The translations under genes and the position numbers were made by a program. Positions 1-64,000 of a stretch of 64,000 bases of DNA are shown here, piece by piece (the stretch's first letter is position 1; every line of letters begins with the position of its first letter). The DNA is from Leifsonia shinshuensis (GTDB taxonomy: Bacteria > Actinomycetota > Actinomycetes > Actinomycetales > Microbacteriaceae), in the NCBI RefSeq assembly GCF_013410375.1, contig NZ_JACCFL010000001.1, positions 496,001 through 560,000 on the forward strand, written 5' to 3'. The notes beneath the pieces were generated by a model. The model had not been told where the DNA came from. It saw only the letters and a program-made list of their open reading frames with translations, and ran no database searches.

Positions 1-729
1 GCGGAGGCCCATGATCTGGGCCGAGCGCACCGCAGCCTCCTCGTACTCCGGCGTCAGCTCGACCTTCTCGACCGTGCCGCCGCGGTGCACGTTGGAGCGG
101 AACTCGTCCCCGCTCGCCACACGCCGCATCGCCGCCACCACGCGGTCGCCGACGACGAGCGCGCGGATGTCGCGCCCGCGGCTCTCCGAGATGAAGCTCT
201 GGATGAGGACGTTCTGCTTGGTGGAGTGCAGCGTCTCCACGATCGACTCGGCGATCTTCGCCTCCGGCGCGAGGATGACGCCGATGCCCTGGGTGCCCTC
301 CAGCAGCTTGATGACGACCGGCGCGCCGCCGACCTGCTCGATCGCCATGCGCACATCGGCGCGGCTGTTCACGAACGTGGTCGCCGGCATCCCGATGTTG
401 TGCCGCGACAGGATCTGGTTGGCGCGCAGCTTGTCGCGCGAGTTGGTGATCCCGTTGGCGGTGTTCGGCGTGTAGACGTCCATCTGCTCGAACTGGCGGA
501 CGACGGCGGTGCCGTAGTAGGTGATCGAGTTGCCGATGCGCGGCAGGACGGCGTCGTAGTCGGACAGCAGCCGGCCGCGGTACTGCAGGTCGGGCTCCTC
601 GCCGGAGAGGTCGATCGCGAAGCGGAGCGTGTTCAGCACCTTGACGGTGTGGCCGCGGTCGCGCGCGGCCGCGCGCAGCCGCTGGGTGGAGTACGCGTGC
701 GGAGCGCGGGAGAGGATGGCGAGCTTCAT
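1..729 (-). CDS. rimK: RimK-family ATP-grasp ligase (3' end outside window)
   Basis: Probable ATP-dependent alpha-L-glutamate ligase that adds glutamate to a protein C-terminus (ribosomal protein S6 in E. coli) or makes poly-glutamate. The 243 codons present start MKLAILSR and carry the RimK N-terminal domain, then the ATP-grasp core with the ATP-binding stretch GGAPVVIKLLEGTQGIGV and the later SRGRDIRALVVGDRVVAAMRR segment. The gene runs off the left edge, so the C-terminal tail is unseen. It is divergent from a protease-fold gene only 25 bp away, a partner often found with rimK. The family call is firm; the true acceptor protein is unknown. Confidence 0.9.
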   Translation of the reverse strand, partial: MKLAILSRAPHAYSTQRLRAAARDRGHTVKVLNTLRFAIDLSGEEPDLQYRGRLLSDYDAVLPRIGNSITYYGTAVVRQFEQMDVYTPNTANGITNSRDKLRANQILSRHNIGMPATTFVNSRADVRMAIEQVGGAPVVIKLLEGTQGIGVILAPEAKIAESIVETLHSTKQNVLIQSFISESRGRDIRALVVGDRVVAAMRRVASGDEFRSNVHRGGTVEKVELTPEYEEAAVRSAQIMGLR

Positions 730-754
730 CGATGGATCCTGCGAAGATAGGGGA

Positions 755-1276
755 ATGGCCGGTGACCTCCATTCAAACACCCTGGTCGTGGGGTGGCGTG
801 AATGGGCGAGCCTGCCCAGCATCGGCATTCCGTGGATCAAAGTCAAGATCGACACCGGGGCGCGCAGTTCGGCGCTGCACGCGTTCGACCTGGAGGAGCT
901 CCCGGGCGACCGCGTCCGGTTCATGGTGCACCCGTGGCAGGACGCGGACACCGACGCGTCGGTGGTCGAGGTCCCCATCCACGACCGCCGCGTGGTGCGC
1001 AGCTCGTCGGGCCACACCGAGGAGCGGATCGTGGTGCTGCAGGAGATCGTCCTGGGCGGCCGGACGGTCCTCGCCGAGACCACGCTGAGCAACCGCGACC
1101 AGATGGGCTTCCGGATGCTGGTGGGCCGGGAGGCCCTCCGCCAGGGCTTCGTCGTCGACCCGGGCCGCTCGTTCCTCGCGGGGCGTGCGCCGCGGGAGGT
1201 CCGGCGGCGGAACCGGGGGAGGACGGCGGAGCCGGGGGCAGCGCGGCAGTCTGCGACCGAGGACCCTACCGCATGA
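755..1276 (+). CDS. RimK/LysX-associated ATP-dependent zinc protease-like protein
   Basis: 173-aa protein of the PF05618 family (putative ATP-dependent zinc protease, retropepsin-like fold), often encoded beside rimK. The family signature is visible: VGWREWASLPSIGIPWIKVK followed by the IDTGARSSALHA active-site-like loop, and a second conserved segment NRDQMGFRMLVGREAL. The ATG at 755 is chosen because an AGGGGA ribosome site sits just before it. The gene overlaps the following MFS gene by 4 bp (ATGA), so the two are probably co-transcribed. By genome context it may process the RimK product; this is inference. Confidence 0.8.
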   Translation: MAGDLHSNTLVVGWREWASLPSIGIPWIKVKIDTGARSSALHAFDLEELPGDRVRFMVHPWQDADTDASVVEVPIHDRRVVRSSSGHTEERIVVLQEIVLGGRTVLAETTLSNRDQMGFRMLVGREALRQGFVVDPGRSFLAGRAPREVRRRNRGRTAEPGAARQSATEDPTA

Positions 1277-2676
1277 CGCGGACGGCCGTGTCGTTCAGCC
1301 GCGGCCTCGCACTCCTCGTGGCCGCCACGTTCTTCATGGAGAACCTGGACGGCACGATCATCCAGACCGCCGCCCCCACGATGGCGCGCGAGTTCGGCGT
1401 CGCGCCGGCCGACGTGAGCGTCGCGATGGTCGCCTACCTGCTGGCGGTGGCCGCCGGCATCCCGGCGACCGGCTGGCTGTCCCGCCGGATCGGCATCCGC
1501 CCGGTGCTGCTGACCGCGATCGTCGTCTTCACCGTCGCGTCGCTGCTGTGCGCGTTCGCGCCGACGCTCACGCTGCTGACCGTCGCCCGCGTGCTGCAGG
1601 GCATCGGCGGCGCGCTCATGGTGCCGGTGGGGAGGCTGGCGGTGCTCCGCGACATCGACCCGGTCGACCTGCTCGACGCGATCGCCTACCTCACCTGGCC
1701 CGCGCTCATCGCCCCGGTGATCGCGCCCGCCCTCGGCGGCATCCTGTCGGACACGGTCGGCTGGCGCTGGATCTTCCTCATCAACCTCCCCTTCGGCGTC
1801 GCCGCGGTCATCGCCGGGCTGGTGCTGGTGCCGCACACCGAACGGCAGCGCGACCTCCCGTTCGACGGCCGTGGCTACGCGGCGATCGCGCTCGCCCTGG
1901 TGCTGCTCACCGCCGGAGCGGAGGGGCTGAGCGCCGAGGACGCGCGGCTCCAGCTCGCGGGCGGCGCCGCCATCCTCGTCGCGATCGCCGTCGGCTGGGT
2001 CGCCATCGCGGGGTCGCGCGGCCGGGAGCACGCGCTCTTCGACTGGAGCGTGCTGCGGCTGCACTCGTTCCGGGCGGGGAACATCAGCGGCGGCGTCTAC
2101 CGGATGATCATCACGGGAGCGCCCTTCCTGTTCACGCTGCTGTTCCAGCTCGCCTACGGCTGGAGCGCGACCGTCGCCGGCCTCACCGTCATCGCGATCT
2201 TCGTCGGCAACCTCGCGATCAAGCCGTTCACGACCCCGCTCATCCGCCGGTTCGGCTTCCGCACGGTGCTTATCTGGTCCAACCTGCTCGGCATGCTGGT
2301 GCTGGCGGCATTCGTCGGGATCGGGCCCGCGGCGCCGCTGCCCGTGCTGCTCCTGCTGCTGGTGGCGAGCGGCGTGTTCCGGTCCATCGGATTCAGCGCG
2401 TACAACACGCTCCAGTTCGCGGACGTGGACGCGGCGGACACCAACAACGCGAACACGCTCGCGTCCGCGCTGCAACAGGTCGCGACCGCGCTGGGACTCG
2501 CGGTGGTCGCGGTGTTCGTGCGGGCCTCCACCGGGGTGTCCGAGGGCGTGACCGGGTCGCCGCTGCCCGGCTACCACTGGGCGTTCGCGCTCGCCGCGGC
2601 GCTGCTGCTCATCCCGCTGGCGGGCGCGTTCCAGCTGCCGCACGACGCCGGGGCGCGGGCGACCGCCCGGCGCTGA
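1273..2676 (+). CDS. MFS transporter, DHA2 (EmrB/QacA) type
   Basis: 467-aa multidrug-type proton antiporter of the major facilitator superfamily in the cytoplasmic membrane. The N-terminal MENLDGTIIQTAAPTMAREF stretch and the motif-A-like region WLSRRIGIRPVLL are typical of the DHA2 branch with 14 membrane segments, and hydrophobic segments cover the whole length. It starts inside the stop codon of the protease-like gene (ATGA overlap), which fixes the start and implies translational coupling. Substrate unknown. Confidence 0.88.
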   Translation: MTRTAVSFSRGLALLVAATFFMENLDGTIIQTAAPTMAREFGVAPADVSVAMVAYLLAVAAGIPATGWLSRRIGIRPVLLTAIVVFTVASLLCAFAPTLTLLTVARVLQGIGGALMVPVGRLAVLRDIDPVDLLDAIAYLTWPALIAPVIAPALGGILSDTVGWRWIFLINLPFGVAAVIAGLVLVPHTERQRDLPFDGRGYAAIALALVLLTAGAEGLSAEDARLQLAGGAAILVAIAVGWVAIAGSRGREHALFDWSVLRLHSFRAGNISGGVYRMIITGAPFLFTLLFQLAYGWSATVAGLTVIAIFVGNLAIKPFTTPLIRRFGFRTVLIWSNLLGMLVLAAFVGIGPAAPLPVLLLLLVASGVFRSIGFSAYNTLQFADVDAADTNNANTLASALQQVATALGLAVVAVFVRASTGVSEGVTGSPLPGYHWAFALAAALLLIPLAGAFQLPHDAGARATARR

Positions 2677-2710
2677 CCGCCGTCGCTAGCCGGCCCCTCG
2701 CCGAGCGGTG

Positions 2711-2815
2711 CTAGCGGAGGCGCTCCTCCTCGTCGCGCTCGAGGCGCTCCTTCTCGGCGTCCTTCGCTTCCTGCTCCTTCTGGATCTCCTCTTCGCGAGG
2801 CGTCTTGTTCGTCAC
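2711..2815 (-). CDS. 34-aa highly charged small protein
   Basis: A short frame from GTG at 2815 with a strong GGGAGGA ribosome site 6 nt upstream. The product (TNKTPREEEIQKEQEAKDAE...) is almost entirely Glu, Lys and Arg and would form a single charged helix. No domain is recognised. Support comes from the ribosome site and the protein-like composition; it could be a small regulatory or ribosome-associated protein, but no function is claimed. Confidence 0.5.
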   Translation of the reverse strand: MTNKTPREEEIQKEQEAKDAEKERLERDEEERLR

Positions 2816-3392
2816 GTCGATCCTCCCTCGATGCCGGAATCCTACGCCGCGCCGCTCGCCACGCCCACGGCCCGCTCCACTCCCACGGCCCACCCCCGGT
2901 CCCACACAGCCGGCACGTCGCTAACGGAGGACATCCCGCCCCACACCGCCCGATACTCCTCCGTTGCCCGCTTTCTCTCGGCGTGTCGCCCCGCATCTCC
3001 TCCGTTGCCCACGCCTGTCGCCAGCGGAGGAGATGGCCGCCGACACGCGAGTGCAGCCTACGGAGGAGATGCGCGACGGTCGAAGCCGGAACTCCTCCGT
3101 TGCCCGCGTTTCCCCGGGCGCGCCGGGCCGAGTGTCCTCCGTTGGCCACGCGTGCTGCGAACGGAGCAGATCGCGGTCGACACGCCGGCCGGGAGCGGCT
3201 ACCGGCGGAGGTGGCGGTCGACACGCCGGCCGGGAGCAGCCACCGGAGGAGGTGGCGGTCGACACGCCGCGGGGGAGCAGCCAGCGGAGGAAATGAGGGG
3301 CAGCGGAGGGGGAGACTCCTCCGTTGGCAGCGGGGGCAGGGTGGGGCAGGGTGGGGCGGGGGCGGGGCGGCTGCGGGTGGGGTGGCGCCGCG
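2816..3392. repeat. Intergenic repeat region with AACGGAGGA/TCCTCCGTT motifs and a 41-bp tandem repeat
   Basis: No convincing gene lies here. The 9-mer AACGGAGGA or its complement TCCTCCGTT (often followed by G) occurs at 2923, 2957, 2998, 3093, 3135 and 3317, with variants at 3023, 3059, 3160, 3283 and 3302, in both orientations. Within it, three copies of a 41-bp unit containing GCGGTCGACACGCCG start at 3173, 3214 and 3255. Facing copies could pair into hairpins. All open frames crossing the region are low-complexity and lack ribosome sites. Confidence 0.8.
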
Positions 3393-4916
3393 CTACTCGC
3401 GGAGCAGTGCGCGGAGCGTGCCGATGGTGTCGGCCTCGGCCGCCGGCTTGTCGTCGCGGTAGCGCTTGACGCGCGCGAAGCGGAGGGCGATGCCGCCGGG
3501 GTAGCGGGACGAGCGCTGGACGCCGTCGATCGCGATCTCGACCACGGTCGTCGGCGCTACCCAGACGGTGCCGGGCGTGCGGCGCACCTCGATCCGCTGG
3601 AACTCCTCGGTCTGCCAGCGCAGCAGCTCGTCGGTGAGGCCCTTGAACGTCTTGCCGACCATCACGAACCCGCCCGGCTCGCCGAACGCGCCGTCCGGGT
3701 CGCGCGCGCCCAGGTGCAGATTCGAGAGCAACCCGGCGCGCCGGCCCGAGCCCCACTCGCACGCCAGCACCACCAGGTCGTAGGTGAGCACCGGCTTGAC
3801 CTTGATCCAGCTCGCTCCGCGACGGCCGGCGGCATAGGGGGAGTCGATCGCCTTGACGACGACGCCCTCCTGGCCGGCGGCGAGGGCGTCGCGCGAGACC
3901 CGTTCGGCTGCCTCCGGGTCGTCGGTGACCTCGCCGGGGATCCGGTACTCGCCGGCGACCCGCTCCAGCTCCGCGATCCGGACCGACAGCGGCTCGTCCA
4001 GCAGGTCCCGCCCGTCCACGTGGAGGACATCGAAGAACCACGGGTGCAGCAGGGTCTCCCGCCCGGCCTCCGCGCCGAAACGCGACATCGTCTCCTGGAA
4101 CGGCCGCGGGCCGCCGTCCTCGTCGAGTGCCAGGGTCTCGCCGTCGAGGACCAGGTCGCGGGCGGGCAGCCGGCGCACGATCTCCACCACCTCGGGGACG
4201 CGGTGCGTGATGTCGGCGAGCGTCCGGGTGAAGACGCGCACGGTGTCGCCCGAGCGGTGCACCTGGATGCGCGCGCCGTCGAGCTTGTACTCGACCGACG
4301 CGCGGCCGGTGGTCTCCAGCGCGGCGGAGGCCGACGCCGCGGTGGCGGCCAGCATCGGCAGCACCGGCCGCCCGACGACGAGGCCCACCGCGGCGAGCTC
4401 CTCGGCGGTGCCGGTCAGCGCCAGGACGGCGGCCGCGCCCAGGTCGCCCGTGAGCATCGCGGCCCGGCGCACGTCGGGCCCCGGGCGGTCGGCGGTGCGG
4501 GCGATCGCGTCGAGCAGCACGCCCTCCAGGGCGCCGGTCCGCATCTCGCCGAGGAGGATGCGCGCCAGCAGGTCCTGCTCGCCCGGCGTCGCGCGCGCTG
4601 CGAAGTCGCGGAGCGCGGCGCTGCGGTCGCGTGCCGACCCCTCCCCGCCGAGCGCGGCGAGTTCGCCGAGCAGGGTATCGAGATCGAGGACGGTCAGGGT
4701 CGGGATATCCACACCCGCGCCCATGACATCCGCCACCCCGCGCCAGCCCACGCCGACGCGGCCCTGACGCGGCTTGCCGACCAGGAAGCCGACCGCCGGC
4801 GCGATCTCCTCCGGCTCCAGGGCGCCGAGCAGGCCCGCGAGCGCGTCGACCTTGGCCAGGCGCGAGCGCGTTCCCGCGACGGTCTCCAGCGTGGTGACGA
4901 TCGTGTCGAGAAGCAC
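3393..4916 (-). CDS. ligB: ATP-dependent DNA ligase
   Basis: 507-aa ATP-dependent DNA ligase of the actinobacterial LigB type, which seals nicks through a ligase-AMP intermediate. Domains in order: N-terminal DNA-binding domain (about 1-190), adenylation domain with motif I EYKLDGAR and catalytic Lys211, motif III-IV around LVLDGETLAL, motif V GVVVKAIDSPY...SWIKVKP, and a C-terminal OB fold. Length matches the family. The start is GTG at 4916. It is an accessory ligase beside the essential NAD-dependent LigA, which is not in this window. The neighbouring hdeD-like gene is on the same strand 71 bp away. Confidence 0.93.
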   Translation of the reverse strand: MLLDTIVTTLETVAGTRSRLAKVDALAGLLGALEPEEIAPAVGFLVGKPRQGRVGVGWRGVADVMGAGVDIPTLTVLDLDTLLGELAALGGEGSARDRSAALRDFAARATPGEQDLLARILLGEMRTGALEGVLLDAIARTADRPGPDVRRAAMLTGDLGAAAVLALTGTAEELAAVGLVVGRPVLPMLAATAASASAALETTGRASVEYKLDGARIQVHRSGDTVRVFTRTLADITHRVPEVVEIVRRLPARDLVLDGETLALDEDGGPRPFQETMSRFGAEAGRETLLHPWFFDVLHVDGRDLLDEPLSVRIAELERVAGEYRIPGEVTDDPEAAERVSRDALAAGQEGVVVKAIDSPYAAGRRGASWIKVKPVLTYDLVVLACEWGSGRRAGLLSNLHLGARDPDGAFGEPGGFVMVGKTFKGLTDELLRWQTEEFQRIEVRRTPGTVWVAPTTVVEIAIDGVQRSSRYPGGIALRFARVKRYRDDKPAAEADTIGTLRALLRE

Positions 4917-4987
4917 GACCTCAGTGTGTCATCGGCCGCTGACGCCGAGAAGGGGAGGCGCCGAGAAACCGGCCCCGCGGAACGCCC

Positions 4988-5596
4988 TCAGACCTCCGGC
5001 GTCGCGATCCCGCGGCCGAACGTGATCGCGCGCACGATCTGCACGATCCCGAGCACGATGAGACTGATCCCCGCGAGCAGGAAGAGCACCACGATCCCCC
5101 ACAGCGGGCTGAACAGCAGCACGATGCCGGCGACGATGCTCAGGATGCCGAAGAAGATCGACCAGCCGCGCGACGGCGAGTCGCCGAGCTGGGCGAGCGC
5201 GACCGCGCCCTCCACGATCCACGCGATGCCGACCAGGATGCCGATGAACACCGCCAGGAAAGCCGTGGTCCCCTGGAGGTTCGCGAACGCGATGACCGCG
5301 CCGATGACGAGCAGGATGCCGAAGACGATGTCGAGCGCTCTCGCGCCGCCGCCGATGCCGCGCGCGAAGATGCCGATGCCGAGGTAGGCGATGCCGGAGA
5401 TGAGCAGCGAGATCGCGATCAGCACGGTGAGCCCGACCGCCGCGGTCTTCGGCCAGAACACGATGATGACGCCGATGATGAGGGCGACGGCGCCGCTGAT
5501 CCCCAGCGCGACGCGCACGCTGTTGATGGCCGCCTTCGTCAGGTCTTGCCCGTTGAGCGAGAACGACGCGAACGCGGAGGGCTGAGAGCTGGACAT
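4988..5596 (-). CDS. HdeD-family (DUF308) membrane protein
   Basis: 202-aa integral membrane protein with six hydrophobic segments arranged as two related three-helix halves, typical of the HdeD/DUF308 family named after the E. coli acid-resistance protein. The ATG at 5596 has a good AGAAGGAG site. The family is linked to acid and envelope stress, but biochemical function is not known. It lies directly upstream of the ligase gene on the same strand and could be co-transcribed. Confidence 0.85.
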   Translation of the reverse strand: MSSSQPSAFASFSLNGQDLTKAAINSVRVALGISGAVALIIGVIIVFWPKTAAVGLTVLIAISLLISGIAYLGIGIFARGIGGGARALDIVFGILLVIGAVIAFANLQGTTAFLAVFIGILVGIAWIVEGAVALAQLGDSPSRGWSIFFGILSIVAGIVLLFSPLWGIVVLFLLAGISLIVLGIVQIVRAITFGRGIATPEV

Positions 5597-5706
5597 CGCG
5601 GCTCCTTCTGGTGATGGGAACGGATTCCTCGGACCGTATCGCCGCGGGACCCGCGGTGTCTAGAGTCTTCGTGCGTGTGTGAAATCAAGCGTCATGCGCC
5701 TGACCG

Positions 5707-5877
5707 TCAGTAGTCCTCGCGTCCCTCGCCGAGCACTGACAGGGTGTCCTGGTCCTCCGACCAGTCGCGCAGCGCGCGCTCCAGCTGGCGCCGCGTCCAG
5801 TCGTGGGTCACCTCGCCGTCGCCGAGCCGTGCGAGCCGGTCGAGCCGCTCCGCCGCCGTCCCCTCGAGATCGTCCAT
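5707..5877 (-). CDS. 56-aa hypothetical protein
   Basis: A short frame MDDLEGTAAERLDRLARLGD...REDY with an AGAGGGGA ribosome site 6 nt before the ATG at 5877. The sequence is acidic and helical with an RLDRLARL stretch and WTRRQLERALRDW, so it looks like a genuine small protein. No family recognised and no function assigned. Confidence 0.6.
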   Translation of the reverse strand: MDDLEGTAAERLDRLARLGDGEVTHDWTRRQLERALRDWSEDQDTLSVLGEGREDY

Positions 5878-6301
5878 CGTCGTTCCCCTCTCCGCGAATC
5901 TTCAAGCATCTTCGAGCGCCGGACCGCGTCCTCGCGCTCCTCGCCGCGGTCGCCCGGCGGCGGGTGGGACCAGCCGCCGTCTGCTTGGCGCTGCCCGTGG
6001 GGCGGACCGCCTGAAACCCGGTGCTCCCGCTCTTGTCTCACGGCTCGGCCGGGCGACCTGGCTCGCCGTCGACCCCATGGTGCACCCGAGGGGGCCGGTC
6101 GCGGTAGCCCGCAGAGCATCCCATACCGGTCGGTATGATCGCCGACTACCGCGATGCTCCGACCGGTTCAAGTGGTCTTCGCGACCTCGCAGAGGGTACG
6201 GACGGGAGGTCCAGACGGGTCTCGTAACGTCGCCGGATGCCCGTGGTCGACCCAGGCCGGCACCCCTGCCGGCCTCGTCGCGGGCGACGGAAAGGATCCA
6301 C
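5878..6301. other. 424-bp intergenic region with stacked inverted repeats
   Basis: No gene seen. The region lies upstream of the secreted protein at 6302 and of the small ORF ending at 5707. Its notable content is a set of dyads between 6101 and 6159 (listed separately). Open frames through it are GC-driven and lack protein-like composition. Confidence 0.6.
6101..6159. promoter_or_regulatory. Stacked inverted repeats with TetR-like operator at 6122-6137
   Basis: CATACCGGTCGGTATG at 6122-6137 is an inverted repeat with perfect 7-bp arms and a 2-bp centre, the shape of a TetR-family operator. It is flanked by GAGCATC (6114-6120) matched by GATGCTC (6153-6159), and GCGGTAG (6101-6107) matched by CTACCGC (6146-6152). 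The two outer pairs interleave, so as RNA they could only form together as a pseudoknot. No TetR gene is adjacent. The element precedes the secreted protein gene at 6302 by about 165 bp. Confidence 0.5.
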
Positions 6302-7180
6302 GTGAAGAACACCATCCAGAACACCTCCGGAACCACCCGCACCGCGTTCGGCGCCCGTCGCGTCGTCATCGGCGCCGCCTCGATCGTGGCGGCAGGAGCT
6401 CTCATCGGCGTGGGGGCGCAGGGGGCCTTCGCGGCCACCGGCGACACCGGTGCTGCCGGCTCCGGCTCGGCGACCGTGTCCAGCTCGACCTCGACCCCTG
6501 GCGTGTCGGGTTCGGCGTCGGCCGGGGGCTCGGCCTCGTTCGGCGACCAGGACCACGGCTCCTCGCTGTTCGGTCAGGCCCACGCGCTCTTCAACGGTCA
6601 CATCAACGGCGCCAAGGCGCAGAAGCTCGCCCAGAAGATCGTGGCGGACACCCCGGTCTTCTCGCTGCTGCCCGACAGCCTGCAGAGCGACCTGAAGACG
6701 CTGGCGAACGCCGCCTCGCAGGACCGCACGGCCGACGCGAAGAAGCTCGTGTCGACCGCGCTCGACGGCGGCTACGGCACCGCCATCCAGAAGCTCGCCG
6801 ACCAGCTCAAGGGCGGGACCTCGGCCAGCGGCTCGGAGAACTCGGACACCCGGGGCGGCCTGGACCTGAAGGGGCTCGACGTGAAGGGCCTGATCGACGG
6901 CCTGCGCAGCGGCGACCTCCTCGGCTCCGCCACGGGCAGCACCTCGCAGCTCAGCTCCGAGGTGAGCACGATCGCCTCGACCGTGACCGGCGACAGCCAG
7001 CTCGCGTCGAAGCTCCCCGACTCGCTGCGCACCGACCTGTCGCAGCTCGCGTCGGCCCCGGCCTCCGCGCAGACCGCCGACCTCCAGCACCTCGCGACCA
7101 CCGCCCTCAGCGGCGGCTACGGCTCGCAGGTCCAGCAGGTCGCCGACCAGCTCGAGTCGGCTCTCACCGCGGCCCACTGA
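6302..7180 (+). CDS. Secreted protein with two internal homologous repeats
   Basis: 292 aa, starting at GTG 6302 behind a GAAAGGA ribosome site. An N-terminal signal peptide (hydrophobic AAGALIGVGAQGAFA ending near residue 45) is followed by a Ser/Gly-rich linker and two related modules. Each has a LPDSL..DL..LA core followed by a conserved GGYG and Q(K/Q)(L/V)ADQL, ending at DQLKGG and DQLESAL respectively. This is an internal duplication. No known domain is recognised; an envelope or extracellular role is inferred from the signal peptide. A hairpin terminator follows at 7259. Confidence 0.75.
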   Translation: MKNTIQNTSGTTRTAFGARRVVIGAASIVAAGALIGVGAQGAFAATGDTGAAGSGSATVSSSTSTPGVSGSASAGGSASFGDQDHGSSLFGQAHALFNGHINGAKAQKLAQKIVADTPVFSLLPDSLQSDLKTLANAASQDRTADAKKLVSTALDGGYGTAIQKLADQLKGGTSASGSENSDTRGGLDLKGLDVKGLIDGLRSGDLLGSATGSTSQLSSEVSTIASTVTGDSQLASKLPDSLRTDLSQLASAPASAQTADLQHLATTALSGGYGSQVQQVADQLESALTAAH

Positions 7181-7258
7181 GGCGTGGGCCGCACGCGGCC
7201 TCCCCTCTCCGCTGAACGGAAGGGCCGATAGGTCCACCCCGATAGGGTCCGCGCGCAT

Positions 7259-7303
7259 CGCGCCCCCGCCGCACTCGTCAAAACGGGTGGAGGCGGGGGC
7301 GCG
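7259..7303 (+). terminator. Hairpin downstream of the secreted protein gene
   Basis: Perfect 12-bp arms CGCGCCCCCGCC (7259-7270) and GGCGGGGGCGCG (7292-7303) around a 21-nt loop, 78 bp after the stop at 7180. There is no clear T tract, as is common in high-GC actinobacteria. Confidence 0.6.
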
Positions 7304-7381
7304 TTCGCGTCGCGGCGGCGCGGCGCGGAATCGTCCCCGAGGCGGATGCCGTCCCGCCGCGCGCGGGAGCATGATGCGAGC

Positions 7382-7924
7382 ATGTGGCTGCACAGGATCG
7401 TCATCGCCGTGGCGGCGTACGCGCTGTTCGCGGGCGGGCTCGCCACGCTCTACATCGTCGAGCAGCAGACGGGCCGCAGCGCCGTGGAGGACGCCCCGCG
7501 CGCCCTGATCTCGACCGGGCAGACCACGGCGGCCCCGACCCAGCCCGATCGTGTCGACCTCACCTACTACCTCGGCACCTTCTGGGTGCAGTACGACGCG
7601 AACGGAACCCCCATCGCCGGGAACGCCTACCTGGACGGCACGCTCGCCCGGGTCCCGAAGGGCGTGCTCGACACGGCGCGGGCGACCGGCGAGGACTCCG
7701 TGAGCTGGCAGCCGGAGCAGGGCCTCCGCTACGCGATCGTGGCGAAGCCGGTGGGGCAGGACGTCATCGTGGCCGGCCAGTCGCTGAAGCCGACCGAGGC
7801 ACGGGCCACCCGCACCCTGCTCTACATCGTCCTGGCGCTGATGGCGGGCGCGGCCGTCGTCGCCGTCGCCGTCGGGGTGGATGTGCTCCTGACGACCGCC
7901 GCGCGCCGCCGCCCCGCCGCCTAG
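7382..7924 (+). CDS. Two-pass membrane protein, hypothetical
   Basis: 180 aa with a membrane segment at about 5-25, an outer domain of about 110 residues (YYLGTFWVQYDANGTPIAGNAYLDG...), and a second membrane segment near 140-165 followed by a basic tail. The layout resembles the sensor part of a two-component kinase without kinase domains. Its stop overlaps tail-to-tail with the response regulator gene on the other strand. An accessory sensing role for that system is possible but only inferred from position. Confidence 0.6.
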   Translation: MWLHRIVIAVAAYALFAGGLATLYIVEQQTGRSAVEDAPRALISTGQTTAAPTQPDRVDLTYYLGTFWVQYDANGTPIAGNAYLDGTLARVPKGVLDTARATGEDSVSWQPEQGLRYAIVAKPVGQDVIVAGQSLKPTEARATRTLLYIVLALMAGAAVVAVAVGVDVLLTTAARRRPAA

Positions 7925-8625
7925 CGCCGCTTGACCCCGTAGCGATGCTCGGGCCGCCCCGTCGCGCCGTAGCGGAGCTCCAGCTTGAGCACGTCGCTCT
8001 GCTCCAGCTGGGTGAGCGCGCGCTGCGCGGTGGTCCGGCTGATCCCGACCGCCGCGGCGACGTCGTTGGCCGACAGGCTGCCGGTCCCGGACGCGACCGC
8101 GTCGTAGACGGACTGGAGGGTCGGCGCGAGGCGGCGCAGCTCCTCCTGCTGGCCGACCGTCGCGGGCCGCAGCAGGTCGAAGACGCGGTCGATGTCGTGT
8201 TGCGTCGCCTCCTCGGGGAAACCGCCGAGGTCCTCGTTCGCCCGCCGGAACGCCGCGAGCCGTTCGGCCAGCTGGGCGAAGCCGAACGGCTTCACCAGGT
8301 AGTGCAGCGCGCCGAGCTGCACGGCCTTCCGAACGGTGGCGATGTCGTTGGCCGCTGAGATGACGATCACCGCGGGCGCCGACGGCTCGCCGAGCAGCTC
8401 CCGGACGACCTGGAGGCCGTCCCCGTCCGGCAGGTAGATGTCCATCAGCACCAGATCGGGCTTCAGCTCGCAGGCGAGGCGGAGGGCGTCGGCGGCGCTG
8501 TGCGCCTGGCCGACGACGCGGAAGCCCGGCACGGCCTCCACGAATCCGACGTGCACGGACGCGACCCGGTAGTCGTCGTCGACCACCAGCACCGTCAGCG
8601 ACGGCGACACCGGCTGCCCGCTCAT
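7921..8625 (-). CDS. Response regulator, CitB/DcuR type
   Basis: 234-aa transcriptional response regulator. The N-terminal receiver domain has the acidic pair in VLVVDDDYR, the phospho-acceptor Asp62 in LVLMDIYLPDGDG, and the conserved Lys in YLVKPF. The C-terminal part holds a winged-helix segment (VAAAVGISRTTAQRALTQLE) like those in CitB/DpiA and DcuR. It overlaps the stop of the histidine kinase gene by 4 bp (ATGA), so the pair form an operon. Likely target: the divergently encoded ABC transporter at 10.5 kb. Confidence 0.9.
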   Translation of the reverse strand: MSGQPVSPSLTVLVVDDDYRVASVHVGFVEAVPGFRVVGQAHSAADALRLACELKPDLVLMDIYLPDGDGLQVVRELLGEPSAPAVIVISAANDIATVRKAVQLGALHYLVKPFGFAQLAERLAAFRRANEDLGGFPEEATQHDIDRVFDLLRPATVGQQEELRRLAPTLQSVYDAVASGTGSLSANDVAAAVGISRTTAQRALTQLEQSDVLKLELRYGATGRPEHRYGVKRR

Positions 8626-10295
8626 CGCGCGGCCCCTTCCCGATGCGGGGAGTCCGCGCCGGGAGCCGCGACGGGAGCCGACGCGGGCGCCGCCGGCGCC
8701 GTCCGCGGCAGCACGATCGTGAACGTCGCCCCCGGGCCGCCGGAGACGGTCACCGTCCCGCCCAGCTTGGTGACCGTCGAGTGGACCAGCGACAGCCCGA
8801 GTCCGCTGTGGCGCACGAGCGAGCCGCGCTTGGTCGAGTAGCCGTTCTCGAAGATCCGCGGGAGTTCCGCGTTCGGAACGCCCGGCCCGTTGTCCGCGAC
8901 GCGCACGGTCAGCGACTCCGGCGTCTCCACGACGCTCACGACCGTCCGCCGCGGCGCCGGAGCGCCGGAGAGCGCGTCGAACGCGTTGTCGATCAGGTTG
9001 CCGAGGATCGTCGTCAGCGCCTGAACCCGCTCCGGCGCCTCGCCGAGGTCGGTGTCCGGCGCGATCACCAGATCGATGCCGCGCTCGTTCGCCTCCGCGG
9101 CCTTGCCGAGCAGGAGGCCGACGATCAGCGGCGAGCCGATGTGCGAGCGCAGGGTGGCGTCGAGGTCGGCGGTCGTCCCGCGGATCTCGTTGAGATACTC
9201 CAGCGCCTCCTTGGTCCGCCCCAGCTCCAGCAGGCCGGACACCGCGTGCATGCGGTTGGAGAACTCGTGCTGCTGCGCCCGGATCGACTCGCTGAAGCTG
9301 CGCTCGCCGTCCAGCTCCCGGGTGAGCCCGATCAGCTCGGTCCGGTCCTGGAGGGTGAACACCGCGCCGTGCGGACGGCCGCCCAGCTTCACCGGCATCC
9401 GGTTGATGACGAGCACGTGGTCGTCGGTGATCGCGATGGCGTCCTTCACCTCGGAGGTGCCGGTGAGGGTGTCGCGGATCGGGCCGGCGACCAGGACGTC
9501 CGCCAGCAGCCGCCCGCGCGCTCCCTCCGGCAGGCGCAGGAGCCGCTGGGCCTCGTCGTTGACGACCGTGATCCGGCCGGCCGGGTCGATGGCGATGACG
9601 CCCTCCCGGATGCCGTGCAGCGTGGCCTCCCGCTCCTGCAGCAGGCGGGCGATCTCGTCCAGTTCGAGCCCGAACGTGCGGCGCTTCAGGAGGCTGGCGA
9701 GCCCGAAGGAGGCGAGCGCACCGATCGCGAGCGCCAGCACGAACCAGGCGCCGTAGGCGGGCAGCTCGGAGACCAGCTCGCTCGCCACGGAGCTCTCCCG
9801 GATGCCGACCGACACCTCCCCGACGATGTCGGGGGAGGCCGGCGCGTAGAGCGGGACGCGCGCGTTGGCGTTGACGCCGGTCGCGCCGGTGTCGGTCCGG
9901 AGGTGCACCTTGCCGTCGGCCGCGACGAACGGCTCCTCGACCTTCTGCCCGATCAGCGCGGGGTCGGGGTGCGAGTGCCGCACGCGGTTCCGGTCGATCA
10001 CCACGACATACGCGGCGCCGGTGCTGTTCGCGGTCTGCGACGCCAGGTTCTGGATGGTCGAGCCGCAGGCCGTGCCGCCGTTCGCCATGCAGGTCTGGAC
10101 CTCGGGCATCGCCGCGAAGGTCTGCGCGATCGCCGCGGCTCGCGCCTGGTAGTCGGAGTCGAGGTTGCTGCGGGCGGTCTGCGCCAGGAGGAGGAAGCCG
10201 ACCAGCATCGAGACGGCCAGGATCGCCAATTGAGCCAGGAGTATCTGGCTCGAGAGTCGTCTGATCCGTCGTCGCATCACCCGAGATTGTGTCAT
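8622..10295 (-). CDS. Sensor histidine kinase, CitA/DcuS type
   Basis: About 557 aa. Layout: membrane segment near 20-40, extracytoplasmic Cache/PAS-like sensor (about 41-180, with a CMANGGTAC cysteine pair), second membrane segment near 185-205, cytoplasmic PAS domain (EGVIAIDPAGRITVVNDEAQ), H-box with QQHEFSNRMHAVSGLLELG, and HATPase with N-box GNLIDNAFDAL and ADNGPGVP. This is the CitA/DcuS family that senses small carboxylates. The start is uncertain: ATG at 10295 has AGGAG too close, and 10277 is an alternative. Confidence 0.88.
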   Translation of the reverse strand: MTQSRVMRRRIRRLSSQILLAQLAILAVSMLVGFLLLAQTARSNLDSDYQARAAAIAQTFAAMPEVQTCMANGGTACGSTIQNLASQTANSTGAAYVVVIDRNRVRHSHPDPALIGQKVEEPFVAADGKVHLRTDTGATGVNANARVPLYAPASPDIVGEVSVGIRESSVASELVSELPAYGAWFVLALAIGALASFGLASLLKRRTFGLELDEIARLLQEREATLHGIREGVIAIDPAGRITVVNDEAQRLLRLPEGARGRLLADVLVAGPIRDTLTGTSEVKDAIAITDDHVLVINRMPVKLGGRPHGAVFTLQDRTELIGLTRELDGERSFSESIRAQQHEFSNRMHAVSGLLELGRTKEALEYLNEIRGTTADLDATLRSHIGSPLIVGLLLGKAAEANERGIDLVIAPDTDLGEAPERVQALTTILGNLIDNAFDALSGAPAPRRTVVSVVETPESLTVRVADNGPGVPNAELPRIFENGYSTKRGSLVRHSGLGLSLVHSTVTKLGGTVTVSGGPGATFTIVLPRTAPAAPASAPVAAPGADSPHREGAAR

Positions 10296-10499
10296 CTCCT
10301 GCTGGGGAGAGCGTGCGCGCAGAATGCACAAAACCTGCGACAACGCACACAACGCGGTGAATCGGGCGCAAGCGAGACAGCAGCTCCCCGGCCGGGGAGC
10401 ATCGAAGCCACACGGACCGGTGGGAACGCTCCGCCGGGAAGGCTCACGAGGACTCGTGCATCCGACCCCGTGCATCCGAAGACAGAGAGGTCTTGAACC

Positions 10500-11357
10500 A
10501 TGGTCGAACATCGACCCCGAGGCGCCGCCACCGCCGCTCCAGCGGCCGACGAGCCGGCGCGCATCGACATCGTCGGTCTGACGAAACGCTTCCTGACGCC
10601 GAAGGGCGACACGTTCACGGCCATCCGCGACGTGACCCTCACGGTCGAGCCCGGCCAGTTCTGCGCCATCGTCGGCCCGACCGGCTGCGGCAAGTCCACC
10701 ACGCTCGCGCAGGTCTCGGGCCTCGAGCGGCCGAGCGCCGGCTCGGTCAGCGTCGGCGGCCGGATCGTGGACGGCATCACCAGCGGCGTGAGCTACATGT
10801 TCCAGGCCGACTCGCTCTTCCCCTGGAAGACCGTTCTGGCCAATGTCATGATCGGCCCCATCCTCCTCGGCACACCCAAGAAGGAGGCCACGGCGCTGGC
10901 GCTCGACTGGCTGCGCCGCGTCGGCCTGGCCGGCTTCGAGGACCGCTACCCGCACCAGCTCTCCGGCGGCATGCGCAAGCGCGTCGCGATGGCGGCCGCG
11001 CTCATCAACAACCCGCGCATCCTGCTCATGGACGAACCCTTCGGCGCGCTCGACGTGCAGACCAAGGCGATCATGCAGACCGAGCTTCTCACCCTGTGGG
11101 AGGAGCTGCGGCCGTCGGTGCTGTTCATCACGCACGACCTCGATGAGGCCGTGGCGCTGTCCGACCGCGTGGTGATCATGACCAGCAGCCCGGGGACGGT
11201 CAAGGACGTCTTCGACATCGACCTGCCGCGACCGCGCGGCAACGTCCAGGAGATCCGGCACGAGGAGAAGTTCCTCGACATCCAGGGCCGGATCTGGGAG
11301 TCGCTCCGTGACGAGGTCACGCGGGCCTACGAGCAGACGGCAGGAGCGGCGGCGTGA
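10500..11357 (+). CDS. ABC transporter ATP-binding protein, NitT/TauT type
   Basis: 285-aa ATPase subunit. Walker A GPTGCGKST at 59-67, Q-loop in YMFQADSLFPW, signature LSGGMRKR, Walker B ILLMDEPFGALD and the switch His in FITHDLDEA are all present. The SGGMRKRV variant and the PWKTVLANV stretch place it with nitrate/sulfonate/bicarbonate-type importers. It is the first gene of a three-gene operon, overlapping the permease start by 4 bp (GTGA). Divergent from the CitA-like kinase, whose system probably controls it. Confidence 0.92.
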   Translation: MVEHRPRGAATAAPAADEPARIDIVGLTKRFLTPKGDTFTAIRDVTLTVEPGQFCAIVGPTGCGKSTTLAQVSGLERPSAGSVSVGGRIVDGITSGVSYMFQADSLFPWKTVLANVMIGPILLGTPKKEATALALDWLRRVGLAGFEDRYPHQLSGGMRKRVAMAAALINNPRILLMDEPFGALDVQTKAIMQTELLTLWEELRPSVLFITHDLDEAVALSDRVVIMTSSPGTVKDVFDIDLPRPRGNVQEIRHEEKFLDIQGRIWESLRDEVTRAYEQTAGAAA

Positions 11358-12274
11358 CCACCATGACGATCGCAGAACAGAACAACGCAGAACAGAACAA
11401 CACGGAGAAGAAGAACAACACCTCCACTTCGCGTACCGAGCGCGAGACCGAGCTCCGCGTCGCGGGCCGCCGGGCGCACAGCCGCCGGGTCGCCTGGATC
11501 TGGGCGGGACGCATCGCCGTCGCCGTCATCGTGGTCGGCGGGTGGCAGTGGTTCACCTCGGTGGGCTGGGTCGACAAGTTCTTCTACGGCCAGCCGTCCG
11601 GCATCTGGGACAGCCTCGTGCACCTGTTCACGCAGGGCACGGCGTTCGGGACCATCTGGGAGAACCTGTGGATCACCGTCCAGGAGGCCTTCCTCGGCTT
11701 CCTGCTCGGCACCCTGCTGGGCGTCGTCTTCGGCATCCTGCTCGGCTCCAACCGCTACCTCGCCTCGGTCTTCGGCCCGTACATCAAGGTCGTGAACTCG
11801 ATCCCCCGCATCGTGCTCGGCTCGATCTTCATCGTCGCTTTCGGCCTCGGCGTCTTCCCGAAGGTGCTGCTCGCCGCGGTGCTGGTGTTCTTCGTCGTCT
11901 TCTTCAACGCCTTCCAGGGCGTGCGGGAGGTCGACCAGAACCTGGTCGCGAACGTGCGGGTCCTCGGCGCCTCGCCCGTGCAGGTCGCCCGGCACGTGAC
12001 CATCCCCTCGGCGATGACGTGGATCATCGCGAGCCTCCACACCGCGTTCGGCTTCGCGATCATCGGCGCGCTGGTGGCCGAAGTGCTCGGCGCCCAGCAC
12101 GGCGTCGGCCTCATCATCAGCCAGGCGCAGGGCAGCTTCGACCCGAACACGGTCTTCGCCTGCATGGTCATCGTGGCCGTGGTCACGCTCGTCGCCGAGT
12201 ACCTGATCACCCTCCTGGAGAAGTCCCTCCTCAAGTGGCGTCCGCCGAGCCGGTCCGAGGCTCAGGCGATCTGA
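11354..12274 (+). CDS. ABC transporter permease, NitT/TauT type
   Basis: 306-aa inner-membrane permease with about six membrane segments and a polar, Asn-rich N-terminal tail (EQNNAEQNNTEKKNN). The binding-protein-dependent transport motif is visible around VRVLGASPVQVARHVTIPSA. The start is GTG at 11354 overlapping the ATPase stop. An ATG three codons downstream is possible. Partners are the ATPase upstream and the lipoprotein downstream. Confidence 0.9.
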   Translation: MTTMTIAEQNNAEQNNTEKKNNTSTSRTERETELRVAGRRAHSRRVAWIWAGRIAVAVIVVGGWQWFTSVGWVDKFFYGQPSGIWDSLVHLFTQGTAFGTIWENLWITVQEAFLGFLLGTLLGVVFGILLGSNRYLASVFGPYIKVVNSIPRIVLGSIFIVAFGLGVFPKVLLAAVLVFFVVFFNAFQGVREVDQNLVANVRVLGASPVQVARHVTIPSAMTWIIASLHTAFGFAIIGALVAEVLGAQHGVGLIISQAQGSFDPNTVFACMVIVAVVTLVAEYLITLLEKSLLKWRPPSRSEAQAI

Positions 12275-12311
12275 GCGCGCCCATCCCAACTGTCCTGCAA
12301 CGAAGCAGAAC

Positions 12312-12327
12312 GCCGGACCCGTCCGGC
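12312..12327 (+). promoter_or_regulatory. Short hairpin before the substrate-binding protein gene
   Basis: GCCGGAC, CC, GCCGGAC complement (GTCCGGC): a 7-bp perfect inverted repeat in the 74-bp gap between permease and binding-protein genes, ending 21 bp before the ATG. It may stabilise the downstream message; no direct evidence. Confidence 0.35.
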
Positions 12328-12348
12328 ACGATGAAAGGAACAACCCCC

Positions 12349-13446
12349 ATGAAGAAGCGCAGCATCGGTGCCATCGCGGCAGCCGGCGTCGTCGTGGCCC
12401 TGAGCCTCGCCGCCTGCTCCGGCGGTGGAGGCGGCACCGCGGCGGCCGGCGGCAGCAGCTCCGGACCGGTCCCGACCGTCAAGATGATGGTCGGCGGCAT
12501 CGACAAGCAGATCTACCTCCCCTACCAGCTGGCCCAGCAGCTCGGCTACTACAAGAAGTACGGCGTGAACGTCGAGCTCTCGACCGAGCAGAACGGCGGC
12601 GTCGGCGCCGAGGACGCGATGGCCTCCGGCCAGGTGGACATGGCGGGCGCGTGGTACATCCACACCGTCGACTTCCAGTCGAAGGGCAAGGACGTCATCA
12701 ACCTCGTCCAGCTCTCCGGCGCCCCCGGCGAGCGCGTCATGTGCAACCCGAAGGCGAACGTCTCCTCGGCGGCCGACTTCAAGGGCAAGAACATGGGCGT
12801 CACCGACCTCGGGTCGGGCACCGACGAGCTCACCCAGTTCCTGGCCGCCAAACAGGGCGTGACGAAGAAGGAGTACAACACCATCGCCGTGCACGCCGGC
12901 GCCACCGCGATCGCGGCCATCCAGCGCGGCTCCGCGGACTGCGTGATGACCACGCAGCCGACGGTCGGCGCGCTCACCTCGCAGAAGCTTGCCGTCTCGG
13001 CCGTCGACATGGCGACGACGAAGGGCGCGACTGCGGCGCTCGGCGGCGCTTGGCCCGCGGCCGGTCTGCTCGCGCAGGCCAGCTGGGTGAAGAGCCACGA
13101 GGACGCCGCGCAGAAGGTCGTCGACGCGCTCGTCGCCACGATGCACTGGATCTCGACCCACTCGGCCGCGGACATCGCGAACAAGATGCCGCAGGACTTC
13201 GTGCAGAACAGCACGATCACCAAGCAGCAGTACATCGACGGCCTGTCGACCGACAAGGGCCAGTTCCTGCCGGACGGCATCATGCCCGCCGGCGGCCCGA
13301 AGGTCATCTTCGACATGGAGAAGACCATCGGCGTCGACACCTCCAAGGTGAAGTACTCCGACACCTTCACCCAGAAGTACGCCGAAGCGGCGAACAAGCT
13401 GGAAGGCTTCACGACCACGACGAAGCCGGCCGGCGCGGACGGCTGA
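12349..13446 (+). CDS. ABC transporter substrate-binding lipoprotein, NitT/TauT type
   Basis: 365 aa. Lipoprotein signal with lipobox LAAC at about residue 23, a Gly/Ser linker, then an SBP fold with the family pattern YLPYQLAQQLGYYKKYGVNVEL and EDAMASGQVDMAGAW (the NMT1/SsuA-like module). ATG 12349 is preceded by AAAGGAA; an in-frame ATG at 12331 is an alternative. Delivers an unknown small molecule to the ABC complex encoded upstream. A strong hairpin terminator follows. Confidence 0.9.
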   Translation: MKKRSIGAIAAAGVVVALSLAACSGGGGGTAAAGGSSSGPVPTVKMMVGGIDKQIYLPYQLAQQLGYYKKYGVNVELSTEQNGGVGAEDAMASGQVDMAGAWYIHTVDFQSKGKDVINLVQLSGAPGERVMCNPKANVSSAADFKGKNMGVTDLGSGTDELTQFLAAKQGVTKKEYNTIAVHAGATAIAAIQRGSADCVMTTQPTVGALTSQKLAVSAVDMATTKGATAALGGAWPAAGLLAQASWVKSHEDAAQKVVDALVATMHWISTHSAADIANKMPQDFVQNSTITKQQYIDGLSTDKGQFLPDGIMPAGGPKVIFDMEKTIGVDTSKVKYSDTFTQKYAEAANKLEGFTTTTKPAGADG

Positions 13447-13471
13447 TCCCGTCACGCGGAAACCCCCAACA

Positions 13472-13518
13472 GCCCGTCCGGTGCGTCCAGCCATCCAGCG
13501 CACCGGGCGGGCTTCTTC
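13472..13518 (+). terminator. Rho-independent-like terminator after the NitT/TauT operon
   Basis: GCCCGTCCGGTGCG (13472-13485) pairs with CGCACCGGGCGGGC (13499-13512) with one G-U pair, 13-nt loop, followed by TTCTTC. It closes the transporter operon. Confidence 0.8.
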
Positions 13519-13534
13519 GTGCGCCGGCGCCGCC

Positions 13535-13666
13535 GACATTCGTGCCGAATGCGCGGTACCGGCGCGGGATTCGCGCGATTCGTGCCGAATGTCGCTCGCT
13601 GACATTCGTGCCGAATGTGCGGTAAGGGCGCGGGATTCGCGACATTCGTGCCGAATGTCTCAGGGG
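13535..13666. repeat. Two tandem 66-bp units carrying GACATTCGTGCCGAATGTC palindromes
   Basis: Units 13535-13600 and 13601-13666 are direct repeats. Each begins GACATTCGTGCCGAATG, continues with a GCGGTA..GGCGCGGGATTCGCG core and ends with a second ATTCGTGCCGAATGTC. Four copies of the dyad (arms GACATTCG and CGAATGTC, 3-bp centre) thus start at 13535, 13575, 13601 and 13641, spaced 40, 26 and 40 bp. The last copy touches the stop codon of the methyltransferase gene. The locus sits between convergent genes. Confidence 0.85.
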
Positions 13667-14292
13667 CGGGTGGCGCGGATCCGCTCGACGGCCCCGGAGC
13701 GGAGGCGCTCGTGCTCCACGACCTGCAGCCCGGCGGCTTCCACCTCGGCGCGGTGCCGCCGGGTCAGGTGCTCGCCCTGGAGCGGGATGGTGAACCGCTC
13801 GATCACCCACTGCCCGGCGTACACGAGCGCCCGGTCGCTGCGCGTGTGGTCGACCAGCACGACGGAACCGCCTGGCGCGACCACGCGCGCCATCTCGGCG
13901 ATCGCGACAGCGGGACGCGGGATCGAGCACAGCGCGAGCGCGCACACCACCGTGTCGAAGGACGCGTCGGCGAACGCCAGCGCCTCGGCGTCGCCCTCTC
14001 GCAGGTCGGCGGCGATCCCCTGCTCGGCCGCCCGCGCGCGGGCGATCGCCAGCACCTCGGGGCTCAGGTCGATCCCGGTCAGGTCGATCCCCGCGGGATA
14101 GTAGGGGAGGTCGCGCCCGGTCCCGACCGCGACCTCCAGCACCCGTCCGCTCGCCCGGGCGACGATCCACTCGCGGCTGCCCGCGAGCATCGTCTGCTCT
14201 GCCCGGCCGACCTTTCGGTCGTACTTCGCGGCCTGCTTGCGCCAGGAGCGGAGCTGGCGCTGCGTCTCCTTGGAGGGGGAGGGGGTGGTCAT
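13660..14292 (-). CDS. Class I SAM-dependent methyltransferase
   Basis: 210-aa methyltransferase of the Methyltransf_11/UbiE-like group. SAM-binding motif I is VLEVAVGTGRDLPYY, followed by the acidic end of strand 2 in GIDLSPEVL and motif with VVCALALCSIP. Substrate unknown; small-molecule or lipid methylation is the usual role. Start ATG 14292 has no clear ribosome site. Its stop codon lies in the last copy of the palindromic repeat. Confidence 0.82.
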   Translation of the reverse strand: MTTPSPSKETQRQLRSWRKQAAKYDRKVGRAEQTMLAGSREWIVARASGRVLEVAVGTGRDLPYYPAGIDLTGIDLSPEVLAIARARAAEQGIAADLREGDAEALAFADASFDTVVCALALCSIPRPAVAIAEMARVVAPGGSVVLVDHTRSDRALVYAGQWVIERFTIPLQGEHLTRRHRAEVEAAGLQVVEHERLRSGAVERIRATRP

Positions 14293-14382
14293 GGGGTCAT
14301 TGTGGGTTCGTTTCTGCGATGGGGACAATCTCTTCGGCGGCGCAGGAGGCGTAGATTTCGGTGCACCGACCCTGGAGTAGCC

Positions 14383-14970
14383 ATGAACGCCGAGCCCGCT
14401 GGACCGTCCGATCAGGTTGTGATCCTTGTCGTAGGACGACCGGCTTCTGGGAAGAGCACCATCAGCGCGCGCATCTCCGAGGAATCGGGCTGCTCTGTCA
14501 TCGCGAAGGACGCGCTCAAGGAGATCCTGTTCGACACGCTCGGGCATGATGACCAGGCGTGGTCGGAGACGCTCGGCAAGGCGAGCTTCGCGTTGCTGGA
14601 CTATGTCATTCAGGCGCAGCTTCGCGCCGGCGCGTCATTCATCGTCGACGCTGCATACAACGCGGCGTTCGAGAACGCGAAGTTTCAGGCCTGGCAGGAG
14701 GAGTACGGATTCACAGCGATCCAGGTGCACTGCACTGCCTCGGATGACGAGCTCGTCCGGAGATTCACGAAGCGCCAGCAGGACGGTCACCGACATCCCG
14801 GACACGCCGACGACAAGCGACTCGAAGGCTTCCGGGCAAGCCTGACAGATGGACGCGCCGAGGTGCTCGACCTGAGGGGGCCCGTGATCAAGTGCGACAC
14901 AGAAGCCGTCGGTGCAGTGGACGAGGCCTTAGCTCAGCTAGGGCGACGGCTTGAAGTTCTGCGCGCGTGA
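14383..14970 (+). CDS. P-loop kinase (AAA_33-like)
   Basis: 195-aa ATP-binding protein with Walker A GRPASGKST at residues 18-26 and a LID-like stretch RFTKRQQDGHRHPGH. It resembles the AAA_33 family of small-molecule kinases (adenylylsulfate kinase/zeta-toxin/antibiotic phosphotransferase fold). The ATG at 14383 follows a GGAG site. Base composition is visibly less GC-rich than the neighbours, suggesting recent acquisition. Substrate unknown. Confidence 0.75.
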   Translation: MNAEPAGPSDQVVILVVGRPASGKSTISARISEESGCSVIAKDALKEILFDTLGHDDQAWSETLGKASFALLDYVIQAQLRAGASFIVDAAYNAAFENAKFQAWQEEYGFTAIQVHCTASDDELVRRFTKRQQDGHRHPGHADDKRLEGFRASLTDGRAEVLDLRGPVIKCDTEAVGAVDEALAQLGRRLEVLRA

Positions 14971-15026
14971 GCGGGTTCTGTGGCGTATCCGCGTCCCTGT
15001 TCCTGGTTCCTGCCCACGAGTAACGA

Positions 15027-15539
15027 TCAGTGGCGCAGTAAGTACTTGAATCCGATGTGGGAGCCGACGAAGCCGAGTCGTTCGTAGAAGCGGTGGGCAT
15101 CGGCTCGCTGGGCGTCGGACGTGAGTTGAACCAGGTCCGCACCGATGCTTGGCGCCGCCTCGAGCAGTACCCAGCGCATGAGCGCTGTCCCGATCCCGCT
15201 TGACCGGGCGGAGCTGGAGACTCGGACGGCCTCCACAAGAAGCCGGGTGGACCCTCGTCGAGCCATGCCAGGGATTCGAGTCAGCTGAAGAGTGCCGAGG
15301 ATGCGCCCGGACTGATCCGTTGCGGCGATGACGTCGTTCCCCGCGTCGCTTTGGATCGCGTCCAACGCCGCCTCGTAGGCCGGGCGATCGCTCTCTTCGG
15401 CGATGTCGCCGCGGCCTGCGCTGATCGGGTCGTCCCCGAGAAGTGCGATGAGCTGGTGGAGATCGTCGCGTGTCGCCCTGCGCAACTCGATCGACCGGGC
15501 TCCAGAGAGGACAGTAGGCAGTGGGAGTTCAGCGATCAC
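15027..15539 (-). CDS. GNAT-family N-acetyltransferase
   Basis: 170 aa; acetyl-CoA-dependent acyltransferase fold. Motif A is seen in [22 protein letters not shown] (acetyl-CoA loop R..GIGTAL), followed by the motif B segment [20 protein letters not shown]. The start is GTG at 15539. It faces the P-loop kinase gene convergently and shares its lower GC content. Acceptor substrate cannot be told. Confidence 0.85.
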
Positions 15540-15599
15540 CCGATCAGTCTCTCAGTGTGGCAGGCGACATCTTCGCGCTGTCGCGTGGCGTACGACCCC

Positions 15600-17156
15600 T
15601 CACCCCACGCGCACGAGAGTCGACTGCCACCCCGTCGACCCGTTCGGCGCGATCGGCGTACGCCGCTCCTCCTGCAGCCGCCCGGCCCGGTCGGTAGCCC
15701 GGACCGCCAGGGTGTGCGAGCCGGTCGTGGCGTTCCAGTCGAGGGACCACTGCACCCAGGTGTCCGCGTTGACCGCGGCTGCGAGGGTCGCCTCCTGCCA
15801 AGCGCCGCCGTCGATCTGCACCTCGACCTTCTGGATGCCGACCGTCTGCGCCCAGGCGACGCCCGCGATCTTCGTCGGGCCGGCGGAGAGCGGGCGGTCG
15901 ATCCGCGGCGTGTCGATGCGGCTGGAGAGCTTGATCGGGGCCTGCGGGCTGTAGCCGCGGGGCGTCCAGTAGGCCTGGTCGGCGGCGAACGTCGTGACCT
16001 TCAGCTCGGTGAGCCACTTGGTCGCCGAGACGTAGCCGTAGAGGCCGGGGACGACCATCCGCACCGGGAAGCCGTGCTCCAGCGGGAGTGGCTCGCCGTT
16101 CATCCCGACCGCGAGGATCGCGTCGCGGCCCGGGTCGGTGAGCGCGGTGAGCGGTGTGCTGGCGGTGAAGCCGTCGACGCTGCGCGACAGGACCATGTCG
16201 GCCCCGTGCCGGGGGCGGGCGCGGGCGAGCACCTCCCGCACCGGCACGCCCAGCCAGCGGGCGTTGCCGACGAGGTTCCCGCCGACCTGGTTGGAGACGC
16301 AGGTGAGCGTGATCGCGTACTCGCGGAGGCCCATCGCGAGCAGGTCGTGGAACGTCAGTTCGACGCGGCTCTCCACCATCCCGTCCACGGTGAGCCGCCA
16401 GCCGGACGGGTCGACCGACGGGACGGTCAGCGCGGTGTCCACCCGGTAGAAGTCGGCGTTCGGGGTGAAGAGCGGAGACAGATCCGGGAGGTGCAGCTCC
16501 GCGCCGGCGGGGACGAGGACCCGGGAGGCCGGAGCAGGCAAGCGCAGCGCGGAGCGGACGGCCGCGATCGAGGAGGTCGCGGCCGATCCGAGGCGGGAGC
16601 CGACGCCGGCCAGCACAGCGAGTGCCGCGCCCGCGCCGGTGAGCAGCAGGAAGCGGCGCCGGTCGACGGCGGCGGCGATCGGGCGCTCGCCGTCGAGCGC
16701 GTTCCGCCAGCGCCGCAGCGCTTCCACGAGGAACCGGAGCGTCGCGGCCCCCGCGAGCGCGCCGAGCGCGGACGGCAGGAACGCGAGCGGGCTCGCGTCG
16801 GCGCGGGTCACGGTGGCCGCGACCGCCAGGACCCCGGCGACGAGGAACAGTGCGAAGCCGACCCACCGGCGCCAGAGCTCCAGGAGCCCGGCGACGGCCG
16901 CCGCCACGAACACCGCGACCCCGAGCGACGACAGCAGGAACAGCTTGTCGTTGGATCCGAACAGCTCGATGGCGAGCTCCTTCGCCCAGCGCGGCACGAT
17001 GTCGATCACGAACGATCCGACCGCGATGAGCGGGTCGGCCTCCCGGGCCGCGAGGAGCGCGACGATCTCGGCGACGGCGATGAAGAGGCCGCCGCTCACA
17101 GCGCCGGCGAGCGCGGCCCATCCCCAGGCGGCGAGGTGTCCTCGGCGGATGCTCAT
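15600..17156 (-). CDS. Membrane-anchored molybdopterin-dependent oxidoreductase (sulfite oxidase fold)
   Basis: 518 aa. The first 150 residues form about five membrane helices; then comes [20 protein letters not shown] (about 165-184), a Tat-like twin-arginine motif inside the protein, then the oxidoreductase domain. Cys286 in [15 protein letters not shown] matches the molybdenum ligand of sulfite oxidase family enzymes, and the C-terminal Mo-co dimerisation domain is present. The domain is probably outside the membrane. It is divergent from a fasciclin lipoprotein, a pairing seen in other actinobacteria. No SigK is in the window. Natural substrate unknown. Confidence 0.88.
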
Positions 17157-17184
17157 GCGTGCTGTTCGGCGCCGAGCCCGGTTC

Positions 17185-17224
17185 CGGATTGGCGCCGGAC
17201 GCGCGGACGACGAGTTCCAATCCG
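17185..17224. promoter_or_regulatory. Inverted repeat in the divergent moco-oxidoreductase/fasciclin promoter region
   Basis: CGGATTGG (17185-17192) and CCAATCCG (17217-17224) are perfect 8-bp arms separated by 24 bp in the 195-bp gap between the two divergent genes. The position suits a shared operator or a transcript hairpin. No -10 could be assigned with confidence. Confidence 0.4.
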
Positions 17225-17351
17225 ATCGGGCGGCGGGGCCGAACCCCTGATGTCGGCCGCCGCCGCGGCTGCCCGATCCGCACCACGGCAGCACACCCTG
17301 GCAGCAGTCGTCAGAAGCACCGATCAGCAGCACCACTCGAAGGAGAAAACG

Positions 17352-18008
17352 ATGCGCACCACCACCCGCCTCGCCGCAGCCGGCATCCTCGCCGCCGCGG
17401 CGCTCGCGCTCACCGCCTGCTCGTCCGGGGCCGGCTCCGCGTCCACCGACACCAGCTCGGCCATGACGTCGTCGTCCCCGTCGGCGTCCGCGACGATGGA
17501 CCCGGCCGCCGACCTCGTCGGCCCGGGCTGCGCCGCCTACGCCAAGCAGGTGCCCTCCGGCGCCGGCTCGGTCCAGGGGATGGCCCAGGACCCGGTCGCG
17601 ACGGCCGCGAGCAACAACCCCCTGCTGACCACGCTCGTCGCCGCGGTCTCGGGCAAGCTGAACGCCAAGGTGAACCTGGTCGACACGCTCAACAGCGGCC
17701 AGTTCACCGTGTTCGCCCCGGTGGACGACGCGTTCAAGAAGATCGACCCGGCCACGATCGACACGCTGAAGACCGACGCCGGAGCGCCGACGCTGACCAG
17801 CATCCTGACCTACCACGTCATCCCGGGTCAGCTGGCGCCGAAGGACATCGTCGGGACGCACAAGACCGTCCAGGGCGGCACCGTCACGGTCACCGGCTCC
17901 GGTGACAACCTCAAGGTGAACGACGCGAACGTGATCTGCGGCGGCGTGCACACCGCCAACGCCACCGTCTACCTGATCGACTCGGTGCTGATGCCTCCGG
18001 CCAAGTGA
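17352..18008 (+). CDS. Fasciclin-domain lipoprotein (MPT70/MPT83-like)
   Basis: 218 aa. Lipoprotein signal with lipobox ALTAC near residue 23, a Ser/Thr-rich linker, and one FAS1 domain with the H1/H2 motifs [14 protein letters not shown] and [10 protein letters not shown]. The ATG at 17352 has an AAGGAG site. Mycobacterial homologues MPT70/MPT83 are cell-envelope proteins controlled by SigK. A cell-surface role is inferred. Terminator follows immediately. Confidence 0.92.
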
Positions 18009-18031
18009 GCCGAGGGGTCTGCGAGCAGACC

Positions 18032-18075
18032 GCGGAAGCCGCCCGAGGGGAATGCCCCTCTCGGGCGGCTTCCGC
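18032..18075 (+). terminator. Strong hairpin terminator after the fasciclin gene
   Basis: GCGGAAGCCGCCCGA...GGGG pairs with CCCC...TCGGGCGGCTTCCGC around a short AATG loop: at least 15 perfect base pairs plus the GGGG/CCCC top. It lies 24 bp after the stop codon and also serves the convergent genes at 18.1 kb. Confidence 0.85.
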
Positions 18076-18096
18076 ATAGGCCCGGTCGGCGCGTGG

Positions 18097-18327
18097 TCAG
18101 TTGGTCTCCGGCTCGCGCCGACGGCGCGGCTCGGTGTCCAGGTCGCTCGCCGGCCTCCGGAACAGGCGCCACAACGGCGGCGCCGCGACGAAGCCGGGCG
18201 CCGCGCGCAGGGCGGCCTCCACGCGAAGCTCGGCGTCCTCGTCCCGGGGCAGCGCGACGATCGTCCGCCGCACCTCCCGCGCGAAGCGGCGGCTCTCGCG
18301 GCGGCGCTCGCGGCTGCCGCGCGTCAG
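18097..18327 (-). CDS. 76-aa basic protein with possible CTG start
   Basis: The open frame downstream of the XRE regulator has protein-like composition (TIVALPRDEDAELRVEAALR...) and ends at 18097. No ATG or GTG sits in a good place. A CTG at 18327 overlaps the regulator's stop as CTGA, exactly like the usual ATGA coupling, and a GGGAGG site precedes it by 5 nt. This suggests translational coupling with a rare CTG start. Function unknown. Confidence 0.4.
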   Translation of the reverse strand: MTRGSRERRRESRRFAREVRRTIVALPRDEDAELRVEAALRAAPGFVAAPPLWRLFRRPASDLDTEPRRRREPETN

Positions 18328-19211
18328 GATCGCCTCCCGTACTCGGCCTCGCGCTGCGTCGCCGCCCAGCTCGCCAGCAGCTTCAGCGCGTCCTCCGACG
18401 GTGTGCCGGGGTCGGCCGTGTACACGTTGACGCGGAGCCCGGGCTCGCCCGGCAGCTCCAGCGCCTCGAACGCGAGGTCGAGGTCGCCGACGATCGGATG
18501 GTGGACGCGCTTGCGGCCGGTGCGGTGGTACTTGACGTCGTGCCGTGCCCAGCGGGTGCGGAACTCCTCGCTGCGGGTGGAGAGCTCCCCGATGAGGTCG
18601 GTGAGGTCCCTGTCGTACGGGTTGCGGCCGGCGGCCGAGCGGAGGATCGCGACCATGTCGTCGGCGGCCTGCTCCCAGTTCGCGTAGAACTGCCGCGACT
18701 TCGGGTTGAGGAAGGTGAACCGGGACGCGTTCGGCGGCTTCACCTCCTCCGCCATCAGGTCGAGGTAGAGCGCCCGGCCGAGCTCGTTGGCGGCGAGCAC
18801 GTCGCCGCGGTCGTTGCGCACCCAGGCGGGCGCCCCCACGATGGCGTCGATGACGCGCTGCAGGCTGGGGCGGACCGTCTGCGGGCTGCGCCGGCGGCGG
18901 ACGCGCGGCGCGACATCGGCGGCCCTGGCCAGGTCGTAGAGGTGCGCGGTCTCCGCGTCGTCCAGCTGGAGGGCCCGCGCGAGCGCCTCCAGGACGCTGT
19001 CGGAGGCGCCGGAGAGATTCCCGCGCTCCAGCCGGGTGTAGTAGTCGACGCTCACCCCGGCGAGCATCGCGACCTCCTCGCGGCGGAGGCCCGCCACCCG
19101 GCGGTTGCCGCCGTACGCGGGCAGCCCGGCCTGCTCCGGCGTGATCCGGGCGCGGCGGGAGGTCAGGAACTCCCGCACGTCGTCGCTGTTGCTCAGGCCC
19201 GGATCGCTCAT
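18324..19211 (-). CDS. XRE-family regulator with MmyB-like ligand domain
   Basis: 295 aa. N-terminal helix-turn-helix (LRREEVAMLAGVSVDYYTRLERG, about 42-64) followed by the MmyB-like ligand-binding domain (PF17765 type; AWVRNDRGDVLAANELGRALY). This family usually represses a divergent oxidoreductase. Here an aldo-keto reductase is divergent. The ATG at 19211 lies 6 nt after a TAGCGT -10, so the message is probably leaderless. Confidence 0.9.
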   Translation of the reverse strand: MSDPGLSNSDDVREFLTSRRARITPEQAGLPAYGGNRRVAGLRREEVAMLAGVSVDYYTRLERGNLSGASDSVLEALARALQLDDAETAHLYDLARAADVAPRVRRRRSPQTVRPSLQRVIDAIVGAPAWVRNDRGDVLAANELGRALYLDLMAEEVKPPNASRFTFLNPKSRQFYANWEQAADDMVAILRSAAGRNPYDRDLTDLIGELSTRSEEFRTRWARHDVKYHRTGRKRVHHPIVGDLDLAFEALELPGEPGLRVNVYTADPGTPSEDALKLLASWAATQREAEYGRRS

Positions 19212-19217
19212 ACCCCG

Positions 19218-19290
19218 ACGCTACGCCGCGCGGAGGGGTGGAGGGAGGCACTGCCATGCCCTCCCGGTGCGTCTGCGCCGCGCTTAGCGT
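19218..19290. promoter_or_regulatory. Divergent leaderless promoters of XRE regulator and aldo-keto reductase
   Basis: A TAGCGT -10 hexamer at 19218-19223 (minus) lies 6 nt from the regulator ATG, and another TAGCGT at 19285-19290 (plus) lies 6 nt from the reductase ATG. Both transcripts would begin at or next to their start codons. The 60 bp between probably hold the regulator's binding site. Confidence 0.6.
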
Positions 19291-19296
19291 GGTGCC

Positions 19297-20184
19297 ATGA
19301 CCATCGATCTCACTCTCAACAACGGCGTCACGATGCCCGCGCTCGGGCTCGGCGTCTTCCAGAGTCCGCCGGAGGAGACCACCAATGCGGTGGAGGCCGC
19401 CCTCGCGACCGGCTACCGGCACATCGACACCGCGGCCGCCTACGGCAACGAGCGGGAGGTCGGGGAGGGGATCCGCCGCTCCGGCCTCGACCGCGGCGAG
19501 GTGTTCGTGGAGACCAAGGTGTGGGTGTCCGACTACGGCTACGACGAGACCCTGCACGCGTGGGAGAAGGCCGCGGGCAAGCTCGGCCTGGACCGGCTCG
19601 ACCTCCTCATCCTCCACCAGCCCGCCCCCGACCGGTTCGACCGGACCGTCGCCGCCTACCGCGCGCTGGAGACCCTGCTGGCGGACGGCCGGGTGCGCGC
19701 GATCGGCGTCAGCAACTTCATGCCGCACCACCTCGACCGGCTGCTCGACGCGGTCGGCGTCGTCCCGGCTGTGAACCAGGTCGAGCTGCACCCGTACTTC
19801 ACCCAGCCGGAGGTGCAGGCGGCCGACGCCGCGCACGGCATCGTCACGCAGGCCTGGTCCCCGATCGGCGGCATCACGTTCTACCCGGGCTGGGGCGAGC
19901 AGCGCCGCAATGTGATGGAGGACCCGCTGCTGGCGGAGCTCGCCCGCGCCCACGGCAGGACGCCCGCCCAGGTCATGCTCCGCTGGCACCTCCAGCAGGG
20001 CCGCTCGGCCATCCCCAAGTCGGTCGACCCCGGCCGCATCGCGGAGAACTTCGACGTCTTCGACTTCGACCTGACCGACGAGGAACTGGCACGCATCGAC
20101 GGTCTCGACGCGGGCGTACGGAACGGGCCTGACCCGGACGTGGCCCGGCCGGAGCGGTTCGCGATGGCGATCCCGGAGGCGTGA
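19297..20184 (+). CDS. Aldo/keto reductase
   Basis: 295-aa NADPH-dependent carbonyl reductase of the AKR5-like group. The catalytic tetrad is complete: Asp44 and Tyr49 (HIDTAAAYGNE), Lys74 (VETKVW) and His107 (LILHQP). Cofactor-binding IPKSVDPGRIAEN is present near the C-terminus. Likely controlled by the divergent MmyB-type regulator, suggesting a role in aldehyde or ketone detoxification. Leaderless start. Confidence 0.92.
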   Translation: MTIDLTLNNGVTMPALGLGVFQSPPEETTNAVEAALATGYRHIDTAAAYGNEREVGEGIRRSGLDRGEVFVETKVWVSDYGYDETLHAWEKAAGKLGLDRLDLLILHQPAPDRFDRTVAAYRALETLLADGRVRAIGVSNFMPHHLDRLLDAVGVVPAVNQVELHPYFTQPEVQAADAAHGIVTQAWSPIGGITFYPGWGEQRRNVMEDPLLAELARAHGRTPAQVMLRWHLQQGRSAIPKSVDPGRIAENFDVFDFDLTDEELARIDGLDAGVRNGPDPDVARPERFAMAIPEA

Positions 20185-20277
20185 GGGGTGTCGGTGCGGC
20201 GCTAAGCTCGCGACGTGACCGAAGGTGACACGCCGCACCCTCGACGCCCGCGGACCCCCGGTCTACACTCGGGTCTC

Positions 20278-20679
20278 GTGTTCAGGAAGCACCGCTCCGG
20301 CGGAGACGCGGAGGCGGCCGTCGAGCGCTACGAGTCCGTGCTCGCGACCGCCCAGGAGGATCAGCTCGTCCAGGTGCACACCGAGGCCTTCGCCGCGTTG
20401 AGCGACACGCAGCGGGACGAGCTCCGCACCCGGCTCGCGCAGAGCGTCGATGAGGCGGACCGGCCGGTCGACGAGCGCCCGGAGACCCTCGCGCGCGTCG
20501 CCACCGACCTGGAGGTCACCCGGCCGGGGAGCCTCGAGCGCGTGCTGGGTCCGTTGCTGCCCGCGGTGGCGGCCTCCGTCATGGTCTCGCCGGTCGCGAT
20601 CGCGCTGTTCCCCTACGGCTACGCCGGCGGCACCGGGGTGTGGCAGGAGGACGCGGACGACGACAGTCCGCTGCTCTGA
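20278..20679 (+). CDS. 133-aa hypothetical protein, leaderless
   Basis: Small acidic helical protein starting FRKHRSGGDAEAAVERYESVL with a C-terminal hydrophobic stretch (LGPLLPAVAASVMVSPVAIALFPYGY). GTG 20278 is chosen because TACACT (20264-20269) is a -10 placed 8 nt before it. An alternative GTG at 20215 also has a -10-like TAAGCT 6 nt upstream and would add 21 unlikely residues. Similar short proteins occur in related actinobacteria without known function. Confidence 0.65.
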   Translation: MFRKHRSGGDAEAAVERYESVLATAQEDQLVQVHTEAFAALSDTQRDELRTRLAQSVDEADRPVDERPETLARVATDLEVTRPGSLERVLGPLLPAVAASVMVSPVAIALFPYGYAGGTGVWQEDADDDSPLL

Positions 20680-20698
20680 TCCGTCGCTGCTCGGCTCG

Positions 20699-21193
20699 TC
20701 AGCCCGCGTCCGTCCGCGCCGGCGCGACTCCGGCGTCCCCGGTGTCCGGTCCGTCCGGGATCGCCAGCACAGCGCGCAGCGACGCACTGAACGCGGCCGC
20801 CTCCGCGCCGCCGAGCGGCGCCAGGAACTCGGCCTCGGCCGCCCGGTAGGCGGCCTCGGCGTCGCGGTTCGTCGCGCGTCCCGCCTCCGTCAGCTCGATC
20901 GCGTTGCGGCGCCGGTCGGCCGGGTCGGGGCGCCGGGTGACGATCCCCTTGTCCTCGAGCGCGTCGATCACGGCGACCATCGTGGTCGGGTCCACGCCGA
21001 GGTCGCCCGCGAGCGCCTGCTGCGACAGCGGTTCGCGGGCGGCGAGTGCGCGGAGGACGCCGAACTCCCTGCCTTCCAGCCCCAGGGGCTCGATCGCGGC
21101 GTCCGCGAGCGCCAGCAGCCGCCGGTGGGCGTGCTTGAGGAGGTACGTGAGCAGCTCGCTCGGGTCACCGGCCGCCGGCCTCGCGCTGGACAT
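20699..21193 (-). CDS. MarR-family transcriptional regulator
   Basis: 164 aa with a central winged helix (LSQQALAGDLGVDPTTMVAVIDALEDKGIVTRRPDPADRR) including the D-P-A-D-R-R wing signature. ATG 21193 sits 6 nt after a TATGAT -10 on the minus strand, so the gene is probably leaderless. The divergent isochorismatase-like gene is the expected target, with two dyads between them. Confidence 0.92.
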   Translation of the reverse strand: MSSARPAAGDPSELLTYLLKHAHRRLLALADAAIEPLGLEGREFGVLRALAAREPLSQQALAGDLGVDPTTMVAVIDALEDKGIVTRRPDPADRRRNAIELTEAGRATNRDAEAAYRAAEAEFLAPLGGAEAAAFSASLRAVLAIPDGPDTGDAGVAPARTDAG

Positions 21194-21199
21194 GCCGAA

Positions 21200-21240
21200 A
21201 TCATAGCGTAGGCTGATCGTCAGCCACACAAACGATTGTG
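21200..21240. promoter_or_regulatory. MarR promoter and candidate MarR operators
   Basis: The minus-strand -10 TATGAT covers 21205-21200. Beside it are two inverted repeats: GGCTGATCGTCAGCC (21211-21225, 6-bp arms) and CACAAACGATTGTG (21227-21240, 5-bp arms). Their position between divergent marR and isochorismatase-like genes suits autoregulation plus target control. Confidence 0.55.
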
Positions 21241-21269
21241 CGAGCGAACGTTATGAGGAGACCCATCCC

Positions 21270-21836
21270 ATGAGCATCGAGCTCGAGCAGACCCCCGCCC
21301 TCGTCGTCATCGACCTCCAGACCGGCATCCTGGGCCAGCCCACCGCCCACCCGGTCGAGCAGGTCGTCGCCCGCTCCGCGGAGCTGGCGGCGTCGTTCCG
21401 CGCCAACGGCCTCCCGGTCGTGCTGGTCAACGTCGCGGGGACCGCCCCCGGCCGCACCGACCGCGGCAAGGCGATGGGGCGCGTCGGGGCGCAGACGCTC
21501 CCCGCGCAGGCCACGGAGCTCCTGCCGGAGCTCGACCGGCAGCCGGGCGACATCACCGTCACCAAGCGCACGCTGGGCGCCTTCCTCTCGACCGACCTCG
21601 ACGCGCAGCTGAAGGCGGCCGGCGTGACGCAGATCGTGCTCACCGGCGTCTCCACCACGTCCGGTGTCGAGTCGACGGCCCGCTCGGCGTACGAGCTCGG
21701 CTACCACGTCGCGTTCGTCACCGACGCGATGAGCGACGTCCTCGAGGCCCACGAGGCCTCCATCGCGTACCAGTTCCCGAAGCTCGGCGAGCTCGGCACG
21801 ACCGCGGAGGTGCTGGCGCTGCTGGCGGAGCGGTAA
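21270..21836 (+). CDS. Isochorismatase-like hydrolase family protein lacking the catalytic Cys
   Basis: 188 aa of the cysteine-hydrolase superfamily. Asp15 (VVIDLQTGI) and Lys99 (TVTKRTLGAF) of the usual triad are present, but the Cys position in the TGVSTTSGVESTAR loop is Gly132. So it cannot use the nicotinamidase-type thiol mechanism and may act like isochorismatases of the PhzD kind or on another substrate. ATG has a GAGGAGA site. MarR-controlled by context. Confidence 0.88.
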   Translation: MSIELEQTPALVVIDLQTGILGQPTAHPVEQVVARSAELAASFRANGLPVVLVNVAGTAPGRTDRGKAMGRVGAQTLPAQATELLPELDRQPGDITVTKRTLGAFLSTDLDAQLKAAGVTQIVLTGVSTTSGVESTARSAYELGYHVAFVTDAMSDVLEAHEASIAYQFPKLGELGTTAEVLALLAER

Positions 21837-21840
21837 GCCG

Positions 21841-22917
21841 CTACGGCGTCGTGCCGTCCGCGCCGCCCGCGGTCGCGGCGGACCCGAGTGTGCTGGCCCC
21901 GAGCCGCATCCCCACCGGCAGGATCACCCGCTCGTGGCGGTGCCCCGGCTGGGCCTCGTCGAGGACGAGCCGGATCGCCTCCTCGCCCATCCGGTAGCCG
22001 GGGAGGGTGATGGAGGTGAGGCTGACCCAGTCCGAGCGCGCGCCGTCGTGGGTGCCGTCCAGGCCGATGACCGCGACGTCCTCCGGGATGCGCAACTCCG
22101 GGTGCTCGCGGAGGACGCCGAGCGCGCCGAGCGCCAGCGCGTCGGTCATCCCGACGAAGCCGATGCGCTCGCCGTCGGCGCGGCCGGCGAGCAGCTCGGC
22201 CATCGCTGCGCTCCCGTGCTCGAACTCGAGGCCGTCCGTGGTGACCTCGGTCAGCTCCAGGCCCTGGCTCGCGGCGCCTTCCGCGACGCCGCGGCGCCGG
22301 TCCGCGATCGGCTGGGCCGCGTCGGGCGGCGACACGTAGAAGACCCGGCGCACCCCGATCCCGGCCAGGTGCTCGACGGCGATGCGCCCGGCCTGCCGGT
22401 TGTCCATCAGCACCGAGCACCAGTCGCCCGGCTGGTCGTAGTTGATGACGACGATGGGGCGCACGTGGCCGCGGATGCGGTTGATCCCGTCGGTCGGGTC
22501 GCTCATCGCCGCGTACAGGATGCCGCTGGTGCGCTCCTCGGCGAAGAAGTCGAGGAACTGGTCCTGCTGGTCGGTGACCACCAGCGGGTCGAACGACTCG
22601 AACGCGTAGACGGCGTTCGCCAGCAGCAGGCTCAGCCCGCGCTGACCCGCGGTGATCTGCGCGCCGCGGGCCATGTCCACGAACAGCCGGTTGAGGATGT
22701 CCGGCACGATGAGCCCGATGCCGTCGCTCCTGCTGCGCTTGAGGTCGCGCGCGGCCGCGTTGCGGATGTAGCCGAGCGACTCGATCGCGGCGCGCACCCT
22801 GTCCCTGGTCGCCGGGGCGACGCGAGAGGGCTGGTTCATGACGTTGGAGACGGTGGCGAGCGACACCCCCGCCTTCTCGGCGACGGCCTGCATCGTGGGC
22901 AGCTTGTCACCCGTCAT
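21841..22917 (-). CDS. LacI-family transcriptional regulator
   Basis: 358 aa. Helix-turn-helix MQAVAEKAGVSLATVSNVMNQPSRVAPATRDRV at the N-terminus, then the periplasmic-binding-like sensor (GLIVPDILNRLFVDMARGAQ...; PEDVAVIGLDG). ATG 22917 is preceded by GAGGAG at 11 nt; ATG 22962 would add 15 residues. No sugar genes are adjacent, so its target is not evident; it converges on the isochorismatase-like gene. Confidence 0.9.
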   Translation of the reverse strand: MTGDKLPTMQAVAEKAGVSLATVSNVMNQPSRVAPATRDRVRAAIESLGYIRNAAARDLKRSRSDGIGLIVPDILNRLFVDMARGAQITAGQRGLSLLLANAVYAFESFDPLVVTDQQDQFLDFFAEERTSGILYAAMSDPTDGINRIRGHVRPIVVINYDQPGDWCSVLMDNRQAGRIAVEHLAGIGVRRVFYVSPPDAAQPIADRRRGVAEGAASQGLELTEVTTDGLEFEHGSAAMAELLAGRADGERIGFVGMTDALALGALGVLREHPELRIPEDVAVIGLDGTHDGARSDWVSLTSITLPGYRMGEEAIRLVLDEAQPGHRHERVILPVGMRLGASTLGSAATAGGADGTTP

Positions 22918-22991
22918 GGGCTGGGCGGCTCCTCGGTTCCGGTGGATCTGATCCGTCATCATCTCACGCGGGGCCGCCCGCGCCGGTGCGC

Positions 22992-23540
22992 TCAGGCCTC
23001 CTGCCTGGCGCGGAACGCCACCATGTTCATCCGGTTGCCGCAGCGCACGCTGCAGAAGCGCTTGGAGCCGTTGCGCGACAGGTCGAGGAGGAGGCCGTCG
23101 CAGTCGTCGGCCGCGCAGCTGCGCAGCCGGTCGTTCTCGTTCGAGCGGATCACGTCGACGAGCGCGAGCGCGATCTCGACCCGGATCCGCTCGGCCAGGG
23201 GCGCCTCCAGGGAGGTGGCGTGCAGGTGCCAGTCGAAGCCGTCGTGGCGCATCAGGTAGGGGGAGGCGTGGGCGTCGGCGAGCATGGCGTTCACCTCGGC
23301 CACTGCGGCGTCGCGCTCCATCGTCCAGGCCCTGCGCAGGCGGTCCCGGGTCTCGTGCACCTGCTGCAGCTCCGCCTCGTCGCCGTCGATGCGTCCCGAG
23401 TACTGGTTCTCGTGCAGCAGCGCGACGAGCTGGGTCGGGGTGGCGAGCTCGTCCTCCCCGCTGCGGGAGGCCGTGGGGACGGTGTTGCAGAGGACCACGG
23501 CGAACTGGAGAGCGTCCTCCGTGTCAGGGGCAAAATGCAA
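22992..23540 (-). CDS. CGNR zinc-finger (ABATE domain) regulator
   Basis: 182 aa. N-terminal ABATE domain (DUF1470) and C-terminal CGNR zinc finger with Cys142, Cys147, Cys163 and Cys167 (SCAADDCDG ... KRFCSVRCGNR). These proteins are putative stress-related transcription factors. The start is TTG at 23540, supported by an AAGGAG site 5 nt upstream. Divergent from an EamA-type transporter, a common pairing that suggests it controls export. Confidence 0.9.
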   Translation of the reverse strand: MHFAPDTEDALQFAVVLCNTVPTASRSGEDELATPTQLVALLHENQYSGRIDGDEAELQQVHETRDRLRRAWTMERDAAVAEVNAMLADAHASPYLMRHDGFDWHLHATSLEAPLAERIRVEIALALVDVIRSNENDRLRSCAADDCDGLLLDLSRNGSKRFCSVRCGNRMNMVAFRARQEA

Positions 23541-23541
23541 G

Positions 23542-23600
23542 TTGACTCCTTACCGCGCGGGGTACTAGCGTCAGGATCATAACCCACTACGGTCCTGACG
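23542..23600 (+). promoter_or_regulatory. EamA promoter with inverted-repeat operator
   Basis: TTGACT (-35, 23542-23547) and TAGCGT (-10, 23566-23571) are 18 bp apart. An inverted repeat CGTCAGGA (23569-23576) / TCCTGACG (23593-23600) with perfect 8-bp arms overlaps the -10 and the expected transcription start, fitting a repressor site, probably for the CGNR protein. Confidence 0.6.
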
Positions 23601-23657
23601 CGGCTGCGATCCGCTGATCGGGCCGGACACCCCGCGCACGCAGTCAGGAGGCCTCCG

Positions 23658-24701
23658 ATGGCACTGAGCCAGACGTCCAAGGGCCTCGCCGTCGCGGTCG
23701 TCGCCGCCGCATCGTTCGGGCTCTCGGGCGCGTTCATCAAGCCGCTCCTGGAGAGCGGCTGGTCGCCCGCCGCCGCGGTCACCGCGCGCGTGCTGATCGG
23801 CGGCGTCGTGCTGGCCCCGTTCGCGATCCTCGCGCTGCGCGGGCGGTGGGCCACGCTGTGGCGCGGGCGCTGGCGGCTGCTCGGGATGGCCCTGATCGGC
23901 GTCGCCGGGACGCAGGTGCTCTACTTCGCGGCGATCGAGCGCATCCCGGTCAGCACGGCCATCCTGATCGAGTACCTCGCACCCGTGGTGCTCGTCCTGT
24001 TCGTGTGGGCGCGCACCCGGCGCGCGCCGAAGGCGGTCGTGCTGGCCGGCTCCGCCGTCGCGATCGCCGGCCTCCTCCTGGTGGTGTCGCCGGGCGGCGG
24101 GAAGTCGCTCGACGTCGTCGGCGTCGCCCTCGCCGTGACGGCGATGCTCGGCTGCGCCGGCTACTACATCATCGCCGCGCGACCGGCCGACGGCCTCCCG
24201 CCGGTCGCACTCGCCGCGGGCGGCCTCCTCGCGGGCGGCGTCGCGCTGCTCGCCGTCAGCGCGACCGGCCTGCTCCCGTGGGTGGTGAGCACGCGGGACG
24301 TCCAGCTCTTCGGGCACCCGGCGCCGTGGTGGATACCGCTGGCCGTCGTCGGGGTGCTGGCGACGGCGCTCGCCTACGCGTCCGGCATCACCGCCGCCAA
24401 CATGCTCGGCTCCCGGCTGGGGTCGTTCGCCGGGCTGCTGGAGGTCGTGGCCGCCACGTTCTACGCCTGGCTGCTGCTGGGGGAGTCGCTGAACGCCCTC
24501 CAGCTGCTCGGCGGCGCGCTCATCCTCGGCGGGATCGCTCTCGTGCGCGTGGACACCTCGGGTGACGCAGTGCGGGAGGCGCCGGCGCCGGAGGGTCGGC
24601 CGCAGCAGTCGGCCGCCCCGGACGAGGCCGCCGCTGTGCCCGGCGCCGGTCCGCTGGCCGCTTCCGGCGCCGCGACCGCGCCCGAGGTCCCGCTCGGCTG
24701 A
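23658..24701 (+). CDS. EamA/DMT-family transporter
   Basis: 347 aa with ten membrane segments in two EamA (DUF6) repeats, plus a 50-residue Ala/Pro-rich cytoplasmic tail. The ATG follows AGGAGG by 6 nt. Family members export amino acids, nucleosides or drugs. The promoter has an operator-like dyad, and the divergent CGNR protein is the likely regulator. Confidence 0.9.
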   Translation: MALSQTSKGLAVAVVAAASFGLSGAFIKPLLESGWSPAAAVTARVLIGGVVLAPFAILALRGRWATLWRGRWRLLGMALIGVAGTQVLYFAAIERIPVSTAILIEYLAPVVLVLFVWARTRRAPKAVVLAGSAVAIAGLLLVVSPGGGKSLDVVGVALAVTAMLGCAGYYIIAARPADGLPPVALAAGGLLAGGVALLAVSATGLLPWVVSTRDVQLFGHPAPWWIPLAVVGVLATALAYASGITAANMLGSRLGSFAGLLEVVAATFYAWLLLGESLNALQLLGGALILGGIALVRVDTSGDAVREAPAPEGRPQQSAAPDEAAAVPGAGPLAASGAATAPEVPLG

Positions 24702-24727
24702 CTCGCGTCCGGCGCGCGCGTTCCCGC

Positions 24728-24837
24728 TAGGATGATCGCGCCCTGTTGCCACGAGGCAAACAGGGGCCGCGTGGCGAACAAGCGCCACGAGGCGAACAGG
24801 CGCCACGAGGCGAACGGATGCCCACGGGGCAGACGAC
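24728..24837 (+). promoter_or_regulatory. LacI promoter with five tandem 18-bp operator-like units
   Basis: A TAGGAT -10 (24728-24733) is followed by units starting at 24748, 24766, 24784, 24802 and 24820. The first contains the dyad TTGCCACGAGGCAA (24746-24759); the third and fourth contain CGCCACGAGGCG; the second (GCCGCGTGGC) and fifth (GCCCACGGGGC) are degenerate. The array lies in the leader just after the expected start of transcription, 110 bp before the lacI-type gene, and fits repression by its own product. Confidence 0.7.
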
Positions 24838-24868
24838 CGAGCACACCGGACGACGGAGCGGGGGACGC

Positions 24869-25903
24869 ATGGCGGCTACGCGTCGTGAGGTGGCCGAGGC
24901 CGCCGGCGTCTCCGTCCGGACCGTCTCGAACGTCGTCAACGGCTTCGACCACGTCGCGCCCGCGACCCGGGAGCGCGTGCTCGCCGTCATCCGGGAGCTC
25001 GAGTACCGGCCGAGTGAGCTCGCCCGCAGCCTCAAGGTCGGCCGGTCCGGTCTCATCGGGCTGATGCTCCCGGAGCTCGACACGGCCTACTTCGCCGAGC
25101 TCACCCGGGCGTTCGTCGAGGGCGGCGCCGAGCGCGGCCTCACGGTGGTGGTCGACCAGACCGACGGTGACCGCGAGCGCGAGCTCGCGCTGCTGCGGCG
25201 CACGGCCGGCGGCTCGCTCTTCGACGCGCTCGCGCTGAGCCCGCTGGCCCTGCGCGCCGAGGACCTGGACGCGCTCGCGGCCGGCCCCCTGGTGTTCCTC
25301 GGCGAGGACGAGTTCCCCGGCTTCGACAAGGTGATGATCGACAACTTCCGGGCCGCCCGGGAGGCCGTGGAGCATCTGCTGGCGCAGGGTCGCCGCCGGA
25401 TCGCGGCGATCGGCGCCGAGGCGAGCCACCGCGCGTCGAGCTCCCAGCGCCTCGCGGGCTATCGGGCCGCGATCGCCGCCCACTCCGACCTCGGCCTCCC
25501 GGAGATCGTCGAGTACGTCGACGGCTTCCGCCGGCCGGAGGGTGCGGCGGCGATGCGGCGACTGCTCGACAGCGGGCAGCGGTTCGACGCGATCTTCTGC
25601 TTCTCCGACGCCCTCGCGCTCGGCGCGCTGCGCACGCTCCACGAGGCCGGGGTCGCGGTCCCGGACCAGGTCGCGGTCGTCGGCTGGGACGACATCGAGG
25701 ACGGCCGCTTCTCGATCCCCTCCCTCACCACGGTGAGCCCGGACAAGCAGTGGCTGGCCGAGACGGCGCTCGACCGCATCGTGCGGCGGCTCGCCGGTGA
25801 GGAGCTGGCGCCGGAGGTGCTGGTGGGGCCGCATCGCCTCGTCGTGCGGGAGAGCGCGCCAACGCTGCCCGGCGCGGAACCGGCCGGTTCCGCCGCCGGC
25901 TGA
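24869..25903 (+). CDS. LacI-family repressor of the GH2/sugar ABC operon
   Basis: 344 aa. Helix-turn-helix RREVAEAAGVSVRTVSNVVNG (about 5-25), hinge helix PSELARSLKVGRSG, and a sugar-binding-protein-like sensor (SDALALGALRTLHEAG; QVAVVGWDDIE). ATG 24869 is chosen over an upstream frame because the upstream codons are the 18-bp operator repeats. The same operator appears at the promoter of the glycosidase operon immediately downstream, so this is probably its glycoside-responsive repressor and is autoregulated. Confidence 0.92.
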   Translation: MAATRREVAEAAGVSVRTVSNVVNGFDHVAPATRERVLAVIRELEYRPSELARSLKVGRSGLIGLMLPELDTAYFAELTRAFVEGGAERGLTVVVDQTDGDRERELALLRRTAGGSLFDALALSPLALRAEDLDALAAGPLVFLGEDEFPGFDKVMIDNFRAAREAVEHLLAQGRRRIAAIGAEASHRASSSQRLAGYRAAIAAHSDLGLPEIVEYVDGFRRPEGAAAMRRLLDSGQRFDAIFCFSDALALGALRTLHEAGVAVPDQVAVVGWDDIEDGRFSIPSLTTVSPDKQWLAETALDRIVRRLAGEELAPEVLVGPHRLVVRESAPTLPGAEPAGSAAG

Positions 25904-25955
25904 CCCGGGGGCGACACGGCGCAGACCGCGAGCGGACACATTTTCCGCGCGGTGT

Positions 25956-26013
25956 TTGCATCGAGGCAATGTATCGCGCTAGCATCCTGATCGTGTCATT
26001 TGCATCGAGGGAA
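25956..26013 (+). promoter_or_regulatory. Leaderless GH2 operon promoter with two LacI operators
   Basis: TTGCATCGAGGCAA (25956-25969) overlaps the -35 (TTGCAT 25956-25961). TAGCAT (25980-25985) is the -10 with an 18-bp spacer. The GTG start is 7 nt after the -10. A second operator TTGCATCGAGGGAA (26000-26013) covers the first codons. Both match 11-12 of 14 bases of the operator at 24746. The two sites are 44 bp apart, about four helical turns. Confidence 0.75.
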
Positions 26014-27843
26014 ATTGAACAGGGCGGCGACGCTCCCGCTGCGCAGGCCGTGCCGCGCCCGGAATACCCGCGTCCGCAGTTCGTGCGCGACCGCTGGCTG
26101 AACCTCAACGGCGTGTGGAGCTTCGGCTTCGGCGGCGACCAGGCGGCGCCGTCGCGCTGGGAGCTCGACCGCGACATCCTCGTCCCGTTCGCCCCCGAGT
26201 CGGAGCGCTCCGGCATCGGCGACACCGGCTTCCACCCCGCGGTGCGCTATCAGCGCACCGTCGAGCTGCCGGCCGACTGGGCCGGCGACCGGATCCTGCT
26301 CCACTTCGGCGCCGTCGACTTCGACACCACGGTGTGGGTCGGGGACGTCGAGGTCGGCCGCCACCGCGGCGGGTTCACCTCGTTCAGCTTCGACATCACG
26401 GAGGCCGCGGCGGTCGCCTCCGCCGCGGACGGCTCCTTCGTGCTGTCGGTCCTCGCCGAGGACGACACCGTGGCCATCCAGGCCAGGGGCAAGCAGTCGC
26501 GCCGCCCGGAGAACTACGAGGCGTTCTACACGCGCACGACCGGCATCTGGCAGACGGTCTGGCTGGAGCCGGTCGCCGCCGCCCGCTTCGGCCGCCCGGT
26601 GATCCGCCCCGACCTCCCGTCGTCGTCGTTCGCGGTCGAGCTCGACGTCGTCGCCCCCGCCGCCGGGCTCACCGCCCGGGTCGAGCTCCTCGACGCGGAC
26701 GGACTCGTCGCCGCCGCGACCGCGGCGGTGACCGCCCAGCTGACGCCCGTGGTCACGCTCCCCGTCCCCGCCGACCGGCTCCGCACCTGGTCGCCGGAGG
26801 ACCCGCACCTCTACCGGGTCCGCTTCACGCTCCTGCGCGGCGAGACGGTGCTCGACGAGCTCGACAGCTACGCCGGGATGCGCTCGATCGCCATCGACGG
26901 CCGCCGCGTCCTGCTCAACGGCCGCCCGGTCTTCCAGCGGCTGGTGCTCGACCAGGGCTACTGGCCGGACACCCTCATGACGGCGCCCAGCGACGACGCC
27001 CTCGTGGCCGACATCGAGCTCGGCCTGGCCGCCGGCTTCAACGGCGCCCGCCTGCACCAGAAGGTGTTCGAGGAGCGCTACCTCTTCCACGCCGACCGGC
27101 TCGGCTACCTGGTCTGGGGCGAGTTCGCCGACTGGGGCGCCAAGGTCGGCCCTGGCGGCCCGCAGGAGCCGACCGTGTCCTTCGTCGCCGAGTGGGTGGA
27201 GGCGCTCACCCGCGACCTCTCGCATCCGTCGATCGTCGGCTGGTGCCCGCTCAACGAGACCTACCAGCCGATCACGGACCGGCTCACCATCCTCGACGAC
27301 GCCACGAAGGCGCTCTACACGGTCACCAAGGCCATCGACCCCACCCGGCCGGTGATCGACGCGTCCGGCTACTCGCACCGGGTCCCCGCCGCGGACATCT
27401 ACGACTCGCACCTGTACGAGCAGGACCCCGAGGTGTTCGCCACGCTCATGGGCGGCCTCGCCGACGGCCGCCCCTACGTCAACACCGCCCCCGACGGGAC
27501 CGAGTGGTCGGTCCCGTACGCCGGGCAGCCGTACTTCTGCAGCGAGTTCGGCGGCATCTGGTGGTCGGACACGGACCGCACCGGCGACGAGTCCTGGGGC
27601 TACGGCGAGGCGCCGCGCACCCGCGACGAGTGGCTCGACCGCTTCCGCCGGCTCGTCGACGCGCTGCTCGACGACCCGGCGATGTTCGGCTACTGCTTCA
27701 CCCAGCTCACGGACGTCTTCCAGGAGAAGAACGGCGTGCTCGACTTCCGCCGCGTGCCGAAGTTCGACCTCCGGACCCTGAGGGACATCCAGTCGCGGCC
27801 CGCGGCCTACGAGCTCGACGACGTCCGGCCCCTCGAACCCTGA
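25993..27843 (+). CDS. Glycoside hydrolase family 2 (beta-galactosidase/beta-glucuronidase-like)
   Basis: 616-aa cytoplasmic glycosidase. Layout: sugar-binding domain (RPEYPRPQFVRDRWLNLNGVW), immunoglobulin-like domain, then TIM barrel. Acid/base Glu422 is in GWCPLNETYQP and nucleophile Glu518 in PYFCSEFGG. The GTG at 25993 is chosen because it lies 7 nt from the -10; an ATG at 25969 would fall inside the promoter. There is no signal peptide, so it acts on glycosides imported by the ABC transporter encoded next. Exact sugar unknown. Confidence 0.9.
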   Translation: MSFASREIEQGGDAPAAQAVPRPEYPRPQFVRDRWLNLNGVWSFGFGGDQAAPSRWELDRDILVPFAPESERSGIGDTGFHPAVRYQRTVELPADWAGDRILLHFGAVDFDTTVWVGDVEVGRHRGGFTSFSFDITEAAAVASAADGSFVLSVLAEDDTVAIQARGKQSRRPENYEAFYTRTTGIWQTVWLEPVAAARFGRPVIRPDLPSSSFAVELDVVAPAAGLTARVELLDADGLVAAATAAVTAQLTPVVTLPVPADRLRTWSPEDPHLYRVRFTLLRGETVLDELDSYAGMRSIAIDGRRVLLNGRPVFQRLVLDQGYWPDTLMTAPSDDALVADIELGLAAGFNGARLHQKVFEERYLFHADRLGYLVWGEFADWGAKVGPGGPQEPTVSFVAEWVEALTRDLSHPSIVGWCPLNETYQPITDRLTILDDATKALYTVTKAIDPTRPVIDASGYSHRVPAADIYDSHLYEQDPEVFATLMGGLADGRPYVNTAPDGTEWSVPYAGQPYFCSEFGGIWWSDTDRTGDESWGYGEAPRTRDEWLDRFRRLVDALLDDPAMFGYCFTQLTDVFQEKNGVLDFRRVPKFDLRTLRDIQSRPAAYELDDVRPLEP

Positions 27844-27923
27844 GCGGGCGCGGCAGGCACCATCCGACCCCTGCACCACCCAGCACCGACAACACAATGC
27901 ACCTCACAAAGGAGTGGACACCC

Positions 27924-29177
27924 ATGCGCAAGAAACTGATCCTCGCCGCGGCCGCCGTCTCGGCGGTGGCGCTGGCGCTCGCCGGCTGCTCGTCGGGAGA
28001 CGGCTCCAGCAGCGGCAAGGTCACGCTGACCGTCGTCGGCTTCGAGGGCGGCGGCACCGAGCTCGCCGACATCCCCCAGATCAACGCCGACTTCCACAAG
28101 AAGTACCCGGACATCACGATCGACTACAAGTACGTCGCCAACGGCGAGTACGACCAGTACAACAACACCCGCCTCGCCGCCGGCACCGCCGCTGACGTCC
28201 TGATGACGAACGCGACCCGCGTGCAGCAGTGGCAGAAGCAGGGCTACCTCGCCGACCTCAGCGACCAGTCCTGGGTGAAGCAGCTGCTCCCGAACGTCGC
28301 GCCGTTCGGCGCGATCAACGGCAAGACCTACGCGTTCACGCAGCAGAACATCCCGATCGGCCTCTACGCCAACCTCGACATCCTGAAGAAGGCCAGCATC
28401 AGCCAGGTCCCGCAGACCTGGCCGGACTTCCTGGACGCGCTGCAGAAGCTGAAGGCCGCCGGCCAGCCCGGCCTGCTGCTCGCCGACCAGGGCGGCTGGA
28501 CCAGCGAGCAGCTGTCGCTGGCGCTCGCCGCGAACCTGGTCGACCCCACGTGGGGCCAGGGCTACGACGAGGGCAAGACCAACTGGAACCCGTCGTTCGC
28601 GCCGGTCTTCGACCACATCAAGCAGCTGCTGACCTCCGGTGACGTCGACGGCAAGCTGATGAACGGCATCGAGCCGTTCAACACCGGCAACGCGGACTTC
28701 GCCGCCGGCAAGTGGGCGTTCACCATCATGGGCGCGTGGGAGCTGCAGAACTTCCAGCAGAACGCGAAGTTCGACTTCTCGCTCAACCCGTTCCCCGGCG
28801 GCGACGCGGGCAGCAGCCCCTACGGCGTGACCTTCGTCGGCTCCGGCTGGGGCGTCAACGCCGCCAGCCAGCACACCGACGCCGCGAAGAAGTACGTCGC
28901 GTTCATGGCCGACCCGGCGAACGACAGCCGCTACCTGGCCGCCGAGAACTCCTTCACGACGCTGAAGAACGTGCCGAGCCCGACGATGGAGAAGGCGACC
29001 GCCTACGTGGACGCCTTCAACGCCGGCCACTCGCAGGTCTCGCCGATCGAGTACCTGCACTTCCCGACCTACGAGCAGGAGTTCTGGAAGGTCGGCACCT
29101 CGCTCTTCAACGACCCGACGCAGTCGACGAGCGCGCTCCTCAAGCAGCTCGACCAGACGATCCCGAAGACGAAGTAG
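27924..29177 (+). CDS. Sugar ABC transporter substrate-binding lipoprotein
   Basis: 417 aa; extracellular solute-binding protein family 1 (CUT1). Lipobox LAGC near residue 24, then the MalE-type fold with INADFHKKYPDITIDYKYV and the AAGKWAFTIMGAWEL segment. AAAGGAG site precedes the ATG. It captures the glycoside handled by the GH2 enzyme upstream and works with the two permeases downstream. An ATPase is not in this operon; CUT1 systems often share an MsiK-type ATPase encoded elsewhere. Confidence 0.92.
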   Translation: MRKKLILAAAAVSAVALALAGCSSGDGSSSGKVTLTVVGFEGGGTELADIPQINADFHKKYPDITIDYKYVANGEYDQYNNTRLAAGTAADVLMTNATRVQQWQKQGYLADLSDQSWVKQLLPNVAPFGAINGKTYAFTQQNIPIGLYANLDILKKASISQVPQTWPDFLDALQKLKAAGQPGLLLADQGGWTSEQLSLALAANLVDPTWGQGYDEGKTNWNPSFAPVFDHIKQLLTSGDVDGKLMNGIEPFNTGNADFAAGKWAFTIMGAWELQNFQQNAKFDFSLNPFPGGDAGSSPYGVTFVGSGWGVNAASQHTDAAKKYVAFMADPANDSRYLAAENSFTTLKNVPSPTMEKATAYVDAFNAGHSQVSPIEYLHFPTYEQEFWKVGTSLFNDPTQSTSALLKQLDQTIPKTK

Positions 29178-29201
29178 GCACCGCGGACCCGTCGCCCGCG
29201 T

Positions 29202-29236
29202 CCCGGCCGGGGAGTGCGCTCGCCTCCCCGGCCGGG
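29202..29236 (+). promoter_or_regulatory. Intra-operon hairpin between binding protein and permease genes
   Basis: CCCGGCCGGGGAG (29202-29214) and CTCCCCGGCCGGG (29224-29236) form a perfect 13-bp stem with a 9-nt loop, 25 bp after the binding-protein stop. Such hairpins commonly protect the 3' end of the binding-protein message and reduce permease expression. A short direct repeat of CACCACCGCACCCG follows at about 29243-29276. Confidence 0.65.
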
Positions 29237-29300
29237 CATCCACGCACCACCGCACCCGCACCACCGCACCCGCACCACCCAGCCCCCGAAAGGCGATCCC

Positions 29301-30176
29301 ATGCAAATCCGTGGCCGTTCCGCGATGGTGCTGATCGCGCCGGCAGCCCTGATCTTCGCCGTGTTCGTGATCTACCCGCTCATCCGCGGCGTGCAGCTCA
29401 GCTTCACCGACGCCATCGGGCCGAGCGGCGGGAACTTCGTCGGGCTGAAGAACTACCTGCACGCGCTGTCCGACCCGACCGTGCTGCACGCGCTCGGCAA
29501 CACCATCGTCTACACGATCGTGGTCGTCATCGTGCAGAACGGCCTCGCCCTCCTGGTCGCCTTCTGGCTGTTCAAGCTGGAGCGCGTGCGCAACTTCGTC
29601 CGCGCGGGCCTGCTGCTCCCCGCGATGATGGCGTTCGTCGCCGTCGGCTACCTGTGGTCGTACATGTACTCCCCGCTCGGAGGACCGATCGACGACGTCA
29701 TGAACGCCCTCGGCCTGCACTGGCTCGAGCCGATCTGGCTGGGCGACCCGCACACGGCGCTGATGTCGATCGCCGCCATCTACATCTGGATGTTCCTCGG
29801 CTACACGGCGACGATCTACCTCGCCAACTACCTGGCGATCGACCCGGCCCTGATCGAGGCCGCGAACCTGGACGGCGCCGCGGGCTGGCGCCGGTTCTGG
29901 AGCATCGACTGGCGGCTGCTCGCCCCGTCGTTCACGATCAACATCACGCTCAGCGTCATCGGGTCGCTGCGCGTGTTCGACCTGCCGTTCATCATGACGC
30001 AGGGCGCCCCCGAGGACGCGACCCAGACGCTGAGCCTCGTCATCTACAACAACAGCTTCGCGAACTATCAGTTCGCCTACGGCACGACGCTCGCCGTCCT
30101 GCTGCTCATCCTCACGATCGTCGTGGGGGTCACGCAGGCGACGCTGCTGCGCCGACGGGAGGCCGACCTCGCATGA
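29301..30176 (+). CDS. Sugar ABC transporter permease (MalF type)
   Basis: 291 aa with six membrane segments. The EAA-type loop contacting the ATPase is EAANLDGAAGWRRFWSIDWRLL. The ATG follows GAAAGG. It pairs with the second permease through an ATGA overlap. Confidence 0.93.
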   Translation: MQIRGRSAMVLIAPAALIFAVFVIYPLIRGVQLSFTDAIGPSGGNFVGLKNYLHALSDPTVLHALGNTIVYTIVVVIVQNGLALLVAFWLFKLERVRNFVRAGLLLPAMMAFVAVGYLWSYMYSPLGGPIDDVMNALGLHWLEPIWLGDPHTALMSIAAIYIWMFLGYTATIYLANYLAIDPALIEAANLDGAAGWRRFWSIDWRLLAPSFTINITLSVIGSLRVFDLPFIMTQGAPEDATQTLSLVIYNNSFANYQFAYGTTLAVLLLILTIVVGVTQATLLRRREADLA

Positions 30177-31093
30177 CCGCACTCATCAGCCAGGAGACCG
30201 AGGCCGCCCGCGACGGCGGCGTCACGCCCGCGGGTCCCGCGTCGCGCGCCCCGCGCTTCCGGTCCCGTCGCTTCCGCGCGCGAGCGTCGACGGTCATCGC
30301 CTCCGTCGTCCTGATCGCCTTCACGGCCGTCGTCCTCACGCCGATCTGGGTGCTCGTGATGGTGTCGCTGCACCACGGGAACACCTCCCCGTCGAACCCG
30401 TTCGCGCTCCCGGCGCCGATCGACTTCCAGAACTACATCAACGCGTTCCAGAACATGCACTACCTGCGCAGTGTCGGGAACACGCTCATCATCACCCTCG
30501 CGACCGCAGTCATCACGGTCTTCGCGGCCTCCCTGGCGGCCTGGGCGATCGTGCGGCACACGCGGCGCTGGACGCGCACGCTGTACCAGATCTTCGTCTC
30601 CGGCCTCACGATCCCGATCTTCGTGGTGCTCACGCCGCTGTACGAAGTGATGCAGAAGCTCCACCTGCTGGACAGCTACATCGGCATCGTGCTCGCGTAC
30701 ACGGCGACGATCATGCCGTTCGCCGTGTTCTTCTTCGCCGGCTTCCTGCGCACCGTGCCGCCGGAACTGGAGGAGGCCGCGGCCGTCGACGGCGCCGGGC
30801 TCATCCGCACCTACTGGAAGATCGTCTTCCCGCTGCTGCGCCCGGCGACGGCGACGCTCGCGATCTTCGTCATCCTGCAGGTCTGGAACGACCTCATCCT
30901 GCCGCTCGTGCTGCTGTCCTCCGACGACAAGCAGACCGTCACGCTCGCCGTCTACGCGACGATCGGGACGCACACGATGAGCCCGGAGCAGCTGCTGCCG
31001 ACGCTCGTGCTCGGCGTGCTCCCGCTGTTCATCGTGTTCCTCGCGCTGCAGCGCTACGTCGTCGCGGGGATCGCCGTGGGAGCCGGGAAGTAG
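30173..31093 (+). CDS. Sugar ABC transporter permease (MalG type)
   Basis: 306 aa with six membrane segments after a 35-residue basic cytoplasmic tail. The EAA loop EEAAAVDGAGLIRTYWKIVFPLL is typical of CUT1 permeases of the MalG branch. It is the last gene of the operon and ends 8 bp from the convergent MFS gene, with no room for a terminator of its own. Confidence 0.93.
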   Translation: MTALISQETEAARDGGVTPAGPASRAPRFRSRRFRARASTVIASVVLIAFTAVVLTPIWVLVMVSLHHGNTSPSNPFALPAPIDFQNYINAFQNMHYLRSVGNTLIITLATAVITVFAASLAAWAIVRHTRRWTRTLYQIFVSGLTIPIFVVLTPLYEVMQKLHLLDSYIGIVLAYTATIMPFAVFFFAGFLRTVPPELEEAAAVDGAGLIRTYWKIVFPLLRPATATLAIFVILQVWNDLILPLVLLSSDDKQTVTLAVYATIGTHTMSPEQLLPTLVLGVLPLFIVFLALQRYVVAGIAVGAGK

Positions 31094-31101
31094 GGCGTCC
31101 G

Positions 31102-32337
31102 TCAGCCGATGACGCGCGCCCTCCCGGCGAAACCGCCGACGACCACCAGCAGCACCTGCAGCACGATGACCACCGCGAGCGCCGGCGTCCACGACCCGGT
31201 CGCGTCGTGGAGCGCGCCGACTGCGATCGGACCGGCGGCCGCGAAGCCGTAGCCGACGGTCTGGGCCATGCCGGAGAGCGCGGCTGCCTGCGAGTGATGG
31301 GTGGTGCGGAGGCCGAAGAACGACAGTGCGAGCACGATGCTCGCACCTCCCGCGACACCGGTCAGGCTCGTCCAGACGCCGGACAGCTGCGGGGCGATCA
31401 GGATGCCGGTCGCGGAGACCACGATCAGCGCCGGCGCGATCATGGCGAGGAGGCGCTGATCGCGGAAGCGCGGTATGAGGAACGAGCAGCCGATGCTGCC
31501 GAGGATCCCGAAGCCGTTGAGGAACAGCTGGTGGAGGCCGGCCTCCCCCGCGCCGACGCCGGCTGACGTCTCGATCGACGGCAGCCAGGTGATGAACACG
31601 TAGAACCCCACCGACTGCATCCCCATGAACGCGGTCACCTGCCAGCCGAGCGCCGACCGCCACGGAGAGCGCCAGCGCGTGCCGTGCAGGTCCTGTGCGC
31701 TGACGCTGACGTCGTCCTGACCGCGGGCGACGACGGTGCGACGGCGGAGCTGCGGCGCGAGGACGGCGAGCGCGACGACCGCGAGCACCGCCCACATCCC
31801 GAGCGGCAGCCGCCAGCCGAGCGCCGACATCCCTGCGACCGGGACGGCGACGCCGGCCGCCAGCGCAGCGAAGATCGACTGGACGGCCGAGTACGACCCG
31901 GTGATCTGGCCGATCCTGGTCGGGAAGTCGCGCTTCACCAGAGCGGGAAGCACCACGTTGAGGACGGCGATCGCCACGCCGATGAGTGCGGTGCCGCCCC
32001 ACAGCAGGACGGCGCCGGGCAGTGACCGCAGCACGAGTCCGACCGCCAGCCCGATCAGACCGAGCCCCAGCGCCCACTCGAGGCCGACGCGGCGCGCCAG
32101 GCGCGGCGCGAGCGGGGAGACGACGGCGAACGCCAGCAGCGGCAGGCTCACCAGCACCGACGCCTCGACGGAGCTCAGCCCGAGGTCGCGCTCGATGTCG
32201 GCTAGCACCGGGCCGACCGTCGTGATCCCGGCGCGCAGGTTGCCGGCCACCAACAGCAGGCCGACGAGGACGAGCGTGGGGCTGAGGATGCGCGCCGTCG
32301 TGGCGGGCGCGGAGAGGGTGCGGTCGTCCACGCTCAT
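31102..32337 (-). CDS. MFS transporter, CynX/NimT type
   Basis: 411 aa, twelve membrane segments. The NLRAGITTVGPVL motif in the first helix and DFPTRIGQITGSY are characteristic of the cyanate/2-nitroimidazole transporter family (CynX). It overlaps the GntR-type regulator stop by 4 bp, so both are one operon and the regulator probably controls the transporter. Substrate unknown. Confidence 0.9.
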   Translation of the reverse strand: MSVDDRTLSAPATTARILSPTLVLVGLLLVAGNLRAGITTVGPVLADIERDLGLSSVEASVLVSLPLLAFAVVSPLAPRLARRVGLEWALGLGLIGLAVGLVLRSLPGAVLLWGGTALIGVAIAVLNVVLPALVKRDFPTRIGQITGSYSAVQSIFAALAAGVAVPVAGMSALGWRLPLGMWAVLAVVALAVLAPQLRRRTVVARGQDDVSVSAQDLHGTRWRSPWRSALGWQVTAFMGMQSVGFYVFITWLPSIETSAGVGAGEAGLHQLFLNGFGILGSIGCSFLIPRFRDQRLLAMIAPALIVVSATGILIAPQLSGVWTSLTGVAGGASIVLALSFFGLRTTHHSQAAALSGMAQTVGYGFAAAGPIAVGALHDATGSWTPALAVVIVLQVLLVVVGGFAGRARVIG

Positions 32338-33083
32338 CGGGTGGCTCCGGGCTTGCCGTCCGCGTCCCCCGCCGGGAGGTGGATGCCCTGCTTCTCATTG
32401 ACCAGCCGCACCGCGTGCGCGGCCGCGGCCTCCGCCGCGACCGGGTCGCCCGCGATGACAGCGCGGGCGATGGCGGCGTGGGCGTCGTCGATGTCGGTCA
32501 GGCCCTCGCCTCCGCCCCCCGCCTCGTCGCCGGACCGCAGCGCCAGCAGCGCCTGCTCGTTGCCGCCGACCCCGCGGTAGAGCTCGGCGAGCAGTGCGTT
32601 GCCGGAGGCCTCCAGCAGGATGCGGTGGAACTCGATGTCCGCCTCGTCGTACCCGGCGCGGCCGATCTGCTCGGTGCGCGCCGTGAGTGCGGCCTCCAGC
32701 CGACCGGCCTGCTCGGGCGTGCGGCGGAGCGCGGCGAGGCGCGCGCACTCCCGCTCCAGCAGCAGCCGCACCTCTGCGACGTCGGCGGCGCGCTCGTGGT
32801 CGAGCCGTCGTGCCAGTGTGGGCGCGACCTCGTTGGTCGCGCGGACGAACGTCCCGTAGCCGGCGCGGGCGCCGATGAGCCCGACGTGCACGAGCGAGCG
32901 CAGCGCCTCTCGCACGCTGTTGCGGCTGACGCCCAGCTCCTGCGTCAGCTCGGCCTCGGTCGGGAGGAGGGAGCCGACCGGGAACTCGCCGTCCGCGATG
33001 CGGCGGCGCAGCTGGTCGGCCACCTGTTCGGCGATGGTCACGTTCGGGGCGATGCGGGTCACCCCAGAAGCGTACTCATCCAA
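32334..33083 (-). CDS. GntR-family regulator, FadR (FCD) subfamily
   Basis: 249 aa. Winged-helix DNA-binding part (VADQLRRRIADGEFPVGSLLPTEAELTQELGVSRNSVREALRSL) followed by an FCD all-helical ligand domain with metal-binding-type residues (D..FH..L). Typical ligands are small carboxylates. The upstream region has AT-rich TTTGG repeats (33085-33105) that may hold its operator. Co-transcribed with the MFS gene. Confidence 0.92.
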   Translation of the reverse strand: MDEYASGVTRIAPNVTIAEQVADQLRRRIADGEFPVGSLLPTEAELTQELGVSRNSVREALRSLVHVGLIGARAGYGTFVRATNEVAPTLARRLDHERAADVAEVRLLLERECARLAALRRTPEQAGRLEAALTARTEQIGRAGYDEADIEFHRILLEASGNALLAELYRGVGGNEQALLALRSGDEAGGGGEGLTDIDDAHAAIARAVIAGDPVAAEAAAAHAVRLVNEKQGIHLPAGDADGKPGATR

Positions 33084-33146
33084 ATAGCCAAATGTCCAAC
33101 AAATGAAACCATCAGCGCGTACTGCGCCCGCATCGCTCGGCGGCGC

Positions 33147-33968
33147 TCACGCGCCCGTCGGCGACAGTGCGTCCAGTGCGGCCACGTCCTCCGGGCTCAG
33201 CTCGAAGTCCAGCTGGGCGTTCTCCGCGATCCGGCGCGGTGTCGTCGACTTCGGAAGCGGGAGGACGTCCTTCTGCAGCAGGTAGCGCAGGCTCACCTGC
33301 GCGCCGGTCTTGCCGTACTTCTCCGCGATCAGGTCGATGTCCTCGTTCCCGATCAGCCGCCCGGTCGCCAGCGGCGAGTAGCCCTCGACGAGGATGCCGC
33401 GCTCCTGGCAGTACGCCGTCGTCTCGGGCTGGGTGTGCCCGACGTACCAGCGGATCTGGTCCGCGTGCGGCACCACGCTCGTCCCGCCGATCAGCGACTC
33501 CAAGTCCGCGACGACGAAGTTGCTCACCCCGATGGCGCGCGTGCGGCCGGCTTCGTAGAGCTCCTCGAACACCTTCCAGACCTCGATGTTGCCGGCGCGG
33601 TGGTCGCTGCCCTGGTGGTTCCACGGCCACGGCGCGTGGATCAGGTAGAGGTCGATCGGCCCGAGATCCAGCAGCGCGGTCGACCGTTCGAACGCGTGCC
33701 GGGCGCCCGCGGCGTCCTTCACCTCGGCGGGGCACTTGGTGGTGATGAACACCTCCTCGCGCGGGATGCCGCTGTCCCGCACCGCCCGTCCGACGCTCGC
33801 CTCGTTGCCGTAGGCGCGCGCCGTGTCGATGTGCCGGTAGCCGACGTCGAGCGCCGTGCGCACCGAGTCGTAGGTGAGCGGGCCATTCGGGATCTGCCAG
33901 GTGCCGAACCCGACTTTCGGGATCTCGACGCCGTTGGACAGGGCGAACGTGTCGGTGAGCACGGACAT
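33147..33968 (-). CDS. Aldo/keto reductase
   Basis: 273 aa, AKR family. Catalytic Asp48 and Tyr53 (HIDTARAYGNE), Lys78 (ITTKCP) and His111 (LIHAPWPWN) are present, with LPKSTTPRRIAEN binding NADPH. The ATG at 33968 has an AGAGGAA site. It resembles 2,5-diketo-gluconate reductases, but the substrate is not known. Stands alone on the minus strand upstream of the GntR gene. Confidence 0.92.
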   Translation of the reverse strand: MSVLTDTFALSNGVEIPKVGFGTWQIPNGPLTYDSVRTALDVGYRHIDTARAYGNEASVGRAVRDSGIPREEVFITTKCPAEVKDAAGARHAFERSTALLDLGPIDLYLIHAPWPWNHQGSDHRAGNIEVWKVFEELYEAGRTRAIGVSNFVVADLESLIGGTSVVPHADQIRWYVGHTQPETTAYCQERGILVEGYSPLATGRLIGNEDIDLIAEKYGKTGAQVSLRYLLQKDVLPLPKSTTPRRIAENAQLDFELSPEDVAALDALSPTGA

Positions 33969-34077
33969 GGGGGTTCCTCTCGACGGGTCGGGACGCGGCT
34001 CATGGTAGCCCCCGCAGGACGCACCGCGAGGGGTGCGTCGTTGCCGACGCCTGCGGGTCGTCGGTATCGTTCGCCTC

Positions 34078-34338
34078 ATGTCGACCGAGGCGCACCGACC
34101 GAAGACCCGCCGGACCCCGAACCTCGCGATCACCGTGCTGGTGACCATCTACGTCGTCGCGCTGATCAGCGCCGTGGTCCTCTACTTCGTCGGTTTCGCC
34201 GTGCGGCCCACCGACGCGGCCGGCGCCACGGACGTGTTCGCCTGGGCCAACCGGCTCGGCGTGCTCGGCGTCTTCGGCGGGATGCTGCACCTCGCGGTGG
34301 CCGCGATCCGGCACGTCGTCGAGGACAATGCCCGCTAG
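34078..34338 (+). CDS. 86-aa two-pass membrane protein
   Basis: Small protein with two hydrophobic helices (LAITVLVTIYVVALISAVVLYF and a second at GVLGVFGGMLHLAVAA). The ATG lies 7 nt after a TATCGT -10 (34065-34070), so it is probably leaderless. No family recognised. Confidence 0.65.
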   Translation: MSTEAHRPKTRRTPNLAITVLVTIYVVALISAVVLYFVGFAVRPTDAAGATDVFAWANRLGVLGVFGGMLHLAVAAIRHVVEDNAR

Positions 34339-34377
34339 GCCCGCCGGGGCGGGCGCACCCCGGTACCCCGTCTGGCC

Positions 34378-36282
34378 CTAGCGGTGCCGCGGCTTGCGGG
34401 GCGGCCGCTCGTCGCGCGCGGCGCGGTCGTCGCGGTCGTAACGCGCCGGTCGGTCGTCGCGTCCGCGGCGCTGCTCCCGCGGTCGCCGCTCCTCCCACTG
34501 CCCGCGCTCGCGCCGGGCGCCCGCGCCGCGGTCCGGCCGGATCTCGATCAGCTTCCCGCTGATCCGCGTGCCCTCGAGCCGGGACAGCGTGTCCGCCGGG
34601 AGGTCCGCCGGCAGCTCCACCAGCGAGAAGTCCGGCATGATCCGGATGTGGCCGAAGTCCTCGCGGCTGAGGCCGCCCTCGTTGGCGAGCGCTCCGACGA
34701 TCTGGCGCGGCTCCACCTTCTGCCGCTTGCCGACCTCGATCCGGTACGCCGCCATCGGCTTGTCGCTGCGCTCCCGTCGCGGGCCCCGTTCGCTCCGCTC
34801 GCCGCGGCCGCCGCGGTCGTCGCGCGTGCCGGAGCGCGTGTCGCGCCCGTCCCGCTCCACGCTCCGCGCCAGCGCGTCGTCGGCGTCCAGCAGCAGCGGC
34901 TCGTCGCCCTGCGCCACCACCGCGAGCGCCGCCGCGACGTCGGCCTCCGGCACGTCGTGGTGCTCGACATAGTGGCCGATGATGTCGCGGAAGCGGGCGA
35001 TCCGGTCGTCCTGACCCAGCGCCGCGGTGATCGCGTCGTCGAAGCGGGCGAGGCGGGTGACGTTGATGTCGTCCACGCTCGGCAGCTGCATCTGCGTGAG
35101 CGGCTGGCGGGTCGCCTTCTCGATGGCCGTGAGCAGCCGGCGCTCGCGCGGGGTGACGAAGCTGATCGCCGCCCCGCTGCGACCCGCGCGACCCGTCCGC
35201 CCGATGCGGTGGACGTACGACTCGGTGTCGACCGGGATGTCGAAGTTGACCACGTGGCTGATCCGCTCCACGTCGAGGCCGCGCGCGGCGACGTCCGTGG
35301 CCACCAGAATGTCGAGCTTGCCGGACTTGAGCTGGTCGACCGTGCGCTCGCGCTGGGCCTGCGGGACGTCCCCGTTGATCGCCGCAGCCGAGTAGCCGCG
35401 GGCGCGCAGCCGCTCGGCCAGCGTCTCGGTCTCGTTCTTGGTGCGGACGAAGATGATCATCCCCTCGAAGTTCTCCACCTCGAGGATGCGGGTGAGCGCG
35501 TCCACCTTCTGCGGGTAGGAGACGACCAGGTAGCGCTGGGTGATGTTCGGGGAGGTCGTGGTTTTGGTCTTGACCGTGACCTCTTCCGGGTCGTGCAGGT
35601 ACTTCTTGGAGATGCGCCGGATCTGGGCGGGCATCGTCGCCGAGAACAGCGCCACCTGCTTGTCGTCCGGGGTGTCGGCGAGGATCGTCTCCACGTCTTC
35701 CGCGAAGCCCATCTTGAGCATCTCGTCCGCCTCGTCCAGCACGAGGTAGCGGAGCTCGGACAGGTCGAGCGTGCCCTTGTCGAGGTGGTCCATGATCCGG
35801 CCGGGCGTCCCGACGACGATGTGGACGCCGCGCCGGAGGGCGGAGAGCTGCACGCCGTAGCCCTGCCCGCCGTAGACCGGCAGCAGGTGCACGCCGCGCA
35901 GATGCGCCGCGTAGCTCTCGAACGCCTCCGCCACCTGGAGCGCCAGCTCACGGGTGGGCGCGAGCACCAGCGCTTGCGGGGTCTTCTGCGACAGGTCCAG
36001 CCGGGACAGGATCGGCAGCGCGAACGCCGCCGTCTTGCCGGTGCCGGTCTGGGCGAGCCCGACCACGTCGCGGCCCTCCAGCAGCAGCGGGATCGTCGCC
36101 GCCTGGATGGCGGACGGGGTCTCGTAGCCGACATCCTTCAGCGCCTTCAGGACGTGGGGGTCCAGGCCCAGGTCGGAGAAGGTGACCGTGGGTTCGGTGT
36201 GGGTCGCGGTCTCGGCGGGGGTCTGGGTCGTGTCGGCGGAGGTCTGGGTCGTGTCGGCGGGGTCGTTCTGGGGCGTGCTCAC
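34378..36282 (-). CDS. deaD: DEAD-box RNA helicase (DeaD/CsdA type)
   Basis: 634 aa. Low-complexity Thr/Gln/Ala N-terminus, Q motif (FSDLGLDPHVLKALKDVGYETPSAIQ), Walker A AQTGTGKT at 77-84, DEAD box in LVLDEADEM, SAT in FSATMP, and HRIGRTGRAGR. Then a DbpA-type RNA-binding domain (YRIEVGKRQKVEPRQIVGAL) and an Arg/Asp/Gly-rich tail. It remodels structured RNA in ribosome assembly and cold growth. The start is GTG 36282, overlapping the gapB stop (GTGA); a TACCGT -10 6 nt before it suggests an extra internal leaderless promoter. Confidence 0.93.
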   Translation of the reverse strand: MSTPQNDPADTTQTSADTTQTPAETATHTEPTVTFSDLGLDPHVLKALKDVGYETPSAIQAATIPLLLEGRDVVGLAQTGTGKTAAFALPILSRLDLSQKTPQALVLAPTRELALQVAEAFESYAAHLRGVHLLPVYGGQGYGVQLSALRRGVHIVVGTPGRIMDHLDKGTLDLSELRYLVLDEADEMLKMGFAEDVETILADTPDDKQVALFSATMPAQIRRISKKYLHDPEEVTVKTKTTTSPNITQRYLVVSYPQKVDALTRILEVENFEGMIIFVRTKNETETLAERLRARGYSAAAINGDVPQAQRERTVDQLKSGKLDILVATDVAARGLDVERISHVVNFDIPVDTESYVHRIGRTGRAGRSGAAISFVTPRERRLLTAIEKATRQPLTQMQLPSVDDINVTRLARFDDAITAALGQDDRIARFRDIIGHYVEHHDVPEADVAAALAVVAQGDEPLLLDADDALARSVERDGRDTRSGTRDDRGGRGERSERGPRRERSDKPMAAYRIEVGKRQKVEPRQIVGALANEGGLSREDFGHIRIMPDFSLVELPADLPADTLSRLEGTRISGKLIEIRPDRGAGARRERGQWEERRPREQRRGRDDRPARYDRDDRAARDERPPRKPRHR

Positions 36283-37775
36283 CCTTGAACGGTAGTCGCC
36301 ACCTCCAGCAACCGCACCTCCGCGCGCGGCGGGACGACCGCGGGATGCGTCCCCGCCATGCGCTCCAGCACCCGGACGACCTGGCAGGAGTAGCCGTATT
36401 CGTTGTCGTACCAGACGTACAGGACGAGGTTCGTCCCGTCGGCGATGGTGGCGAGGCCGTCCACGATGCCGGCGCGGTGCGAGCCGACGAAGTCGCTGGA
36501 CACCACCTCCGGCGACTCGACGTAGTCGATCTGCTGGCGCAGCTTGGAGTGCAGCGACACCCGGCGCAGGTAGTCGTTGACCTGCTCCTTCGTGGCCGGC
36601 CGCTCCAGCGTCAGGTTCAGGATCGCGAGGGAGACGTCCGGGGTGGGGACGCGGATGCTGGAGCCGGTGAGCTTGCCCGCGAGCGACGGCAGCGCCTTGG
36701 CGACGGCCTTCGCGGCGCCCGTCTCGGTGATGACCATGTTGAGCACCGCCGAGCGGCCGCGCCGGTCGCCCTTGTGGAAGTTGTCGGTGAGGTTCTGGTC
36801 GTTGGTGAACGAGTGCACCGTCTCCACGTGCCCGCGCACGATGCCGTAGGCCTCCTCGAGCGCCTTGAGCACGGGCGTGATCGCGTTGGTCGTGCAGGAC
36901 GCCGCCGAGACGATGAGGTCGTCCGCGCCGATCGTGTCGTCGTTGATGCCGTGCACGATGTTCTTGAGCGGCGTCTTCCCCGGCGCCGTCAGCAGGACGC
37001 GCGCCACTCCCGGGCTGGCCAGGTGCTGCGCGAGGCCGGCCTCGTCGCGCCAGCGGCCGGTGTTGTCGACCACGATCGCGTCGCGGATGCCGTAGGCGGC
37101 GTAGTCCACGCCGGCGGGGTCGTCGGAGTAGATGACCTGGATGCGCGTGCCGTTGGCGATGAGCACGTCGTGCTCGGCGTCGACCGTGACCGAGCCGGGG
37201 AACGGGCCGTGCACGGAGTCGCGCGCGAGGAGGCTGGCGCGCTTGTCGAGGTCGTTGTCCGACCCGCGGCGCACGACGATCGCCCGCAGGCGCAGCCCGT
37301 TGCCGTTGCCGGCGTGGTTGATGAGGATGCGCGCGAGCAGCCGGCCGATGCGGCCGAACCCGTAGAGCACGACGTCGGTCGGCCCCGCCGCGTAGGTGGG
37401 GTGGGCCTGGTCGAGCTCGGCCCGCACCCGCTCTGCCACCTCCGCGTCGCCGAGCCCGCGCAGCGACATGGCGAGCCGGCCGACGTCGATGGAGGCCGGG
37501 GTCGGGGCCATCCCGAGGAGGGCGGTGAGGACGGCCGCGGTCTCCCGCAGCGTCAGCTCCTCGTGCCCGAGCTCCCGCGCGCGATCGTGCACGGAGATGA
37601 CGCCGGTGGCGGAGAGGTTGATGAGCCGGTGGCCGTGGATGGAGGTGACGACGCCGTGGTCGCGGTAGAGCCGCCCGATCAGCGGGATGAGCTGCTCGGC
37701 CTGCACCTCCCGTTCGACCCACGCCGCACGGTGGGACTCGAAGGCGTGGGGGTGGTCGGAGTTGAAGGTGGTCAC
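36279..37775 (-). CDS. gapB: Glyceraldehyde-3-phosphate dehydrogenase, long GapB type
   Basis: 498 aa, about 150 longer than standard GAPDH because of a roughly 130-residue N-terminal extension. NAD(P)-binding GFGRIGR at 139-145, catalytic Cys294 in SAASCTTNAITP, and a full catalytic domain are present. This matches the long actinobacterial GapB, gluconeogenic in Corynebacterium glutamicum. The gene overlaps the helicase start by 4 bp. A perfect inverted repeat lies 113 bp upstream. Confidence 0.9.
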   Translation of the reverse strand: MTTFNSDHPHAFESHRAAWVEREVQAEQLIPLIGRLYRDHGVVTSIHGHRLINLSATGVISVHDRARELGHEELTLRETAAVLTALLGMAPTPASIDVGRLAMSLRGLGDAEVAERVRAELDQAHPTYAAGPTDVVLYGFGRIGRLLARILINHAGNGNGLRLRAIVVRRGSDNDLDKRASLLARDSVHGPFPGSVTVDAEHDVLIANGTRIQVIYSDDPAGVDYAAYGIRDAIVVDNTGRWRDEAGLAQHLASPGVARVLLTAPGKTPLKNIVHGINDDTIGADDLIVSAASCTTNAITPVLKALEEAYGIVRGHVETVHSFTNDQNLTDNFHKGDRRGRSAVLNMVITETGAAKAVAKALPSLAGKLTGSSIRVPTPDVSLAILNLTLERPATKEQVNDYLRRVSLHSKLRQQIDYVESPEVVSSDFVGSHRAGIVDGLATIADGTNLVLYVWYDNEYGYSCQVVRVLERMAGTHPAVVPPRAEVRLLEVATTVQG

Positions 37776-37887
37776 TCTTGGTACTCAGGGCCCTTCCGCG
37801 CCGGATGGACGCGTCTGCTCGTGTGCGGAGATCGCCCGCATGGGAACCGTATCGGGCGAACGGAGGTTCTTCGCGCCAGATCGGGGT

Positions 37888-37907
37888 GAAAGAATCGCGG
37901 TTCTTTC
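37888..37907. promoter_or_regulatory. Inverted repeat between gapB and luxR-type gene
   Basis: GAAAGAA (37888-37894) and TTCTTTC (37901-37907) are perfect 7-bp arms with a 6-bp centre. They lie in the 280-bp divergent region, which also contains related GAAC/GTTC half sites near 37848-37870. Candidate operator for gapB or the LuxR-type gene. Confidence 0.45.
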
Positions 37908-38055
37908 GCACCCGGCAAGAAGCGGCGGCGCCTGCCGGTGGACGCAGTTCTCCGTAGCCCGTTCTCTGAGAGTCCTCGAAGACTGCACCAGGACGGTCGG
38001 TGCACGGTCGTATCGTGTCGGGCAGGTGCGTTGGGGGCGCCGGGCGAGCACGATC

Positions 38056-38799
38056 ATGGACCTTCGGGCGCGGATTCTGTCGGTCAGCTACGACGTCGAG
38101 GGCGTCGCAGGGACGGACGCGCGCATCTCCGCCATCGCGGAGTCGCTGGACGCGCTCCTGCCGGCCGAGCACTCCGGCTGGGCGGACGTCGGGACGGCGC
38201 CGGGCGACGTCACGCTGGTCGCACGGTACGGGCCGGAGCGGCCGGTCATCGTGGACGCGCTGAAGCGCACAGCCGACGTGCACCCGATGATGCTGGCCCT
38301 CCGGCGGCGCCCGCTGTCGGTGGACCCGATCCGCATGAGCGACCAGATCGAGCTCCGGGCGTGGCGGCGGCACGAGGTCTACTCGGAGCTGTTCCGGCTG
38401 ATGGGCACGACCTACCAGCTCGTGCTCCCCGTGCAGCCGCTCGGCGCCGGCCGGATGCGGGCGTGGGTGTTCAACCGCGCGCACGCCGACTTCGGGGACG
38501 ACGAGCTCGACCTCGCCCGCCGCCTGCAGCCGCTCCTGGCCGCGGTCGACCGGGTCGCGGTCGCCCAGGACCAGGGCGGAGGCCCGCCGCCGCCGGTCGC
38601 GCGGGCGGGGCTCACCGTGCGAGAGGCGGAGATCCTCGGCATGCTCGGCTCGGGGATGACCGCCACCTCCATCGCGTACGTGTCGCGGGTCAGCCCGCGC
38701 ACCGTCCAGAAGCACATCGAGCACATCTACGCGAAGCTCGGAGTGCACGACCGGGTCTCCGCCGCTCTGCTCGCCGCCGACCGGGCCGTCCGTCCGTAG
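38056..38799 (+). CDS. LuxR-type transcriptional regulator
   Basis: 247 aa. N-terminal sensor-like region of about 170 residues without a recognised domain, and a C-terminal LuxR helix-turn-helix (LTVREAEILGMLGSGMTATSIAYVSRVSPRTVQKHIEHIYAKLGV). ATG 38056 is the conservative start. An in-frame GTG at 38026 lies 9 nt after a TATCGT -10 and could be a leaderless start. Divergent from gapB. Confidence 0.85.
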   Translation: MDLRARILSVSYDVEGVAGTDARISAIAESLDALLPAEHSGWADVGTAPGDVTLVARYGPERPVIVDALKRTADVHPMMLALRRRPLSVDPIRMSDQIELRAWRRHEVYSELFRLMGTTYQLVLPVQPLGAGRMRAWVFNRAHADFGDDELDLARRLQPLLAAVDRVAVAQDQGGGPPPPVARAGLTVREAEILGMLGSGMTATSIAYVSRVSPRTVQKHIEHIYAKLGVHDRVSAALLAADRAVRP

Positions 38800-38859
38800 T
38801 TCTGCGTATGGCACCGTCCTCTCCGGATCGGGCACGATCGCAGCGATCGGGGGTGCGCG

Positions 38860-39051
38860 ATGCTCATCCAGGCGGCCGCGGGCGTGGTCGTCGCGGTGTC
38901 CCTCCTGGCGATGCCGGCGGCGGGGTCGGGCCATGCCGCCGGGCCGGGCGGGCTCGGCACGGGCCGCTCCGTCGTGTCGGCGCAGCCCGTCCCGGTCGAC
39001 CCGTTCCAGCGCGCCGGGGCGCATCCGATCCGTTACACGCCGCCCCGCTGA
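38860..39051 (+). CDS. 63-aa putative secreted peptide
   Basis: ATG 38860 follows a GGGGGTG site. The first 26 residues (MLIQAAAGVVVAVSLLAMPA...) form a signal peptide with an Ala-x-Ala-like end, leaving a short Pro/Gly-rich mature peptide. It ends 16 bp before the next gene. No family recognised; could also be a chance open frame. Confidence 0.4.
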   Translation: MLIQAAAGVVVAVSLLAMPAAGSGHAAGPGGLGTGRSVVSAQPVPVDPFQRAGAHPIRYTPPR

Positions 39052-39067
39052 CCGAAGGAGACTCCCA

Positions 39068-39373
39068 ATGTCCGTGATCGTCATGATGAAGATCCCCGCC
39101 GACACCGACGTGTTCCGGCGGTCGCTCGAGGAGCGCGCCGACGAGTACCGCTCGCTCATGGAGCAGGCCAAGGCGGCGGGCGGCATCCACCACCAGTACA
39201 TCGTGGGCGACGGCTTCGGGGTGCTCCTGGACGAGTGGGAGACGGTGGAGGCGTTCCAGGCCTTCTTCGCCCAGCCCGCCATCCAGGAGTTCACGGCCGC
39301 CGTCGGCGGCGACACCAGCGTCCCGGCGGAGGTGACCGTCGGGGTCGCTGTGGACTCGCCGGACAAGTACTGA
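39068..39373 (+). CDS. Dimeric alpha/beta-barrel (ABM-like) protein
   Basis: 101 aa with a ferredoxin-like pattern (VIVMMKIPADTDVFRRSLEERADEY ... VLLDEWETVEAFQAFFAQPAIQEF), as in antibiotic biosynthesis monooxygenase-like small proteins. Good GAAGGAG site. Role unknown; members are often cofactor-less oxygenases or small-molecule binders. Confidence 0.75.
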   Translation: MSVIVMMKIPADTDVFRRSLEERADEYRSLMEQAKAAGGIHHQYIVGDGFGVLLDEWETVEAFQAFFAQPAIQEFTAAVGGDTSVPAEVTVGVAVDSPDKY

Positions 39374-39380
39374 GGCGCGG

Positions 39381-41240
39381 TCAGACCCCGCCGCCTCCGC
39401 CGCCGCCCCCTCCGCCGCCGGAGAAGCCGCCGCCTCCGGTGCCGCCCGACGACGAGCTGCTCGCCATCGTCGTGCTGGAGGAGATCCCGCTCACCATCTG
39501 CGAGAGCACCGCGGCCGAGAAGGCGGTCTGGCCCGAGTACCAGGTAGGAGCCTCGCCGGTCTGCTCGTAGAACCTCCCGAGCTCCGCCAGCCACTTCTTC
39601 TCGTCGCCGAACAGCACGGCCCAGGGCAGCAGCCGTTCCGTGAGCCGCAGCATCTCGCGCGGGTCGTCCACGGCGACCGGGACCCGCTCCGCTCCCTGCG
39701 GCGATTGCAGGTAGCGGATCCGGTCCGCCTCGGCGAGGCGCACGTACATCCGCAGCCCGTCCACGTACTCGCGGAGGGCCGTGCCGGTGCTGGTCAGCGG
39801 GGAGCGGGACACCAGGGCGGCGGAGGCGATGAAGAGGAGGATCGAGCCGATGAGGATCGCGAAGGGGATCGCGCCTCCGTACACGCCGACGATGCAGAGC
39901 ACTGAGCCGGCCGCCGCGAGCGCCGTCCCGACGAGGCCGGTGAGCACCACCGCCCTGACCGGGCCGCGCGGGCCGGAGGTGCGGTAGCCGTACCCGGTGG
40001 CGTCCGCGTGCACCCGCTTGAGGAGGGCCGCGATGGCGCGTGCCACCCGCGAGTTGGAGGAGCCGAGCGCCAGCGTGCTGCCGGGGACGACGGACTCCCC
40101 GAACAGCGCCTGCAGGAACTGCAGCTCGTCCGCGGTCGGGTGCGGGTCGCGCAGCGCCTGGCGGCCGATCGCCTCCGTCGAGACGAGCTCGAGGGTGTAG
40201 GAGGGCTTGCCGAGGAATCCCTTGGACTCCAGCACGCGCACCCGGCCCGACACCGCGAGGTCCAGCGTCTGCGCCGCGACCGCCTTCTTGGTGTCGCCGG
40301 CCAGGTCCGCCGAGAGCAGCAGCCCCTCCTTCGGCGGCACGTACTCGGGGACGATGATGCCGCGGCCGGGGGCGTCGCGCAGCAGCCGCACGCGCACGAC
40401 GATCGCGGCGACCAGCGCCAGGATGCCGAGCAGCAGCCCGGCGACGGCCGCGAAGCCCCAGCCGGTGTCGAACAGCCCGTCCGCCCGCGGCGTGAAGGTG
40501 CCGGGGACGAAGCCGATCGCGAACGTGAGGTTCTCGCCCGGCCCGAGCCGGTCCGCGCTGAACCGGAACCCGTCGCCCGTGCGCTCGACGGTCGCGGCCT
40601 GCGTGGAGCCCTGGGCACCGCGGTAGGCGGACGGCTCGCCCTTCAGGGCCTCGGCCAGCCCGGGGCCGAGGCGCACCGTGGCGGTGACGCGGTCGAAGGG
40701 TTGCGCCCACGCCGTCCCGTTGGTGTCCCAGTAGAACTCGTCGTTCCGGGTGTCGGCGAAGTACCGCGTGACGTTCGTCTGGCGGTACGTGATGACGTAG
40801 GTCTGCTCGCCGTGCACGAACCCGGGCGCCGCGATCGTGAGGGTGCGGATCCCGTGGTCGGACGCGCTGGTGTACGCGCGCGGCGTGCCGTGCTGGTCCG
40901 TCACCGACACCACCTGAAGGTCGGTCGGATGGCCGTCGTAGTCCTCGACCAGCTGCCGCCGGATGCCGTGGTTCTGGTCGGTCTCGGGGAACCGCGCGAC
41001 CAGCGTCTCGACCGTGGTGAGCGTCGAATGGCCTCCCGCGTCGCGCCCCAGGCGGTAGTCGCCGTCGAAGCTCGCGAAGGTGAAGTCCTGGACCCCGGAG
41101 GGTGCGGCGCCGGCGGGTGCGGCGCCGGCAGGTGCGGCGGGCGCCTGCGCGGGCTGGGCCGACGCGGGCGCGGCGCCGACGCCGGCCAGGGCGCCTCCCG
41201 CCAGAATGAGCGAGGACAGGCCGACGGCGATCGCCGCCAT
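39381..41240 (-). CDS. DUF2207 membrane protein
   Basis: About 619 aa. Signal peptide and Ala/Pro linker, an exported DUF2207 domain (FTFASFDGDYRLGRDAGGHSTLTTVETL ... YRQTNVTRYFAD), a membrane segment near residue 260, a cytoplasmic winged-helix-like part (KEGLLLSADLAGDTKKAVAAQTLDLAVSGRV), two more membrane segments near 420-470 and a Ser/Gly-rich C-terminus ending in a run of glycines. Start could be ATG 41240 or GTG 41246. Divergent from an ECF sigma factor; function unknown. Confidence 0.82.
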   Translation of the reverse strand: MAAIAVGLSSLILAGGALAGVGAAPASAQPAQAPAAPAGAAPAGAAPSGVQDFTFASFDGDYRLGRDAGGHSTLTTVETLVARFPETDQNHGIRRQLVEDYDGHPTDLQVVSVTDQHGTPRAYTSASDHGIRTLTIAAPGFVHGEQTYVITYRQTNVTRYFADTRNDEFYWDTNGTAWAQPFDRVTATVRLGPGLAEALKGEPSAYRGAQGSTQAATVERTGDGFRFSADRLGPGENLTFAIGFVPGTFTPRADGLFDTGWGFAAVAGLLLGILALVAAIVVRVRLLRDAPGRGIIVPEYVPPKEGLLLSADLAGDTKKAVAAQTLDLAVSGRVRVLESKGFLGKPSYTLELVSTEAIGRQALRDPHPTADELQFLQALFGESVVPGSTLALGSSNSRVARAIAALLKRVHADATGYGYRTSGPRGPVRAVVLTGLVGTALAAAGSVLCIVGVYGGAIPFAILIGSILLFIASAALVSRSPLTSTGTALREYVDGLRMYVRLAEADRIRYLQSPQGAERVPVAVDDPREMLRLTERLLPWAVLFGDEKKWLAELGRFYEQTGEAPTWYSGQTAFSAAVLSQMVSGISSSTTMASSSSSGGTGGGGFSGGGGGGGGGGGV

Positions 41241-41424
41241 CCTCACGACCGCACCGCCCGGCCACCGGTTCCGACCGCGCACCCCGCCCGCCCCTCGTCG
41301 ATTCTCGAAGCTCCTCCAGCCGTCGCCTCGCGAAGGAGACGAGGAACCGGCCGGAGACCTCGATCGTAGCCGGGTCCCGTCCAGCGCGGAGGAACCGCAG
41401 ACGACCTTCCGGACATTCCAGAGC

Positions 41425-42009
41425 ATGAACGAGCCGCAGACCGACGAATGGCTTCTCCAGCGAGCCATCGACGGTGACGGGGATGCCTTCGCGGACCTCT
41501 TCCGCCGTCACCGCGACCGGCTCTTCCGTCACGTCCTGCGTCTGGTCGCCGCACCGGCGGACGCCGAGGACATCGTCGGGCTGGCGTTCGCCGAAGCGTG
41601 GCGGAAGCGCCGATCGGTCACCTTCATCGACGCCTCCCTCCTGCCGTGGCTGCTCGTGACCGGCGCCAATCTCGCGCGCAACAGCTCCCGTGCGCGACGT
41701 CGGCACGACGCGCTGCTCGCGAGACTGCCGCAACCGGCCGTCGTCCCCGATCCGGCCATCGAGGTCGTGGACCGTGTCCACGGGTCCGAGGTCTCCGCCC
41801 GGGTGCGCGAGTCGTTCGACCGGCTGTCGGAGCGGGACAGGCAGATCCTCAGCCTCTGCGTGCTCGAGGAGCTCAGCACGGCGGACGCCGCGGCGATCCT
41901 CCGCGTCCCCGCCGGCACGGTCAAATCCCGGCTTTCGCGCGCACGCCGGCGCCTCGCCGACCTCATCACCCACGACGGCGGTCTCGAAGAGCTGAGGAGC
42001 CTGCGATGA
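41425..42009 (+). CDS. ECF-type RNA polymerase sigma factor
   Basis: 194 aa. Region 2 (FADLFRRHRDRLFRHVLRLVAAPADAEDIVGLAFAEAWRKR) and region 4 (LSERDRQILSLCVLEELSTADAAAILRVPAGTVKSRLSRARRRL) are clear. It overlaps the next gene by 4 bp (ATGA). That partner has one membrane helix but none of the Cys/His motif of zinc-type anti-sigma factors. Confidence 0.92.
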   Translation: MNEPQTDEWLLQRAIDGDGDAFADLFRRHRDRLFRHVLRLVAAPADAEDIVGLAFAEAWRKRRSVTFIDASLLPWLLVTGANLARNSSRARRRHDALLARLPQPAVVPDPAIEVVDRVHGSEVSARVRESFDRLSERDRQILSLCVLEELSTADAAAILRVPAGTVKSRLSRARRRLADLITHDGGLEELRSLR

Positions 42010-42551
42010 CGGACAGCGTCCAGTTCGATGGAGCGCGCAGCCGCGCGCTCGAGCAAGCGCTCGCCGACCGGGTCCGCTTCGACAGCAGCGGCCCGCAGGT
42101 CAGAGCCCGGCGCCGGAGGCTCGTCCTCACGACCGCACTCATCGCCGGCGCCGCGATCGTGGGTGTCGGCGCGTCCGCTGCCGTCATCGGGGCGCCGGGC
42201 TGGATCGCGCTGCCCGGCACGCACCCGGGCGCTCCCTCGTACGGATCGATCCCCGCGTGGCCACGCAACGCGAACGGTCAGACCTACGGACAGCAGGGTT
42301 CCAGTCCCGTCGCACCCGACCTCATCGAGGTCGAGGGCGAGGACGCGAACGGGAAACCGGTCACCGGGTACGTGCTGAGCTCGCAGCTCGCGGAGGCAGA
42401 GTTCGGCGGACCGGAACCCACCTCCCCGGCCCAGGCGCTCGAACAGCAGCGGGAGCGCCTGCGGAAGTACCCGGACGGCCAGTGGCTCCCGGTCTACCGG
42501 AGCGATGGCGTCACCCGGGTGGGCCGTTTCCTGGTCGGCCCCGGAACCTGA
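42006..42551 (+). CDS. Membrane protein co-transcribed with ECF sigma factor
   Basis: 181 aa. Cytoplasmic N-terminal 38 residues with a basic RARRRR stop, one membrane helix (LVLTTALIAGAAIVGVGASAAVI), then an extracytoplasmic domain of about 115 residues with GYVLSSQLAEAEFGG. Context suggests an anti-sigma or signal-receiving role. No known anti-sigma domain is recognised. Confidence 0.6.
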   Translation: MTDSVQFDGARSRALEQALADRVRFDSSGPQVRARRRRLVLTTALIAGAAIVGVGASAAVIGAPGWIALPGTHPGAPSYGSIPAWPRNANGQTYGQQGSSPVAPDLIEVEGEDANGKPVTGYVLSSQLAEAEFGGPEPTSPAQALEQQRERLRKYPDGQWLPVYRSDGVTRVGRFLVGPGT

Positions 42552-42653
42552 TCCGCCCGCCCGCCGAATTCGATGGAACCGACCGGCCGCCACCGGACAT
42601 TACAGTGTGACGTCGTCATTCAGGGGGGCTTCATCCGGCCGCGACGACGTCGA

Positions 42654-42692
42654 GGGCCGCGCGTCGATCCGGGGGGACTGGACGCGCGGCCC
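42654..42692. terminator. Bidirectional terminator between convergent genes
   Basis: GGGCCGCGCGTC (42654-42665) and GACGCGCGGCCC (42681-42692) make a perfect 12-bp stem with a 15-nt loop, between the sigma operon and the convergent esterase gene. The rest of the 172-bp gap shows nothing else. Confidence 0.75.
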
Positions 42693-42723
42693 CTGTCCTC
42701 CCGGCTACCGGCCGCGCGCGTCG

Positions 42724-44046
42724 CTATCCCGCCGTCGGGACGGCTGCGACAGCTCCGGGCGGCGAGAGCCCGACGACGGGGTAGATCACGCCGAACCCCG
42801 CTTCGAGGCCGCCGATCAGTGCGGCACGACCGTGGCCTCCGCTCGGGAGCGCGTGCAGTGTCGCGTCCATGCCGGCGGCCTGCGCCGCCGTCGTGAGCTT
42901 CCGGGCGACGCCGTAGTAGTGCGGGTCGTCCGTGCTGGCGGTGAAGACGGCGGTCATGCCGGGGAGGTGTCTCGCCGCGAGGAGGGCGAGCGGCTTCTGG
43001 CCGTCGTAGGCGGCCTGGTCGTGGCCGAAGAGGTCAGCGAGCGCCTTCTTCGGGTTCGTCGAGCCGGGGAACTCCTCGCCGGAGACGTCGATGATCGACG
43101 TGAAGAGGTCCGGCCGTTTCACGCCGATCGAAAGGGCGCACTGGCCGCCGTTCGAATAGCCCGCGATCGCCCAGAAGCGGTGGTCGGCCGTGACGTTCAG
43201 CTGGGTGCGGATCCAGGCCGGGACGTCCTCGGTGAGGTAGCGGTAGACCTTCCCGTACCGTCGGGAGTCCACGCAGCCGGTGTCGGCGATGCCCGGCCCG
43301 AGCTGGTCGGCGACCACCACGATCGGCGCGAGGCCGTGGTGGGCGCGCGCGAACCGGTCGAGGACCGACGCGATCGGTCCCGGATCCGGGTTGCCGGGCT
43401 GGCCCATCAGCATCACCACGACGGGGAGGGCAGGCGGGTTCGCGGTGCGCGCGGCCGGCGGCAGGTACAGCCCGGCCGGGCGGGCGCGGAAGCCGCTGGC
43501 GGTGGGCGGGATGTCCGCCGTCCCCGTCTCCCCGGCCTCCGGCATCCCCGCCGGTGGCCTCCACCTCGCCCACAGGTCGGCGACGGCCGGCGTGGTGCCG
43601 TGCGCCGCCGGCGGCGCCAGCCGGAGCGGGTGCGGGACGACGATGTTGAGCAGGTTGCCGACCGTGCGGTTCACACCGAAGGCCGCGTTGATCCCGAGCA
43701 CGCCGCAGCAGAGGAAGACCACGACAGCGGACGTGGCCACGATCCGCCGCCACCAGCGCACCCGGAACAGCGACACCGCCGCCACCGCGACCGCCGCGCA
43801 GGTCGCCGCGAGCCAGAGATAGGCCGCCCTGCCGAGCGACCCTCCGAACAGGTCCAGCCAGCGCACGCAGACCAGCCACAGCAGCACGGCGACCGCCCCG
43901 CCGCCCACGGCCGCGACGGCCGCGGCGGTCAGCCACGACCGGGTGGGCGCCCGCACGAGGAGCGCCACGAGCGCGACGACGCCGAGAGCGTAGACGACGC
44001 CGCGCACCGGACCGTCGAGGATGTCGACCTCGAGGAGCGCCGTCAC
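42724..44046 (-). CDS. Membrane-anchored alpha/beta-hydrolase (esterase D/Ag85-like)
   Basis: 440 aa. Four membrane helices in the first 125 residues, then an outer alpha/beta-hydrolase domain. Nucleophile Ser298 sits in GYSNGG, with a likely catalytic His in LPSGGHGRAAL near the C-terminus. Start GTG 44046 overlaps the stop of the lipid-aminoacylation-like gene (GTGA). Hydrolases paired with aminoacyl-phosphatidylglycerol synthases remove the amino acid again in other Gram-positives; this is the inferred role here. Confidence 0.8.
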   Translation of the reverse strand: MTALLEVDILDGPVRGVVYALGVVALVALLVRAPTRSWLTAAAVAAVGGGAVAVLLWLVCVRWLDLFGGSLGRAAYLWLAATCAAVAVAAVSLFRVRWWRRIVATSAVVVFLCCGVLGINAAFGVNRTVGNLLNIVVPHPLRLAPPAAHGTTPAVADLWARWRPPAGMPEAGETGTADIPPTASGFRARPAGLYLPPAARTANPPALPVVVMLMGQPGNPDPGPIASVLDRFARAHHGLAPIVVVADQLGPGIADTGCVDSRRYGKVYRYLTEDVPAWIRTQLNVTADHRFWAIAGYSNGGQCALSIGVKRPDLFTSIIDVSGEEFPGSTNPKKALADLFGHDQAAYDGQKPLALLAARHLPGMTAVFTASTDDPHYYGVARKLTTAAQAAGMDATLHALPSGGHGRAALIGGLEAGFGVIYPVVGLSPPGAVAAVPTAG

Positions 44047-46058
44047 CACGCGGATCGACGGACTCCGGCGCGCGACTGCATGCCGCCGAGGCGCATCAGG
44101 TGGCGCACCCGGAGCGACGGCACGTAGGTCTGCGCGAGGGCGGGGCCGATCCGCGGCAGTTGGGTGTGCTGCGGGTAGACCATCCAGAGCGGGCGCGTCT
44201 CCGGAGCGAACTTCTCCTTGAACCGGCGCAGCGTGACGAAGCCGTAGGCGGGCTCCAGGATCCGCTCCAGGGTGGCGGAGAGGCGGGAGAGGGCGGTGCG
44301 CCGGGCGTCGTGCGGCGCCAGCGGCGTGCCGGACAGGCTGACCTCGTGGAGGCCGTCGTCCTTCGCGCGCAGGATGGTCGAGACGATCAGGAACTCCATC
44401 GTGCCGGGCATCGCGTCCTGACCCCGGCGCATCACGTCCAGCGTCCACGAGAACGGCCGCCCGCCCCGGGTGACCGGCAGCCAGCTGGTCACGCCGTGGA
44501 CGCGGCCCGCGCCGTCGACGGCGATCATCAGCCGGGTGCGCGGGTCCGCGAGCTCGTCCAGGCCGCCCAGGGTGAAGGTCATCTCGGGCAGCGCCTTCGT
44601 CGACTGCCAGCTCGTGCAGATCTCGGCGACCTGCCGGCTGAGCTCGTCGGGCAGGTCGGCGAAGCGGCCCCAGCGGGCCTCCACGCCCTCGCGCCCGGCG
44701 CGGTTCAGCGCGGTGCGGAGGTCCTGGCGGCGCTTGCCGGAGAGGCTGAAGCCGTCCAGCGGGACCACGGCCTCCACCCCGACCGGCGTGCGCACCCAGC
44801 CGAGTCCGGCGGCGTGGTCCGCGACCGCGTCGTGGACGCTGTAGAACACCGGGACCCAGCCCTGCCCCTCGCAGAACACCGCGAAGTCGCGGAGCGTCCC
44901 CGCCGTCCGCTCGGGGGCGCAGATCGGGTCGGAAACGGTGAACGCGACCCCGCGGCTGACCCGGTAGGCGACCGCCGCGCCGTCGTCGGAGAACCACACC
45001 GAGTTGCCCGCCCAGGTGGACATGTGCGTGAGCGAGCCGCCGCCGGCCTGCGCGACCGCGCGGTCCAGGCGGTCGAGGTCGTCCGTCGTCGCCGGACGGG
45101 CCTTCTTCCGCAGCAGCACGCGCGCGCAGCCGGCGAGGACCACCGCGATGACCGCGGGGAGCAGCGAGACCGCGAAGACCGTGATCTCCCAGTCGATCTC
45201 GTCCGGGGTGAGGCCGGCCCACTGGAAGCCGTCGTCGTCGGCGATCGCCTGGACGGCCGTGACCGTCAGGACGATCGCGACCGTCAGCAGGATGCCGATC
45301 GCGGACGCGAGAGCGAGCCGCCGGCCGCTCAGCACCAGGAGCGCGCTGCCGATGAGCGCAACGCCCACGGCGACCGTCGCCGGCGGGTCGAGCGTGAACG
45401 AGAGGGAGGCGGAGATCCCGTTGGCGTCCGGCGCGACGAAGGTGGTGACGACGCTGGCGCCGGCGAGGATGAGCACCGCGCTGGTGATCCGCCGCAGCCG
45501 GGCCCGGGTGGAGGTGCCCCACGTCCACCCGTCGTCGCCGCGCAGGCCGATCGAGCCCGCGACGATGCCGAAGGCGGCGGCCAGGACGCGGGCGACATCC
45601 GCCGCGTGGCCGTTCGCGAGCAGGAGCACGACGGCCGCGCCGACCGTGAACCAGCGCACCGAGGTGCGGGCCACTGGCCGCAGTCGCGCGCTCGCCGCAC
45701 CCAGCAGGGCGACCGTCGCGATCGACGACGCCCAGAGCGGATGCTGCAGCGCGTCGATCGAGAACGAGTCGCCGAGCCGGGAGCCGAGGGTGAGAGCGCC
45801 CCAGGCCGCGAGCAGCGCCGCCGCCGAGCTCACCGCTCCGGCCAGCAGGGCGGTGAACGTGCCGAGCAGCCGTTCCGCCAGCGCCATCGCGGCGACGAAG
45901 GCCAGCCAGAAGCCGACGCCGATCCACGGCGCGGGGAAGGCCGGCTCGTTCAGGGTCTGCAGGTGCAGGATCAGCGCCCCGGACGCGAAGATCGCGGCCG
46001 CGACGGTCGCGGGGAACTGCGGCAGGGCTCGGGCGAAGCGGGTCAGGACGGGTCTCAC
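44043..46058 (-). CDS. Phosphatidylglycerol lysyltransferase-like (DUF2156) membrane protein
   Basis: 671 aa. About nine membrane helices in the first 350 residues, then the cytosolic GNAT-like DUF2156 domain (NSVWFSDDGAAVAYRVSRGVAFTVSDPICAP ... FSLSGKRRQDLRTALNRA ... FVTLRRFKEKFAPETRPLWMVYP). This is the MprF/LpiA-type fold that moves an amino acid from tRNA to phosphatidylglycerol. It lacks a fused lysyl-tRNA synthetase. Start GTG 46058 is the best in-frame choice but has a weak ribosome site. Confidence 0.85.
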   Translation of the reverse strand: MRPVLTRFARALPQFPATVAAAIFASGALILHLQTLNEPAFPAPWIGVGFWLAFVAAMALAERLLGTFTALLAGAVSSAAALLAAWGALTLGSRLGDSFSIDALQHPLWASSIATVALLGAASARLRPVARTSVRWFTVGAAVVLLLANGHAADVARVLAAAFGIVAGSIGLRGDDGWTWGTSTRARLRRITSAVLILAGASVVTTFVAPDANGISASLSFTLDPPATVAVGVALIGSALLVLSGRRLALASAIGILLTVAIVLTVTAVQAIADDDGFQWAGLTPDEIDWEITVFAVSLLPAVIAVVLAGCARVLLRKKARPATTDDLDRLDRAVAQAGGGSLTHMSTWAGNSVWFSDDGAAVAYRVSRGVAFTVSDPICAPERTAGTLRDFAVFCEGQGWVPVFYSVHDAVADHAAGLGWVRTPVGVEAVVPLDGFSLSGKRRQDLRTALNRAGREGVEARWGRFADLPDELSRQVAEICTSWQSTKALPEMTFTLGGLDELADPRTRLMIAVDGAGRVHGVTSWLPVTRGGRPFSWTLDVMRRGQDAMPGTMEFLIVSTILRAKDDGLHEVSLSGTPLAPHDARRTALSRLSATLERILEPAYGFVTLRRFKEKFAPETRPLWMVYPQHTQLPRIGPALAQTYVPSLRVRHLMRLGGMQSRAGVRRSAW

Positions 46059-46465
46059 CAGTCCACGCTCGCAGGGGCGCGCCGCCGGCGGATCAGCCGG
46101 GCGGGGGGATCCGCCACCCGATCGGCTGGTCCGGGGTCCGCCTCGAGGATGACCGGGTGCCGCGGTTCGGGTGACGCGGTCCCGCGGTCCGGGCGGCGCC
46201 GGGGCCCGGGCGCCGCCGGGCTCTCCGGCGGCAGCTGGGGACGACCGCCGGAGAGCCGGTGCCGGGATTCGGTAGGCGGAGCGGTGGATCGCCCGAGGAC
46301 CCCTCGCACCGCCCCCCACTGTCGCAGCCACGCGGGCCGCCGCGGACCCCCGGCCGTCGGGGGATGCCAACCGATCGGCGGGTGCCGGCGCCGGGGCCGG
46401 CCTTCGAGCATGGAGGGACCGCGACGTACGGACGGACGCCGCGCGAGACCCGGAAGGACACACCG
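46059..46465. other. 407-bp intergenic region with a 13-bp-stem hairpin at 46219-46257
   Basis: No gene seen between two divergent units. GGCTCTCCGGCGG (46219-46231) and CCGCCGGAGAGCC (46245-46257) form a perfect hairpin. The rest is very GC-rich and without clear -10 elements or protein-like frames. Confidence 0.55.
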
Positions 46466-46951
46466 ATGGACGCGAACGACGTCAAGCTGATCTCCGACCT
46501 GGCGGAGAGCATCCGCCAGGCGTCGCCGGTGCAGAAGGAGCGCCAGGCCGCCGAGCTGATCACCCATCTGATCGCCTCCCAGCCGGACGCCGTCTACTTC
46601 CTGGTGCAGACGGTGCTCGTGCAGCGCGAGGCGCTCGCCGCCGGAGCGGCCTCCGCGCAGGGCGGTTCGGCTTCCGGCCCGGCCCCAGCCTCCGGCTCAC
46701 AGGGGCGCGGGCTGTTCGGCCTGCTCGGAGGGCGACAGCAGCAGGCGCAGCCTTCGCAGCAGGTCCAGGCCCAGCCGTCCGGCGGCGTATCTTTCCTCCG
46801 ATCGGCGGCGGCCGGCGCCGCCGGTGTCGCCGGTGGGATCCTGCTCGCGCAGGGCATCGGCGGTCTCTTCCACGACGCCTCCGCGGCCGACCACGACGCC
46901 GACCGGGACGACTCCGGGTGGGAGGACGACGGGTACTGGGATGAGGCGTAA
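46466..46951 (+). CDS. DUF2076-like low-complexity protein
   Basis: 161 aa. N-terminal helices (DVKLISDLAESIRQASPVQKERQAAELITHLIASQPDAVYFLVQTVLVQREAL) match the DUF2076 (YtjC-like periplasmic/ligand-binding) pattern, followed by a Gln/Ser/Gly-rich middle, a short hydrophobic stretch and an Asp-rich tail. GGAAGGA ribosome site. Role unknown; it overlaps the next gene by 11 bp. Confidence 0.75.
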   Translation: MDANDVKLISDLAESIRQASPVQKERQAAELITHLIASQPDAVYFLVQTVLVQREALAAGAASAQGGSASGPAPASGSQGRGLFGLLGGRQQQAQPSQQVQAQPSGGVSFLRSAAAGAAGVAGGILLAQGIGGLFHDASAADHDADRDDSGWEDDGYWDEA

Positions 46952-47474
46952 GCGGCTCGCCGCGGTGATCGCGGGCGCGCTCGCCGCGGCGCTCCTCCTG
47001 TCCGGCTGCGTCCCCGTCGCGAGAGACGCCGATGCGGCCGCCGCCGAAACCGCCGCCGACGGGATCATCGTGCCGACCCTCACGGTCGACGGCGTGCGCC
47101 TCCACCCTGTTGCGTACCGGTACCGCCTGCCCGGCGGGACCCGCCGGAGCGTCCGGGACGCGCACTCGGATCCGCTGGTGCGCGCGCCGAAGACCGGAGT
47201 TCTGCGCGCCCGGCTGGTCAGCGGCTACACCGCGAACGGCCTGTACGCCGGCACCTTCTCCGCGCTCGACAGGAAGGGCCGGCCGGTCGACGGCGGCGAC
47301 CAGTACGACTGCGTCGCAGGCGGCCGCTGCACACTCTCGACGCGTGCGGGGAGCGCGACCATCGAACTCCCGGCGGGCGCGCGCACCCGGCTGGTGATCG
47401 TCCGGTCGACCTTCGACCTGCCGGACTCCGGGGTCCTCGAAGCGGTCTGGCGGTTCCGGCTCGGGCGCGGCTGA
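46941..47474 (+). CDS. Putative lipoprotein
   Basis: 177 aa with a signal ending in lipobox LLSGC near residue 23 and a mature beta-rich domain with one Cys pair (YDCVAGGRC). No family recognised. It starts within the end of the DUF2076-like gene, so the two are co-translated. Its last codons form the first copy of an 80-bp repeat. Confidence 0.65.
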   Translation: MRRKRLAAVIAGALAAALLLSGCVPVARDADAAAAETAADGIIVPTLTVDGVRLHPVAYRYRLPGGTRRSVRDAHSDPLVRAPKTGVLRARLVSGYTANGLYAGTFSALDRKGRPVDGGDQYDCVAGGRCTLSTRAGSATIELPAGARTRLVIVRSTFDLPDSGVLEAVWRFRLGRG

Positions 47475-47663
47475 GCCGGTGGGTCGGTGAGCCGGTGAGA
47501 CGCTCCGCCGGTCATCGTGAGGTGGTCTGCCCGTTCCGGATCGGGCGCGGCTGAGCCGGTGCGTCGTTGAGTCGGTGCTGCGGTCCGTCGGTCACCGTGA
47601 GGTGGGCTGGCGGTTCCGGGTGGGGCGCCGCCGACCCGCTGAGCCGGGGCCGCGGTCCGCCCG
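47451..47663 (+). repeat. Three degenerate 80-bp tandem repeats
   Basis: Copies beginning (C)GTTCCGG start at 47451, 47531 and 47611, exactly 80 bp apart. Each has GGGCG..GCTGAGCCGGTG and CGTGAGGTGG.CTG segments. The first begins inside the lipoprotein coding end and the last runs to the stop of the histidine kinase gene on the other strand. They look like duplications of a gene's 3' end into a gap between convergent genes. Confidence 0.75.
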
Positions 47664-48788
47664 TCACCGCAGCGGGAAGTCCGCGTGCACCTCGAAGCCG
47701 CCCGCCGGCGTCGAACCGGCACGGAAGGTCCCACCCAGCAGCTCGCTGCGCTCGCGCAGCCCCACGAGCCCCACCCGCGATCCGGGCAGCGCCAGCGCCC
47801 GGCTGCGCGCCGGGCCGTTCGCGACGGTGACCCCGACGACGCCGTCCCCCGCCTCCAGCCGGACCGAGACGGGCGCTCCAGGGGAGTGCTTGCGCGCGTT
47901 GGTCAGGGCCTCCTGGATCGTGCGGTAGACGGCGCGCTGCACGGCGGCCGGCGCCTCGCGCGGCAGCTCGCCGTCCAGTTCGACCTCCAGACCGCTCGCC
48001 GCGATGAGGGTCCGGATGTCGGCCGAGGTCGGCTGCGGGGTGAGCCCGGGGCTGGAGGAGCCGGCCATCCGCAGCAGGGCGACCATCGTGCGCAGCTCGT
48101 CCAGCGTGGCGACGCTGAGCTCGCGGATGGCCTCGGCGCCCGAGCGCTCCTGCTCCGTCCCGGCCGTGACCTGCAGGGCGGCCGCCTGGACCGCGATCAG
48201 GCTCACCTGGTGCGACACGACGTCGTGCATCTCCCGCGCGAGCTGGTTGCGCTCGCGCGCGAGCACGGTCTGCGCGTACAGGGCCTGCTCGTGCTCCTTC
48301 GCGTCCTCGATCTCCACCAGCCGCTTCGCGAGGTCCTCCCGCGCCTGCAGCAGCTGGCCGAGGGCGACCGGCGCGGCCGCGGTCGCGAACTGGTAGACGA
48401 AGTAGACGAAGGCGCCGAACTGGTCGACCCGGTCCGCGCCCGCGAACGGCCACGGGAACGCGCTCGAGAACGCGAACAGCGCCGCGCACGCCACGAGCAG
48501 CCAGCGCCGCCGCGAGACCCGGGACAGGGTGAACAGGGCGATGATCGGTGCGGCCAGCAGATCCTGGGCGACCGCCGCCGGCAGGGTCAGCAGGAACACG
48601 ACGAGCGGGAACCGGCGGCGCAGGAGCAGTCCGGCGCAGGCGACGGCCACGACCGTCACATCGAGAGGCGACCACGCGGACGGCTCCTCCGCCGAGTTGA
48701 TCAGCGCGTCGAGCGCCGCGAGGAGCACCGCCAGGATGTCGACGACGAGCGGCGGCAGCCGCGCCCAGAGGGAGGCGATCGCGTTCAC
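47664..48788 (-). CDS. Sensor histidine kinase (NarL-partner type, HisKA_3)
   Basis: 374 aa. Four to five membrane segments in the first 150 residues without a large sensor domain, a coiled region (EDAKEHEQALYAQTVLARERNQLAREMHDVVSHQVSLIAVQ) holding the phospho-acceptor His, and an HATPase domain (REAPAAVQRAVYRTIQEALTNARKHSPG; GVGLVGLRER). GTG 48788 overlaps the response regulator stop. Senses from within the membrane; signal unknown. Confidence 0.92.
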   Translation of the reverse strand: MNAIASLWARLPPLVVDILAVLLAALDALINSAEEPSAWSPLDVTVVAVACAGLLLRRRFPLVVFLLTLPAAVAQDLLAAPIIALFTLSRVSRRRWLLVACAALFAFSSAFPWPFAGADRVDQFGAFVYFVYQFATAAAPVALGQLLQAREDLAKRLVEIEDAKEHEQALYAQTVLARERNQLAREMHDVVSHQVSLIAVQAAALQVTAGTEQERSGAEAIRELSVATLDELRTMVALLRMAGSSSPGLTPQPTSADIRTLIAASGLEVELDGELPREAPAAVQRAVYRTIQEALTNARKHSPGAPVSVRLEAGDGVVGVTVANGPARSRALALPGSRVGLVGLRERSELLGGTFRAGSTPAGGFEVHADFPLR

Positions 48789-49468
48789 GGCCGCGCGGGC
48801 CCCTTCGTCTCCGGCGCTCCGCGACTCTGCAGGAGTCCCGCCCGCTGTGCGGCAAGGGCCGCCTGCACGCGGCTGCTCACCCCGAGCTTCGCCAGGATCG
48901 CGCTCACGTGATCCTTCACCGTCCCGGCCCCGAGGAACAGCCGCGACCCGATGTCCGCGTTGGACAGCCCCTCGGCCACGAGGACGAGCACGTCCCGCTC
49001 CCGCTCGGTGAGTTGCTCGATCCGCTCCGCCTCCTCGTCCAGCACGGCCAGGAACGCGGGATGGTGCTCCACGAGCGACAGCGACGCCTTGGGGGAGAGA
49101 ACGACCCCGCCGCCGGCGAGGACGCGCACGTAGTCGGCGAGCTGCCGCGGCTCGGTGTCCTTGAGGAGGAACCCCGACGCGCCGAGCCGCAGCGCGGTGA
49201 GGATGTACTCGTCGGCGTCGAACGTCGTCAGCATCGCCACGGCCGGCCGGTGCGGAGCACGCCGGAGGCTGTTGAGCACCGCGAGCCCGTCGACGTCCGG
49301 CATCCGGATGTCCAGCAGAAGCACGTCCGGCTTCTCCGCCTGGACGACCTGCAGCGCGTCGGCGCCGGTGGCGGTGGCGACGACGCTGATGTCGTCGGCC
49401 GAGTTCAGGATCAGGCTGAACCCCGACCGCACCAGGGCCTCGTCGTCCACGACGACCACGCGAATCAT
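48785..49468 (-). CDS. NarL/FixJ-family response regulator
   Basis: 227 aa. Receiver domain with the acidic pocket in VVVVDDEALV, Asp53 (VLLLDIRMPDVDG) and Lys in FLLKDTEP. C-terminal LuxR helix-turn-helix (LTERERDVLVLVAEGLSNADIGSRLFLGAGTVKDHVSAILAKL). The ATG at 49468 has a strong GGGAGGAG site. First gene of the two-component operon. Confidence 0.93.
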   Translation of the reverse strand: MIRVVVVDDEALVRSGFSLILNSADDISVVATATGADALQVVQAEKPDVLLLDIRMPDVDGLAVLNSLRRAPHRPAVAMLTTFDADEYILTALRLGASGFLLKDTEPRQLADYVRVLAGGGVVLSPKASLSLVEHHPAFLAVLDEEAERIEQLTERERDVLVLVAEGLSNADIGSRLFLGAGTVKDHVSAILAKLGVSSRVQAALAAQRAGLLQSRGAPETKGPARP

Positions 49469-49672
49469 CCGTCTCCTCCCACGCCCGACGCTCAAGGGTA
49501 TCGAGCGGGTCCGTGGGGAGGAGTCCGCCGATCGGGGGGTGTTTGGGGGACGAAGGGCGGGGAGCGAACCGGGCGGCCGGCCGCGATCTGCCGGCTGGCG
49601 CGACTGGTGGGGCGGTAGCCGCTCTCTGCACGGACGGATCGCACCGTTGGCCGCCGGACATAGGCTGGTCGG

Positions 49673-50218
49673 ATGGTGCGTGTTCATGAGACAGCGTCGG
49701 TGGCGTCGAGCGCGGTGGTCAGCGGGGACGTGACGCTCGGCCCGGGTGTGCGGGTGCTGGCGGGGGCCGTGCTCGACGGCTCTCGCGGCCCGATCACGCT
49801 CGGGGAGGACGTGCTGGTCATGGAGCACGCGGTCCTGCGGGGGCGGCCCGAGCATCCCGTGACGGTCGGCGACGCCGTGCTGATCGGCCCGCACACCAAC
49901 GTCACGGGAGCCCGCATCGGGGACGAGGTGTTCGTCGCCACGGGCGCGTGCGTGTTCGCCGGCGCGGTCGTCGGCGCACGGTCGGAACTGCGCATCCACG
50001 CCGTTCTGCAGGTCAACTCGGTGCTGCCGCCCGACACTGTCGTCCCGATCGGCTGGATCGCGGCCGGCGATCCGGCTCAGCTGTTCTCACCCGACCGCCA
50101 CGACGAGCTGTGGGCGGTGCAGCGCGAGCTGGACTTCCCCGGGACGATGTACGGCGTACCGCGCGGCACCTCCATGCGCGACCTGATGCGCCGGCTGAGC
50201 GCGGGCTTCGACGACTAG
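49673..50218 (+). CDS. Left-handed beta-helix protein (gamma-carbonic-anhydrase-like)
   Basis: 181 aa with hexapeptide repeats throughout the first 120 residues (VTLGPGVRVLAGAVLDGSRGPITLGEDVLVMEHAVL...), as in gamma-class carbonic anhydrases. His in VMEHAVLRG and IGPHTNVTG could bind metal, but the full three-His set is not obvious, so enzymatic activity is uncertain. The ATG lies 6 nt after a TAGGCT -10 (49661-49666), so the gene is probably leaderless. Confidence 0.8.
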   Translation: MVRVHETASVASSAVVSGDVTLGPGVRVLAGAVLDGSRGPITLGEDVLVMEHAVLRGRPEHPVTVGDAVLIGPHTNVTGARIGDEVFVATGACVFAGAVVGARSELRIHAVLQVNSVLPPDTVVPIGWIAAGDPAQLFSPDRHDELWAVQRELDFPGTMYGVPRGTSMRDLMRRLSAGFDD

Positions 50219-50239
50219 GGCGGCGACCCCGCCTGCGGC

Positions 50240-50512
50240 CGAGCTACTTCTTCGGCCGGGACCACGTCACGTTCCGGCCGGGCATGACCCATCTCGCCGA
50301 GGGCAGCGGCGCCCCGAAAACGGCGCCCCGAAAACAAGGAACGCCGACCACACCGTCACCGCGGTCACGATTCCTGGGGGCAGTGCAGACGGCCGACAAG
50401 CCGAACTTCCCACTTCACGGGAGAACTCGACCACGTCACGATCCGCTTCGCCGGCCCCGTCAACGACATCCCCGCCCACGAAAAGCTCGAGCAACTCCTC
50501 AAGCTCGACTGA
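50240..50512 (+). pseudogene. Decayed arylsulfatase, C-terminal fragment
   Basis: Pieces of a sulfatase C-terminal region can be read across shifted frames: YFFGRDHVTFRPGMTHLAEGS from 50245, then KTRNADHTVTAVTIPGGSADG, then FTGELDHVTIRF ending LEQLLKLD at the TGA at 50510-50512. The arylsulfatase family has this order of segments, normally separated by more sequence. Frame changes and missing blocks mean it is non-functional. It lies 200 bp from the 3' end of tRNA-Gly. Confidence 0.75.
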
Positions 50513-50709
50513 CCGCCGCTGGCTCCTGCCTTGCAGGGAATGCCCGCCAGAGGGGGCGGTCGCTCGCAGGGTCAGGCCGTGACCGCGCTCAGCTGCCGGA
50601 AGAGCTGTCGGGCGATTCAGCGCTGCAGAGCGCGGCGTTCTTGATCGTCGCATCGGCGCTCATGCCCAAGTACGACGAGAAGTGCCCACCTAGCTCAAGA
50701 AGTCACACA

Positions 50710-50783
50710 TGGAGCGAGTGACGGGAATCGAACCCGCGCTATCAGCTTGGGAAGCTGAGGTTCTACCATTGAACTACACTCGC
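50710..50783 (-). tRNA. tRNA-Gly (CCC anticodon)
   Basis: Full cloverleaf on the minus strand: acceptor GCGAGTG/CACTCGC, D-arm GTTCAATGGTAGAAC, anticodon stem-loop TCAGC-TTCCCAA-GCTGA giving anticodon CCC, T-arm CGGGTTCGATTCCCG, and an encoded CCA end. A 7-bp hairpin TCCCAGT/ACTGGGA lies 12-30 bp upstream (50795-50813). The 3' side borders the sulfatase relic. Confidence 0.95.
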
Positions 50784-50893
50784 GCGGCCCGGGATCCCAG
50801 TAAAACACTGGGAAGTAAGGCTGCCGCCCAGACTACCCGGTCAACCGGCTCCGGCCAAACTCGTCGGCGGGGCTCACCCGGCCTGTCCGGGCA

Positions 50894-51271
50894 TCACGGG
50901 TCGTGCCGGGGCTCGAAGCTCACCAGCCCGACCGTGTTGCCCTCGCTGTCTTCGATGAACGCCATCCACTCGTCGTTGCCGGCCGGGCCGATCGTGTCGT
51001 CGGGGTGGGTGAAGATCACGTGGGGCTCGGTGACCACGCGCACGCCGTCGCCGCGCAGCCGCTCGATCGTCTCGGCCACATCGTCCACCTGGATGTAGAC
51101 CAGCGCCGACGGGGCGGCCTTGTCGAGCAGGAGGCGGCCGATCCCGATGTTGAAGAACAGCAGGCCCGGTGGGTCGAAGCGGGCGGCCGGCGCCTCCCCG
51201 AGCAAGTTCTCGTAGAACGTCGCGGCACGGTCGAGGTCGTCGGCGTGCTGTGCGACCTGCAGAATCTCCAC
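50894..51271 (-). CDS. VOC-superfamily (glyoxalase-like) protein
   Basis: 125 aa with the beta-alpha-beta-beta-beta pattern of one glyoxalase/bleomycin-resistance fold (VAQHADDLDRAATFYENLLG ... DEWMAFIEDSEGNTVGLVSF). The start is GTG 51271. Metal-binding residues are partly conserved. Role unknown; small-molecule metabolism or resistance is typical. Confidence 0.88.
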   Translation of the reverse strand: MEILQVAQHADDLDRAATFYENLLGEAPAARFDPPGLLFFNIGIGRLLLDKAAPSALVYIQVDDVAETIERLRGDGVRVVTEPHVIFTHPDDTIGPAGNDEWMAFIEDSEGNTVGLVSFEPRHDP

Positions 51272-51327
51272 GCGCTCAGTATCCGGTCAGCCGGGCGATG
51301 GCGCCAGTCCCTCCGGTCGGCGGCAGC

Positions 51328-51720
51328 TCACGCCCGCCGGCGGAGGTTGTCCGCGATCGCCTCGAGAGTGCCGTCGAGGGCCTGCTGCATCCCGTCGACG
51401 TCCTCGGTCGTGTGGATGGTCAGCTCCACCCGGTCGCCGGCCAGGCGCAGCGACCCGTGGTAGTCGTGCGGGCCGGGCGCCGACCAGCGGACCTCCTGCG
51501 CCGCGTGGTCGACGTCGAACTCGGCGACGGAGGTGACCGTTTCGTCGTGGCCGTCGCGGTCCGCGTCGACGTGCGCGGTCGTCTCGACCTTGCCGTCGGG
51601 CCGTTCGTGGGCCTCCGTCATGCGGGGGAAGTACGCCGGGAGGTTCTCCGGGTCGGCGATGTAGTCGAAGTACTCGTCGGCGTCGCCGTCGAGCGGGCGG
51701 GTCGCGGTGTAGGTGGGCAT
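51328..51720 (-). CDS. SRPBCC-family protein
   Basis: 130 aa of the START/polyketide-cyclase-like fold (TRPLDGDADEYFDYIADPENLPAYFPRMTEAHE ... QEVRWSAPGPHDYHGSLRL). Probably binds a lipid-like or aromatic ligand. Stands 56 bp from the VOC gene on the same strand and may be co-transcribed. Confidence 0.85.
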   Translation of the reverse strand: MPTYTATRPLDGDADEYFDYIADPENLPAYFPRMTEAHERPDGKVETTAHVDADRDGHDETVTSVAEFDVDHAAQEVRWSAPGPHDYHGSLRLAGDRVELTIHTTEDVDGMQQALDGTLEAIADNLRRRA

Positions 51721-51803
51721 GGCCCGACGGTACGTCCGGCGATTCGGCCACGGCAGGGGTTGACCTCGTCCGGGGAGCCCGCCGCCGATCGACTCTTGCG
51801 CTA

Positions 51804-51846
51804 TTAGACAGACTGGTCTAAAGTCGCTTTAGACAGATCGGTACAA
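51804..51846 (+). promoter_or_regulatory. Two TetR-type operators before the SDR gene
   Basis: TTAGACAGACTGGTCTAA (51804-51821) has perfect 6-bp arms with a 6-bp centre. TTAGACAGATCGGTACAA (51829-51846) is a related, less perfect copy 25 bp on. Both lie just before the SDR start at 51864. The downstream TetR gene is the obvious candidate ligand-controlled repressor. Confidence 0.7.
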
Positions 51847-51863
51847 CGAAAAGGATTGATCTC

Positions 51864-52601
51864 ATGGAACTTCAGAACTCGTGGTCGCTCGCAGGAAAGA
51901 CGGCCCTCGTCACCGGCGCGACCTCCGGACTCGGGCGCGCTGCCGCCCTCCAGCTCGCCGCGCAAGGCGCGGAGGTCGTCGTCCACGGCCGCAACGTCGA
52001 CCGCGGTGCGCAGGTCGTGGAGGAGATCGAGCTGGCCGGCGGGCGGGCGCGCTTCGTGGCCGCCGACCTCTCCGACACCGACCAGGCCGTGCGGCTGGCG
52101 GAGGACGCGGGCGCGGTCGACATCCTCGTCAACAACGCCGGGCTCGCATGGTTCGGGCCGAGCGACCAGCTTTCGGCCGAGACGCTCGGCTCCCTGTTCA
52201 CCGGGAATGTCGAGTCGGCCTACCTGCTGACCTCCCGGTTGGCCGCGGGCATGGCCGAGCGAGGCGACGGGGCGATCGTGAGCGTCTCCAGCATGGCCGC
52301 CAACGTGGGCCTGGCCGGCGGCGCGGCCTACAGCGCCACCAAGGCCGCGTTGGACGCACTCACCCGCGCGTGGGCCGCCGAGTTCAGCCCGCGCGGAGTC
52401 CGGGTCAACGCGGTCGCGCCCGGCCCTGTCGCGACCCCGGGCGCGAAGGGGGACACGGCGGCGCTCGGCGAGACGACCATCATGGGACGCCCGGGAACCG
52501 ACCAGGAGATCGCCGACGCCATCGGCTTCCTCGCCTCTCCGGCGGCGAGTTACATCACCGGCGTCACCCTGGCCGTCGACGGCGGCCGGGCGGCCATCTG
52601 A
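51864..52601 (+). CDS. Short-chain dehydrogenase/reductase
   Basis: 245 aa, classical SDR. NAD(P)-binding TGATSGLG at 18-25, NNAG in VNNAGLAW, and catalytic Ser...Tyr-x3-Lys in SSMAANVGLAGGAAYSATKAAL. AAGGA site precedes the ATG. The TetR-type operators just upstream and the TetR gene just downstream suggest induction by a small molecule. Substrate unknown. Confidence 0.93.
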   Translation: MELQNSWSLAGKTALVTGATSGLGRAAALQLAAQGAEVVVHGRNVDRGAQVVEEIELAGGRARFVAADLSDTDQAVRLAEDAGAVDILVNNAGLAWFGPSDQLSAETLGSLFTGNVESAYLLTSRLAAGMAERGDGAIVSVSSMAANVGLAGGAAYSATKAALDALTRAWAAEFSPRGVRVNAVAPGPVATPGAKGDTAALGETTIMGRPGTDQEIADAIGFLASPAASYITGVTLAVDGGRAAI

Positions 52602-52639
52602 CCTGAGGCTGCCGGCGTGGGAAAGGTACAGTGATCCGG

Positions 52640-53218
52640 ATGACCGATTCTCCGTCCAAGAAGCCGTCGGCGCGCGAACGGCTGCTTCGGGCGAGCGACG
52701 AGCTGTTCTACAACGAGGGCATCCACACCGTGGGCATCGACCGGGTGCTCGAGAAGGCGCAGGTCGCCAAGGGGTCGCTCTACTACAACTTCGAAGGCGG
52801 GAAGGACGAGCTCGTCTCCGCGTATCTGGCCGGCCGCCACGCCGCCTGGGAGAAGACCATCGACGACGGGATCGCATCCGCCGGGCCGGACCCCCGGGAC
52901 CGCCTGCTCTCGATCTTCGACTCCCTCGGCATCCTCTTCGCCCGGCCGGACTATCGCGGCTGCGCGTTCGTGAACGCGGTCGCGGAAGCCGAGCCGGGTG
53001 GCGTGGAAGAGGCGGCGAGCGAGAGGTTCCGCGACTGGCTCCACGGACTCATCGGCGGGCTCGTCGCCGAGATCGGCGTCAGCGATCCGGCCTGGACGAC
53101 CCAGCAGCTGGTGATCCTCTACGACGGCGCCACGACGACGGCGCAGATGGACAAGCAGGTCTCGGCCGCGAAGGCCGCGCGACGTATGGCGGAACTGATC
53201 CTCGACTCGTCACGGTGA
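52640..53218 (+). CDS. TetR-family regulator
   Basis: 192 aa. Helix-turn-helix RLLRASDELFYNEGIHTVGIDRVLEKAQVAKGSLYYNFEGGKDEL at the N-terminus and an all-helical ligand domain. ATG 52640 lies 7 nt after a TACAGT -10 (52627-52632), so it can be expressed leaderless, separately from the SDR 38 bp upstream. Likely repressor of that SDR through the 51.8-kb operators. Confidence 0.92.
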   Translation: MTDSPSKKPSARERLLRASDELFYNEGIHTVGIDRVLEKAQVAKGSLYYNFEGGKDELVSAYLAGRHAAWEKTIDDGIASAGPDPRDRLLSIFDSLGILFARPDYRGCAFVNAVAEAEPGGVEEAASERFRDWLHGLIGGLVAEIGVSDPAWTTQQLVILYDGATTTAQMDKQVSAAKAARRMAELILDSSR

Positions 53219-53233
53219 GACCCCCGCCGCGCC

Positions 53234-54196
53234 TCAGCCGGGCACGAGGACGTAACGCCCGAAGACGCCGCCCGCGTCCATCGAGCGGTGCGCCTCGGCG
53301 GCTTCGCCGAGCGGCAGTACGCCGTGCACGACCGCGCTGATCTCGCCGCGCGCGGCCTGGCCGAAGAGCTCTTCGCGGACGCGGTTCCGCTCGGGCTTCG
53401 GGATGCTGTCCAGGCTGAAGGTCGCGACGGAGCGGGACTGCCGGAACGATCGCAGCAGGACCATACCGAAGTCGGGTGGCGGGTACCCGGCGACCGCGCC
53501 GACGAGGATGTAGCGTCCGTTCGGCCGGAGCAGCTCGAGGAAGGACGGCACGTCGGGGCCGCCGACGATGTCGACGATCACGTCGAATCCCGCCGCGGCG
53601 ATGTCGTCGCCTCGGCCGGAGCGGTCCAGGGTGTGGGTGGCGCCGAGTCCGCGGAGGCGGTGCGCCCGCTCAGCGCTCGACGCAGTGGCGGCGATGACGG
53701 ACGCTCCCGCGCGTGCGGCGAGCTCGATCGCCGCGATCCCGATGCTGCCCGCTCCGCCCCGGACGAGCAGCGACTCGCCGGCCGTGAGGTGCGCGTGCGC
53801 GAGCGCGCAGTGGGCGACGGTGGCCGCGCTGCCGACCGTCACGGCGTCCACCGCCGAGAGGCCGTCGGGAAGCGGTGAGACGTCCTCCTCATACGCGGCC
53901 GCGTACTCGGCGTACCCGCCCGACGTGCCGGTGAACGCCCACACGCGCCGGCCGACGAGGGCAGGATCCGCGTCGGCGCCCACGGCGACGACCGTCCCGG
54001 CCACCTCGCTCCCGGGGACCATCCCCTGGGGAAAGCCGAGACCGACGGTGCCGCGGCGGATGACCGCGTCGACACCGCCCACGCCGATGGCCTCCGTGCG
54101 CACCAGCACCTGTGCGGCCTCGAGGCCGGGTTCTTCTCGCTCGACGACGGTCATCCCGGCCGGATCGCCGTAGCGGTCGATGACTACTGCCTTCAC
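53234..54196 (-). CDS. Zinc-less quinone oxidoreductase (MDR family)
   Basis: 320 aa, medium-chain dehydrogenase/reductase. GroES-like N-domain (GMVPGSEVAGTVVAVGADAD) and Rossmann part (VRGGAGSIGIAAIELAARAGASVIA). Zinc ligands of alcohol dehydrogenase are absent, as in quinone reductases. GTG 54196 has a strong GGAGGA site. The divergent TetR gene at 54.3 kb is its probable regulator. Confidence 0.92.
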   Translation of the reverse strand: MKAVVIDRYGDPAGMTVVEREEPGLEAAQVLVRTEAIGVGGVDAVIRRGTVGLGFPQGMVPGSEVAGTVVAVGADADPALVGRRVWAFTGTSGGYAEYAAAYEEDVSPLPDGLSAVDAVTVGSAATVAHCALAHAHLTAGESLLVRGGAGSIGIAAIELAARAGASVIAATASSAERAHRLRGLGATHTLDRSGRGDDIAAAGFDVIVDIVGGPDVPSFLELLRPNGRYILVGAVAGYPPPDFGMVLLRSFRQSRSVATFSLDSIPKPERNRVREELFGQAARGEISAVVHGVLPLGEAAEAHRSMDAGGVFGRYVLVPG

Positions 54197-54251
54197 TGAT
54201 CCTCCGTGTCTTCGCGGTGCCTTCGCGGCAAGTGCTACGCTCCCGCACGGT

Positions 54252-54271
54252 ACCGGACGCACCCGTCCGGT
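54252..54271. promoter_or_regulatory. TetR-type operator between quinone reductase and TetR genes
   Basis: ACCGGACG-CACC-CGTCCGGT: perfect 8-bp arms with a 4-bp centre, between the divergent start codons, 17 bp before the TetR ATG. Fits autoregulation and control of the reductase. Confidence 0.65.
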
Positions 54272-54288
54272 TAGGGGAAGTGAGACAG

Positions 54289-54864
54289 ATGACCGCCGAG
54301 ATGACTCGCCTGCGCGTCGACGCCGAGGAGAACCGGGACCGCATCATCGAAGCCGCGCGCGAATTGTTCGCCCAGCGGGGCCTCGCTGTCGGGATGCGCG
54401 AGATCGCCCGGCGAGCGGACGTCGGCCCGGCGACCCTCTACCGCCGGTTCCCCACGCGGCAGGCTCTCATCGACACGGCGTTTTCCGCCGAGATGAGCGC
54501 CTGTCGGCGGATCGTCGAGGACGCGGCCGCGGACCCGGACCCGTGGCGTGGGTTCTCATCAGCGGTCCATCGGCTGATCGGCCTGAACGCGCGGAACCGA
54601 GGGTTCGTCGACGCCCTGATCACCGGCGAGCCCTCGTCCGCCGTCGTACGGCACCGCCAGGAGCTGCTGGGCATGCTCCGAGGCGTCACGCGCCGGGCCC
54701 AGGATGCCGGGGAGCTCCGGCGCGACTTCGTCCTCTCGGACCTGCTGCTCATCCTCTCCGCCGGCCGCGGACTCCATGCCGAGCGGCCCGACCTCCTGCC
54801 GGCGGCCGCCCACCGGTTCGCGTCGCTCGCAATCGACGGCCTGGCCGCGGCCCCGGGGCGCTGA
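54289..54864 (+). CDS. TetR-family regulator
   Basis: 191 aa. N-terminal DNA-binding helices (NRDRIIEAARELFAQRGLAVGMREIARRADVGPATLYRRFPTRQALI) and an all-helical C-terminal domain. ATG 54289 is chosen, with an AGGGGA site 12 nt upstream. Divergent from the quinone reductase with a TetR-like operator between. Confidence 0.92.
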   Translation: MTAEMTRLRVDAEENRDRIIEAARELFAQRGLAVGMREIARRADVGPATLYRRFPTRQALIDTAFSAEMSACRRIVEDAAADPDPWRGFSSAVHRLIGLNARNRGFVDALITGEPSSAVVRHRQELLGMLRGVTRRAQDAGELRRDFVLSDLLLILSAGRGLHAERPDLLPAAAHRFASLAIDGLAAAPGR

Positions 54865-54916
54865 GCTCCGCCTCCTGGACCTCCTGGCGCCGCAGCACCG
54901 GAAGCCCCTGCACTGC

Positions 54917-55351
54917 TCAGTCGCCGGGCAGCACCGGCAGACGGTGCACGGCCTCGCGGAGCCGCTCGAGCCGTTGCGTCAGGTCGGCGGTCAGCGCCTC
55001 CGTCTCCGCGGTCGGGATCTTCCACCAGACCGCGTGGATCCGGGACCCGGTCGGCGTCGGCTCGACGAAGAACTCCAGCTCCGAGCCGGGGACGACGACG
55101 TGGGACGCCTGGACCGGGTCCCAGGAGATCAGCACGCGGCGGTTCGGGACGAGGTCCAGGATGCGACCGCTCGCCGTCTCGTCGTGGCGGGTGATCTCGT
55201 AGGCGCCTCCGCGCCGCGCCGCGACCTTCGCGCGGTCGGCGAACCACTGGGAGAGCAAGTACGGCGCCACCACCGCGTCGAAGGCGATCCGGGGCGGCCG
55301 GTCGAGCTCGACGCCGGCCCGGACTTCGAGCAGATACTCGTTGTACGTCAT
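54917..55351 (-). CDS. SRPBCC (AHSA1-like) protein
   Basis: 144 aa of the Aha1/START-like fold (PRIAFDAVVAPYLLSQWFADRAKVAARRGGAYEITRHDETASGRILDLVPNRRVLISWD). It overlaps the FAD/NAD(P)-binding gene by 4 bp (ATGA), so the two are co-translated. Ligand unknown; perhaps handles a hydrophobic intermediate of the nearby pathway, which is speculation. Confidence 0.82.
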   Translation of the reverse strand: MTYNEYLLEVRAGVELDRPPRIAFDAVVAPYLLSQWFADRAKVAARRGGAYEITRHDETASGRILDLVPNRRVLISWDPVQASHVVVPGSELEFFVEPTPTGSRIHAVWWKIPTAETEALTADLTQRLERLREAVHRLPVLPGD

Positions 55352-57285
55352 AGCGGTTCCCCCGTGAGTGCGAGCGTTCGTGGATCTCCGGCACGCTCGG
55401 CGCCGCGGTCCGTGACGTGCTCGATCCGCCGGATCACGGCGTGCGCCGTCCGGTCGTTCTCGCGGAACGAGAGCGCATTCGTGTTCGGCCGGGAGAACGC
55501 ACCGGCGAACGGCGCGTCCGTGAAGGGCCCGATCGCCCACCGCCGCGGGTGCGGCCGGCCGGCGGCGTCGATGACCCGTGCGTCCGCCGGATCGACGCGC
55601 AGCATCCCCTGGCGGAAGGAGCCGGCGCCCGAGACGGCGAGGTCGCGCAGTGCGCTGTTGTCGGTGCGGTCCGCGTGCGCCGGCGGGAGCCAGGCGTCGA
55701 TGAGAGCGTCCACGGCGACGGCGCCGCCGACCGACGGGCTGGAGACGACGAAGCGACCCCGCTGCTCGTCCGGCTCGACGCCGATGTCCGCGCCGGCGAA
55801 CTCGATGACGCCGGCCTCGGAGAGCGCGATGAGCTCGGCGATGCGATGCCCGGGCGGTCCGGAGGCCACGTAGCTGAAGTAGGCCGGCCACCAGCCGTGG
55901 AGGTCGCGGACCCTCGACTCCTCCGTCCAGGCGGGGGAGGCGCTGACGGGAGCGAGCGCGAACATCGTCAGCAGCAACGCGGTGAAGAGGCCGAGGCTGG
56001 CGCTGTGCTCGGGGGCGGTGCGCCGGTGGAGGTCGTCGGCGAGGTGGGCGCGGACCCACCGCTGCAGTTCGTCGCGATCCTCGAAGCGTGCCCCGGTCAG
56101 GGGGCGGTCGAAGAGCTCGAGGAGCAGATGGTCGGCGGGGTCCGGGATCGCGTCCGCCAGCAGCGACCGGTAGGCGGGCGAATGCGGATCGACCGTGTCG
56201 AGGTCGGCCCGGAACTCGGCCCAGGACCGGGACGTGCGCTCCGGGTGACCGGTGAAGAGTTCGCGGTAGTACCCGTGCAGCATCTCGCGCTCGACCAGCG
56301 GCCAGATGTCCCGGCGGAAGTCGAGAGAATCCGGGCTCGCCGTCAGCTGCGCGACAACGTCGGGGGTCAGATACCGCAGCGCAGGCGCCTCCCCGGTGAG
56401 GGTCGAGGAGATCTTCGACCGGTACGGGATCCCGCGCCGCGACCCGAGGAGGAGCTTCGGCTCGCGCCCGCTCGGAACGTACTCCAGTGAGTCGCCGCTG
56501 CGCCGGAAACGTCCGCCCCGGCCCTCGGTGAGCAGCACGATCAGGTCGATGGCCGCGAGCCCCATCCCGCGGACGGCGACGACATCCCCGGGCCCGAATG
56601 CGGTGAGGTCGGCGTCCGCGGTGAACGCGGGAGGCTGGTAGCTCAGACCGTGTCGGCGGGCGAAGCGGACGAGGCCGGCGGTCTCCCCGGCGGGCTCGCT
56701 TCCGGTGTGGCCGATGGCGTAGACGACGGCGTCGGCGGTGAGCTCGTCGCCGCCCGCCAGGCGGACGAGGTCGTGGTCGTCGGCCGACTCGACGGCGACG
56801 ACCGTGTCCGTGCGGCGCACGACGACGGCGCGGCCGTCGAGGTCCGCGATCGCACGGCGGAGGAACCAGTCCAGGTAGTGGGCGTGGAGGCGACGGGTCG
56901 GGAAGTCCCCGCGACGCAGCCGGGCGAGCTCGTCGGCGACCAGCGGGTCCACCTGCACGTCCTCGATCCGGCCGTCCCGCACGGCTTCGACCCACTCCAG
57001 CAGCGACGGCCCCGGCCGGACGGGTCCCTCGACCGAGCACGAGTCGTCGGTGAACATCGTGACGTCCTCGACCATCGAGTTCAGCTTGAGCAGGGGAGAC
57101 TGCTCGCGGCGCCAGATCCGGCCGGGCCCCGCCGGGAACGGATCGATCAGCTGCACCACGACCCGCGGTCGCTCGGCCGCGACGGAGCGTGCCGCCGCGA
57201 AACGCTCCAGCCAGCCGATGGCACGCGGGCCGGCGCCGATGACGACGACGGTGGCGTGCGCTGAGCGTTCGGAACGGGGGAGCAT
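55348..57285 (-). CDS. FAD/NAD(P)-binding protein, 645 aa
   Basis: Large flavoprotein of the NAD_binding_9 family. The N-terminal Rossmann signature is VVIGAGPRAIGWLERF (about 14-29). A second nucleotide-binding stretch, AVRGMGLAAIDLIVLLTEG, follows in the middle. The 200-residue C-terminal part has no recognised domain. A GGAGG site precedes the ATG. Divergent by 154 bp from the GNAT gene that opens the transporter/monooxygenase operon, and probably part of the same pathway as a flavin-dependent oxidase or reductase partner. Confidence 0.82.
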   Translation of the reverse strand: MLPRSERSAHATVVVIGAGPRAIGWLERFAAARSVAAERPRVVVQLIDPFPAGPGRIWRREQSPLLKLNSMVEDVTMFTDDSCSVEGPVRPGPSLLEWVEAVRDGRIEDVQVDPLVADELARLRRGDFPTRRLHAHYLDWFLRRAIADLDGRAVVVRRTDTVVAVESADDHDLVRLAGGDELTADAVVYAIGHTGSEPAGETAGLVRFARRHGLSYQPPAFTADADLTAFGPGDVVAVRGMGLAAIDLIVLLTEGRGGRFRRSGDSLEYVPSGREPKLLLGSRRGIPYRSKISSTLTGEAPALRYLTPDVVAQLTASPDSLDFRRDIWPLVEREMLHGYYRELFTGHPERTSRSWAEFRADLDTVDPHSPAYRSLLADAIPDPADHLLLELFDRPLTGARFEDRDELQRWVRAHLADDLHRRTAPEHSASLGLFTALLLTMFALAPVSASPAWTEESRVRDLHGWWPAYFSYVASGPPGHRIAELIALSEAGVIEFAGADIGVEPDEQRGRFVVSSPSVGGAVAVDALIDAWLPPAHADRTDNSALRDLAVSGAGSFRQGMLRVDPADARVIDAAGRPHPRRWAIGPFTDAPFAGAFSRPNTNALSFRENDRTAHAVIRRIEHVTDRGAERAGDPRTLALTGEPL

Positions 57286-57438
57286 CGGGTCACCCTGCCT
57301 CCGCCGACCACCCCGCCGCAAACGACCGTGACGGACTGTTTCGGCGCCCGACGCAATCCGTAACCGGGGTTGCCGCCCGTCGCGGAATGCCCCGTACGGT
57401 CGTCCGCAACATCCGCCCACACCCTGCGAAAAGGAGGC

Positions 57439-57951
57439 ATGGTGACTGTCACGAACGTCGACGCTGACGAGTTCCGCTATGTCCAGGCGACAGACGAGCT
57501 GGCCCGTCCGCTGCTGGCCGAGCTGGAGCTCGAGTACGACACCCGCTACGGCGACTTCTTCGGGGAGCGGGCCTCCACCGAACTGAACCGCTACCCCGCC
57601 GAGCTCTTCTCCGCTGCCCACGGAGGCGCATTCGTCCTGCTGCTGCGCGAAGGCGCGCCCATCGCCGGAGGGGCGTTCAAGCGCCTCGACCCGGAGACCG
57701 CGGAGCTCAAGCGCATCTGGACGAGCTCCGCCCACCGCCGCCAGGGCCTGGCCCGCCGGGTCGTCGAAGAGCTCGAAGCCGAGGCCGTGCGGCAGGGCTA
57801 CACGCGGATCTACCTAACGACCGGCCCCCGGCAGCCGGAGGCGAAGGCGTTGTACCTCGCCGCCGGCTACAGCCCGCTCTTCGACACCGCGCTCCCGGCC
57901 GAAGAGGTGGGAATCCACCCCTTCCAGAAGTTCGTGGGAGGTGCGCGATGA
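57439..57951 (+). CDS. GNAT-family N-acetyltransferase, first gene of the monooxygenase operon
   Basis: 170 aa. Acetyl-CoA motif [28 protein letters not shown], then [27 protein letters not shown] 57439 is only 1 nt from AGGAGG, so GTG 57442 may be the real start. It overlaps the permease gene (ATGA). By analogy with Bacillus SnaA/SnaB (YtmI/YxeL) it could acetylate an S-modified cysteine before oxidative cleavage; analogy only. Confidence 0.85.
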
Positions 57952-58931
57952 GCGCGGTCAGCACCGCGGTCGAGCGGACCGCCGTGGCCACTCCGGCCGC
58001 TACCAGCCCGCTGCCGGACGGCATCGATCTGCGCCGCCTCGCCGAGCGCCCGGTCCTCCCGCTGCGGCACCCGGGCCGGTGGATCGCGGCGGCCCTGGTG
58101 CTCGTGCTGCTGCTGAACTTCGGGCAGACGCTGTTCACGAACCCGTCGTGGGAGTGGGCGAAGGTGGGCAAGTGGCTGTTCAGCCCGGCCATCCTCACCG
58201 GGCTCCAGCTGACCCTGGCGGCGACGGCCATCTCGGCGGTCGTCTCCTTCGCGGGCGGCATCGTCGTGGCGCTCGGCCGGCTGTCGGCGAACCCGGTGCT
58301 CAGCTCGGTGAGCTGGCTGTACGTCTGGCTGTTCCGCTCCGTGCCGCTGATCCTCGTGCTGATCTTCCTCTACAACCTCGGCAACCTGTACCCGACGATC
58401 GGGGTCGGCATCCCCTTCGGGCCGCAGGTCGAGGTGAAGACGGTGTCCGTGCTGTCCGACCTCACGCTCGGCGTCATCGGACTGAGCCTGAGCGAGATCG
58501 CGTACAGCTCCGAGATCGTGCGGGCCGGCATCCTGTCGGTCGACCAGGGCCAGCACGAGGCGGCGAAGTCGCTCGGGCTCCCGCGCGGGCGGCAGTTCCG
58601 CCGGATCGTGCTGCCCCAGGCGCTCCGGTCGATCGTCCCGGCGTACGTGAACCAGATCATCGGCCTGCTGAAGGCGAGCTCGCTGCTGTTCTACGTGTCG
58701 CTGCTCGACCTGTTCGGCGTCGTCCAGAACCTCAGCAGCACCTACCCGACCGACATCATCCCGCTGCTCGTAGTCGCCACCATCTGGTACCTGGTGCTCA
58801 CCAGCGTCGTCTCGGTGATCCAGTACTACGTCGAGCGCTTCTACGCGCGCGGCGCGGTGCGGACCCTGCCGCCCACTCCGTTCCAGCGGCTGCGCGGCTG
58901 GGCGAACAACCGCCTGGACGGTGCGGCATGA
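57948..58931 (+). CDS. Polar amino acid ABC transporter permease
   Basis: 327 aa with a 45-residue cytoplasmic tail and about five to six membrane segments of the HisM/GlnP type. The family EAA motif is visible in [28 protein letters not shown]. Overlaps both neighbours by 4 bp (ATGA on each side). A single permease gene is present, so it would act as a homodimer. Confidence 0.92.
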
Positions 58932-59686
58932 GCGCCGGGATCGAGATCGCGAACGCGACCAAGTCCTTCGGCGACCGGCCGGTGCTCCGCGGGGTCGACC
59001 TGACGATCGAGGCCGGGACGGTCACCGTCATCCTCGGACCGTCCGGTTCGGGGAAGTCCACCCTGCTCCGCGCCATCAACCACCTCGAACCGCTCGATGA
59101 GGGCTACGTCGTCGTCGGCGACGAGCTGATCGGCGTCCGAGTGCACCACGGCCGGCTGAAGGAGCTCAGCGAGCGGGAGATCCTGCGCCAGCGGGCCCGC
59201 ATCGGGTTCGTCTTCCAGAACTTCAACCTGTTCCCGCACCTGACGATCCTCGAGAACGTGTCGGAGGCGCCGATCGCGCTGGGCACGCCTCCCGCGACCG
59301 CCCGTGAGCAGGCGCGCGCGCTGCTGGAGCGGGTCGGCCTGTCCGAGAAGGCGTCGGCGTACCCCCGGCAGCTCTCCGGAGGCCAGCAGCAGCGCGTCGC
59401 CATCGCCCGCGCTCTCGCCCTGGAGCCGGAGGTGCTGCTGTTCGACGAGCCGACCTCGGCTCTCGACCCCGAGCTGGTCGGCGACGTGCTGGGCGTCATC
59501 CGGTCCCTCGCCGGCAACGGCGTCACCCTCGTCGTGGTCACCCACGAGATCGGCTTCGCCCGTGAGGTCGCCGATCAGGTGGTGTTCCTCGACGAGGGCG
59601 TCATCGTCGAGCAGGGCCGCCCGTCCGACGTCCTCGACAACCCGCGCGAAGCGCGCACCCGAGAGTTCCTGAGCCGCGTGCTCTGA
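58928..59686 (+). CDS. Polar amino acid ABC transporter ATP-binding protein
   Basis: 252-aa ATPase of the GlnQ/TcyN type. Walker [10 protein letters not shown] at 37-45, Q-loop [11 protein letters not shown], signature LSGGQQQR, Walker [15 protein letters not shown] and switch His VTHEIGFA. It is coupled to the permease by ATGA overlap. Confidence 0.94.
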
Positions 59687-59718
59687 ACACCCCAACCCAT
59701 CCCCACCAAGGAGAAGCC

Positions 59719-60741
59719 ATGTCCCCCCACATCACCCCACCCAGACGCCGCCTCGGCGTCGCCGGGGCCGTCCTCGCGTCGGCCGCCCTCGTCGTCTCTC
59801 TCGCGGCCTGCTCCGGACAGGCGTCAGCCGAGAACGACGGATCCTCGAACGGCGGCGTCGCCATCGCCGCGCACACCAACGGCGTCGGCACCCCGACCAC
59901 CATCCAGGTGACCACGGTCGCGAAGATCGCCGATGAGCTGCCCGCCGCCGTGAAGTCCAGCGGAAAGCTCGTGATCGGCGTCGGCGCGCTGCCGGCGGGC
60001 TTCCCGCCCCTCGCCTTCACCGGCGACGACCAGAAGACGCTCACCGGCTCCGAGCCCGACCTCGGCCGTCTCGTCGCCGCCGTGCTCGGTCTGAAGCCCG
60101 AGGTGAAGAACGCGACCTGGGACAACCTCTTCGTCGGCATCGACACCGGCGCGACCGATGTCGGTTTCTCGAACATCACCGACACCGAGCAGCGCAAGGA
60201 GAAGTACGACTTCGCTTCGTACCGCAAGGACGAGCTCGCCTTCACCGTTCTGAAGAAGAACACGTGGGAGTTCAACGGCGACTACGAGAACCTGGCGGGC
60301 AAGACCATCGCCGTCAGCTCCGGCACCAACCAGGAGAAGATCCTGCTGGAGTGGAAGACGAAGCTCGAGGGCGAGGGCAAGACCCTCAACGTCAAGTACT
60401 ATCCCGACACGAACTCGACGATCCTGGCCCTGAACTCGGGCAAGATCGACGCCAGCTTCGGGCCGAACCCGGGCGCCGCGTACCAGAACACCCAGAGCGC
60501 GTCGTCGGCGAACCCGACCCGCACCGCCGGAACCTACTCCGGAGCCGGGGCGAGCCTCCAGGGACTGATCGCCGCGACCGTCAAGAAGGGCAGCGGCCTC
60601 GACAAGCCGATCGCCGACGCCATCAACTACCTGATCGACAACGGCCAGTACGCCAAGTGGCTGAAGGCGTACAACCTCACCAACGAGGGCCTGCCGAAGT
60701 CCGAGATCAACCCGCCCGGGCTCCCGATCAGCAACCAGTGA
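59719..60741 (+). CDS. Amino acid ABC transporter substrate-binding lipoprotein
   Basis: 340 aa. Lipobox LAAC near residue 30 and an SBP family 3 fold (KLVIGVGALPAGFPPLAFTGDDQKTLTGSEPDLGRLVAAVLG ... FVGIDTGATDVGFSNITDTEQRKEKYDF). AAGGAG site precedes the ATG. It differs from GlnH-type proteins in the usual Arg-binding region, fitting a modified amino acid rather than glutamine. Provides the substrate for the acetyltransferase and monooxygenases around it. Confidence 0.92.
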   Translation: MSPHITPPRRRLGVAGAVLASAALVVSLAACSGQASAENDGSSNGGVAIAAHTNGVGTPTTIQVTTVAKIADELPAAVKSSGKLVIGVGALPAGFPPLAFTGDDQKTLTGSEPDLGRLVAAVLGLKPEVKNATWDNLFVGIDTGATDVGFSNITDTEQRKEKYDFASYRKDELAFTVLKKNTWEFNGDYENLAGKTIAVSSGTNQEKILLEWKTKLEGEGKTLNVKYYPDTNSTILALNSGKIDASFGPNPGAAYQNTQSASSANPTRTAGTYSGAGASLQGLIAATVKKGSGLDKPIADAINYLIDNGQYAKWLKAYNLTNEGLPKSEINPPGLPISNQ

Positions 60742-60751
60742 GGTGACGACG

Positions 60752-61573
60752 ATGACCATCGCAGCAGACACCACGACAACCGCTTTCGAATCGGCGTGGA
60801 GCGCCTGGCATCAGGCCCACGAGGCCGACCGGGCTTCCGCGCACGGCTTCCTCGCCATCACCGCGCTGCACTGGCTGACGGCGGAGCCGACGGCCTACGA
60901 CGGCCTCCCCGGACGCTGGTGGAGCTCCGAAGACGGCCCGGTCGTGGAGCTCGGCGATGGTGAGACCCTCCTCGTCGACGGCGACACGGTCACCGGCCGT
61001 GTCGCCTTCGGCGCCATCCCGGAGCGTGGTGGTCGCGTCGCCGCGTTCGGCGACGTGGTGATCGAGATCGCGAAACGGGGCGGATCCGACCTGCTCCGGC
61101 CGCGGCATCCCGGTCATCCCACCCGCTCCGGGTACCACGGGACCCCGACCTACGCTCCGGATGCCGCGTGGGCGATCGAGGGCCGCTTCGTCCCGTTCGA
61201 CCAGCCGGTCGAGGTGACGGTCGGCTCGGTCGCCGAAGGCCTCCAGCACGTCTACGCCGCTCCCGGGGAGGTGGAGTTCTCGCGCGACGGCGGCGTGCAC
61301 CGGCTGACCGCCTTCAACGGGCACACCCCGGGGTCGCTGTTCATCCTCTTCACCGACGAGACCAGCGGTGTCACCACCTACCCGGCCAACCGGTCGCTGG
61401 CCGTCGCCGCTCCCGGTGATGACGGATCGGTCGTCCTCGACTTCAACCGGGCGGTCAACCTCCCGTGCGCGTACACCGACTTCGCCACCTGCCCGCTGCC
61501 GCCCGCCGGCAACCGTCTGCCGTTCGCGGTGGAGGCCGGAGAGAAGATCCCGCACGAGCGGAGCGCCCGATGA
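60752..61573 (+). CDS. DUF1684 family protein
   Basis: 273 aa of the DUF1684 family. The conserved signature is present: FLAITALHWL near the N-terminus, DFNRAVNLPCAYTDFATCPLPPAGNRLPFAVEAGE at the C-terminus. The ATG at 60752 has a TGAGGTG site; a GTG at 60743 is possible. It overlaps the following monooxygenase by ATGA. Biochemical function not known; here it is locked inside a monooxygenase operon. Confidence 0.85.
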   Translation: MTIAADTTTTAFESAWSAWHQAHEADRASAHGFLAITALHWLTAEPTAYDGLPGRWWSSEDGPVVELGDGETLLVDGDTVTGRVAFGAIPERGGRVAAFGDVVIEIAKRGGSDLLRPRHPGHPTRSGYHGTPTYAPDAAWAIEGRFVPFDQPVEVTVGSVAEGLQHVYAAPGEVEFSRDGGVHRLTAFNGHTPGSLFILFTDETSGVTTYPANRSLAVAAPGDDGSVVLDFNRAVNLPCAYTDFATCPLPPAGNRLPFAVEAGEKIPHERSAR

Positions 61574-62661
61574 GCCGCCCGGAGCATCCCCTCGTCCTCG
61601 GCGTCGAGCTCGACGGCGACGGAGCGCACCCCGCCGCGTGGCGGGCGTCCTCGCACAGCCCGGCCGAGCTGCTCGGCGGCCGGGTGCACGCCGAGCGCGC
61701 GCAGGAGGCCGAGCGCGCCGGATTCGCCTTCGCGAGCTTCGCCGACTCGGCCCTGCCGCCGGCGGATCCCGACGGCATCTCCGCCCGGCTGGACGCGATC
61801 CAGCGGGCGGCGTTCGTCGCCCCACTGACCAGCGCGATCGGGTTGGTTCCGGAGGCGGGCACGGTCTACACGGAGCCGTTCCACGTCGCCACCCAGCTCG
61901 CTTCGCTCGACTTCGCGTCGCGCGGACGCGCCGGCTGGGTCGCGACCGCGGTGGACGACCCCGGGACGGCGGCGCTCTACGGGCGCGACGGGCAGCCGGG
62001 ACGGCCGCAGGATGCGGTGGAGGTCGCGCGTCGGCTCTGGGACTCGTGGGAGGACGACGCGGTGATCCGCGACGTGGCGACCGGCCGGTACCTCGACCGG
62101 GACCGTCTGCACCACATCCGCTTCACCGGCGACGACTACTCGATCGTGGGACCGTCGATCGTGCCGAGGCCGCCGCAGGGCGCCCTCCCGGTCTTCGGCG
62201 CGGCGGCCCTGGCCGGGACCGCCGAACTGGATGCGGCCCTCTTCGACGTGCGGCCGGGGAGCGCGGAGGAGGTGCTCGCGCGCGCGACCGACACCGCGGC
62301 GGCGGTCCGCTCGACGGCCGCGCTCGCGATCCTCGACCTCGAGTTCGCGCTCGACGCCGCCGGTCTTCCGGCAGGCGAGCGGGTGCACACCCTCGACGCC
62401 CGGACACCGTGGCCCGCACGCCGCGCGCGCTACACGGGAACCGCCGACGGGCTGATCGACCTGCTCGTCTCGCTCGCGCCCGTCGTCGACGGCGTCCGCC
62501 TCCACCCCGCCGTGCTCGACGTCGACCTCGCGGAGTTCGCGTTCGCCGTCGCGCCGCGGCTCCGCGACCGCATCCCGCTCGCCATCCCGCGCCCCGGCGA
62601 CACCCTGCGCGCGACGCTGGGCCTGCCCGCCGCCGTCAACCGCTACCAGGAGTCCGCATGA
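61570..62661 (+). CDS. LLM-class flavin-dependent oxidoreductase (divergent)
   Basis: 363 aa of the bacterial luciferase-like superfamily, diverged. Recognisable segments: PLVLGVELDGDGAHP at the N-terminus, GLVPEAGTVYTEPFHVATQLASLDFASRGRAGWVATAVDDP in the FMN-binding region. FMNH2-dependent oxygenase activity is the family function. It overlaps the DUF1684 gene and ends in ATGA with the next monooxygenase, so the two are tightly coupled. Confidence 0.85.
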   Translation: MSRPEHPLVLGVELDGDGAHPAAWRASSHSPAELLGGRVHAERAQEAERAGFAFASFADSALPPADPDGISARLDAIQRAAFVAPLTSAIGLVPEAGTVYTEPFHVATQLASLDFASRGRAGWVATAVDDPGTAALYGRDGQPGRPQDAVEVARRLWDSWEDDAVIRDVATGRYLDRDRLHHIRFTGDDYSIVGPSIVPRPPQGALPVFGAAALAGTAELDAALFDVRPGSAEEVLARATDTAAAVRSTAALAILDLEFALDAAGLPAGERVHTLDARTPWPARRARYTGTADGLIDLLVSLAPVVDGVRLHPAVLDVDLAEFAFAVAPRLRDRIPLAIPRPGDTLRATLGLPAAVNRYQESA

Positions 62662-64000
62662 CCGCACCGACCGTCCTCCGCTTCGGCGTCTTCTTCCAGG
62701 GCGTCAACTTCTCGACCGTGTGGACCGAGCCGGAGAGCGGCTCCCAGATCGACTTCGAGAGCTTCCGGCGCCTCGCGCAGACGGCCGAGCGCGGCCTGTT
62801 CTCGGCGTTCTTCCTCGGCGAGGGGCTGCGATTGCGTGAGCACCTCGGCCGCCTCCACCAGCTCGACGTGGCGGGACGGCCGGACGCGCAGACGCAGCTG
62901 GCGGCGCTCGCCGCCGTCACGTCCCGCATCGGACTGGTCGCGACGCAGAACACCACCTACAACGACCCGCTGGACCTCGCCCACCGGTTCGCCAGCCTCG
63001 ACCTGCTCTCCGGCGGCCGCGCCGCGTGGAACGTGGTGACGACGGACAACGCGTGGACGGGCGAGAACTTCCGGCGCGGCGGCTACCTCGACCACGCGGA
63101 CCGCTACCGGCACGCGGAGGCCGTCGTGGTCGCCGCCAAGGAGCTCTGGGCCGCCTGGGCCGCCGACATCGCGGACTCCCCGGACGCGGACGCGTGGAGC
63201 GCCGGGGCGCCGTCGCCGACGGTCGAGGTGGACACCGGGCACTACCGCGCGCGCGGGCGCAGCCGCCTCCCGCAGAGCCCGCAAGGGCGCCCGGTCCTGT
63301 TCCAGGCCGGCGACTCGGCCGAGGGCCGCGACTTCGCCGCCCGTCAGGCCGACGTCATCTTCTCGGCCCACAGCGCGTTCGACGACGCGCAGAGCTTCGC
63401 GGCGGACATCCGGCAGCGCACCCTGAAGGCCGGGCGCCCGGCGGACGACGTGAAGATCTTCCCCGGGCAGGAGTTCATCCTCGCCGACACCGACGCGGAG
63501 GCCGAGGAGAAGGCGCGGTGGGTGCGCCGCAAGCAGGTCACCCCGCAGACCGCGATCGCCTTCATCGAGAACATCTGGGGCACCGACCTCAGCGGCTACG
63601 ACCCGGACGGCCCGCTGCCGGACATCGACCCGGTGCAGGACGTCACCGGCGAGACCCGCGGAGCGGGCTTCCGCGCGGCGCAGGCCAAGACCACGGCCGA
63701 CGCCTGGCGCGAGCGTGCGGAGGCGGAGGGCCTCTCCATCCGCGAGCTCGTCATCCGGCTCAACTCGGGCCGCGGTTTCGTCGGCAGCCCGTCGTCGGTG
63801 GCGGCGACCCTGCAGCGCTACGCCGACGCCGGGGTGGTCGACGGCTTCAACATCACACCGTGGCTGGTGCCGTCCGGGATGGACGACATCGTCGACCGGC
63901 TCGTCCCGGAGCTGCAGGAACGCGGGATCTACCCGACGAGCTACGAGGGGAACACTCTGCGCGAGAACCTCGGGCTGCGTCCGCTCGACTCCGCGGCGCT
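62658..64000 (+). CDS. NtaA/SnaA/DszA-family FMN-dependent monooxygenase (3' end outside window)
   Basis: First 447 codons of a monooxygenase of the nitrilotriacetate monooxygenase component A family. Visible family blocks: FGVFFQGVNFSTVWTEPESGSQIDFESF, AFFLGEGL, QNTTYNDPLDLAHRFASLDLLSGGRAAWNVVTT and RPVLFQAGDSAEGRDFAARQADVIFS. AGGAG site before the ATG. Family members include nitrilotriacetate, sulfur-heterocycle (DszA) and S-modified cysteine (YxeK/YtnJ) oxygenases. The gene runs off the right edge; the rest of the operon lies beyond. Confidence 0.92.
   Translation, partial: MTAPTVLRFGVFFQGVNFSTVWTEPESGSQIDFESFRRLAQTAERGLFSAFFLGEGLRLREHLGRLHQLDVAGRPDAQTQLAALAAVTSRIGLVATQNTTYNDPLDLAHRFASLDLLSGGRAAWNVVTTDNAWTGENFRRGGYLDHADRYRHAEAVVVAAKELWAAWAADIADSPDADAWSAGAPSPTVEVDTGHYRARGRSRLPQSPQGRPVLFQAGDSAEGRDFAARQADVIFSAHSAFDDAQSFAADIRQRTLKAGRPADDVKIFPGQEFILADTDAEAEEKARWVRRKQVTPQTAIAFIENIWGTDLSGYDPDGPLPDIDPVQDVTGETRGAGFRAAQAKTTADAWRERAEAEGLSIRELVIRLNSGRGFVGSPSSVAATLQRYADAGVVDGFNITPWLVPSGMDDIVDRLVPELQERGIYPTSYEGNTLRENLGLRPLDSAA

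Follow-up and report, generated by a model that had tools for sequence, protein, structure and literature searches.

The closest described relatives of the locus reported here are the cmo/ytm and yxe/scm operons of Bacillus. The published account of the CmoO/CmoJ pathway describes a sulfenic acid, followed by reduction and deacetylation, and presents CmoJ as a sequence homologue of YxeK (PMC10863075). ScmP, YhaA, and YtnL have been described as NAC deacetylases (PMC12757645), and greater than 50% identity has served as the mark of a close YxeK homologue (PMC9706529).

We analyzed a window of 64,000 nucleotides from Leifsonia shinshuensis, at the end of which the initial annotation had placed a dense run of seven genes (GNAT, importer, DUF1684, LLM, and NtaA) with a divergent FAD/SRPBCC pair, and had likened the layout to the B. 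subtilis yxe and ytm operons. Gene calls and family profiles show that the run is real, and a cmo/ytm-like layout is borne out by gene families and order (Table 1). We consider it reasonably probable that the locus serves organosulfur amino-acid salvage of the acetylate-oxidize-cleave-deacetylate type, like Bacillus cmo/ytm with partly different parts. The substrates would be S-substituted cysteines, and several working parts of the Bacillus pathway appear to have been replaced.

Organization of the Locus

In the gene calls, 4-nt overlaps join SRPBCC to FAD, GNAT to permease, permease to ATPase, DUF1684 to LLM1, and LLM1 to NtaA. The sequence GCAATCCGTAAC in the divergent gap is common to this locus, L008, and L012. 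It was rejected as a shared promoter motif: an 11-mer copy with one mismatch lies at 64738, upstream of the Dpp operon, but we estimate that chance alone would give ∼0.6 of these. No riboswitch was found at the Rfam gathering threshold in L005, L006, L008, L010, and L016, where the search returned one tRNA only.

Table 1. Features of the locus, in window coordinates
Feature	Position	Strand	Profile or structure match
SRPBCC/AHSA1 protein	54917..55351	-	PF08327 43.5 bits
FAD/NAD(P)-binding protein	55348..57285	-	PF13454 116.6 bits; 8cp2 250 bits
Divergent promoter region, GCAATCCGTAAC at 57353	57286..57438 (153 bp)	.	
GNAT acetyltransferase (GNAT1)	57442..57951, start ATG 57439 or GTG 57442	+	PF00583 59.9 bits
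Polar amino-acid ABC permease	57948..58931	+	PF00528; TIGR01726 above cut-off
Polar amino-acid ABC ATPase	58928..59686	+	top NCBIfam profile L-cystine TcyN, 312.5 bits, below cut-off 406
Family-3 substrate-binding protein	59719..60741	+	PF00497; NF008426 (cystine-binding) 83 bits, below cut-off, behind StpK7
DUF1684 protein, Cx7C motif	60743..61573	+	PF07920 162 bits
LLM1, 363 aa	61570..62661	+	PF00296; TIGR03860 151.3 bits, below cut-off 279.7
NtaA-type FMN-dependent monooxygenase	62658..64019, last 19 bp outside window	+	TIGR03860 367.6 bits, above cut-off

LLM1 and Its Pairing with NtaA

The locus had been read as encoding two flavin monooxygenases, but one of the pair, LLM1, carries none of the eight marker residues for FMN contact (0/8), while NtaA has all of them (8/8). 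Among 70 of the 77 LLM1/LLM5 and 87 of the 90 NtaA/NtaA2 cluster members, picked by length, 0–2 of the eight residues are left in 70/70 of the former and 7–8 are present in 85/87 of the latter, as they are in 10/10 paralogues and references. Two rows of the NtaA cluster, L024_11 and L025_09, which are second copies, have just 2/8. The LLM1 model has a pLDDT of 90.5, with 3sdo, BdsA, and YtnJ as the top PDB matches. By its sequence, LLM1 is a shortened, degenerate NtaA-family barrel that has lost its FMN-contact residues. The missing residues argue against a second monooxygenase, and LLM1 is probably a noncatalytic partner of NtaA.

The gene for LLM1 lies immediately upstream of NtaA in 76/76 loci with visible upstream sequence, from 80 named loci. 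Gene calls establish this in 71 loci and tblastn in five (one a partial match, one split into frames); L073 has no NtaA in its gene calls and entered through tblastn alone. The adjacency is not chance. Together, the lost FMN residues and the constant place upstream of NtaA make the pair look like a heteromer in which one subunit carries no flavin. Bacterial luciferase (LuxAB) and pristinamycin IIA synthase (SnaA/SnaB) are built from two related LLM-fold subunits encoded by adjacent genes, and in luciferase one of the two has no working flavin site. LLM1 and NtaA are likewise two related LLM-fold genes side by side; they sit, however, in the NtaA/CmoJ branch, and their heteromer is putative. 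No earlier description of the pair or of the whole cluster was found in the literature searched.

NtaA Forms a Clade Apart from CmoJ

The PDB matches of NtaA include YtnJ/CmoJ (239 bits), 7e36 (237), 3sdo (222), BdsA (199), and EmoA (142), with identities of 34.5% to CmoJ and 35.1% to 7e36, a streptoseomycin biosynthesis enzyme. In a tree built with 28 rows drawn at random from those eligible in the NtaA cluster, in which Pantoea_b, L110_10, and L112_05 form long branches, the NtaA/NtaA2 and CmoJ groups are separate clades with support of 100/100 each. On both identity and clade, NtaA does not qualify as a CmoJ orthologue. Two further NtaA-family members in the same genome are closer to CmoJ (41%), and it could be these, not the present NtaA, that act as cysteine-conjugate enzymes. 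Matches in Rhizobium (3), Paracoccus, and Agrobacterium plasmids, all below 60% identity, were left out of the tree; on their account the NtaA clade may reach past Actinomycetota.

To our knowledge, no enzyme of the NtaA clade has an established substrate. Taken with the weak identity to CmoJ, the separate clade, and the equal match to 7e36, this makes another C–S substrate or a nitrogen compound possible. For a nitrogen pathway, in which an NtaA/EmoA-like enzyme would oxidize an aminopolycarboxylate or similar amine, the family name speaks, as do 3sdo, a named nitrilotriacetate monooxygenase, and EmoA among the PDB relatives. However, EmoA matches less well than CmoJ, and sulfur genes recur among the neighbors (see below); we judge this reading improbable.

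S-(2-succino)cysteine in particular, the type of substrate suggested at the outset, is not supported. The kinds of genes present match YxeK, YxeL, YxeMNO, and YxeP as described for the scm/yxe pathway (PMC9706529). Against this, the NtaA clade is distant from CmoJ, the YxeK homologue through which the comparison was made; 0/19 profiled cluster and island proteins match lyase-class-I or MmgE/PrpD-type families; and the aspartate ammonia-lyase/M20 pair of this genome sits elsewhere, at 3.27 Mb. We consider a genuine S-(2-succino)cysteine pathway highly improbable.

An Island Downstream Supplies Further Parts

An M20 amidohydrolase and a flavin reductase had been predicted past position 64000, and both are found within ∼17 kb. 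The cluster is followed by GNAT2 and then DppBCDF-SBP2-LLM2-LLM3, of which four Dpp/SBP2 genes were named by BLAST and by eye, without profiles. On the minus strand come LLM5-NtaA2-LLM4-M20a-ATP-grasp, and then a rhodanese-domain gene, M20b, and the flavin reductase (PF01613, 114 bits; 80174–80740 in extended coordinates). NtaA2 and LLM5 are a second NtaA/LLM pair. LLM4 belongs to the MsnO8 family (TIGR03558, 257.7 bits, cut-off 167). M20a, ∼9 kb downstream, scores above cut-off for TIGR01891 (227 bits); in the PDB it best matches Xaa-Arg dipeptidase and HmrA. The M20/TIGR01891 deacetylase and flavin reductase of cmo/ytm are therefore represented at the family level. The acetyltransferase and cystine-type importer are likewise matched by family, with substrate-specific profiles below cut-off; the top PDB match of GNAT1 is YsnE, at 38.9 bits.

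A GNAT1 paralogue (59% identical) and importer paralogues lie at 1.69 Mb in the genome, where a further NtaA relative and a gene of the cystathionine/cysteine-synthase type are close by. Mycothiol conjugate amidase would yield intracellular N-acetylcysteine conjugates; a search of the genome for Mca gave one match, at 24.2 bits against a cut-off of 277.15, and the mycothiol link was dropped.

Recurrence in a Sulfur Context

Within 11.5 kb of NtaA, 79 loci hold SBP in 41 cases, permease in 40, LLM2 in 27, FAD in 23, GNAT1 in 23, and DUF1684 in 20, along with rhodanese (12), cystathionine-synthase-type (10), M20a (7), SsuE-like (5), and SsuD (4) genes, one member of each neighbor family having been profiled. 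Judged by length, three pairs (L157/L022, L166/L071, and L168/L055) are the same contigs, so that the two locus sets are not independent. In Streptomyces chartreusis (L173), the order LLM1-NtaA-x-DUF1684 is followed by one opposite-strand gene and then O-acetylhomoserine sulfhydrylase and MetX. The sulfur role put forward at the outset is well supported, since the relatives repeatedly have neighbors of the cystathionine-synthase, homoserine-sulfhydrylase, rhodanese, SsuD-like, and SsuE-like types. With M20a in 7/79 and GNAT1 in 23/79 loci, acetylation may be absent from some of them.

CmoJ clusters share parts of this module. In Niallia taxi (L170), an MsnO8-family LLM (TIGR03558, 334.6 bits) lies immediately upstream of a glutaredoxin and CmoJ, and the cluster continues with DppBCDF, SBP, an LLM2 relative (43%), and a GNAT gene (PF00583, 32 bits); polar amino-acid-type permease/SBP genes (30%, 22%, and 28%) are also present. 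The same module of DppBCDF and an LLM2-like gene (46%) is present in Paenibacillus L171, together with an MsnO8 LLM (349 bits) and an amidohydrolase of TIGR01891 (387 bits). LLM4, in the operon neighboring ours, shares TIGR03558 with an LLM of each of these clusters and is, at the family level, a candidate CmoO-type sulfoxidizing LLM.

Expression data from Gordonia run parallel, the genes being likened by description only. In strain NB4-1Y, expression of the nitrilotriacetate monooxygenases RS14730 and RS14155 is reported with organosulfur sources but not with MgSO4, and LLM genes with neighboring tags (RS14725; RS14160 and RS14165) appear there among the expressed genes as well (PMC7661421). 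An NtaA/DmoA-family monooxygenase of G. alkanivorans is reported as up on dibenzothiophene (PMC11852219).

The DUF1684 and FAD Proteins

The initial annotation also suspected a distinct actinobacterial version with DUF1684 and the FAD/SRPBCC pair; DUF1684 and FAD do recur as extras, but SRPBCC does not. The two Cx7C cysteines of DUF1684 are conserved in 23/24 and 24/24 sequences, and the model (pLDDT 92.7) has its top PDB matches, 4fj4/4dlh, in the C-terminal part. The Niallia CmoJ cluster has a glutaredoxin, which we take to be CmoI, instead of DUF1684; relatives of this glutaredoxin were absent at E up to 1e-3 from 1429 called genes (at least 60 codons) of the 80 loci and our own. Through its Cx7C motif, DUF1684 is a candidate dithiol reductant. 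For the Haloferax DUF1684 protein HVO_1043, the Cx7C has been proposed to act in a thiol relay (PMC9426492); the present protein has the same motif but differs in an additional N-terminal region and in its organosulfur operon.

The FAD protein matches 8cp2, the L-aspartate N-hydroxylase of Streptomyces sp. V2, over residues 12–619. Catalytic FAD/NADP residues are kept (R13 in 23/24, W51 in 24/24, N62 in 24/24, and R577 in 23/24), R13 and R577 also being aspartate contacts. The aspartate-site arginines are changed (R266 to K in 24/24, R412 to L in 22/24, R416 to A/G in 19/24, and R276 to P in 15/24), and compared with 8cp2 our protein has R266, R276, R409, R412, N413, and R416 of the sulfate/aspartate site all replaced. 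On this altered arginine cluster, we rejected the reading as an aspartate N-hydroxylase. Judged from these residues, the protein is a relative of that class B flavin monooxygenase with an altered substrate pocket, and a candidate S- or N-oxygenase. Unlike that of 8cp2, its genome context is sulfur scavenging. Nineteen FAD neighborhoods from the order contain importer genes (12), NtaA/LLM-pair genes (11), sulfhydrylase-type genes (6, of which L158 alone was profiled, as O-succinylhomoserine sulfhydrylase), and SsuD-like genes (2); no FAD gene is seen in L161. SRPBCC adjoins the FAD gene in 3/20 visible loci (our own and two close Leifsonia, L008 and L009) and GNAT1 does so in 9/20, four further FAD loci ending before the SRPBCC position. 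It was rejected as a core part and probably stands outside the core set.

Both SsuD-like cases, L153 and L164, place an SsuD-like LLM beside FAD and importer genes in neighborhoods without NtaA. They favor desulfurization of a sulfonate or a sulfone/sulfoxide by SsuD/SfnG/DszA-like chemistry, in which the substrate would be no cysteine conjugate and the GNAT and importer would handle another amine-bearing organosulfur compound, for example a taurine-like one. The SsuD and SsuE-like genes near NtaA and the family relationship to BdsA point the same way. However, the importer belongs to the polar amino-acid class, the GNAT and M20 genes point to an acylated amine, and the clusters of Niallia and Paenibacillus, which share the Dpp/LLM2 module, contain CmoJ relatives. 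We regard desulfurization of this kind as unlikely.

Proposed Pathway and Comparison with Known Systems

In the favored salvage pathway, the ABC importer would take up an S-substituted cysteine-like amino acid, which GNAT1 would acetylate on the amine. Oxidation of the sulfur may fall to the divergent FAD monooxygenase, to a neighboring LLM (LLM4 or LLM2), or to both, after which NtaA with the flavin-less LLM1, using FMNH2 from the flavin reductase, would cleave the C–S bond. The DUF1684 Cx7C dithiol could then reduce the sulfenic-acid product, and M20a would remove the acetyl group to give free cysteine. We offer more tentatively, as a possibility with the odds somewhat against it, a specific form of this scheme: LLM1-NtaA would be a widespread actinobacterial heteromeric C–S-cleaving monooxygenase of the NtaA/CmoJ branch with an obligate flavin-less subunit, and two families so far without assigned function would assist it, DUF1684 replacing glutaredoxin in reducing the sulfenic acid and the aspartate-N-hydroxylase-like FAD enzyme carrying the S-oxygenation. 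If true, this would assign a function to DUF1684 and to one sub-branch of the PF13454 FAD proteins. It would also suggest that, in many Actinomycetota, some NtaA-family enzymes act as heteromers, and it would give soil actinobacteria a further way to regain sulfur from modified amino acids.

With B. subtilis yxe/scm, the locus has in common the logic of GNAT, ABC importer, NtaA-family monooxygenase, and M20 deacetylase. It differs, in a comparison made through CmoJ, in the extra LLM1, DUF1684, and FAD proteins and in an island without a lyase-class-I or MmgE/PrpD-type protein among the 19 cluster and island proteins profiled, the latter being the type of YxeQ. Bacillus cmo/ytm also combines an acetyltransferase, a polar amino-acid/cystine-type importer, and an NtaA-family monooxygenase in one operon; an MsnO8-type LLM, an M20 amidohydrolase, and a flavin reductase lie close by in the Leifsonia island. 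In contrast to cmo/ytm, the Leifsonia system has an NtaA from a separate clade with the flavin-less partner LLM1, a DUF1684 Cx7C protein where no glutaredoxin was found, a divergent FAD monooxygenase, and its parts spread over three operons.

Gene Layout within and beyond the Window

The genome is a single contig of 4.42 Mb, of which the window covers bases 496001-560000, and its NtaA shows 95-96% identity with those of Leifsonia sp. TF02-11 and Leaf336, which marks the organism as Leifsonia-like. The initial annotation had called a divergent minus-strand pair, SRPBCC and FAD, and a plus-strand set of GNAT1, permease, ATPase, SBP, DUF1684, LLM1, and NtaA. These calls are correct, and four junctions in the plus-strand set are 4-nt overlaps. 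The NtaA stop falls at 64019, outside the window; sequence past the window was taken up to genome position 583900, and genes were called there. The M20 amidohydrolase and flavin reductase sought past 64000 are both present, 9 and 16 kb on, in separate operons.

Coordinates of genes and other features (extended window coordinates unless marked otherwise)
Feature	Position	Strand	Remarks
GCAATCCGTAAC	57353-57364 (window)		divergent promoter region
GNAT2	64044-64574	-	gene call
DppB, DppC, DppDF, SBP2, LLM2, LLM3	64801-72171	+	gene calls; DppB, DppC, DppDF, and SBP2 named from BLAST and by eye
LLM5, NtaA2, LLM4, M20a, ATP-grasp	78116-72156	-	gene calls; overlaps at 3/4 junctions
ATP-grasp, RimK-like	72156-73133 (L006:4160-5134)	-	overlaps M20a gene
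Rhodanese-domain gene	78274-78621	+	gene call
M20b	78651-79985	-	gene call
Flavin reductase	80174-80740	+	gene call
CmoJ-like locus, L110	genome 993000-1012500
GNAT1/importer paralogue locus, L113	genome 1685216-1692663
DUF1684 paralogue	L118:8824-9576 (genome 3395823-3396575)	-	first in gene row with Dpp-type importer

The ATP-grasp and M20a genes also follow LLM1-NtaA in Occultella (L048), a puzzling pairing of an amide ligase with an adjoining amidohydrolase within a sulfur operon. The element GCAATCCGTAAC, a possible operator, recurs in loci L008 and L012. In the gene row of other Leifsonia (L010-L012), the interval between SBP and LLM1 holds further genes: one for a NifU-type scaffold (PF01592) in L011, and in L012 one for a class-V aminotransferase (PF00266) resembling cysteine desulfurases.

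LLM1 Lacks the Flavin Site and Is a Constant Neighbor of NtaA

The sample behind all counts of NtaA neighbors below consists of 80 named loci that hold an NtaA relative (best 80 of 178), and genes were called in each. An LLM1-type gene lies directly upstream of NtaA on the same strand in 71 of the 79 loci with a recognized NtaA gene, and 40 of these 71 adjacent pairs share a 4-nt overlap. Searches with tblastn add an upstream LLM1 in L018 (split into frames), L025, L038, L042 (where residues 306-359 alone matched), and L073, while L031, L043, L046, and L061 begin less than ~250 bp from NtaA at a contig end, which places the upstream gene out of view. With these four set aside, LLM1 is found upstream of NtaA in 76/76 loci where it would be visible. 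The pair is also duplicated past the window as LLM5-NtaA2, with identities of 40% (LLM5/LLM1) and 49% (NtaA2/NtaA). As to the records themselves, the L024 contig, labeled Sporosarcina, has a GC content of 67-70% and a gene order resembling Arthrobacter L025, and is probably from a mislabeled or contaminated genome; two Listeria entries among plasmid records (0.59 and 2.9 Mb) are of a size that suggests chromosomal sequence filed as plasmids.

We aligned 87 NtaA/NtaA2 sequences, 70 LLM1/LLM5 sequences, and 10 paralogues and references, and scored eight marker residues (N124, T127, H145, R148, Y149, G218, S220, and G223 in the numbering of YtnJ, the Bacillus CmoJ). Seven or eight markers are kept in 85/87 NtaA/NtaA2 and in 10/10 paralogues and references. 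Among the LLM1/LLM5 sequences, 46 keep none, 22 keep one, and two keep two. The FMN contacts described for BdsA are His156, Arg159, Tyr160, Ser139, Val137, and Leu230, and the mutants described there at five of these, His156 excepted, reportedly lack any activity (PMC5819316). H145, R148, and Y149 of YtnJ presumably correspond to His156, Arg159, and Tyr160 of BdsA. The predicted fold of LLM1 is an NtaA-type barrel (pLDDT 90.5), with 3sdo, BdsA, and YtnJ as top structural matches. LLM1 is thus a degenerate NtaA-family relative retained next to NtaA. The simplest reading is that the two would form a heteromer. LLM1 is probably no second flavin monooxygenase, as all 70 LLM1/LLM5 keep only 0-2 markers.

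NtaA and CmoJ

NtaA shows 34.5% identity with YtnJ/CmoJ and 35.1% identity with 7e36. In the tree, 30 sampled actinobacterial rows of NtaA and NtaA2 form one clade, and a second joins YtnJ with CmoJ relatives from Niallia and Paenibacillus, a Pantoea protein, and 3sdo, each with a support of 100/100. Judged by sequence, NtaA is not an ortholog of CmoJ. The genome encodes further NtaA-family members, including two at 1.00 Mb (L110_08 and L110_09) that are ~41% identical to YtnJ and lie near an O-acetylhomoserine-sulfhydrylase-type gene. With a Dpp-type importer and an LLM gene alongside, L110 is a second organosulfur-looking locus.

DUF1684 and FAD Proteins

In 24 DUF1684 sequences, three of them paralogues from this genome, one cysteine of a Cx7C motif is kept in 23/24 and the other in 24/24. 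A thiol-relay role has been proposed for this motif in Haloferax (PMC9426492). The C-terminal part of the DUF1684 model (pLDDT 92.7) matches Halobacterium Q9HRE7, one entry of which (4fj4) has bound mercury, perhaps introduced by heavy-atom soaking. CmoJ of the Niallia cluster is immediately preceded by a gene for glutaredoxin (PF00462); the 80 loci (best 80 of 178) yielded no relative of that gene among their called genes. We infer that DUF1684 stands in for glutaredoxin. The family is present in three of 14 control genomes, the control Bacillus subtilis not being one of the three, and has four copies here. DUF1684 lies <11.5 kb from NtaA in 20/79 loci against ~2% expected, assuming that other genomes also hold four copies.

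With E values up to 0.01 allowed, L-aspartate N-hydroxylase is the sole PDB sequence match of the FAD protein. The catalytic residues of that enzyme, as defined in PMC10404684, are retained, while most of the sulfate/aspartate-binding arginine cluster defined there is lost. Its gene is <11.5 kb from NtaA in 23/79 loci, with the permease in 19 and SBP in 21 of these; where its other neighbor is visible, this is GNAT1 in 9/20 and SRPBCC in 3/20. The protein occurs at E up to 1e-60 in 42/248 genomes of the order. We took 20 neighborhoods and saw the gene in 19, with importer genes in 12, NtaA/LLM-pair genes in 11, DUF1684 in six, an adjoining homoserine-sulfhydrylase-type gene in six, and SsuD-like genes without NtaA in two. 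The FAD protein is therefore linked to sulfur genes, not merely to the NtaA enzyme.

Sulfur Context and Comparison with cmo/ytm

Near NtaA, the 79 loci hold a cystathionine-beta-synthase/cysteine-synthase-type family in 10, rhodanese in 12, flavin reductase in eight, SsuE-like genes in five, and SsuD in four. At 1.69 Mb of this genome (L113), a GNAT1 paralogue of 59% identity and the same importer type accompany three further genes: an NtaA relative, one of cystathionine/cysteine-synthase type, and a histidine-ammonia-lyase-like gene. No FAD, GNAT1, permease, SBP, or DUF1684 relative lies in the 18-kb stretches L109, L111, and L112, whose NtaA relatives map to 0.83, 1.55, and 3.79 Mb. M20a is near NtaA in only 7/79 loci and GNAT1 in only 23/79, and the LLM1-NtaA pair occurs without the importer at many Nocardia, Pseudonocardia, and Streptomyces loci (best 80 of 178), which counts against one uniform pathway.

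The cmo/ytm pathway (PMC10863075, PMC11487621) follows the same gene logic as the present cluster. As the substrate, an S-substituted cysteine is our best guess; S-(2-succino)cysteine is not favored. The present cluster differs in its key enzyme, which is no CmoJ ortholog, in having a Cx7C protein while the genes called at the 80 loci (best 80 of 178) showed no glutaredoxin, and in adding the flavin-less partner LLM1 and a linked extra FAD monooxygenase. Our verdict is that the cluster would work like the cmo/ytm pathway, yet is no member of it.
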